From Hellea sp. (lineage in GTDB: Bacteria > Pseudomonadota > Alphaproteobacteria > Caulobacterales > Maricaulaceae): a stretch of 35,745 nt of DNA. The notes under the pieces were generated by a model that searched no databases, was not told the origin of the DNA, and worked only from the letters and a program-made list of their open reading frames with translations. Both the position numbers and the translations under genes were made by a program. Location: contig JAHDGM010000004.1 in the NCBI GenBank assembly GCA_020627655.1, forward strand, positions 1-35,745, in the 5' to 3' direction. Positions 1 to 35,745 of the stretch are shown here, one piece after another (position 1 is the stretch's first letter; each line of letters opens with the position of its first letter).

Positions 1-1679
1 ACGCGCGCAAATTTATCGTTAGCTGCATTTGTGGCATCATCTCGTATAGGAATTTCATTCATAACGGCTTTGATGCGGTCTTTAGTGACATCGCTCATTC
101 GGCCGCCTAACAGCAGTGTGTCCAAATGCGTAATCAGTTCGTCCGGTTTGTCTGCCAGGCTGAGTTCGCGGCTATAATCCGGCTTAAAAGTGTTGTTCTC
201 ATTGTTACGGGCTGGAGAGCGGTCAAGCGCAAAATCGCTCATGAAATTCGCGTATCCTATAGCAGCGCCTTCGTGAACAATTTGAAATTCCGGCGCAGTC
301 AGCTCATTAGCACCGGTCTCGCTGCCGGGGGCCATGTAACCTGGACGGTAAAAGTTAAACACGCTGGGCGAGCCAAAAGGACGTTGTGATAGCCGCTTGC
401 TTGTGTCTGAATATAGAAGGGCCCATTCATTACTGGCATCAACATTGCTGACATTAAAGGCGCGCGCCCAATGAGCCCAGCGCAAAATGGGTTCGCGAAT
501 TTTTGCTTCTTGGTCAGTTCGGACGGCGCCCGGTAAAACCAGTTTGTCCAGTAAGATGGCAGCGAGAGTTGCTTGCAGGTCACCTCTTTTTCCGGTTCCG
601 AAAACAGCGTCATTAGGAGCTGTGAACTGCCCATTTTCAAACGCCGTAGCCACGCGCTCTACATATTCACTGGGTGGATGGCTCATTGTAAAACGCTGAA
701 TAAGCTGCCGGGATACAAATGGGGCCAGGTTTGGATGTTCAAAAATATGATCAAGAGCCTGTGTTATGCTATCCTCGGCCCCTGTATTTGCGGGAATCGT
801 TTTCCCGAGAAAAGATTTTTCCAGCTCAGAATGTTTGTCGTCATATATCTGAAGAGGAGAATAGCGGGCATCAGGATCTTCTTCCCAAAAGTGGCCGCCT
901 TTATAGGACAGTCCTGTGAAAACCCGTGCTAGACCGATTATATCTTCATTGGTGTAGGTTTCAATGAATTGCCCATTAGCGTCGATTTTCGGTGTGCCGT
1001 CCATATTGAGCTCGACCAAACCAATAGTGAATAACTGCATGATTTCACGGGCATAATTTTCGTCAGGCATGCGGCCCGTTTTAGGATCACCTTTTTTATT
1101 TCTTAGATAGGTGAGATAACGCGCCATTGCAGGTGAGTATGTAATTTCGCCTAGCAGATCCCGGTAATTGCCAAAGGCATTTTTGGAGAGAATGTCCATA
1201 TAGTGTGCCATAGCCAGAGGCTGATCACCCATACCTTCGTCGGATGCGACCAGGATTTGAGACAAGGCCAATACCATGCGCTGACGCAGAGGGTCATTGG
1301 CTTCAACGAGTGCATCCCAAAATGCCGCGCGATGTTCCCAGTTTTCTAGTTCGGTTCCATTTTCATGTCGGGTTTTAATGTCCGGTAGATAGAGCGTCAC
1401 TGAACGTTTATATTGGGCCGCGACCCAGTTTGACGCATCAACACCCTTGATATCTTGTTGTTCTTTTTGAGTGCTGCCTAGACCTGCCATGACAAGGAAT
1501 TCGGCCACGTCGGCTTCGTTTTCCAGTAGTGATGCTGATTTGGCTGCTGGCGGTGGAGGAGTGCTGTTGGAACTGCTAGAGGGCGGCGCGGAACTTGGAG
1601 CGCTGCCGCCACCGCCACCGCATGCCGAGAGCATAATGAGTGAAGAACCGATAAGTAGCTGTTTGATCGCGTGCGACAC
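1..1679 (-). CDS. DUF1800 family lipoprotein (partial, 3' end outside window)
   Basis: The minus strand is open from a GTG start at 1679 to the left edge, about 559 codons, so the C-terminus is missing. The GTG is preceded by AGGGGA, a good ribosome-binding site. The N-terminus is a lipoprotein signal with lipobox LSAC (Cys20), then a Gly/Ser/Pro-rich linker to about residue 45. The body contains PDENYAREIMQLFTIGL (near residue 204), the hallmark of DUF1800 proteins, and later the RPFGSPSVFNFYRPGY segment also typical of the family. DUF1800 proteins are exported and of unknown biochemical role. They are usually encoded next to a DUF1501 (Tat-exported, sulfatase-like) partner, which here would lie beyond the left edge. 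Gly follows the lipidated Cys, so outer-membrane sorting is expected. It lies on the same strand as the two DUF885 genes but is separated from them by a hairpin. Family assignment is firm; function is unknown. Confidence 0.85.
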   Translation of the reverse strand, partial: MSHAIKQLLIGSSLIMLSACGGGGGSAPSSAPPSSSSNSTPPPPAAKSASLLENEADVAEFLVMAGLGSTQKEQQDIKGVDASNWVAAQYKRSVTLYLPDIKTRHENGTELENWEHRAAFWDALVEANDPLRQRMVLALSQILVASDEGMGDQPLAMAHYMDILSKNAFGNYRDLLGEITYSPAMARYLTYLRNKKGDPKTGRMPDENYAREIMQLFTIGLVELNMDGTPKIDANGQFIETYTNEDIIGLARVFTGLSYKGGHFWEEDPDARYSPLQIYDDKHSELEKSFLGKTIPANTGAEDSITQALDHIFEHPNLAPFVSRQLIQRFTMSHPPSEYVERVATAFENGQFTAPNDAVFGTGKRGDLQATLAAILLDKLVLPGAVRTDQEAKIREPILRWAHWARAFNVSNVDASNEWALLYSDTSKRLSQRPFGSPSVFNFYRPGYMAPGSETGANELTAPEFQIVHEGAAIGYANFMSDFALDRSPARNNENNTFKPDYSRELSLADKPDELITHLDTLLLGGRMSDVTKDRIKAVMNEIPIRDDATNAANDKFAR

Positions 1680-1694
1680 GTCTATCCCCTAAAG

Positions 1695-1722
1695 CAGTCA
1701 GTGGGTGAGTCCCCAATGACTG
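1695..1722. terminator. Intergenic hairpin between DUF885 and DUF1800 genes
   Basis: CAGTCAGTGGG (1695-1705) pairs with CCCCAATGACTG (1711-1722) with one mismatch and a five-base loop. The T-run (1723-1727) lies on the plus-strand side, where no gene ends. On the minus strand the hairpin is followed only by CTTTAG. It may act as a weak terminator or processing site between the two minus-strand genes. Confidence 0.4.
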
Positions 1723-1774
1723 TTTTTAAGGGTCAACGCCTAAAAAGGTCTGAAACTATAGGGTTAACGCAGGC

Positions 1775-3610
1775 TTATGATTTTGAAGTAATCCAGCTGT
1801 TAACTCGTTGTTCGAGAATGTCTAAAGGTACCGGCCCGGCACCTAAAACCACATCGTGATATTCTCTGATGTCGAATTTGTCGCCCAGGCGTTTTTTAGC
1901 GTCTTCACGTAGTTCTAGAATTTTGATCATGCCTATTTTATAGGCTGTGGCCTGGCCCGGCATGACAATATAGCGCTCGATCGCTTTGATCGCATCATTT
2001 TCCGGATTAGGTGTGTTAGTCATCAGATAATCAATAGCCTCTTGCCGGGTCCATTTTTTGTCATGAAGGCCAGTGTCGACAACAAGGCGTGCTGCACGCC
2101 ATAACTCCATCGCCAAGCGTCCGAAATCTGAATAGGGATCTTCGTAAAAACCCATTTCCTTCGGTAGGTACTCAGAATATAAACCCCAGCCTTCAGTATG
2201 AGCTGTGGCGCTCCCAAAGCGCTGAAATTTAGGAATATCCATTTCCTGTGTCAGTGCGAATTGCATGTGGTGACCGGGAATGCCTTCGTGATAAGCAAGC
2301 GCTTCCATTTGATAAGTGGGCATATCGGTGATTTTATACAAATTGGCGTAATAAATACCGGGGCGGGTTCCGTCCAAAGCCGGGCGATTATAGAACGCCT
2401 TGCCCGCAGATTTTTCTCTGAAAGCTTCGACACGCCGAACTTCCAGATCGGCCTTGGGCTTGACTAGGAAATAATCATCCATACGAGCCTTCATGGTGTC
2501 AATCATGTCAGTGGCGTCAGCAAGATAGGCGGCTCGTCCCTCATCGCTGTCTGCATAGTAAAACTGAGGGTCAGTACGAAGGAATTCAAAAAATTCCTGC
2601 AGGGTGCCTTTAAACTCAACTTTTTTCATGATGTCGCGCATTTCGCCGTGAATCCGGGCAACTTCAGACAGGCCAAGATCATGAATTTCCTTGGCACTCA
2701 TATCTGTTGTGGTCATACGTTTTAACCGATGGGCGTAATAAGCATTGCCATCAGGCAGCTTCCAGGCTCCGTCATCAGTACTTGCTTTGGCCTGTTGTGA
2801 TTTCATGGTGGCGATAAGCTGAGTATAAGCCGGTCCCACTGACTCTAGTAAGGCAGTCTTTGCCTGGTCAACCAAATCATCTTTTTCTGCCTGTGATATA
2901 TCTAATTTTTCAATTTTTTCCATGAAGTCGGATAAAAGCAGATTGGGTTTCCCGGAATCGTCAAATGGAGCCCCTTTGATGATGTTGCCGCTATCTCGGA
3001 TTACATGGTCATAGACAAATTTTGGCGGCATAATGTCTTTTTCCGCGCTGGCATTGGAGTTCGCTAGAATTGTATCCATCATGCCCTTGATGCCCTGTAG
3101 TCGAGCAATATATGCTTTAGCGTCATCAAGATTGTCGATCCGGTGTTGGTTCTTCATAAAAGTTGGGATACGAGACTGCGCACCGAACATTTGATTAAAG
3201 GGATATCCATAATCCCACCATTGATCATCTTCGATTTGCCGTTCCAGACTTTTGACAAAAAGATCGTATGAAAGTTGATGTGACACATCCAGTTTATCTC
3301 GGTCAAAATTGGCGCGTAGATCAGACAGAACGCCTTTTGCGTACTTTAGATCATCTTCGGCACCTGCGCGGGAGAAATCATCCCACTCATCCATACGTTT
3401 CTTAATACCTATTTGAGCCAGCGCCATAGGGCTGCGTTCTACAGATTCCATGAATTTGGCATCAAACCACTCATCAAGGGTAGCATTGATATCTTGCTGT
3501 GTTTCAGTTGTGATACTTGATGATCTCGAAGTTGTTGAGTTGTCAGTTGTTTTAGCTTTACAGGCTGTCAAAGTAAGAAAGGCCGCTGTGATTAGAAGGT
3601 AGGTGCGCAT
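1775..3610 (-). CDS. DUF885 family metallopeptidase-like lipoprotein (copy 1)
   Basis: A 611-residue exported protein. I chose the ATG at 3610 rather than the one at 3622, because GGAGAC lies just before it and it begins directly with a lipoprotein signal (lipobox LTAC, Cys17). Lys follows the Cys, so outer-membrane sorting is expected. The DUF885 signature YHEGIPGHHMQ is present with H441, E442 and H447, followed by EGWGLYSE and DPYSDFGRL. This HExxxGH plus downstream Glu arrangement resembles a gluzincin-type zinc site, so peptidase activity is inferred. The family is largely uncharacterised. The next gene upstream (3715-5559) is a close paralogue with the same architecture, so this is a tandem duplication. 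Family call is firm; substrate unknown. Confidence 0.88.
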   Translation of the reverse strand: MRTYLLITAAFLTLTACKAKTTDNSTTSRSSSITTETQQDINATLDEWFDAKFMESVERSPMALAQIGIKKRMDEWDDFSRAGAEDDLKYAKGVLSDLRANFDRDKLDVSHQLSYDLFVKSLERQIEDDQWWDYGYPFNQMFGAQSRIPTFMKNQHRIDNLDDAKAYIARLQGIKGMMDTILANSNASAEKDIMPPKFVYDHVIRDSGNIIKGAPFDDSGKPNLLLSDFMEKIEKLDISQAEKDDLVDQAKTALLESVGPAYTQLIATMKSQQAKASTDDGAWKLPDGNAYYAHRLKRMTTTDMSAKEIHDLGLSEVARIHGEMRDIMKKVEFKGTLQEFFEFLRTDPQFYYADSDEGRAAYLADATDMIDTMKARMDDYFLVKPKADLEVRRVEAFREKSAGKAFYNRPALDGTRPGIYYANLYKITDMPTYQMEALAYHEGIPGHHMQFALTQEMDIPKFQRFGSATAHTEGWGLYSEYLPKEMGFYEDPYSDFGRLAMELWRAARLVVDTGLHDKKWTRQEAIDYLMTNTPNPENDAIKAIERYIVMPGQATAYKIGMIKILELREDAKKRLGDKFDIREYHDVVLGAGPVPLDILEQRVNSWITSKS

Positions 3611-3714
3611 TATAGTCTCCATGGATCAATAATTTTGGGCATAACTTAAACGGAAAACGACAAATTGCCAGAGGAGTCCGTAAGAATAGCAGCTTTCGTG
3701 TTTAGATCACGAAT

Positions 3715-5559
3715 CTATGACTTTGATTCAATCCATTGATCGACGAGTTCTTCTAAAACTGTGAGCGGTACAGATCCATTGGCGAGTATAACATCGTGAA
3801 ACTCTCGAATGTCAAAATCGTCACCTAATGCACCTTCAGCTTTTGAGCGAAGTTCTTGTATTTTGATCATTCCGACTTTGTAGGCAGTGGCTTGACCAGG
3901 CCAGACAATATACCGGTCTATTTCGGCGCGGATGTCGCCTTCCGAATTGGCAGTGTTTTCCATCATATATTTGACGGCCTGTTCCCGTGTCCATTTTTTG
4001 GAATGAATGCCAGTATCAAGCACAAGACGTGCGGCGCGAAATATTTCCATAGAGAGGCGCCCAAAGTCCTGGTAAGGATCTGTATAAAGCCCCAGCTCTT
4101 TTGGTAGGCTTTCTGAGTATAAAGCCCAGCCTTCAACATAGGGTGTATGGCTCCCAAGCGTTCTAAATCGCGGGAGGTCTTCCAGCTCCATGCCAATAGC
4201 AATTTGCATGTGGTGACCGGGAATGCCTTCATGATAAGCCAGCGCTTGCATTTGATAAATAGGAAGCTCATTCATATCTTTTAAATTTATATAATATGTA
4301 CCTGGACGGGATCCGTCGAGAGCCGGCATGTTGTAGAAAGCTCCAAATGCCGTTGCTTCACGGAATGGTTCCACGCGTTTCACGATGACGTCTGCCTTAG
4401 GTTTGGTAATGAATAAATCATCCAAATGGCTTTTCATATTGTCAATGATTTCAGTAGCTTGAGAGATGTACTTCTCGCGACCGTCGTCAGTGTTTTCAAA
4501 TGTAAATTTAGGATCATTGCGCAGGTAGGTGAAAAACTCCTGTAAGGTGCCCTCGAATTCTACCTCTTGCATGATAGCTCGCATTTCACCCTGTATTCTC
4601 GCAACTTCCTTTAGGCCAATTTCATGAATTTCATCGGCTGTCATATCCGTTGTAGTGTAATGTTTCAGGCGTGACTGATAATAGGCTTCACCATTGGGAA
4701 GCTTCCAGGCACCGTCATCATTTGTGGCCATGGACTCGTGACGATCAAATGTTTCCAGTAATGTTGTGTAGGCAGATTTTACGGGCCCTGTGAGGGCCTG
4801 TCTCGCGGATTGTTTGAGCTCTGCTTTACGTTCATCTCCTACCTTATCCAAGGCTTCGATTTTAGATGTAATGTCGTTCCAAAGCGGGCTTGTTCCAGTG
4901 TTATCAAAGGGCTCACCTTTGATAACATTCTGGGCAGCTTCCCTGATTTTTGGGTAAACAAATTTTGGCAGTAAGACCCCGGCTTGTGCCTGAGCTTCTG
5001 AGCGATCAATATAGTTGCCTAAATAGGCCTCAAACCCGTTTAAGCGCGCAATATAGTTTTCAATATCATCTTCAGAGTCGACGCTATGAAAGTTCATCAA
5101 AAATGATGGGAGACTGGAATGAGGCCCGCTCATATGTTGGAATACATATTCATTGCCGAGAAATTCGTGACTGGCTAATTGGTCTTCGGCTGCGAATTCG
5201 TATAGGCGATAGGAAAGTTTAGAGGCTTCGTCTAATCTGTCTGGATCAAATCGGGTGCGTATTTCTTTCAGCCAGGCGTCAGTAAGAGCCGCATTTTCAT
5301 CTGCCGCAATTTTTGACACATCATCCAGTTTATCCTGATTTCCATCCATCCCCAGATAGGTTTGTGTCATTGGGGAACGGGCAACTTGATCTTCAAATCT
5401 GTCGTTAAACCAGTCTGTAAGTCTTTGGCTTTCTGATACGACCAGAGCATGTTGCTCAGTAGTTTTAGAGTTTTTAGGCTTACAGGCCCCTAATGTGAGT
5501 GTCATTAAGCCTGTGCTGGCAATAAGGACTGCAGCTAAAATGTTTTTTGAATTACTCAT
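3715..5559 (-). CDS. DUF885 family metallopeptidase-like lipoprotein (copy 2)
   Basis: A 614-residue protein starting at ATG 5559 with GGAAC upstream. The N-terminus is a lipoprotein signal with lipobox LGAC (Cys26) followed by Lys. The signature HEGIPGHHMQ gives H443, E444 and H449, then EGWALYSE and DPYQDFGRL. It aligns with copy 1 along its whole length: both share DDGAWKLP, GEMRxIM, TLQEFF and a C-terminus ending in ESKS or TSKS. The diverged sequence suggests an old tandem duplication with separate specificities. It is divergent from cckA, and the 120-base gap between them must hold both promoters. A peptidase role in the periplasm or at the outer membrane is inferred from the HExxxGH motif, not known. 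Confidence 0.88.
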   Translation of the reverse strand: MSNSKNILAAVLIASTGLMTLTLGACKPKNSKTTEQHALVVSESQRLTDWFNDRFEDQVARSPMTQTYLGMDGNQDKLDDVSKIAADENAALTDAWLKEIRTRFDPDRLDEASKLSYRLYEFAAEDQLASHEFLGNEYVFQHMSGPHSSLPSFLMNFHSVDSEDDIENYIARLNGFEAYLGNYIDRSEAQAQAGVLLPKFVYPKIREAAQNVIKGEPFDNTGTSPLWNDITSKIEALDKVGDERKAELKQSARQALTGPVKSAYTTLLETFDRHESMATNDDGAWKLPNGEAYYQSRLKHYTTTDMTADEIHEIGLKEVARIQGEMRAIMQEVEFEGTLQEFFTYLRNDPKFTFENTDDGREKYISQATEIIDNMKSHLDDLFITKPKADVIVKRVEPFREATAFGAFYNMPALDGSRPGTYYINLKDMNELPIYQMQALAYHEGIPGHHMQIAIGMELEDLPRFRTLGSHTPYVEGWALYSESLPKELGLYTDPYQDFGRLSMEIFRAARLVLDTGIHSKKWTREQAVKYMMENTANSEGDIRAEIDRYIVWPGQATAYKVGMIKIQELRSKAEGALGDDFDIREFHDVILANGSVPLTVLEELVDQWIESKS

Positions 5560-5680
5560 GTGGATGTTCCGTTGTTCCCTGCCAATTTTTGACTTTCTGT
5601 GTAATAGCTAACTTTTACGGGAAGCCAAAATTAATTCGATTATATTTTACTCTTGGGTTTATATTCAGAATAACAATCTT

Positions 5681-8215
5681 ATGGTTTCCCTGATTCGAGA
5701 TATCAACCCGGAAGAACCGAGCACAACCCGTGGTGTGGCGGGCCTATGGAAAGCCATGCTTTTATGTCTGGTAGTTCTTAGTCTTTTGCTTGGATATTAC
5801 TATTCGCGCGCATATGGAATTATCTCATGGGCCGCGTTTGGTTTTATTGGCTTCATTGGAATGGTATTACTTTGGCGGCAGGCCTTTAAAGCCGCGGAAA
5901 CAGGTCCGACACGTATTAGCGTTCCTGTTTCCCATGTCTTGGAGCGTGTATTTGCAAGGAGTGCTGATGCAGGGTTGATTGTCGAAAACGGCAAGGCTGT
6001 TAGAGCTAATGTTGGGTATCTAGAGCTTGTGCAATCATTTGGCATCCATATGACGGATGGTGATCCCCCCATGCCGGAAAAAATCTTCGAGAAGGCCCCT
6101 GATGCAGCACGCGCGGCTCTTTATCGGCTGGGCCTAATCAGTGACGAGGATGCTTTTGAAGAGGAAAAGGTTGAACTTCTTGATGAGCATGGAAACCTTT
6201 TGCGATTTATGGTTCGGGTGACCGTCCATAAACAGCAGCAATTCTGGCAAATTATTGATTACAGTTATGATCCTTCACAAGACGGGGCGCTACTCTCCAA
6301 AGCCCCAATCGGGCTGCTTGTTGTTAATGAAGACGGCAAGGTTGTGTCTGCCAATGACGTATTCAGGGAATGGACTGGATATGATGGTGCTTTGTCAAAG
6401 CTGCAGATTAAAGATTTTATAGAGCATCCAGAGGCTTTGCTGTCTTCACCTCAAGAGGCCAATCGCACTGTGCGTTTCGACACAAGGCTCGTTACGCAAA
6501 AAGATATAGCTACGCCGATAGTTCTCGTAGCAACTTGGCACATACTGGATACGGGGCAATATATAGCTAGTATCGCGCTGCACGGACATTCGACTGTAAC
6601 CAAGCGCGGGGAGCATGCTGGGGCAAGTGACCTTAAAGGGCTTACATCCGGAGAAAATTCCCAGACCCTTGAAAATGCAACTCCAGTTGACGCTGGTTTA
6701 TTGCCATTTGCCTTTGTTGATTTGGATATGGTTGATCTGTCTAAGGCGTCTATTGTTGAAGCCAACACGGCATTTGAAAAGCTTTCCGGCCTGACTGAGT
6801 GGAGGAACTTGTCACTTCGCGATGTGATAACGCGTCACAGTAGCGGTCCAGATATATTTTCACTGCCTGTAAACGAGTTAACCCCTGATAAGCCTGTAGA
6901 TGCGGCAATTCAGGGAAAAGAAGGCACGGCTGTTAGTGTTTATGCCTGTCTTGATCACGCTTCCGAAACTTGTCGGTTATACCTTGTTGATATCTCAGCA
7001 CGTAAGGCGCTTGAAGATCAGCTTATTCAATCACAAAAAATGCAAGCGGTTGGACGGCTTGTGGCCGAAATCGCGCACGACTTTAACAACCTCCTCGCGG
7101 CTATTAGGCTATATACAGATACACTATTGGGACGTCATCCTATTGGTGATCCGTCTTACCCAGAGCTTCAGCAGATTAACGCCAATGGCAACCGGGCAGC
7201 GGCGCTTGTAAAAAAGCTTTTGGCCTACTCACGCAAACAGACAATTCGAGCTGAGCGTCTAGATGTGTCTGAAACACTTTCGGATATGGCTGTCACGCTA
7301 AAGCAGGTATTAGGAGAGAAGGTAAAACTGGATATTCGCCATGGTCGTGACTTGCCTGACATCCGGGTTGATAAGAGCCAGTTTGATACTGTTTTAATGA
7401 ATTTGGCCGTGAATGCGCGGGATGCCATGAAAGAGCAGGGCGGTGGTCAGATTACAATTGAAAGCCGTGTCTTTTCAAAGTCTGGTCTTGATAATGCTGG
7501 TCTGAAAGCGGCGCTTGATAAATTGCCTGGAGATCAGATTGTAGCCATTTCGGTTGCTGATACTGGGACGGGTATTACTGATGAAATCAAAAGTAAAATT
7601 TTTGAACCCTTCTTCACGACAAAAGCGCAGGGCGAGGGAACAGGTTTGGGCCTGTCCACAGTTTACGGTATTGTGCAGCAGTCTGGCGGGCATCTTGCCG
7701 TCGATAGTGAGATGGGTGTCGGGACTACATTTACCATATACCTCCCCGAAGCAGGTGAAGATACTGAGGCCGATCTTGAGGCAAAACCAGTGGCCCGAAA
7801 GGGCGTTAAATTACCGCCCAAAGCGCCTGCCGATCTGGCAGGGCAGGGCAATATCCTGTTTGTTGAGGATGAGGCTTCTGTCCGTGTGATTGCGGCGAAA
7901 ACTCTTCGTAAGCGCGGATATAATGTGATTGAGGCTTGCGACGGTGAAGAGGCCTATGAGCTAATTCAAGAGGCAGAAGCCCCCTTTGATTTGATGATAT
8001 CCGATGTTGTTATGCCGGGGATGGACGGGCCCACTCTGCTAAAGAAAGCGCGGCCTGAACTAACCGAAACTCGAATCGTCTTTATATCGGGATATGCGGA
8101 AGAAGAGTTTTCGGATCTTTTAGCCGAAGAACCAGATGTGACCTTCCTGCCCAAGCCTTTCACCTTAATTCAATTGGCTGAAAAGGTGAAGCAACAGATT
8201 GGTGAAGTTGTTTAA
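5681..8215 (+). CDS. cckA: CckA-type hybrid histidine kinase/phosphatase
   Basis: An 844-residue membrane kinase. Two transmembrane segments lie at about residues 24-47 and 50-68. PAS-like sensor domains follow at about 205-265 ([18 protein letters not shown]) and 337-400. The HisKA helix carries [13 protein letters not shown] with phospho-acceptor His466. The ATPase domain has an N-box Asn near 577, DTGTGI near 627 and GTGLGLSTV near 653. A C-terminal receiver starts near 723, with phospho-acceptor Asp775 in [11 protein letters not shown]. CckA in alphaproteobacteria sends phosphate through ChpT to CtrA and CpdR to control cell-cycle progression. Domain order, the AHDFNNLL box and the position just before recA all support the assignment. 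It is longer than the Caulobacter protein, mainly between the membrane segments and the kinase core. The ribosome-binding site before the ATG is weak. Confidence 0.9.
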
Positions 8216-8236
8216 AATCAATACTTTAGGTTAAGT

Positions 8237-8295
8237 GTTCCATTTATGTTCTTTTTTCTTGCGCGGTGAGAACAAAGTGTGTACATAACGTACAC
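8237..8295 (+). promoter_or_regulatory. recA promoter with LexA box(es) and a palindrome
   Basis: GTTC-CATTTAT-GTTC at 8237-8251 matches the alphaproteobacterial LexA box (GTTC-N7-GTTC) exactly. A second, reverse-oriented match with one mismatch, GAAC-N7-GTAC, lies at 8270-8284. A candidate -35 TTGCGC (8259-8264) and -10 TACATA (8282-8287) are separated by 17 bases, so the second box covers the -10. GTGTAC-N5-GTACAC (8279-8295) is a perfect inverted repeat over the same place. Promoter elements are assigned by eye. Confidence 0.7.
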
Positions 8296-8367
8296 GGCAG
8301 TCCATTTCCAGCCGCAAAATAAAACAGGTGACCGAAGGGCTCCGGTCATCTAATTTGGAGATCAGAA

Positions 8368-9468
8368 ATGGCCAGTAAGGCAAAATTAAAAGTCGTAGGT
8401 AACCCCATGGATGCAGATAAATCTTCTGCGCTAGATGCAGCGCTTAGTCAGATTGACCGTGCCTTTGGTAAAGGGTCGGTGATGCGCCTCGGGCAGAAAA
8501 ACAGTTTAGATGTAGAGGCGGTTTCAACAGGCTCTCTTGGGTTGGATATTGCGCTCGGTATCGGCGGTCTGCCTAAAGGGCGGGTTATTGAGGTTTACGG
8601 CCCGGAAAGTTCCGGCAAGACCACATTATCTCTGCACTGCGTAGCTGAAATGCAAAAGCAGGGCGGGGTAGCGGCTTTTATTGACGCTGAACATGCTTTG
8701 GATCCTGTATATGCGGCTAAATTAGGTGTAGATGTCAATGAGCTTCTGATTGCCCAGCCTGATACAGGTGAGCAAGGACTTGAAATCGCAGACACGCTCG
8801 TACGTTCTGGGGCTGTTGACATTTTGGTCATCGATTCAGTTGCAGCGTTGACGCCGCGGGCAGAACTTGAAGGCGATATGGGGGATAGTTTGCCAGGTCT
8901 TCAAGCACGCCTCATGAGTCAGGCTTTACGGAAATTGACAGGATCAATTTCTAAGTCTGGCTGTATGGTAATTTTCATCAATCAAATCCGTCACAAAATC
9001 GGTGTCATGTATGGTTCACCGGAGACAACAACAGGCGGGAATGCATTGAAGTTTTATTCTTCTGTTCGTTTGGATATCCGCCGTATCGGCGCGATAAAAA
9101 GCCGGGACGAAGTGGTTGGCAATCAGACCCGTGTGAAGATTGTTAAAAATAAAGTGGCACCGCCTTTCCGTCAGGTTGAATTTGACATCATGTATGGTGA
9201 AGGTATCTCAAAAACCGGAGAACTTATTGATCTGGGTGTTAAAGCGGGTGTTGTTGAAAAATCAGGATCTTGGTACTCATATGGCGAAGAGCGAATTGGG
9301 CAAGGGCGCGAAAATGTTCGGCAGTTCTTGCTACAAAATCCAGATATCGCAGATGCCATTGAGCTTCATGTGCGCCGTAATGAGGGGTTGATTTCAGACG
9401 AACTTCTTATGCCTAAGGACGATGAAGATCGTGATCAAGGCGAGGATGACGTCGCCTCCGTCGGCTAA
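8368..9468 (+). CDS. recA: RecA recombinase
   Basis: A 366-residue RecA, about the usual length. It forms ATP-dependent filaments on single-stranded DNA, drives strand exchange and stimulates LexA self-cleavage. Visible features are the Walker A motif GPESSGKT (residues 78-85), [16 protein letters not shown], the L2-region segment [24 protein letters not shown], and an acidic C-terminal tail. The ATG at 8368 has GGAG seven bases upstream. The 150-base leader contains a perfect LexA box, so SOS induction is expected. alaS follows on the same strand after a folded region and a terminator. Confidence 0.98.
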
Positions 9469-9486
9469 TCTTTTTCATAGTTAAGG

Positions 9487-9590
9487 CTTAAGATAAGCCT
9501 GAGCCCTGATTGCCGTCCTCACATTCGTGGAGGATGGAGGGCGGCAATCAATCCCTTACTTCCCTAAACAGGGCTTATTTCTTATCTTGA
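9487..9590 (+). ncRNA. Candidate structured RNA between recA and alaS (possibly 6S-like)
   Basis: Nested complementary segments fold the whole interval into one long irregular stem: AAGATAAG (9490-9497) with CTTATCTT (9581-9588), GCCCTG (9503-9508) with CAGGGC (9569-9574), and ATTGCCG (9509-9515) with CGGCAAT (9542-9548). An apical stem CCGTCCTCAC/GTGGAGGATGG closes on an ATTC loop. An asymmetric internal bulge of about 20 bases lies on the 3' side. A terminator follows at 9596. A long stem with a bulge is the shape of 6S RNA, but I cannot confirm that family. It could also be the recA 3' UTR or an alaS leader. Confidence 0.45.
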
Positions 9591-9595
9591 ACCAA

Positions 9596-9627
9596 AAGAG
9601 CGCTTGGCTTTGTCAGGCGCTCTTTCT
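9596..9627 (+). terminator. Intrinsic terminator upstream of alaS
   Basis: AAGAGCGC (9596-9603) pairs with GCGCTCTT (9617-9624), extendable by TTG/CAG inside, and is followed by a T-rich stretch. It ends only 35 bases before the alaS ATG. alaS must therefore rely on readthrough, regulated antitermination, or a promoter inside this short gap. Confidence 0.7.
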
Positions 9628-9661
9628 ATATGAGGGGCTGGAAAATAAGGAAAGCCGACGG

Positions 9662-12295
9662 ATGACGAGTCTTCGTGATATTAGAACGCAGTTTTTATCC
9701 TATTTTGGGGATGATAAACATGAGGTCGTAGCCTCAAGCCCTCTTGTGCCGGATAACGATCCTACATTGCTCTTTACCAATGCCGGAATGGTGCAGTTTA
9801 AGAATTATTTCACGGGAGCGGAAACGCCGCCCTATAGGCGTGCCGCTACATCCCAGAAATGTGTGCGGGCAGGCGGAAAACATAACGACCTGGATAATGT
9901 GGGGTATACAGCCAGGCACCACACATTTTTTGAAATGTTGGGCAATTTTTCTTTCGGGGATTATTTTAAAGAACATGCCATTGAGATGGCTTGGAATTTG
10001 ATCACTAAAGACTTTGGTTTGCCAAAGGACAAGCTGTTGGTCACCATATATGCCGATGATGACCCAGCATTTGATCTGTGGAAGAAAATAGCCGGTCTGA
10101 CGGATGATAGGATTATCCGTATTGGCACGTCCGATAATTTCTGGGCTATGGGAGATACTGGTCCGTGCGGCCCCTGTTCTGAAATATTCTATGATCACGG
10201 CGATAAAATACCAGGTGGTCCTCCAGGCTCTCCAGATGAAGATGGGGATCGTTTTATTGAGATATGGAATCTTGTTTTCATGCAGTTTGAAAGCCTGCTT
10301 GGCGGAGAAAGAGTAAACCTGCCAAAGCCGTCCATTGACACAGGTATGGGGCTTGAGCGTATCGCGGCAATCCTCCAGGGTAAGCATGACAATTATGATA
10401 TTGATCTTTTCCAGAACTTAATTGCCGCATCCGTTGATTTGACGGGCGTTAAAGCCGAAGGCGATGCCAAGTTTTCTCATCGTGTCATTGCGGATCATTT
10501 GCGGTCTTGTTCCTTTTTGATGGCTGATGGCGTTTCCCCATCAAATGAGGGCAGGGGCTATGTGCTGCGCCGGATTATGCGGCGCGCTATGCGGCACGCC
10601 CATATATTGGGAGCCAAAGAGCCGTTGATGCACCGCTTAGTGCCTGCTTTGGTTGATGAGATGGGGGATGCATATAGCGAGCTAGGCCGGGCGCAGGCGG
10701 CTATTGAGGCTACATTTGAGCAAGAAGAAGAGCGTTTTCGCCGGACTTTAGGGCGGGGAACAGCTCTTTTAGAAGATGCTACGAAAAATTTTAAAGACGG
10801 GGATGTCTTGGAAGGCGAAACAGCGTTTAAGCTATATGATACCTTTGGGTTTCCGCTTGATTTAACTCAAGATGCTCTGCGTAGCCGTGGTATTGCTGTG
10901 GATACTGATGGATTTGATGCAGCTATGGCTCGCCAAAAGGAAATGGCCCGGGCAAACTGGTCAGGTTCTGGTGATGCCGGCACAGATGATATTTGGTTGT
11001 CATTGCGTGAGGAACTGGGAGCAACAGAGTTTACAGGCTATGGAAATCTTGTAGGTTCCGAACCTGTTGAAGCGCTGATTGTTGATGGGCAGCGTGTGGA
11101 AAATGCCAGTAACACAGATGTCTTGTTTGTGACGCGGCACACACCCTTTTATGCTGAAAGTGGCGGTCAGGCTGGTGACAAAGGGGTGGTTAAGTTTGAT
11201 AACGGCGCAGAAATTACGGTTACAGATGTTCAAAAAAAGGCGGGCGACCTCCATGTTCATATTGGGACTCTAAAAGGATCCGTGACCGCAGGGGATGAAG
11301 CTGAGCTTCTAGTTGATGCGGATAACCGGCAAAAAACAAAACGCAATCACTCGGCGACGCATATTATGCATGAGGCTTTGCGCCGGATACTTGGTCCTCA
11401 CGTCACGCAAAAAGGCCAAATGGTTGATGGTGACCGCATCCGTTTTGATATCTCTCACGGCGGTGCGATCACGCGCGAAGAACTTGCTGAAGTGGAAACC
11501 CAGGTTAATCACATCATTTTACAAAACGTTGAAGCGGGAACGCAGCTTATGGCGCCCGATGCAGCCATTGAGGCTGGGGCTATGGCGTTATTTGGTGAAA
11601 AATATGGCGATGAAGTTCGCGTATTATCATTAGGTGCGCCTCTGGGCGACGAAGATAAGGCTTATTCGGTAGAACTTTGCGGCGGCACGCATGTTGCGCG
11701 TACGGGCGATATTGCGCTTTTTAAAATAATATCTGAAGGCGCAGTTGCTGCGGGTATTCGCCGGGTTGAAGCCGTAACCGGTGAGGAGGCCAGGCAGTAT
11801 TTAGAGAACCAGGCTGGATTAACCCGCCAATCAGCCGATACCCTTAAAGCCAAGCCTGAGGATGTACCTGCGCGGATCAAGGTGCTTCTGGCTGAACGCA
11901 AGCAATTGGAAAAAGACTTGGCTGAAGCTAAAAAGCAGCTGGCGCTTGGCGGTGGCGGAAGTGCCTCTAAGACTGAAGAAATCAATGGCGTTAAGTTTTC
12001 AGGACGTGTTTTGGACGGCGTTTCCGGTAAAGACTTACGCGGTATTATAAATGAACAGATTGCGCAGATAGGATCCGGCATTGTAGCTTTCGTAGCCAAA
12101 AATGAGGGCAAAGTTGCTGTTGCTGTTGCCGTTACGCCCGATCTTACCAATACCTATTCGGCTGTGGACCTGGTTAATGCCGGGGCTGAAAAGGTTGGCG
12201 GCCGCGGTGGTGGTAAGCCGGGCATGGCTCAAGCGGGCGGCAGTAATCCTGAAGGTGCTGATGAGGCGCTTGCGGCTATCAAAGCTTCGGTCTGA
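9662..12295 (+). CDS. alaS: Alanine--tRNA ligase
   Basis: An 877-residue AlaS, the standard length. I chose the ATG at 9662 ([15 protein letters not shown]). The open frame extends 45 codons further upstream, but that part runs through the terminator and lacks family sequence, whereas AAGGAAA precedes 9662. The N-terminal class II catalytic core shows [33 protein letters not shown] and [11 protein letters not shown]. The editing domain has HSATH (H563, H567) and CGGTH (C673, H677), the zinc-binding set that clears Ser- and Gly-tRNA(Ala). The C-terminal C-Ala domain ends with a Gly-rich [15 protein letters not shown]. The stop overlaps the next start (TGATG), so the following gene is probably translationally coupled. 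Confidence 0.97.
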
Positions 12296-12648
12296 TGCAT
12301 AACACTCACCACGCATTCAACTATATCGAGCTCCCGGCCACAGATTTATCCGCCATGAAAACATTTTATGGAAACGCATTTGGCTGGACCTTTCAGGACT
12401 GGGGCGACACTTATGTGGCCATTCACGGTTCAGGTGTTGAGGGCGGTATGGACGCCAATTCAGCACGCAAACCCTGCGCGGATGGTGTTCTTGTCATTCT
12501 CTATTCTGATGATCTTGAAGGCAGTGAAAAATCTGTCGTGGATGCAGGCGGCTTGATTTCTGTGCCTGCTTATGGGTTTCCCGGAGGGCGCCGCTTTCAT
12601 TTTACCGATCCGTCAGGCAATGAATTGGCGATTTGGACGCCTGAATAA
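12295..12648 (+). CDS. VOC superfamily (glyoxalase/bleomycin-resistance-like) protein
   Basis: A 117-residue single VOC domain. It has the opening beta strand FNYIELPATDLSAMKTFYGNAFGW and the closing GRRFHFTDPSGNELAIWTPE, which holds the C-terminal metal-ligand Glu typical of the fold. VOC proteins are metal-dependent enzymes or small-molecule binders with varied substrates, and nothing here fixes which. It overlaps the alaS stop by one base (TGATG) and is thus probably co-translated, though no functional link to alanylation is known. Confidence 0.85.
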   Translation: MHNTHHAFNYIELPATDLSAMKTFYGNAFGWTFQDWGDTYVAIHGSGVEGGMDANSARKPCADGVLVILYSDDLEGSEKSVVDAGGLISVPAYGFPGGRRFHFTDPSGNELAIWTPE

Positions 12649-12707
12649 AACCTGGCTGAAAGCTTGATTCATCTCTCTGAATCAAATGTGAAAAAAAGTC
12701 ACGGGCG

Positions 12708-12812
12708 TTAACCTTTAATTTACCTTATTCGTTAATAAAGAACATGTCTTCTTCATGAAGGCACCCCACCATTCACCTAACACCTTTGGGAGCCTCAGGG
12801 CTCCTTTTTTTT
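12708..12812 (+). ncRNA. Possible small RNA or long 3' UTR ending in a terminator
   Basis: After the VOC gene there is a TTGATTCA/TGAATCAA hairpin (12664-12685), then an AT-rich stretch with TTAA-N7-TTTA (12708-12722), close to a CtrA half-site pair, then a C-rich segment (GCACCCCACC) with no sizeable reading frame. It ends at a strong terminator. This could be an independent sRNA whose C-rich tract could pair with Shine-Dalgarno sequences, or simply the end of the alaS-VOC transcript. Confidence 0.3.
12789..12812 (+). terminator. Intrinsic terminator
   Basis: GGAGCC (12789-12794) and GGCTCC (12799-12804) form a stem with a TCAG loop, followed by eight T residues. It ends the transcript from alaS/VOC or from the small RNA candidate, ahead of the tRNA gene. 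Confidence 0.85.
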
Positions 12813-12889
12813 GTCTAAAAAAGTGTGAAATAGCTCTTGTATTTCACGGCATAATTCTGCTAACACCCCGCGCATCCAATGGATGGTAT

Positions 12890-12965
<76 letters not shown>

Positions 12966-13045
12966 CCAATTTGTTATTTATTTCAATGTTTTAGTAAAAA
13001 TTTGGATCTCACAGAGATCAAATTATCAGTTGATGTTTTTTAAAA

Positions 13046-13066
13046 AGGTAGCAAACAGGTAGCAAA
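13046..13066 (+). repeat. Short tandem direct repeat downstream of tRNA-Asn
   Basis: AGGTAGCAAA occurs twice exactly (13046-13055 and 13057-13066), one base apart, about 80 bases past the tRNA. The stretch 12966-13233 has no coding region. It also holds a GATCTC/GAGATC hairpin at 13005-13019. The repeat may be a leftover from an element once integrated at the tRNA; no second attachment copy is visible. Confidence 0.5.
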
Positions 13067-13233
13067 ATTGCAGAAATTGCGCCATTGAACGATGATTACC
13101 GTTTCGAATAATATATTAAACTATTAATTCGTTGGTTGCGTTCCATCTTGCAGCAGTCCCTACTTAATGAGTTATTGATTGTTATTCCTTATTTTAAAAT
13201 GGAATTCTATAACTTTACTGTTATATTCTCTAA

Positions 13234-13947
13234 ATGAGATATGTGGGTGAGCGTTATAAATGGGGACGGGGCGGCCTCTTTATTTTTGTTTCTTTGATAT
13301 TATCCACCCTTGCGATTGCAAAAAATACGAACAATTTTGAAGAGGCGTTTCGTGCGCTAAAAAGGGATGAAAAGTTACAATTTGAACTCCCGGCAGCCCC
13401 TGAATTGCCTAAGCTGGATTGGTTTGAAAAATTAGTTTCGGGAATAGTCAGTTTTATTGATACTATCATGCCACTCTTGAAAGTCATTTTTTTTGGCGGG
13501 CTGGGCATCATAATAGGGCTAATTCTTTATGCTATAGCCAAAGTGATTTATAAGACGCGCTTTAAGCGCGAGCATAAAAAAACCGCCGAAATCATCCCGC
13601 CCCCGCTATACACGCCGGATCAAGAACAAGCTCGTATTTTACTTGAAGAGGTTGATGCTTTAGCTGCTGCAGGCCGTTATGAAGCGGCTGTGCATGAACT
13701 GCTTTTCCGGTCCATTCAGGATATTGATATGCATCGGCCTAATACTATTCGGCGCTCTTTAACCTCCCGTGAAATTGCTGCTTTGAAAATTTTGACCCCG
13801 ACAACGCGAGAAGCTTTTGCGACTATCGGTGGTGTTGTGGAAACATCATATTTCGGAGGTGAAAAAATAGGGAAACGAGAATTTGAGATCTGCAGAGCAG
13901 CTTACGCTCAATTTGCACAAAAATCTGCATGGAAGCAAGCTGCGTAA
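13234..13947 (+). CDS. DUF4129 domain membrane protein
   Basis: A 237-residue protein with a hydrophobic N-terminal segment (about residues 14-30, possibly a signal), a short periplasmic stretch and a second transmembrane helix at about 81-106. Its cytoplasmic C-terminal half matches DUF4129: ALAAAGRYEAAVHELLFRSIQDI, then SLTSREIA and ETSYFGGEKIGKREFEICRAAYAQF. It is the first gene of a six-gene unit with DUF4350, MoxR, DUF58, SpoIIM-like and RDD proteins, a widely conserved neighbourhood linked to envelope functions in various bacteria. The ATG at 13234 lacks a clear ribosome-binding site; the GTG at 13243 is an alternative start. The next gene starts directly after its stop. Confidence 0.8.
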   Translation: MRYVGERYKWGRGGLFIFVSLILSTLAIAKNTNNFEEAFRALKRDEKLQFELPAAPELPKLDWFEKLVSGIVSFIDTIMPLLKVIFFGGLGIIIGLILYAIAKVIYKTRFKREHKKTAEIIPPPLYTPDQEQARILLEEVDALAAAGRYEAAVHELLFRSIQDIDMHRPNTIRRSLTSREIAALKILTPTTREAFATIGGVVETSYFGGEKIGKREFEICRAAYAQFAQKSAWKQAA

Positions 13948-15222
13948 ATGGTGAAAGCTTCACGCATAAGGAATACTCTGGAAGGACGTGAAAAACGGAC
14001 TGGAGTCGCGGCGTTAATGACGCCCAGGATGATTTTTTCTTTAATCCTAATAGGAATATTTTCTTTCACGGCACTTATGACCTTGTCGGGGTATGCAGGC
14101 GACTTGCGTCAAAAAGACAATGGGCAGGCTCATGCCTTATCCCGCTCAGCTATAGGTTTTGGCGGTTTGGTTCGGCTTTTAGGGGACATGGATTACGACA
14201 TACGTATGGCGCGGACCGAAAATGTTAAAAGCGAAGATAGTTCCGTCTTGCGCATCTATACTATTTCCCGTCCTTTTCAGGCCGACAAGATGGACGATTT
14301 GGAGCTTAATACGCCTGCACTTATTATTATGCCCAAATGGATAACCATGCCGATGAAAGACAAGGCTGGCTGGGTGCAAAAAGGCTGGGGTAACGATGTC
14401 ACTTATCCGATGAGTGATCATGAACGTGATTTAAAAGAGCTTTCTGGTGATGTCACTTTCACCCGACATAAAGAAGATGATAAAACTGCCAGCTATCTGC
14501 ACGGTTCAATATCCGAAGAAGTTAAAATTGAAAATTTGCAAACGATTAAGGGCGAAAATCTGATAGACATCTACAGCTTCACTGAGGGGGCGTTTCTTGT
14601 CAAAATCGAAGACACCTCCACTTATATTTTGTCGGACCCCGATTTCATGAATACTATGGGTATCGATAGCAGAAGGCGTGCTCGATTGGCGGTGAATTTG
14701 ATCAACGGTGTTATTGCTGATGCCGACGCTGAACCGATGCGCATAGATTTTGATGTTACTTTACACGGCTTTGGGGGGCAGGCCAATATCATTAAGGTCC
14801 TAACACAGCCGCCATTTCTCGCCGCCACTCTCTGTCTATTGGCTGCGGGCCTTCTTATAGCCTGGCAGGCTTTCTCACGTTTCGGAGATCCCTTGGAGGT
14901 GCCGCGTGACTATGCTCTTGGGAAGTTTACATTGGCCGATAATGCCGCGCGTTTCATTCGCCTTGCCGGACGTGAGCCAAATATGGCAAAAGACTATGCT
15001 GCTCTGATCCGAAAGCAAGTCGTCAAAGACTTGAAATTAGAGGGTCGGCAGGCGCGTGACATTAAAACCATTTTGGAGCGCCGCGAAATAGCGCTCAACC
15101 TGCCTACCTCATTTATCGATTTACAAAACCGCGCTGAAACTGCGACAGACAATATGTCGTTAATGCAATTGGCAGAAGATTTAAATTTTTGGAAAACTAA
15201 GATGATTTTAGGGGGGGGATAA
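13948..15222 (+). CDS. DUF4350 domain membrane protein
   Basis: A 424-residue protein with transmembrane helices at about residues 27-46 and 287-307 flanking a large extracytoplasmic domain. The domain begins with [23 protein letters not shown], the DUF4350 signature resembling a GATase/IFT52-like fold. The C-terminal roughly 110 residues are cytoplasmic and helical. Its ATG abuts the stop of the DUF4129 gene, and its own stop overlaps the moxR start (TAATG). Function is unknown. The family is consistently encoded beside MoxR and DUF58, so a membrane partner of that complex is inferred. Confidence 0.75.
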
Positions 15223-16178
15223 TGAGCCTTGAAAATGTACAAGCCATGGCTAATTCAATACGTGATGAGATTAGCAAGGCAATAATCGGGCAGGCCGATA
15301 CCGTCGACCTGATGCTGGTTGCACTGTTTTCTGGGGGTCATATTTTACTTGAAGGCGTTCCAGGAACGGCAAAGACATTTCTTGCGCAAGTTTTTTCTCA
15401 TGTTTTAAAAATGGACTTCGGGCGGGTCCAGTTTACGCCTGACCTTATGCCCGGGGACTTGCTTGGCACAAATCTTTTTTCGTTTCAGACCAATGAATTT
15501 AGTTTGGTTAAAGGGCCGATTTTTTGCGATCTTCTACTGGCTGATGAAATCAATCGGACACCGCCTAAAACTCAAGCCGCACTGCTTGAAGCTATGCAGG
15601 AACGTCAAGTAACAATTGACGGTGAAGCTTTTAAGTTAGGCGACCATTTCATGGTTATTGCCACACAAAACCCGATCGAGCAGCAGGGTACTTACCCGCT
15701 ACCAGAAGCTCAACTTGATCGTTTTATATTTAAACATGTACTCGATTATCCCAGCCGTGAGGAAGAGATAGAAATTGTACGCCGCCATGGTTCGCGTACG
15801 GGTTCACCCAAGCCGGCTGATTTGGGTGTGAAGGCTGTTGTTACTAAAAAAGCCCTCGAAGCAGCCGTTAAAGCAGTTTCAACTGTCCGTCTGACCGATG
15901 AAGTTACCAATTATGTGGTGGATTTGGTGCGCGGAACACGAAATAATCCCTTATTTGAAACGGGTGCGTCGCCCCGTGCGGCAGCAATGATCTCAACGGC
16001 TGCTCGCGCTTACGCCGCCTTAAAATCACGCGATTTTGTCATACCGGACGATGTTAAAGCTATAGCACTTCCGGCTTTGCGTCACAGGGCAATTTTGTCC
16101 CCTGCGGCGGAAATTGAAGGCCGTACGGCTGATGAGTTGATATTGCAGGTTATTGAGCAGACTGAAGCGCCCAGATAA
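15222..16178 (+). CDS. MoxR family AAA+ ATPase
   Basis: A 318-residue MoxR ATPase of typical length. Walker A is GVPGTAKT (residues 45-52), Walker B is LLADEINR (D108, E109), with sensor-1 ATQNP and the MoxR-specific [13 protein letters not shown]. The C-terminal lid contains GASPRAA. MoxR proteins act as chaperone-like ATPases that work with a partner carrying a VWA domain or MIDAS-like region, here the DUF58 protein encoded next. A very purine-rich AGGGGGGGG precedes the ATG. Both ends overlap neighbours by one base (TAATG), so translation is coupled and stoichiometry probably matters. Confidence 0.95.
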
Positions 16179-17491
16179 TGATCTACCCTACGCCCAGAGC
16201 GGCTATATTGATGGCAATCGGTTTACCCGTGACCTTGGTTTTTGCCTTATTTTTCCCAGCGCTTTGGTCTTTAGGAGCTGCGTGGATAGCCGGATTGGCC
16301 TGCTTGATCATTTTGGATGTTTTTCTCTCCCCGCCACGGGATAAAATGGAGTTTCATGTTAAAACGCCGGGCAGTTTCTATATTGGCGAAACTGAACAGG
16401 TTTGGTTTAGATATGATTATGGTGAAGCTAATGCACCGCGAGCGCCACAATGTCGATTGAGTGTAAATGATCGTTTTTCTGTAGAACCTCGGCATTTTTA
16501 TGGACAAGCAGCAAATGGTTCTATCCTTGCTGCTTTTGATCTGAAAACGGAACGTCGTGGTGAAGGTAAAATTGAGCGGTTATGGACCCGGTGGCAAGGT
16601 CCTCTCGGTTTGATATGGCGGCAAACGATTGAAGAACTGAGCCTGGATATTCCTGTGGTTCCGAATACACGGCTTGTTAAAGATAAAGCGATTGAGATTT
16701 TCTCTCGAGACTCGACATTTGGCCAAAAAATTCAACAAGAACGCGGTGAGGGTACAGAGTTTGAAGCCCTAACGGAATTCGTTCCTGGCATGGATAAGCG
16801 CGCTATAGACTGGAAACAAACGGCCCGTCATCGTATTTTGCTGGCGAAGGAATTTCGAACAGAGCGCAACCATAACATAGTATTTACAATAGATAGCGGA
16901 CACCTCATGTGTGAGCCGATCCGGGGAATGACCAAACTGGATTGGTCCCTTAATGCGTCATTATTGATGGCCTATGTCAGCCTGAAAATCGGTGACCGAA
17001 TTGGATATTTTGCTTTTGATCACAAGCCTTATTTTTATAGTCAGCCCATTGCAGGGGCAAATAGTTTTCCGCATTTGCAGCGCCTGACTCATTCGATTGA
17101 TTACTCTCATAATGAAACAAATTTTACGCTTGGTTTGTCACAGCTGGCGCAAAGTTTAAAACGTAGAACCCTGATCGTCGTTTTTACTGACTTTGTTGAT
17201 ACAACTAATGCCGAGTTGATGATTGAAAATATGGGGCGTCTTTTGAGGCGGCATATCATAATCTTTGTGGCTTTTCGGGATGAGGCTCTTGAAGAAATTT
17301 TACAAAAGTCACCCCGGCAAACTGATGATGTTTCCCGTGCGGTTATTGCCGAGAATTTGATGCGAGAGCGTGATCTCGTAATTGCAAGACTTCAGCGTAT
17401 GGGTGTGCATATTGTTGATGTGGATGCTGATAATATGAGTAATGCGGTTTTAAATAAATACCTCGAATTGAAACGACGGGAGGCTATTTAA
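16178..17491 (+). CDS. DUF58 domain protein, MoxR partner
   Basis: A 437-residue protein with an N-terminal membrane hairpin (about residues 6-48) and a DUF58 domain marked by EFEALTEFVPGMDKRAIDWKQTARHRILLAKEFRTER, followed by a VWA-like region (NIVFTIDSG, then LIVVFTDFVDTT). DUF58 proteins are nearly always paired with MoxR ATPases. The DxG motif is only part of a full MIDAS, so metal binding is uncertain. Its start overlaps the moxR stop and its stop overlaps the next start. Confidence 0.88.
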   Translation: MIYPTPRAAILMAIGLPVTLVFALFFPALWSLGAAWIAGLACLIILDVFLSPPRDKMEFHVKTPGSFYIGETEQVWFRYDYGEANAPRAPQCRLSVNDRFSVEPRHFYGQAANGSILAAFDLKTERRGEGKIERLWTRWQGPLGLIWRQTIEELSLDIPVVPNTRLVKDKAIEIFSRDSTFGQKIQQERGEGTEFEALTEFVPGMDKRAIDWKQTARHRILLAKEFRTERNHNIVFTIDSGHLMCEPIRGMTKLDWSLNASLLMAYVSLKIGDRIGYFAFDHKPYFYSQPIAGANSFPHLQRLTHSIDYSHNETNFTLGLSQLAQSLKRRTLIVVFTDFVDTTNAELMIENMGRLLRRHIIIFVAFRDEALEEILQKSPRQTDDVSRAVIAENLMRERDLVIARLQRMGVHIVDVDADNMSNAVLNKYLELKRREAI

Positions 17492-18492
17492 TGGCTGGGC
17501 AAATCACCTTGAAAAGCCACCGTTTCCGGACTGAGCGTGAGCAAGGTTGGCGTGATCTTGAAATAATTCTTAAAGCCATTGAGGGGCGGGGTATAAAATC
17601 ATTAACTGATGAGCAGATTGTGGCTTTGCCGCGACTTTACCGTTCAACTTTATCTTCACTTTCCGTAGCCAGGGCAACTTCCCTGGATCAGGGCGTGATC
17701 GTTTATCTGGAAAGTCTCTCAGCGCGCGCCTATTATGTTCTTTACGGCTCCCAGCATGGACTGGGTAAGCGTATGGCAACATTCTTCCTCCGTGATTGGC
17801 CACTTGCGGCAAAAACACTTTGGAAGGAAACGGTGGTTTCCGTTGTTTTAACAATTCTTGCAGCCATAATTGCTTTTGTTTTAGTGACAAATAATGCTGA
17901 CTGGTTTTACACTTTTGTCCCGGAGAGCTTAGCCTCAGGGCGCACCCCGGTCGCATCCGCCGAAACTCTTCGTGAAACCCTATATTACGATGGAGATTCC
18001 AGTGGTTTGGGGCTGTTTGCATCTTACCTGTTCAGTCATAATTCCAAGGTTGCCATGTTTTGCTTTGCGTTAGGATTCGCCTTTTGTATCCCGACGGCGA
18101 TTTTACTGCTCTATAATGGATTTGTTCTCGGTAGTTTTATCGCCGTTTTTTCGGAAAAAGGTCTGGGTTTTGAAGTTGGAGGCTGGCTTATCATACATGG
18201 CGCAACAGAGATATTTGCAATTATACTCGCGGGTGCTGCAGGTATTCACATCGGTAAGGCTGTGGCCTTTCCGGGCGAGTTAACTCGAACGGAATCTGCC
18301 TCGAAAGCCGGCGGAACTGCCGCGCTATTGATGGCCGGTGTTGTTATCATGCTCTTTTTCGCTGGCCTGCTTGAAGGTTTTGGGCGGCAATTAATTACAA
18401 GTGACTGGTTGCGTTATGCAATCGGTTTTGGAACGTTGACTGTTTGGTTGATATATTTTTATGGACCGCGCCGCGTTGAGGCTGAGAGTTGA
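17491..18492 (+). CDS. Stage II sporulation protein M-like membrane protein
   Basis: A 333-residue polytopic protein. About 110 cytoplasmic residues are followed by five or so transmembrane helices. The SpoIIM-like core includes SYLFSHNSKVAMFCFALG, LLLYNGFVLGSFIAVF and HGATEIFAIILAGAAG. In sporulating bacteria SpoIIM recruits a peptidoglycan-remodelling complex. In non-sporulating Proteobacteria this homologue sits with MoxR, DUF58 and RDD genes and has no proven role. It starts on the overlapping TAATG after the DUF58 gene. Confidence 0.88.
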   Translation: MAGQITLKSHRFRTEREQGWRDLEIILKAIEGRGIKSLTDEQIVALPRLYRSTLSSLSVARATSLDQGVIVYLESLSARAYYVLYGSQHGLGKRMATFFLRDWPLAAKTLWKETVVSVVLTILAAIIAFVLVTNNADWFYTFVPESLASGRTPVASAETLRETLYYDGDSSGLGLFASYLFSHNSKVAMFCFALGFAFCIPTAILLLYNGFVLGSFIAVFSEKGLGFEVGGWLIIHGATEIFAIILAGAAGIHIGKAVAFPGELTRTESASKAGGTAALLMAGVVIMLFFAGLLEGFGRQLITSDWLRYAIGFGTLTVWLIYFYGPRRVEAES

Positions 18493-19349
18493 TGGCTCAG
18501 GTTCTGTCACAACAAGTGATCAATCAGCGCAGGTTGATAACGCCTGAAGGTATAAATCTTCAGGTTCAGCTTGCAGACATTGGCGCGCGGATTGCAGCTT
18601 ATACTGTAGACCAGCTTATCATTAATTTTGGGCTTATAGCTGCGTTTTTTATTATTGTGCTAGGCGGAATATCTGCGGGTCCGGAAGTTGCTGTTACCAT
18701 ATTTATTTTGATAAATTTCTTTATTCGGAATTTTTATTACATGTTCTTCGAAATGGGGCCGAAAGGTGCTACTCCGGGCAAACGTTTAACCAAGATACGG
18801 GTTGCTTCGCGTACGCATGCAAGGCTTACCGCAAATGCGGTCTTCGCTCGAAATGCTATGCGCGAAATCGAAATAAACCTTCCGCTTTCATTCCTGCTAA
18901 TGAGTGGTGAATCTGTTGATGGCTGGATTGCATTACTGGGGCTGCTCTGGAGTGGGATATTCCTTTTTTTCCCGCTTTTTAATAAAGATCGCCTCCGTGC
19001 AGGTGACCTAATAGCCGGCACATGGGTGGTTCGTGCGCCCAAACCGTTCCTGGCTTCTGATCTTGCAGCGGAGAAAGAAAACCTTGATTCTCACTTTGTC
19101 TTTACGCCTGAGCAGGTCGAAGCATATGGCGTGCATGAGCTTCACGTTCTGGAGAATGTCATTCGTGCCAATGAAAAACAAACCGTCATGGATGTTGCAA
19201 ATAGAATTCGTAAAAAAATTAACTGGGATAAAAGCGTATCAGAAGCAGATCTTGACTTTCTTAAGGCATATTATGCGGCTTTGCGAGGGCGGCTAGAAAC
19301 GCGATTGCTTTTTGGTGTTAGGCGTAAAGACAAATTTGATAAAAGCTGA
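18492..19349 (+). CDS. RDD family membrane protein
   Basis: A 285-residue protein. I chose the ATG at 18492, which overlaps the preceding stop as TGATG, over the in-frame TTG three bases earlier. The RDD domain has GARIAAYTVDQLIINFGLIAAFF (carrying the Arg and Asp residues that name the family) and GATPGKRLTKIRVASRTHARLTANAVFARNAMRE, with three or four transmembrane helices to about residue 175. The remaining 110 residues are soluble and charged. RDD proteins are poorly characterised; some relatives have been linked to ion transport. It is the last gene of the coupled MoxR cluster. Confidence 0.88.
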   Translation: MAQVLSQQVINQRRLITPEGINLQVQLADIGARIAAYTVDQLIINFGLIAAFFIIVLGGISAGPEVAVTIFILINFFIRNFYYMFFEMGPKGATPGKRLTKIRVASRTHARLTANAVFARNAMREIEINLPLSFLLMSGESVDGWIALLGLLWSGIFLFFPLFNKDRLRAGDLIAGTWVVRAPKPFLASDLAAEKENLDSHFVFTPEQVEAYGVHELHVLENVIRANEKQTVMDVANRIRKKINWDKSVSEADLDFLKAYYAALRGRLETRLLFGVRRKDKFDKS

Positions 19350-19456
19350 ACTCGCTGCGCCACGTCCTCTGGAAGTAAAAGGATAAATTTTAATGGAATT
19401 CAAAAAACTAACATGCTTAAAAGCACTAAAGCCGCAGGGGGGCACTAGGGGGTAAT

Positions 19457-20281
19457 ATGACGGACACAATTAATTATCAGACACCAAAACCACAATTCGA
19501 TGTTGGGCGCGTTATCAATAGAACTTTTGGAGCAATCAAGAATAATTTTGGCAGCTTCTTTTTAGCTTCTCTGATTATCATGGGGTTGCCCATGTTTTTG
19601 ATTGGCTTGATGCCGTTAATTATGATGCCTGGTGGAATGTTTGATGGAGATACGATTAATGAAGGTTTCATGGCAGGTTACTTAACCGTGATGTTTTTGA
19701 CATTAATTGTTACGATGGTCGGAAGTATTATAGTTCAAGGCGCGTTGATTTTCGGAGCAGTTACGGATTTTAATGGTAAAAAAGCGCCTTTCAAGGAATG
19801 CATGTCAGTAGCTTTACGGTATTTTTTTCCACTTTTAGGCTTGGGCATATTAGTTGGATTGGGAACAATGTTAGGGATGTTGCTTCTTATAATTCCGGGG
19901 ATAATCCTAGCCTTAGGCTGGTCAATAGCCGCGCCGGTGTTGAGTCTTGAGGGCCAGGGCATAACAGACTCTATTTCGCGTAGCTGGGAGTTGACAAAGG
20001 GTTATAAACGCTGGCTTCTTTTACTTTTTATCATATTAATTTTTCTCAGTGCTATTATAGGGGCGCTTGCCAGTGTCTTCGTTCTCCTGGCTGGTGATCC
20101 GACAACTGTTATGTTGGAAGGGGGCTCTCCGACTTATTATATTTTGAATTCCTTGTTTACGGCCTTGTCACAAGCCATGACCACAATGATCAGTGCTACC
20201 GGCATCGCAGCAATTTATTATGAATTGCGTCAGATTAAAGAAGGAATCGGTGCGGAAAACCTTGCGGAAGTCTTTGATTAA
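19457..20281 (+). CDS. Polytopic membrane protein (GPDPase-membrane/DUF975-like)
   Basis: A 274-residue protein with about six hydrophobic helices and a short charged N-terminus (FDVGRVINRTFGAIKNNFGSF). The segment GIILALGWSIAAPVLSLEGQGITDSISRSWELTKGYKRW resembles the membrane domain attached to some glycerophosphodiester phosphodiesterases and DUF975-type proteins. No catalytic domain is attached, so no enzymatic activity is implied. It follows the RDD gene after 107 bases without visible terminator, with AGGGGG before the ATG, so it may be transcribed with the MoxR cluster. The exact family is uncertain. Confidence 0.65.
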   Translation: MTDTINYQTPKPQFDVGRVINRTFGAIKNNFGSFFLASLIIMGLPMFLIGLMPLIMMPGGMFDGDTINEGFMAGYLTVMFLTLIVTMVGSIIVQGALIFGAVTDFNGKKAPFKECMSVALRYFFPLLGLGILVGLGTMLGMLLLIIPGIILALGWSIAAPVLSLEGQGITDSISRSWELTKGYKRWLLLLFIILIFLSAIIGALASVFVLLAGDPTTVMLEGGSPTYYILNSLFTALSQAMTTMISATGIAAIYYELRQIKEGIGAENLAEVFD

Positions 20282-20350
20282 GCTCCTATAGTCATTAGCT
20301 GACAGGATTTCGTCTATAGAATTATAGCGTTAGCTGCGATAAGCAGGGCT

Positions 20351-21244
20351 ATGCGTTTGCGTCATATTGAAATTTTTCATGCGGTATATTTGTCTGGATC
20401 GGTCAGTGGTGCCGCGCGTTCGCTAAATGTATCGCAGCCAACCGTCAGTAAAGTTTTGCGGCATGCTGAAGATCAATTAGGGTTTTCTCTTTTTCATAGA
20501 GAACGTGGTCGTCTTTTTCCTACGGAAAAGGGAGAGTTGCTATTCAAGCAGATATTGCCGGTTTTTGAGCAGCTCAACGAGCTTAGAAATTACGCGACTA
20601 TGTTGAAGTCAACAGGGATGGGCCGCCTTAGAATTGCCATGACGCCTGCATTCAGTTTGCAGGCTGTGCCAAAAGCGTTGGCAAAGTTTACTAAACTGCA
20701 TCCAGATATACCTGTGGAGATTGAGACACAACACGCGGCCGAAGTTTCAAAGCTTATTCTAAATAATACTATCGATATTGGGATTGTGTTTGAAGCTATA
20801 GCGGCTCCTGGTATCCAAATTCACAGAATAGGGGAAACGGAATTTGTTTGCGTGTCTCCGGCAAAACATAAAGTTACTGCAGATATATTAGACTTAAACG
20901 ATTTAAGAGATATGCCGCTGATCCAGCTCAACGCAAAAAGCCCATTGGGCCAAATGTTGAGTAATAAACTTAGAAATTTTGATTTGGGTTCAGCAGGTAG
21001 TTCCATCGTAGCCGAAACTTATCACTTGGCAAAGCGGCTGGTTGAGCAGGGTGCAGGTATAGCAGTGATAGACAAAATTACGGCGTTTTCCGGTGGTAAA
21101 GCCGGTTTGAGGTTTCATGAGGTGAAGGGCTTGGGTCCTATCCGTGTTGATCTTGTGAGCCGGGCAGATGATCCTGTTATTTCATATAAGAAAGACTTTG
21201 CCGAACTCCTTCAGGCTGAAATATCCGCATTACATTCAAGATAA
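20351..21244 (+). CDS. LysR family transcriptional regulator
   Basis: A 297-residue LysR protein. The winged helix-turn-helix is at residues 1-60 (FHAVYLSGSVSGAARSLNVSQPTVSKVLRHAEDQLGFSLFHR), followed by a periplasmic-binding-protein-like effector domain from about residue 90. It lies immediately upstream of, and on the same strand as, the TonB receptor and D-amino-acid genes. A strong palindrome suited to LysR binding lies just after its stop. I infer that it controls that locus, with a D-amino acid or peptide as the likely effector. The co-directional rather than divergent placement is less common for LysR regulators. Confidence 0.93.
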   Translation: MRLRHIEIFHAVYLSGSVSGAARSLNVSQPTVSKVLRHAEDQLGFSLFHRERGRLFPTEKGELLFKQILPVFEQLNELRNYATMLKSTGMGRLRIAMTPAFSLQAVPKALAKFTKLHPDIPVEIETQHAAEVSKLILNNTIDIGIVFEAIAAPGIQIHRIGETEFVCVSPAKHKVTADILDLNDLRDMPLIQLNAKSPLGQMLSNKLRNFDLGSAGSSIVAETYHLAKRLVEQGAGIAVIDKITAFSGGKAGLRFHEVKGLGPIRVDLVSRADDPVISYKKDFAELLQAEISALHSR

Positions 21245-21268
21245 AATAATTTGTCCCTGTGTTGCTTT

Positions 21269-21287
21269 GTATAGCTATTAGCTATAC
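21269..21287. promoter_or_regulatory. Palindromic operator candidate before the TonB receptor
   Basis: GTATAGCT-ATT-AGCTATAC is a perfect inverted repeat with a 3-base centre and contains the T-N11-A pattern typical of LysR sites. It sits 77 bases before the receptor ATG and 25 bases after the LysR stop. A second small hairpin, GCCCA-N5-TGGGC (21328-21342), lies in the leader. Confidence 0.55.
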
Positions 21288-21363
21288 CTTGGCAATATAT
21301 ATGAATTTGATTTTATATAAGATTCACGCCCAAATAATGGGCAGAACTTCAAAGGGGAGAGAA

Positions 21364-24300
21364 ATGAAGCAACGGCATTTAATTCAAGCGCTTATGGCAT
21401 CAACGGTTATTGCGGGATGGTCGAGCGCTGCTTTGGCGCAAAGTTCAGCAGACACACAGGAAGACGAAATTATTGTTGTGGGTACCCACATTCAAGGGGC
21501 CAAGATTACTGAAACACTTCCCGTTACAGTCATTGACAGTACTGATATTCAAGCGACGGGTGATCTGACTTTTGAAGAGCTACTTGGAAATATCCCTCAG
21601 GCAGGTGAACTTGCCTTTAACTCGGACCGGGAACTATCAAATGATGCGAGGGGTGACATCGCATCGCTTAACTTACGGACTCTTGGCGCTGACACTTCCC
21701 TGGTTCTGGTCAATGGGCGACGTATTGTTTCTCATGCGCAAACTCAGACATTTAATGGTGTTCCGATACAGTTCACGAATATGAACGCGATCCCGACAAG
21801 TGGTCTTGGCAGAATTGAAGTATTACGGGATGGTGCATCCGCGATTTATGGATCGGATGCTGTGGCAGGTGTGTTAAACGCCGTAATACGGGATGATTAT
21901 GATGGCCTCAAACTTAATGGCCGCTATGGCTTCTCTGAGGGGACAGATTTAAGTGAAATTCTTGTTCGAGCTCATGGTGGAGGAGAGAGCAAAACTGGCG
22001 AAACCCGATATTCTGCATCTGTAGGGTACTTTGATCGTACGGGTTTGGATGCAAATGAACGCAGTTACTCTTTTGATGGTGATAAAAGGGCGCTTTTAGA
22101 CCCTGATGATCCGTTCTTTGGAAACATCCGTCTTAGAAATGATTCTAGTTTCGGCCTATATGGAGAATTCCGTGTTGGTACACCGGATACGAGTAGTGAC
22201 TTTATTCGCGGTCGCAGAGTGCGTCTTGCTGATGGTACAAGCCTAACCACAAGCAGCGGGCAATTCCATATTCAGCCGACGAGTATTTATGGCGGCACAA
22301 GCCAGGCCGGTTATCTGTTTAATCCTGATTTAGGCTTGGAAATTGATGATGGTTCTTCGACTTCTAGTGCCAATAACATAGATGGTCCAAACGGGTTTGC
22401 TATTAACCCGCTTCGTTACAACATGAATGAGTTTAGAAAGCTCACGCCTGATACCAAGCGTTGGAATTTTAGCTTTGCCGCTTCCCATGACGTCAGCGAA
22501 GATGTCGAGGCATTTGGTGACTTCATTTATTACAATTCTGATTCTTCGAAGTTCTTTGGCCCGCCGCTCATAAGTACATCAAATAACTTTACCATACCGG
22601 CTAATTATTACTGGAATCCATTTGGCCCGACAACTTTGCCGGATGGATCGCCAAACCCGAACCGCATCCAGGGTATTGATGCACCGGATGAAGGTTATGA
22701 TGTGCAAATTCGGCGAACACGATTTATTGATCTAGGGCCGCGTCTTATTGATGTTAAGCAGGATCAGTGGCGAGGTTTGTTCGGCCTTAGGGGGCAAAGT
22801 AGCAATTGGGATTGGGAAACCGCGCTTGGATATTCAGAATCAGAATCTGAAGATGTGGGGTTATTAGTCAGTCGATCTCTATTACACGCTGAATTATCCA
22901 GAACCGACCCTGGTGCTTATAATGTTTTCTCAGGCAATACGGGTAACGGAAATAGCGGTGAGAGATTTGGCGTTGATGTAACTCGGAAAAGTAAAAATTC
23001 ACTTTTAACACTTGATGCACGTGTATCTCGCCCTGACTTGCTGACCTTGTTTGGAAATGATGTCGGAACAGCTATTGGTGTAGAGTACCGTAAAGAAACA
23101 ATTGATGATGACCGGGATTCTCGGCTTGATGGATCAATGGGCTTTACTAATCCGATTACAGGGCAAGTATTTGACAGTGACATTGCTGGCGTAAGTGCTA
23201 CGCCAGACGTTGAGGCTTCCCGGGGTGTCTTTTCAGCTTATGCTGAGGCAATCGTTCCGATTGTTCAGGATAAGCCAATGATGAAATCTTTGGAATTCCA
23301 GCTTGCGGCCCGATATGAAAATTATTCCGATGTTGACGGCGATGTTCTTAAGCCAAGAATTGCAGGCAGTTGGTTTATCAATGATGATTTTCAGCTTCGC
23401 GGAGCATGGTCGCAAGGGTTCAGAGCACCTAACCTGATTCAGGTTAATCAGCCTTTCGTGGAACGGTTTACCAATAGTCAGATTGATTATTCGGCCTGTA
23501 CATTTTACAATGAATGTGGTGGTGATGCAGTGATCGCGAGAACCGCTGGTAACCCGGATTTACAGCCCGAAACCAGTGATAACTTATCATTTGGTGCCAC
23601 TTATCAGCCTTCCTTTATTGATGGTTTGACGCTAACAGCTGACTATTGGGACATTCAGTTGGATGATAGCGTCGGGGTAGTCGGAAGACGTAACCATATT
23701 GCCTTAGACGAATATCTCCGGCGTACTCAAGGCACATCTAATGCAGCCGTCGTCAGAGATGATCCTACAGCTGAACAGATTGCTGCCGCTGATGCTTATA
23801 ATATGGCCAACGGAACAAATATTGCTGCCTTTGGCACTATCCGTTTTGTAAATGATCAGTTCCTAAATTTGGCCAAAAGAGAAGTTTCAGGCTTGGACTT
23901 TGGCGGCGAATATAGATTTGACACGAGTAATATGGGCGATTTTCGGATCAAGGCTAATGTTGCTCATCTGTTAAAGTATGATCAATTGGCATCAGACTTG
24001 TTAGCACCTTTAACAGCAGATCCTATTTCCAGTACTGGAGCGAATAATGATGGGGCCGCATTTTTAGATCCAGAATCTGTTGGTGATTTGATCAGAGTGG
24101 AATCTCGTCCTAAATGGCGATATAATGCTTCAATCCGGTGGGATATGGATCAATTCCGTATGGGTGCTACTCTTAGTTACGTGGGAAGCGTTTTTGATCC
24201 GGATGTAACTGCGACTAATGCAGATGGCGATACTATCAATTTCCCAATTGATAGTTTCACGCGTGTGGGTCTTTATGGTCAATATGCCTTTGATGAAGGA

Positions 24301-24447
24301 ACACTTGACGGTTCCGTAGTTAAAGTAGGGGTTCGAAATATTTTCGATGAAGATCCGCCCTTGTTTGATAACTCGGCCGGATATAGCTCCTCCTTGCACT
24401 CCAATAGAGGCCGTTACTGGTACTTTGACGTAAGTAAGAAGTTTTAG
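21364..24447 (+). CDS. TonB-dependent outer-membrane receptor
   Basis: A 1027-residue receptor. I chose the ATG at 21364, preceded by GGGGAG, because it starts a clean signal peptide (MKQRHLIQALMASTVIAGW to ALAQ, about 25 residues). The frame is open 35 codons further upstream, but that stretch covers the promoter palindrome. A TonB-box-like DEIIVVG follows the signal. The plug domain shows LNLRTLGADTSLVLVNGRR and IEVLRDGASAIYGSDAVAGVLNAV, and the C-terminal barrel ends in aromatic YWYFDVSKKF with terminal Phe. Context (D-amino-acid oxidoreductase, carboxypeptidase, deacylase and symporter downstream) suggests that it imports peptides rather than iron chelates. Confidence 0.93.
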   Translation: MKQRHLIQALMASTVIAGWSSAALAQSSADTQEDEIIVVGTHIQGAKITETLPVTVIDSTDIQATGDLTFEELLGNIPQAGELAFNSDRELSNDARGDIASLNLRTLGADTSLVLVNGRRIVSHAQTQTFNGVPIQFTNMNAIPTSGLGRIEVLRDGASAIYGSDAVAGVLNAVIRDDYDGLKLNGRYGFSEGTDLSEILVRAHGGGESKTGETRYSASVGYFDRTGLDANERSYSFDGDKRALLDPDDPFFGNIRLRNDSSFGLYGEFRVGTPDTSSDFIRGRRVRLADGTSLTTSSGQFHIQPTSIYGGTSQAGYLFNPDLGLEIDDGSSTSSANNIDGPNGFAINPLRYNMNEFRKLTPDTKRWNFSFAASHDVSEDVEAFGDFIYYNSDSSKFFGPPLISTSNNFTIPANYYWNPFGPTTLPDGSPNPNRIQGIDAPDEGYDVQIRRTRFIDLGPRLIDVKQDQWRGLFGLRGQSSNWDWETALGYSESESEDVGLLVSRSLLHAELSRTDPGAYNVFSGNTGNGNSGERFGVDVTRKSKNSLLTLDARVSRPDLLTLFGNDVGTAIGVEYRKETIDDDRDSRLDGSMGFTNPITGQVFDSDIAGVSATPDVEASRGVFSAYAEAIVPIVQDKPMMKSLEFQLAARYENYSDVDGDVLKPRIAGSWFINDDFQLRGAWSQGFRAPNLIQVNQPFVERFTNSQIDYSACTFYNECGGDAVIARTAGNPDLQPETSDNLSFGATYQPSFIDGLTLTADYWDIQLDDSVGVVGRRNHIALDEYLRRTQGTSNAAVVRDDPTAEQIAAADAYNMANGTNIAAFGTIRFVNDQFLNLAKREVSGLDFGGEYRFDTSNMGDFRIKANVAHLLKYDQLASDLLAPLTADPISSTGANNDGAAFLDPESVGDLIRVESRPKWRYNASIRWDMDQFRMGATLSYVGSVFDPDVTATNADGDTINFPIDSFTRVGLYGQYAFDEGTLDGSVVKVGVRNIFDEDPPLFDNSAGYSSSLHSNRGRYWYFDVSKKF

Positions 24448-24456
24448 AAAAACTAC

Positions 24457-24513
24457 CTTGGGCAGTTAATGCCCAAGCATAATTCTTATCAACCGCTTGT
24501 ATATGCAAGCGGT
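24457..24513 (+). promoter_or_regulatory. Two tandem hairpins between receptor and dadA-like gene
   Basis: CTTGGGCA-GTTAA-TGCCCAAG (24457-24477) and ACCGCTTG-N6-CAAGCGGT (24492-24513) are perfect stems in the 104-base gap. Neither is followed by a T-run, so they look more like mRNA-protecting or processing structures than terminators. They would let the receptor be made in excess of the enzymes. Confidence 0.55.
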
Positions 24514-24551
24514 CTAGGAGCACTCACCCCAAATATGAGAATCTAAGTCTA

Positions 24552-25760
24552 ATGAAAATCTGTGTTTTAGGTGCCGGAGTGATAGGGGTTACGACCGCCT
24601 ATTGGCTTGCGCGGGCCGGACACGTTGTAACTCTTATAGACAAAAACTCGGGACCCGCAGGCGGAGCCAGCAAAGCAAATGGGGCACAGCTGTCATATTC
24701 TTATGTCGAACCACTGCCATCTCCCGCGACTTTGACCAAAATTCCAAACTACTTTCTGGGTATGGATCCAGGAGTGAAGTTTGGTCTGACGGCTAGTCCT
24801 CATTATTGGGCCTGGGCGTTGAAATTTTTATCTAATTGCCGGAAACCTAAGTTTGAATCGAATTTTGAAACACGCTTGGGTTTGGCAAGGCGCAGCCGCG
24901 AAATCATTGCTAAAATAGAAGCAGAGCTGCCCAAGGGTGCCTTGAAACGCACCGGGTATGGTAAACTCGTACTGGTAGATTCCCACCAAGCTTGGGAAAG
25001 CTTGCAATTATCAAAAAATGAAAAAGCTAGATTTGGGTTTAATTCAGAGATATTGAACCGGGAACAATGCTTTGAACTGGTTCCGGCATTGAAACACCGG
25101 AAGGAAAGTTTTTTTGGCGGTGTGTATAATCCAGATGATGAAGCTTTGGATACACAGACTTACTGCCGCGCTTTGCTGCAGGTAAATGGTAAGAATAGCG
25201 GTCCTTATGCGATATATGGCGAGGACTTTAAAGAAATTGAAATTGACAATAACAGAATAAAGGCGGTTGTGACTCAAAATAACCGCTATGACTGTGATGC
25301 CGTCATTGCATGCCTTGGTGGAGATACCAATCATGTCCTTGGCCGTTACATAAGGGCCATTCCGGTCCACCCTGTACAAGGATACAGCCTAACAATGCCT
25401 GCGACTAAGGATACGCCTGTTTGCAGTATTACAGACATGACCCATAAGTTCGTAGTCGCGAGTTTAGGTGATAAAGTACGGATCGCCGGTTTTATGGATG
25501 CAAACCTTAGTGAAAAACGTTCAAAAGCTCGGGCTCAGGAATTGTTAGAGATTTCTCGCCGCATGTGGCCCACTATAGCCGATTATAGTGCCCCGGAATA
25601 TTGGACAGGACAACGCCCTATGACACCGTCTGGTACGCCCGTTATAGGTGAGAGTAAAACTCGAGGGTTATATATTAATGCAGGGCATGGATCTTTAGGC
25701 TATACATTGGCCGCGGGGAGCGCGGCTGAAATATTGGATCTTGTTGGTCCAGCGACATAA
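24552..25760 (+). CDS. D-amino acid dehydrogenase (DadA-like FAD oxidoreductase)
   Basis: A 402-residue FAD-dependent oxidoreductase of the DAO/DadA family. The N-terminal dinucleotide-binding motif is LGAGVIGVTTAYWLARAGHVVTLID (residues 4-28), followed by GGASKANGAQLSYSYVEPLPSP, characteristic of DadA. The C-terminal FAD contact region is GLYINAGHGSLGYTLAAGSAAEI. Such enzymes oxidise D-amino acids to 2-oxo acids at the cytoplasmic membrane, passing electrons to the respiratory chain. There is no signal peptide, so the active site is cytoplasmic. It stands 17 bases before the carboxypeptidase gene and is part of the D-amino-acid locus. Substrate preference cannot be read from sequence; D-Glu, D-Asp or D-Ala are plausible from context. 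Confidence 0.85.
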   Translation: MKICVLGAGVIGVTTAYWLARAGHVVTLIDKNSGPAGGASKANGAQLSYSYVEPLPSPATLTKIPNYFLGMDPGVKFGLTASPHYWAWALKFLSNCRKPKFESNFETRLGLARRSREIIAKIEAELPKGALKRTGYGKLVLVDSHQAWESLQLSKNEKARFGFNSEILNREQCFELVPALKHRKESFFGGVYNPDDEALDTQTYCRALLQVNGKNSGPYAIYGEDFKEIEIDNNRIKAVVTQNNRYDCDAVIACLGGDTNHVLGRYIRAIPVHPVQGYSLTMPATKDTPVCSITDMTHKFVVASLGDKVRIAGFMDANLSEKRSKARAQELLEISRRMWPTIADYSAPEYWTGQRPMTPSGTPVIGESKTRGLYINAGHGSLGYTLAAGSAAEILDLVGPAT

Positions 25761-25777
25761 AGACAGGTGAGGATAAA

Positions 25778-27010
25778 ATGACTAGGCGATTGGTATCTAT
25801 AAAAATAGTTTCTGTGTTGATGCTCGCATCCTGCAGCACGACGCAAATGGCAACAGTTAAGAGGCTTGATCGCGTTAGCTCGAAACCAGTTTGTGCGACG
25901 GAACTGGCCGAAATAAGAGATGATCATGAGACAGCGCGAGTGAGCGCGTGCAAGGTTATATCCGACGATTATTTTCAAATAACAATCAGACCGGAAAAGG
26001 CAACTGATCCAAAGGGTGATCCTATTAATAATAGTGCGTGGTATGGTTTTCGGATTGATCCGCTCCAAAAAGACACGCTCAAAGTCCGGCTTAAATATGA
26101 AAACGGAAAACATAGATATCATCCAAAGATCAGTTATGATGGAACCAATTGGGAGTTCTTATCTGAAAGTCAGATTGCCAAAATAAATGAAAATGAGGTT
26201 CAGTTGAATTTCCCTAAAGTCAAAGCCCCATTCTTCATTTCGGGGCAGGAAATTTTCACCCCTACCGCGCATAATAAATGGACAGTCTCAAAAGCTAAAT
26301 CTCCTGATGTTTCAATGTCGAAAATCGGGGAATCGCGAGAAGGGCGTCCAATATACATGCTTGAAGTACAAACTGAGCCTGACAAGAAAAAACCTTATGT
26401 TGTTTGGATTGGTCGCCAACATCCACCAGAAGTTACGGGAGCGCTTGCTCTAATTCCGTTTACTGAAACCGTGCTGGATAACAGTGAGTTGTCAAAGGAG
26501 TTTTTGAAAAATTTCAATGCCCTGATTATTCCTATGATCAATCCTGACGGTGTCATAAACGGAAACTGGCGATTTAATATGGACGGTACGGATCTCAACC
26601 GAGATTGGGGGCCTTTTTCGCAGCCCGAAACTCAAGCCGTAAGGGATGCGTTTAAAAGATTTGAAACAGGTAAAGATGATATAGCTTTCTTCCTCGACTT
26701 TCATTCCACTTGGCGTAATCTTTTATACACTCAGGCCGATGATGAACCCACAAGTCCGCCAATGTTTGCGCGCGATTGGCTAAAGGCTGTTGATGATCGG
26801 CTGGATGATGATGTCTACCCATTTACGCGTGAAGCCCGACATAACTCTGGAAAGCCGATATCGAAAAATTATATGTATGACACTTACGGTATTTCCGCGA
26901 TTACTTATGAAGTTGGCGATGCTACGCCCCGCAGCGCTATTGATTTATCTGCTAGTGTGTTTGCGCAGGAAATGATGAAGCTTCTTTTGAAACATGAGGC
27001 CGATAAGTGA
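25778..27010 (+). CDS. M14 zinc carboxypeptidase lipoprotein (M14D, cytosolic-carboxypeptidase-like)
   Basis: A 410-residue lipoprotein (lipobox LASC, Cys19, then Ser, so probably outer-membrane facing the periplasm). An N-terminal beta-sandwich-like domain (AWYGFRIDP... KISYDGTNW, about residues 75-135) precedes the catalytic domain, as in cytosolic carboxypeptidases. Zinc ligands are H215 and E218 (RQHPPE) and H309 (DFHSTW), and the catalytic Glu is E378 (TYEVGD). NPDGVINGNWR and DLNRDW match the M14D subfamily closely. Eukaryotic M14D enzymes remove Glu residues from polyglutamate tails; an acidic preference here is inference. It overlaps the next start by GTGA, so it is translationally coupled to the deacylase. 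Confidence 0.85.
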   Translation: MTRRLVSIKIVSVLMLASCSTTQMATVKRLDRVSSKPVCATELAEIRDDHETARVSACKVISDDYFQITIRPEKATDPKGDPINNSAWYGFRIDPLQKDTLKVRLKYENGKHRYHPKISYDGTNWEFLSESQIAKINENEVQLNFPKVKAPFFISGQEIFTPTAHNKWTVSKAKSPDVSMSKIGESREGRPIYMLEVQTEPDKKKPYVVWIGRQHPPEVTGALALIPFTETVLDNSELSKEFLKNFNALIIPMINPDGVINGNWRFNMDGTDLNRDWGPFSQPETQAVRDAFKRFETGKDDIAFFLDFHSTWRNLLYTQADDEPTSPPMFARDWLKAVDDRLDDDVYPFTREARHNSGKPISKNYMYDTYGISAITYEVGDATPRSAIDLSASVFAQEMMKLLLKHEADK

Positions 27011-28557
27011 AGCGCTTAGTTTTACTTACATCGCTGATATTGCTGTCAGCGTGCCAATCAAAAACTCAGGCAGACATACTGATTACTAACGGGCAGGTTT
27101 TTGTCGGTGACAACAGTGCAGCACAGTCACTCGTGGTTGCTATCAAAGACGATAAAATTGTTTATGTAGGTCGTAATGCTAAAGCTGTAAAATCCATTGA
27201 GACTATTGACGCATCGGGTCTTTATGTTTTGCCGGGTTTTATTGACCCGCACACTCATAGCCTTAGCGACCTTACGGACGAAGATAAAGATAAGCGCGCC
27301 AATTGGAATTATCAGTTTCAAGGTGTTACGACAGTTATCAATGGTAATGATGGCTTCGGTGACCCTGATATTTCCAAGATTGTTGAAGGCTTGTCGCGTA
27401 AGGGGTTCGGAACAAACACGGCATTATTTATAGGACATGGCGCTTTGCGTAAATCTGTTATGGGGGGTGAAAAGCGCGCCCCAACTGCTGATGAAATGCA
27501 GGAAATGCGCGATAGTATCAAGAGGGGTATGGAAGCAGGTGCCCTGGGTTTGTCGACGGGGTTGTTTTACGCGCCTGGAAGTTTTTCTAATACGGATGAA
27601 GTCATTTCACTAGCTCAGGAAACCGCGGATCATGGCGGTGTTTATGATAGTCACATTCGTGATGAGGCGACTTATAATATTGGTCTCGAAGCAGCCGTAG
27701 ACGAGGTTATAGATATTGCCCGAGCTACGGGTATTCATACCAATATCAGCCATATCAAAGCACTTGGCGTAGATGTCTGGGGTAAAAGTAATCCTGTGAT
27801 TGATAAAATTGAAAAAGCCCAAGCGGAAGGGCTTTCCATTTCAGCCGATCAATATCCCTGGCGGGCCTCAGGTACGCGAATATCCAATGCTCTGCTACCT
27901 CGTTGGGTAAAAGCCGGTTCTGAGGCTGAATATCTAGCCCGCCTTGAGGATGTGTCACTAGCTGCAAAGATAAAATCAGAAACCACTGAAAATTTACGGA
28001 AACGCGGAGGGCCATCGGCTGTTTTAATTACGCAGGATAAATTTGATTGGCAAAACAAGACACTTGGAGAGATAGCAGAAGAAAATGGCGTGTCGCCTGT
28101 CGATATGGCTATAGAAATAGCCCGCCAAGGTGATGCCCGAATTGCGTCTTTTAACATGAATAATGAGGATATTGAAAATTTCATGAGCCAGGAATGGGTG
28201 ATGACTAGCTCTGATGGCAGCACCGGACATCCAAGGAAATTTGCCAGTTACCCCAGGAAATATACTGAATATGTTCAAAAGAAGCAGATCATGCCCGTTG
28301 AAACATTTTTTTACCGCAGTAGCGGCCTAGTTGCGGATATTTTCGGAATATGTGACCGGGGATACCTGAAGGAGGGTTACAAGGCCGACATTGCCATTAT
28401 TGATCCAGAGGGCTTTCAGGCGAATGCTGACTTTCAAAATCCTGATGTTTTATCTAGCGGCGTGTCTTATCTTTTCGTGAATGGTATACAGGTTATTCAT
28501 AACAGTCAGCCTCAGGAATATCTGCCGGGTGAATTTGTAAAGCGTTGTAAATCATAA
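27007..28557 (+). CDS. N-acyl-D-amino-acid deacylase-type amidohydrolase lipoprotein
   Basis: A 516-residue amidohydrolase starting at a GTG that overlaps the previous stop. The N-terminus is a lipoprotein signal (lipobox LSAC, Cys16, then Gln). Metal-site features are PHTH (H82, H84), SHIRDEA (H216), ISHIKALG (H249) and TSSDGSTGHPRKF (D403), all typical of D-aminoacylases and N-acyl-D-Asp/Glu deacylases. The family GNCG motif, whose Cys bridges zinc, reads GNDG here (D115). The usual D-aminoacylase is cytoplasmic; a lipid-anchored one implies that the acyl group is removed in the periplasm. Possible substrates are N-acyl-D-residues or muramyl-type peptides. It may instead be a dipeptidase-like variant. 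Confidence 0.82.
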   Translation: MKRLVLLTSLILLSACQSKTQADILITNGQVFVGDNSAAQSLVVAIKDDKIVYVGRNAKAVKSIETIDASGLYVLPGFIDPHTHSLSDLTDEDKDKRANWNYQFQGVTTVINGNDGFGDPDISKIVEGLSRKGFGTNTALFIGHGALRKSVMGGEKRAPTADEMQEMRDSIKRGMEAGALGLSTGLFYAPGSFSNTDEVISLAQETADHGGVYDSHIRDEATYNIGLEAAVDEVIDIARATGIHTNISHIKALGVDVWGKSNPVIDKIEKAQAEGLSISADQYPWRASGTRISNALLPRWVKAGSEAEYLARLEDVSLAAKIKSETTENLRKRGGPSAVLITQDKFDWQNKTLGEIAEENGVSPVDMAIEIARQGDARIASFNMNNEDIENFMSQEWVMTSSDGSTGHPRKFASYPRKYTEYVQKKQIMPVETFFYRSSGLVADIFGICDRGYLKEGYKADIAIIDPEGFQANADFQNPDVLSSGVSYLFVNGIQVIHNSQPQEYLPGEFVKRCKS

Positions 28558-28573
28558 AGCTAAGGCAAGAGAC

Positions 28574-29791
28574 ATGCTCAATAAATTAATTACGTTAGGC
28601 TTGGTACTTGGATTGCTTGTGGGCTTGGGCGCATCCATGACCGGCAATGAAATTCTTCAAACTATAGCGAGAGAGTCTGCGCCCCTAGGAAAGCTTTTTA
28701 TCAATGCTATAAAGATGGTTGTTTTGCCGTTAGTTGTTGCGGTTATTTTTGCCAGCGTAGCTAAACTAGGCGATCCCGCCAAGTTGGGGAAAATTGGAGG
28801 GAAAACACTCGCCTTTTATTGGGTTACATTAATTCCGGCCATTGTGATTGGTATGGGCGTAATGACCATGGGCCTAAAATTTGCCCCTAGTGTTAAAGTT
28901 CCTGATGCGGAACCCACAAAAATTCCTGAACTGCAAAGCATAACGGATTTTATTGTCAGTCTAGTGCCTGCTAATCCATTTGCAGCGGCAGCAAATGGTT
29001 CTCTGTTACCGCTTATCGTATTTACGGCTTTGCTTGCGGCTGCAACCGGGACATTAGCAGCTGAAAAACGCGAACGGATGGTCACAGGGGCTGAAGATAT
29101 AAGCGAAGCTTTGATCAAAATGGTCTGGTGGATATTATATCTTGCGCCTATTGGTATTTTTGGACTCATTGCTCCGGCGACAGCTAAAATGGGGTGGGGG
29201 TTACTGCAAAGCCTGACAATATTTATCATTTGTGTTTTTATTGGCCTGCTGATTTTAATGGTATTCTTATTCTTACCCCTCAATCTTTTTATTGCAAAAA
29301 TGAGTCCGAAAAAGTTTCTAAGCGGAACTCTTGGAGCGATGTCTGTTGCCTTTTCAACGACGAGTACCGCTGCGGCCATACCTGTTTCCCTAAAAGAATC
29401 TACAGAAAATCTCGGTGTATCTGAAACGACAGCTGATCTTTTGATTCCTTTGGGAGCTTCCCTGTACAGACCTGGGAGTGCTTTGTTTCAAGGAGCCGCC
29501 ATTGTTTTTCTGGCGCATATTTTTGGTGTTCCAATAGCCCTAGGCGAGGCAGGGGCTATCATTTTTGCAACCTTCCTTGTCTCCTTGACCGTTGCGCCGG
29601 TTCCGTCCTCCAGTATTGTTACTATGGCCCCAGCCCTTCAATCTATTGGTGTTCCGGCTACTGGCTTGGGAATTCTATTTGGAATAGATCGTATCCCAGA
29701 CATGATGCGCAGCTGCGTAAATGTTCTGGGGCAAATCACAACGGCAGTTCTTGTTGATAAAAGTAATGAGCAAAAAGCATCTGCAGATTGA
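28574..29791 (+). CDS. Dicarboxylate/amino acid:cation symporter family (DAACS) transporter, atypical
   Basis: A 405-residue inner-membrane transporter with about eight helices and two re-entrant hairpins as in GltPh/GltP. HP1 reads AFSTTSTAAAIPVSL (from residue 259) and HP2 APVPSSSIVTM. In TM8, D376 and R379, which align with the GltPh Asp394 and Arg397 that hold the substrate amino group and side-chain carboxylate, are kept, as is N383. The TM7 sodium motif NMDGT is replaced by YRPGS (298-302), and the GltPh Asp405 equivalent is Q387. Acidic amino-acid transport is therefore likely, but cation coupling should differ. It is 16 bases after the deacylase gene, with AAGGCAAGAG upstream. Confidence 0.88.
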   Translation: MLNKLITLGLVLGLLVGLGASMTGNEILQTIARESAPLGKLFINAIKMVVLPLVVAVIFASVAKLGDPAKLGKIGGKTLAFYWVTLIPAIVIGMGVMTMGLKFAPSVKVPDAEPTKIPELQSITDFIVSLVPANPFAAAANGSLLPLIVFTALLAAATGTLAAEKRERMVTGAEDISEALIKMVWWILYLAPIGIFGLIAPATAKMGWGLLQSLTIFIICVFIGLLILMVFLFLPLNLFIAKMSPKKFLSGTLGAMSVAFSTTSTAAAIPVSLKESTENLGVSETTADLLIPLGASLYRPGSALFQGAAIVFLAHIFGVPIALGEAGAIIFATFLVSLTVAPVPSSSIVTMAPALQSIGVPATGLGILFGIDRIPDMMRSCVNVLGQITTAVLVDKSNEQKASAD

Positions 29792-29843
29792 ATGTAAGAA
29801 GTGCGAATTGTGATATTGGGGTTTTACATATTTGCTAAATAGC

Positions 29844-29856
29844 TGCCATCATGGCA
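29844..29856. promoter_or_regulatory. Short palindrome upstream of the third DUF885 gene
   Basis: TGCCAT-C-ATGGCA lies 35 bases before the ATG, in the 99-base gap after the symporter. It may be an operator or a leader hairpin; no terminator is seen in the gap. Confidence 0.3.
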
Positions 29857-29890
29857 AAACTCCCAGCAAACATAACCTCAGGATCATGCC

Positions 29891-31735
29891 ATGAAAGTTT
29901 CCCGCCGCTCTATGATGCAATCAACAGCTGCCATTGCAGCAAGTGGTGCTCTGATATCTTGTAAAGAAAAAGCCGTAACGAATGGGGCTGCGTCGCATAC
30001 AGCTTCGATTGATGGTCTTATGGAAGATGCGACCAATCTCATTTTAAACTCATACCCTGAAAGTGCCTCCAGTGCCGGATTGGATAGTGGAGCCCGCAAG
30101 GGCCTTAAATCAAAACTCACGGATCGCTCGAGTTCAGGGCAGGCAAAAATCAAAACCGAAGTGAAGGCGTTGTTAAAACGCTTGCGTGACGTTGATACAT
30201 CAAAGCTCGATGCGGATGCCGCTCTTAATATCGATGTGGTGCGCACAATATTTGAAACCACTGCCGAAGGCTTTGATTTTCCTTATGGTGATATTGCTCA
30301 AGTGAATTATAACTGGTCATATCGGAACAGCCCCTATGCAGTCGCCCAGAACACAGGTGCTTTTGTAGAAATCCCCAGTTTTCTTGATAGTTCGCATTCT
30401 ATCGAAAACAGCGATGATGCAGATGCCTATCTGATGCGTATGAAGGCTTATGCTGATCAGCTCGACGGAGAAACAGACCGTACCCGTGATTTTGGTGATC
30501 AGGGCGTGATCCTGCCAGACTTTCTTATGAAAAAAACTTTGGGGCAGCTAAAAGGTGCGCTTGATCGGGATAGTTCAACGTGGGGCATTGTTACCGCGCT
30601 TGCCAATAACACTAAAGATATGCCGGGAAGTTATGCCGAGGATGCCAGGGTTTTGGCCGAAGAAAAAATACGGCCCGCTATGGAACGGCAAGTCTCTGTT
30701 CTTGAAGCCCAAGCATCCAAAGCGACATCCGATGCGGGTATCTGGGCAAAACCGGACGGGGATAAATATTATGATTGGAACATTCGGGCGAGCACGACTA
30801 CGAATATGAGCGCTGATGAAATTCATCAGATGGGGATAGATGAATTAGCAGAGCTCCATGGACGAATGGAGCCGATCTTACAGTCCATCGGCTATACGAA
30901 GGGTAGTGTGGGCGAGCGTATGAAGGCACTGGGTGATGATCCGCGTTATCACTTTGCCGACGGCGATGAGGGGCGCGCCGAGATCATGGCGTTTATTCAC
31001 AAGACAGTTGATGATATACGGGGACGAATGCCGAATGCTTTTGAGACGCTTGTTCCGGGCTTTTTAGAAGTTACTCGTATCAATCCTGAAGTCGAGGCCG
31101 GTGCGCCGGGCGCCTATGGCGGCGCAGGGTCAATTGATGGTACAAAGCCCGGGCATTTCTGGATTAATTTACGAACACCAGCATTGCATAATAAATTTGG
31201 GTTGATGGATTTGACTTATCATGAGGCTATACCGGGCCATGTCTGGCAGGGTGAGTACACTTTTAAACAGCCTCTGATCCGGTCTTTGCTCGCATTTAAT
31301 GCATATTCTGAAGGATGGGCGTTATACGCACAGCAGCTTGCGGATGAGCTTGGGGTTTATGACGATTTTCCCGTTGGGCGGTTAGGTTACCTGCAAGCAT
31401 TAGCATTTCGAGCTTGCCGCCTTGTGGTCGACACGGGATTGCATGCAAAACGTTGGGGCAGAGAACAAGCAATCAATTGGTTTGTAGTCAATAATGGGTC
31501 TTCTTATGATGAAGTTCAGGGCGAAATTGACCGTTACTGCGCTTGGCCGGGGCAGGCTTTGGGCTATAAAGTCGGGCATACTGCCATTAACCGTTTGCGT
31601 GACAAAGCCAAACTAGAACTTGGTGATAAATTTAATTTCAAGCGATTTAATGATGCACTGGTATTAGGTGGGGCAGTTCCTATGACTGTATTGGGCCGGG
31701 TTGTGGACAGGTATATTGAAAAAGAACGCAGTTAA
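29891..31735 (+). CDS. DUF885 family metallopeptidase-like lipoprotein (copy 3, Tat-type signal)
   Basis: A 614-residue protein, a more diverged paralogue of the two at 1775-5559. The signal carries a twin-arginine motif (SRRSMMQ, residues 4-10) and a lipobox LISC (Cys24), so it appears to be a Tat-exported lipoprotein, unlike the other two Sec-type copies. The family signature is HEAIPGH with H444, E445 and H450 (Ala replaces Gly of the other copies), followed by YSEGWALYAQQLADELGVY. It lies at the end of the D-amino-acid peptide locus, so a peptidase role in the same pathway is reasonable. Export after folding would fit a protein that acquires its metal in the cytoplasm. It ends before a strong palindromic terminator. 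Confidence 0.87.
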   Translation: MKVSRRSMMQSTAAIAASGALISCKEKAVTNGAASHTASIDGLMEDATNLILNSYPESASSAGLDSGARKGLKSKLTDRSSSGQAKIKTEVKALLKRLRDVDTSKLDADAALNIDVVRTIFETTAEGFDFPYGDIAQVNYNWSYRNSPYAVAQNTGAFVEIPSFLDSSHSIENSDDADAYLMRMKAYADQLDGETDRTRDFGDQGVILPDFLMKKTLGQLKGALDRDSSTWGIVTALANNTKDMPGSYAEDARVLAEEKIRPAMERQVSVLEAQASKATSDAGIWAKPDGDKYYDWNIRASTTTNMSADEIHQMGIDELAELHGRMEPILQSIGYTKGSVGERMKALGDDPRYHFADGDEGRAEIMAFIHKTVDDIRGRMPNAFETLVPGFLEVTRINPEVEAGAPGAYGGAGSIDGTKPGHFWINLRTPALHNKFGLMDLTYHEAIPGHVWQGEYTFKQPLIRSLLAFNAYSEGWALYAQQLADELGVYDDFPVGRLGYLQALAFRACRLVVDTGLHAKRWGREQAINWFVVNNGSSYDEVQGEIDRYCAWPGQALGYKVGHTAINRLRDKAKLELGDKFNFKRFNDALVLGGAVPMTVLGRVVDRYIEKERS

Positions 31736-31790
31736 GAGCTATTTGAGGCTCTAAACATCTATAATTGTACAAAATTGTGCATTTTTTCCG

Positions 31791-31826
31791 AATTGGCGTG
31801 ACCTAGGTCACGCCAATTGTGTTTTT
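31791..31826 (+). terminator. Perfect 28-base palindrome followed by T-run
   Basis: AATTGGCGTGACCT (31791-31804) is followed directly by its exact reverse complement (31805-31818), then GTGTTTTT. It serves well as the terminator of the DUF885 copy 3 transcript. A loopless palindrome could equally be a protein-binding site. Confidence 0.65.
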
Positions 31827-31897
31827 GGGACGCTAACTTGATGATGGTTAAAACACATAACCCGCGTAAGGACCCCTAGGGGCAACGGGGCTTTACG

Positions 31898-31930
31898 AAA
31901 AAACCCCAGCTCTTGAAGCTGGGGTTTTGC
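31898..31930. terminator. Bidirectional intrinsic terminator
   Basis: AAAACCCCAGCT and AGCTGGGGTTTT form a 12-pair stem around a CTTGA loop, with T-runs on both strands. It lies between convergent units: DUF885 copy 3 on plus, and the surface-protein/OmpA group on minus, whose last stop is at 31936. A short CCCCTAGGGG palindrome lies just before it (31873-31882). Confidence 0.9.
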
Positions 31931-31935
31931 TTTAT

Positions 31936-32316
31936 CTAGCCTTCAAGATAGATCAATTGGAGGCTATGTTCAGAATAGACCTTAAGGTCATTCGGGAATT
32001 CATAATAGTGATGCATTACCGCAGATTGGCTATCGTCGGTACTTACAGAACTGAGAACATCTGATTCGATCAAGGGGGTATCGACAACCAGGTGGACCAC
32101 GTCTTCCAATGATGATTTGATGAGAACAGAACTATTGTCATCAAAAAGAAGTTCATTGAGAAACAAGACGGTGCCGTCGGCCGGAACGCCTTGCAAGTCT
32201 GTATTTGTGATCCAATCATGTTCTGGAGATTGAAAGTCAGGTTTGCTCATATCATAGACTATATCTATCTCACCTAGTGAGACTTCATCTTGCTGTTGTC
32301 TTGGTTTGATTTCCAT
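31936..32316 (-). CDS. Small acidic protein of unknown function
   Basis: A 126-residue acidic protein beginning MEIKPRQQQDEVSLGEIDIVYDMSK. I chose the ATG at 32316. A longer version would start at a TTG (32373) inside the end of the OmpA gene and adds Cys-containing residues with no family look. No ribosome-binding site is obvious before 32316. There is no signal peptide, membrane segment or motif I recognise. The gene is 20 bases after the OmpA-family stop on the same strand and is closed by a terminator, so it is probably co-transcribed with the surface-protein genes. It is real as judged by position and length, but its function is unknown. Confidence 0.6.
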   Translation of the reverse strand: MEIKPRQQQDEVSLGEIDIVYDMSKPDFQSPEHDWITNTDLQGVPADGTVLFLNELLFDDNSSVLIKSSLEDVVHLVVDTPLIESDVLSSVSTDDSQSAVMHHYYEFPNDLKVYSEHSLQLIYLEG

Positions 32317-32336
32317 AGGTGCTGTACATACATGAT

Positions 32337-33143
32337 TTACAGCGTTTCTGCACCTAACAGGCTCGAATAGCAATCACAGTTTGATATTGACCGTTCATCT
32401 CTTATGGATTTTTTGGTAAATCCGATCGCCTTTCCGCATTCAGCTTTTGTAAAAGCAACAAGGTTAAATCTGTAATTCGTATTAGAGATCGTTTTATCGT
32501 TTTGATAATCATCTGCGGCTAAGTTCAGCCGGGTCTGTAATTCAGATCTTAAATTTTTCAAATCAGACATGCTGGCCAAAGTTGTACGCGAACGGCCGTC
32601 ACAGGAGGGTGGGCTATCCTCTGCATATGACCTCGGTTCTCTAGGTGGAGGGGCCTGTGGCGCTGGCGGGGGCGCCGCATCAACTATTTCCACAAGTCCT
32701 GTTACCGAGGTTTTTACGCGCCTATTCAGGCGTTCGCGTTTCTGTGTCGTCACGGCCAAGTTACTTTCCCCTTGGCTGACAACGCTTCGCATTTGCGCGG
32801 CATTTACACCATGTGTCAGTAGGTATGACTCCACGGCTTTTGCGCGCCTCATTGCGAGCTCATAATTATATTCATTGCTACCAACCGCATCTGTATGACC
32901 GGCAAGATCGACTTTGGCTTCCGGATTGGAGTTCAGCCAAGCAGCCTGTTGATCCAAAATGAGTTTGGCTTCTGGTAAAATTTCATCTTTATCAAAGGCG
33001 AAGTATACAACTGTCGGGCTGGCGGATTCCAAACTGGACTGCAGCTGAACAGATATATCCTGTGTGCGGACAGTCTGTGCAAAGGCAAGTTTTGGTGTCA
33101 AAGCCATGGATGATGCAAGACACAGTAAAGCAAGTTTTTTCAT
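32337..33143 (-). CDS. OmpA-family outer-membrane/periplasmic protein
   Basis: A 268-residue protein with a signal peptide (MKKLALLCLASSMALTPKLAFA) and an OmpA C-terminal peptidoglycan-binding domain at about residues 45-150: YFAFDKDEILPEA, LAGHTDAVGSNEYNYELAMRRAKAVESYLLTHGV and RERLNRRVKTSV, with the Asp and Arg that bind diaminopimelate. There is no N-terminal beta barrel. After a Pro-rich linker comes a unique 95-residue tail with four cysteines (CDG, AECG, NCDC), probably disulfide-bonded. AGGAAA precedes the ATG. It starts 9 bases after the stop of the giant repeat protein, so the two are co-transcribed; it may anchor or assist that protein at the envelope. Confidence 0.9.
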   Translation of the reverse strand: MKKLALLCLASSMALTPKLAFAQTVRTQDISVQLQSSLESASPTVVYFAFDKDEILPEAKLILDQQAAWLNSNPEAKVDLAGHTDAVGSNEYNYELAMRRAKAVESYLLTHGVNAAQMRSVVSQGESNLAVTTQKRERLNRRVKTSVTGLVEIVDAAPPPAPQAPPPREPRSYAEDSPPSCDGRSRTTLASMSDLKNLRSELQTRLNLAADDYQNDKTISNTNYRFNLVAFTKAECGKAIGFTKKSIRDERSISNCDCYSSLLGAETL

Positions 33144-33152
33144 GGTAATTTC

Positions 33153-35745
33153 CTATGTTAAGACTGATAGGGCTGCCATTTGCAGCATTTGGTAATCATC
33201 ATCGAATGATATGTGGACGCTAGCATCCGGTCCGCTGAAAGCATCGCCATCGATGACTTGCGCTGGTGTTTCCGGAGCTTTTCCAGTTTCAGCCTGGCTG
33301 GCTTGCGCTGTTTGTTCAAGTAGTTGATCAATGGAGATGTCGCCAAAAACACTATCACCAAGCGCTGCAATGGCGTCCAGATCCAAAGCCATCGCCATAT
33401 CATCAAACACGGTCAAAACGTCACCTGCATTTGCGTCCGGACTTATAGCGTTGTCATTGGCATTGGAACTCTGGGTCGCAACATCGAGATCGTCACCAAG
33501 CAGGATAGCGTTCTCACTTTCGATGGCTTCAAATGCTTCGAGTTCTAAGGCTTCAAAATCAACAAACCCTGCCTCGTTAAATGTTTGAGAAGCTTCCTCT
33601 AATTCAAAGACAGGCGCCTCAAAATTACTGTTCATGACAAATTCATGTCCTGTATCGATAGCTTCATAGCTCTGAATTTGTTCACTATCGACAAACCTGA
33701 TTTGGGCTGTGTTTTCAGCAAATGTGAAATCTATTTCAGGCTCTGCTGCGAAGACCTGTTCAGCGCTCATCAGGCCTGCCATTATGGTAGCCATTTGGCC
33801 CATATCGCGTAGGGATCCGGAATTGACAGAAATCTGATCAAACATCATATCATCAGCAAGGCTGGCGAATAAGGCTTCGCTCATATCCATTTCTTCAGGT
33901 GCAGCTGTCCGCATTGTCATGGGCGGTGCGGAGCTGGCATCCACTGTGACATGTACAGTTTCTGTGGCTGAAACATCTCCGTCGCCATCTGTTATGGTGA
34001 CTTGGAAATCGGCCTCAAAGCCTTCGGGAAGAACATTTTGTGAGGTTGTAGGTGTGTTAAGACGGAACAAAGAGCCGTTAGTCGTATCACCATTGGATAG
34101 AACAAGCGTATTAAATTCTATTCCCGGATCTACTATAGCAGTTGCGGAGATTGCGACCCCATTAGTATCGTATTCAATATCAATTAAGGCTGTACCTGTT
34201 ACCACTTCGCCAGTGATCGTATTTGTTGCCGTATAATTGATGACGACATCTCCGATTTCATTGTTGAAATTCCCCTGAACATTGACACTGAATGAAACCG
34301 AATTAATCAGGTTTTCGACGTCTAATGTCATGTCCGGAGTGTCGTTGCCGCCCAAGGCTGTATCATTATAAAACTCGAGCAGCATGGTTTCACCGGGGTT
34401 GAACCATTGCCCGTCTGGAGCAAAGCCAGCCGTGGAAACATTAATTGGATCACTTGAGGGACTGGAGAACTCAAGTTCAAATCCGCCAGTTTCTGCAAAG
34501 TCACTATTACCTGCGGCCAGGTTGTTTAAAGAAATCTCATTAGTACTACCAGCATCCGGAGTGATTAAGGTAAAATCATAGGTTCCATCTGCGCCCACAT
34601 GAAAAGCAAAGACGTCAGTGCCATCGTCTGACTGTCCGGTAACAGTCATGCCTATGCCATCGCCGTCTGGTGTGTAGACATAGGTAATACCATCTATTGC
34701 AGGTGGCGTGATTGTAATGCCGCCAATAGTGGCCGCGCCATCAGCTCCAAATACTAGGCTGGTGCTACCTTCATCATAATTGTTAGGCGCGACGTCAGTA
34801 TTATAGACCAGTAATGAAGCCATGGTGCCGAGTGTTGGCATATCATCATCGAAGGTGATGGTCAGGGTTGATGATTCAGTTGAGTTATCACTATCTGTGA
34901 CTGTATAGGTGAGGGGAATAACCAGATCACCTGTCTCGCCGTTATTGGCTTCATCATGCAGAACATTGGTCAGAAGTGTAACCGTATAGGCACCTGTGGC
35001 TGTATCGGTGATCTCAACCGTGAATAAGGGGTCACCAGCTCGATCACCACTAGTGATTGTCGCAGTAAGAGTTGTTCCGACCCAGCTATAGCTGACTGTT
35101 TCCTGCCCGACTGTGGCAGTGCTGTTTGCAGCGAGGTTCATTGCTGCAAAGTCGAATGTACCAGGGTTATCGAGACCGACAGAACCGTTTAACACGCCGC
35201 TAAAGCTGGCTTCGCTGCTAAGCGCTCCATCCAGGTCACCAATATTGGCATCCAGATCGTCTGCTGTCGGGGCGGGATTGCTGCCCGCTATGCCATCATC
35301 ATCAATGTTGGCTGTGCTTGGCCCGGCTGTAGGTATATTGGCATCACCGTCAAAAGTGACAACCAGATCAGCTGTGTCCTGATCGCCATCACCGTCTGTG
35401 AGGGTATAGGTAAACGTATCCGTGACCTCATCATTGACAGAATCGTTTGGTGTATAGGTGTAGCTGCCATTGGCGTTAATCACCATGGTTCCGTTGGGCG
35501 TGTTGATGGTGTCACCTGGTGTGTAGGTCATCCCGTCATATTCGATTGCTGTGACAGAAGCGCCATCGGCACCTGCGGCATCACCTGTAGTAGCATCCGT
35601 GATCACATTCCCCATAGTCGCCGTAGCGCCTTCAATAGTAGTCAGCGCATCATCAACTGCGGTTGGTATATCGTCCAGAACGGTGACGTTGAAAGTTCCA
35701 TCAGCTTCAGTGCCGTCACTGTCTGTGACTGTGAAGGCGACGTCG
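33153..35745 (-). CDS. Giant repetitive surface protein, C-terminal part (type I secretion class; 5' end outside window)
   Basis: The minus-strand frame is open from the right edge to the stop at 33153, at least 863 residues; the N-terminus lies beyond the window. Residues near the edge form a tandem Ig/cadherin-like (VCBS-type) repeat: VLDDIPTAVDDALTTIEGA, GNVITDATTGDAAGADG, NGSYTYTP and DTFTYTLTDGDGDQDTADL. Two further modules follow, each ending in TDSDNSTESSTLTITFDDD- or DGDGDVSATETVHVTV-like strands. These T1SS-type modules are built of Asp-rich Ca2+-binding strands. The last 250 residues are acidic and rich in Ala, Glu and Asp, ending LQMAALSVLT. No RTX nonapeptide repeats are visible. 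The role is most likely adhesion or aggregation; no secretion genes are in the window. Confidence 0.85.
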   Translation of the reverse strand, partial: DVAFTVTDSDGTEADGTFNVTVLDDIPTAVDDALTTIEGATATMGNVITDATTGDAAGADGASVTAIEYDGMTYTPGDTINTPNGTMVINANGSYTYTPNDSVNDEVTDTFTYTLTDGDGDQDTADLVVTFDGDANIPTAGPSTANIDDDGIAGSNPAPTADDLDANIGDLDGALSSEASFSGVLNGSVGLDNPGTFDFAAMNLAANSTATVGQETVSYSWVGTTLTATITSGDRAGDPLFTVEITDTATGAYTVTLLTNVLHDEANNGETGDLVIPLTYTVTDSDNSTESSTLTITFDDDMPTLGTMASLLVYNTDVAPNNYDEGSTSLVFGADGAATIGGITITPPAIDGITYVYTPDGDGIGMTVTGQSDDGTDVFAFHVGADGTYDFTLITPDAGSTNEISLNNLAAGNSDFAETGGFELEFSSPSSDPINVSTAGFAPDGQWFNPGETMLLEFYNDTALGGNDTPDMTLDVENLINSVSFSVNVQGNFNNEIGDVVINYTATNTITGEVVTGTALIDIEYDTNGVAISATAIVDPGIEFNTLVLSNGDTTNGSLFRLNTPTTSQNVLPEGFEADFQVTITDGDGDVSATETVHVTVDASSAPPMTMRTAAPEEMDMSEALFASLADDMMFDQISVNSGSLRDMGQMATIMAGLMSAEQVFAAEPEIDFTFAENTAQIRFVDSEQIQSYEAIDTGHEFVMNSNFEAPVFELEEASQTFNEAGFVDFEALELEAFEAIESENAILLGDDLDVATQSSNANDNAISPDANAGDVLTVFDDMAMALDLDAIAALGDSVFGDISIDQLLEQTAQASQAETGKAPETPAQVIDGDAFSGPDASVHISFDDDYQMLQMAALSVLT

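Follow-up and report, generated by a model that had tools for sequence, protein, structure and literature searches.

The locus studied here belongs to Hellea sp. (assembly GCA_020627655.1, contig JAHDGM010000004.1), which NCBI taxonomy places in the Maricaulales, Robiginitomaculaceae. The whole stretch of DNA analysed, 35,745 nucleotides, is referred to as the window. Two genes on the plus strand are separated by a spacer of 193 bases that contains a long hairpin and a shorter GC-rich one (Table 1). The upstream ORF has relatives at 82-95% identity, and its name, recA, is taken from general knowledge and from an earlier note on the same sequence. The recA gene serves DNA repair and SOS induction. 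The downstream alaS frame is open back to position 9527, but an upstream extension of AlaS was rejected because relatives align from 9662 and spacer lengths vary. alaS was detected in 115 of the 119 genomes of the family, and 91 of these were examined, yielding 86 distinct recA-alaS spacers from 87 genomes; recA was not found beside alaS in the remaining four (L031, L037, L058 and L095). The spacers of all ten genomes of the genus were examined.

Table 1. Features of the recA-alaS locus, with positions in the window
Feature	Position	Strand	Basis or remark
recA 5'-leader RNA, two hairpins	8293-8370	+	covariation, model R2
recA, upstream gene	8368-9468	+	ORF, 366 aa
Long hairpin RNA element	9485-9593	+	fold z -6.9, P3 covariation, P1 cross-species control, model R1 matches
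P0, local 5' hairpin GGCTTA-AGA-TAAGCC, excludes P1	9485-9499	+	forced-fold comparison, 7 species
P1 helix	9485-9497 with 9581-9593	+	part of long hairpin
P2 helix	9500-9507 with 9570-9577	+	part of long hairpin
P3 helix	9508-9520 with 9537-9549	+	part of long hairpin
Apical stem-loop of long hairpin	9521-9536	+	
J32, unpaired C/U-rich strand with CTTCCC (9559-9564)	9550-9569	+	strand marked by hand
GC hairpin (A-run on its 5' side, short U-run), probable recA terminator	9594-9626 (stem 9595-9625)	+	fold
Putative alaS promoter CTTGGC-N17-CTATAT	9603-9631	+	-35 in GC hairpin 5' arm, -10 just after hairpin
alaS, downstream gene	9662-12295	+	ORF, ATG at 9662

The earlier note had described a strongly folded RNA between recA and alaS, built from nested complementary segments with an asymmetric bulge, and the fold bears out all three points. 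The RNA of 9487-9627 reaches -71.3 kcal/mol (z -8.76; mean of 200 dinucleotide shuffles -37.5, sd 3.86, none as low) and consists of one long hairpin followed by the GC hairpin, the bulge being the 20 unpaired bases of J32 on the 3' side of the former. Taken by itself, the long hairpin has a z of -6.9, with 0/200 shuffles as low. Two details had been misread: the ATTC taken for the tip belongs to the last stem, the tip loop being GTGGA, and the gap of 35 bases to the alaS start is in fact 36, as the GC stem ends at 9625. The terminator placed 3' of the long stem stands in part. A hairpin of 14 pairs with a 3-base loop is indeed there, but its stem is followed only by TTTCTAT, and a scan that needs a T-rich tail did not list it.

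Seven of the ten genomes of the genus carry the long hairpin, with fold z values from -3.7 to -8.9 and 0/200 shuffles as low in each. Values were weaker for a longer stretch, which starts at the recA stop, extends almost to the GC hairpin and cuts off a few P1 bases (-2.3 in G008 to -7.9 in G006); with these longer flanks, G004 has a z of -3.1 and G009 folds with P0. Covariation of P2 and P3 was assessed on a sequence-based alignment of the seven carriers against 500 shuffles. The two helices are paired in 95.7% of the cells, against 30.7-48.2% when slid, and a single shuffle reaches that level. Changes on both sides occur in 7 of the 20 pairs, every one of them in P3 (10/500 shuffles reach 7), 14 further pair types are seen (40/500 reach 14), and the covariation score is 0.348 versus 0.176 (0/500). 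In this alignment P2 shows no both-side changes and four of its seven pairs never vary; the lowest-energy fold of G008 has another pairing in its place. Since the letters and lengths of P1 differ between species, this helix was not assessed by alignment columns. Instead, the 5' strand of each of the seven carriers was paired with the 3' strand of every other and its own, the strands having been marked by hand from the folds and hence chosen as pairing strands. The own partner was the best in 7/7 rows and 6/7 columns, and the true assignment was the best of 5040 permutations. P1 strands of different species are not interchangeable. Compensatory changes are thus present among the recA-alaS spacers of relatives, as both-side changes in P3 and as own-partner preference in P1.

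In all seven species the plus strand gives a more stable fold than the minus strand does; 29 of the 271 plus-strand pairs are G-U and three of the nine single mismatches are C-A. These figures speak for an RNA in the sense of recA and alaS more than for a palindrome at the DNA level. J32 measures 18-31 bases among the carriers, with 67-80% pyrimidines, and holds CTTCCC in six of the seven, G009 being the exception.

A covariance model (R1) built from the seven carriers found one place in the genome of the window among the 150 candidates scored out of 228 (E limit 10). Over 149 relatives, at E up to 0.1, R1 found seven genomes, all within the genus and at recA-alaS, which are the same sequences that built it. 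Outside the genus it found 0/139 at that threshold, under strict filters and with 25 candidates scored per genome. G009 gave an additional match on the reverse strand, which is due to the palindrome. A plasmid search yielded a single short match that looks like chance (E 0.6). A recA tree was built with 14 rows (the ten genus members and four outgroups). Its split between the seven carriers on one side, and G001 and the pair G003 and G005 on the other, is supported at 93/96 (not starred); one origin of the long hairpin in the carrier clade is the simplest reading. G001 possesses a related but rearranged version that R1 misses (fold z -6.1, 0/200 shuffles), plus a separate hairpin followed by nine T. 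The 5' arm of this second hairpin (CTCAG; locus L013) is also a strand of a P2-like helix, so that the two would compete. The short spacers of G003 and G005 are devoid of the long hairpin and keep the GC hairpin, which in G005 has an imperfect inner stem and fails both of the spacer scans described below. Elsewhere in the family, the spacers L011 (G036) and L030 (G087) show another kind of hairpin, for which two forms are possible (GGTCAGG...CCCTGA-TTTTTT-CCTGACC), and the stretch before their GC hairpin has a z of -3.1 and -5.9, respectively.

At the gathering score, a tRNA was the one Rfam match anywhere in the window; with the limit relaxed to E 10, region 9380-9720 gave nine weak matches, all far below the family cut-offs and none of them 6S. 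The element shares with 6S RNA (RF00013) the shape of a long hairpin and a large bulge on one side, and differs from it in its size (about 109 bases versus 187 model positions) and in the lack of a match to the model. The 6S gene is usually single per genome, and the sole RF00013 match in this genome lies on another contig (L001, G000:C6:55200-55359; 50.9 bits, over the cut-off). Among the open-access papers listed in literature searches, none dealt with an RNA at recA-alaS or in the recA leader, which is weak evidence of absence.

Concerning the GC hairpin, the sequence that spans its 5' arm and the bases just after it shares 11 of 12 letters with CTTGAC-N17-CTATAT, the sigma-70 consensus used for Sinorhizobium meliloti (PMC2873474). 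The differences from an S. meliloti-type promoter are one letter of the -35 element and the location of this element within an arm of the probable recA terminator. We consider this sequence the likely promoter of alaS. No E. coli-type promoter with at least 9 of the 12 letters of TTGACA/TATAAT was found in a scan of 9200-9800. Genome-wide, CTTGRC-N17-CTATAT has two occurrences versus one for the reversed control, a count that, taken alone, proves little.

In a scan of the 86 spacers of the family for a hairpin followed by TATA within 14 bases, with the arm letters unconstrained and kinship ignored, the arrangement was found in 74 (26 distinct stems) and was absent from 12. The 5' arm contained TTGG in 72 of the 74, either as CTTGG (70) or as a shifted TTGGC (2), whereas the inner 3' arm had 15 variants among the 74 hairpins. 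A second scan required a TTGGC core; it selects TTGGC by construction and ignores kinship, and the asymmetry therefore rests on the unconstrained scan. This core was found in 75 of the 86 spacers, always with a 3-base loop. Opposite its two T, G or A was present in 30/30 and 27/30 of the distinct stems. TATA followed the hairpin in 72 of the 75, at 17 or 18 bases from TTGGCn in 69 and at 15 in three. We conclude, from the sequences, that the letters of the 5' arm are probably kept by its -35 role in DNA, and those of the 3' arm by the need to pair. The GC hairpin thus looks like one stretch of DNA under two constraints, those of an RNA arm and of a -35 element, with one arm frozen and its partner varying within the pairing rules. 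If confirmed by transcript ends, such arm asymmetry could reveal promoters hidden in terminators in other genomes. In a look beyond the family, the pattern TTG[AG]C, 15-19 bases, TATA[TA] upstream of alaS matched 1 of 80 named loci, the best 80 of 589 stretches, and that one was the Hellea record with the spacer of G004. Two family spacers, L032 and L033 (G064 and G028), have a GC hairpin with a T-run set apart from TATAT and a promoter-like part free of hairpin, in which TTTGGC/TTTGAC and TATAT stand too far apart for a usual promoter; they are possibly a natural case of split terminator and promoter functions.

How this arrangement might work is a more tentative matter. The reading that we favour, with caution, is that the long hairpin is an RNA of the recA 3'-UTR, a piece of which acts as a small RNA through its C/U-rich strand, and that the terminator overlaps the alaS promoter. 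Transcripts of recA would extend into the spacer and stop at the GC hairpin. In them P0 would form early, either transiently or as an alternative structure, and P3, P2 and P1 would fold. With a promoter in the same DNA, alaS would start afresh some 20-25 bases before its ATG. Because this putative start lies downstream of the long hairpin, the alaS mRNA would lack the hairpin, which would instead be part of the recA transcript or of an RNA of its own. The stable 3' end would protect the recA transcript or a processed piece of it, and such a piece would most likely be a 3'-UTR-derived small RNA whose J32, with its CTTCCC, pairs with purine-rich ribosome-binding sites. Small RNAs derived from 3'-UTRs are reportedly found in Rhodobacter sphaeroides. 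As in such RNAs, a conserved structured unit lies after the coding sequence, between the stop codon and the probable terminator and on the same strand, with a stable fold, an unpaired stretch and a GC hairpin at its end. Unlike them, the element is limited to one clade, has no Rfam family match and is a predicted RNA. Small RNAs with a C/U-rich anti-Shine-Dalgarno sequence form a class in Alphaproteobacteria. The unpaired C/U-rich strand recalls them, although theirs lies in a hairpin loop and here it bulges from one side of a long stem, and no family match was found. Pairing of J32 with the alaS start region, the only region tried, ranged from -3.2 to -11.5 kcal/mol, values that have no control. 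Of the three options offered by the earlier note (a 6S-type RNA, a leader of alaS and a small RNA derived from the recA 3' end), the last is the best supported, by position, strand, conservation with compensatory changes and the lack of a recognised promoter, and its transcript and function are what we infer. In any case, the element represents a candidate RNA attached to recA that has no Rfam match.

A purely local role is possible and almost as likely as the small RNA reading: the hairpin would stabilise the 3' end of the recA mRNA and insulate the alaS promoter from recA transcription, with no function in trans. The very stable fold agrees with this, as do the occurrence at one site in each carrier genome, flanked by recA and the GC hairpin, and the dispensability of the element in G003 and G005, which retain the GC hairpin. 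What a local role leaves unexplained is that J32 stays unpaired and C/U-rich in spite of its range of lengths, and that letters of P3 and P2 are invariant. It appears unlikely that the element is a small RNA gene in its own right, driven by a promoter within the end of recA. The element is a discrete conserved unit, and in G001 a hairpin with nine T follows its version; yet the scan of 9200-9800 yielded no promoter (a weak objection, as it also missed the putative alaS promoter) and a reading by eye of the upstream stretches showed no common -35.

P0 uses the same 5' strand as P1, and its letters differ among the other carriers (GACTCGC/GCGAGTC, GGCTCG/CGAGCC and others). The two helices could be either a switch or stages of a folding path. 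We consider it improbable that they form a conformational switch controlling how far recA transcription reads through into alaS: in 7/7 carriers both helices are possible, with changed letters, but P0 is weak in G008, forcing it costs 1.5 to 9.9 kcal/mol above the minimum free energy in the seven species, and the GC hairpin of the window shares no bases with either form. Insertion into the spacer of a dispersed repeat, palindromic or mobile, is very improbable in spite of the long inverted repeat, since blastn found no second copy in the genome, in agreement with R1 over the 150 of 228 candidates scored, and compensatory changes have been kept in place over the clade. One other species of the family does have a long inverted repeat in this spacer (L016/L043, G035; ends AAGGGTCTGAACCCTAGTAGGGAATT plus complement), situated between the putative promoter and alaS and insertion-like. 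Equally improbable is a 6S RNA or an alaS leader or attenuator, for which a long bulged hairpin upstream of alaS would speak: the former is excluded at this locus because it has no 6S match and the 6S gene of the genome is elsewhere, and the latter fails, if the promoter is right, because this lies downstream of the long hairpin.

A second structured RNA, likewise conserved, was found at the other end of recA, in its 5' leader. Of 25 leaders found, 19 were aligned, six near-copies being left out; 9 of 18 pairs changed on both sides and the covariation score was 0.228 versus 0.108 (0/500), the outermost pair of the second hairpin failing in 11/19. The leader model (R2) matched 16 of 249 genomes of the order, in 7 of 49 genera and all in this family, under strict filters. 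In the genome of the window one match carried weight, the other three having E above 2. recA lies downstream of the leader in 40 of 41 loci (38 distinct places), and the exception, L224, ends at a contig edge. Rfam gave no match on the leader strand up to E 1, the only match being on the other strand and below the cut-off. The loops AGTCC and GGGCT could pair in 33/33 aligned leaders (33 of the 41 loci), with letters that hardly vary, so a loop-loop contact is possible; likewise, the CTCC of the leader could pair with the GGAG of the recA ribosome-binding site. The leader GGGCTC is also complementary to GAGCCC in P2, which raises the prospect of a recA mRNA controlled from both ends. Here a two-state 3' hairpin (P0/P1) would pair its GAGCCC with the GGGCTC loop of the leader, and the mRNA ends or a released fragment would regulate RecA synthesis. 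We regard this as improbable, and a required contact between leader and P2 is disfavoured because G001 retains the leader loop with a changed P2 strand. Upstream of recA, at 8237-8251 on the plus strand, the window contains GTTC-N7-GTTC, which we take to be the LexA box form of Alphaproteobacteria.
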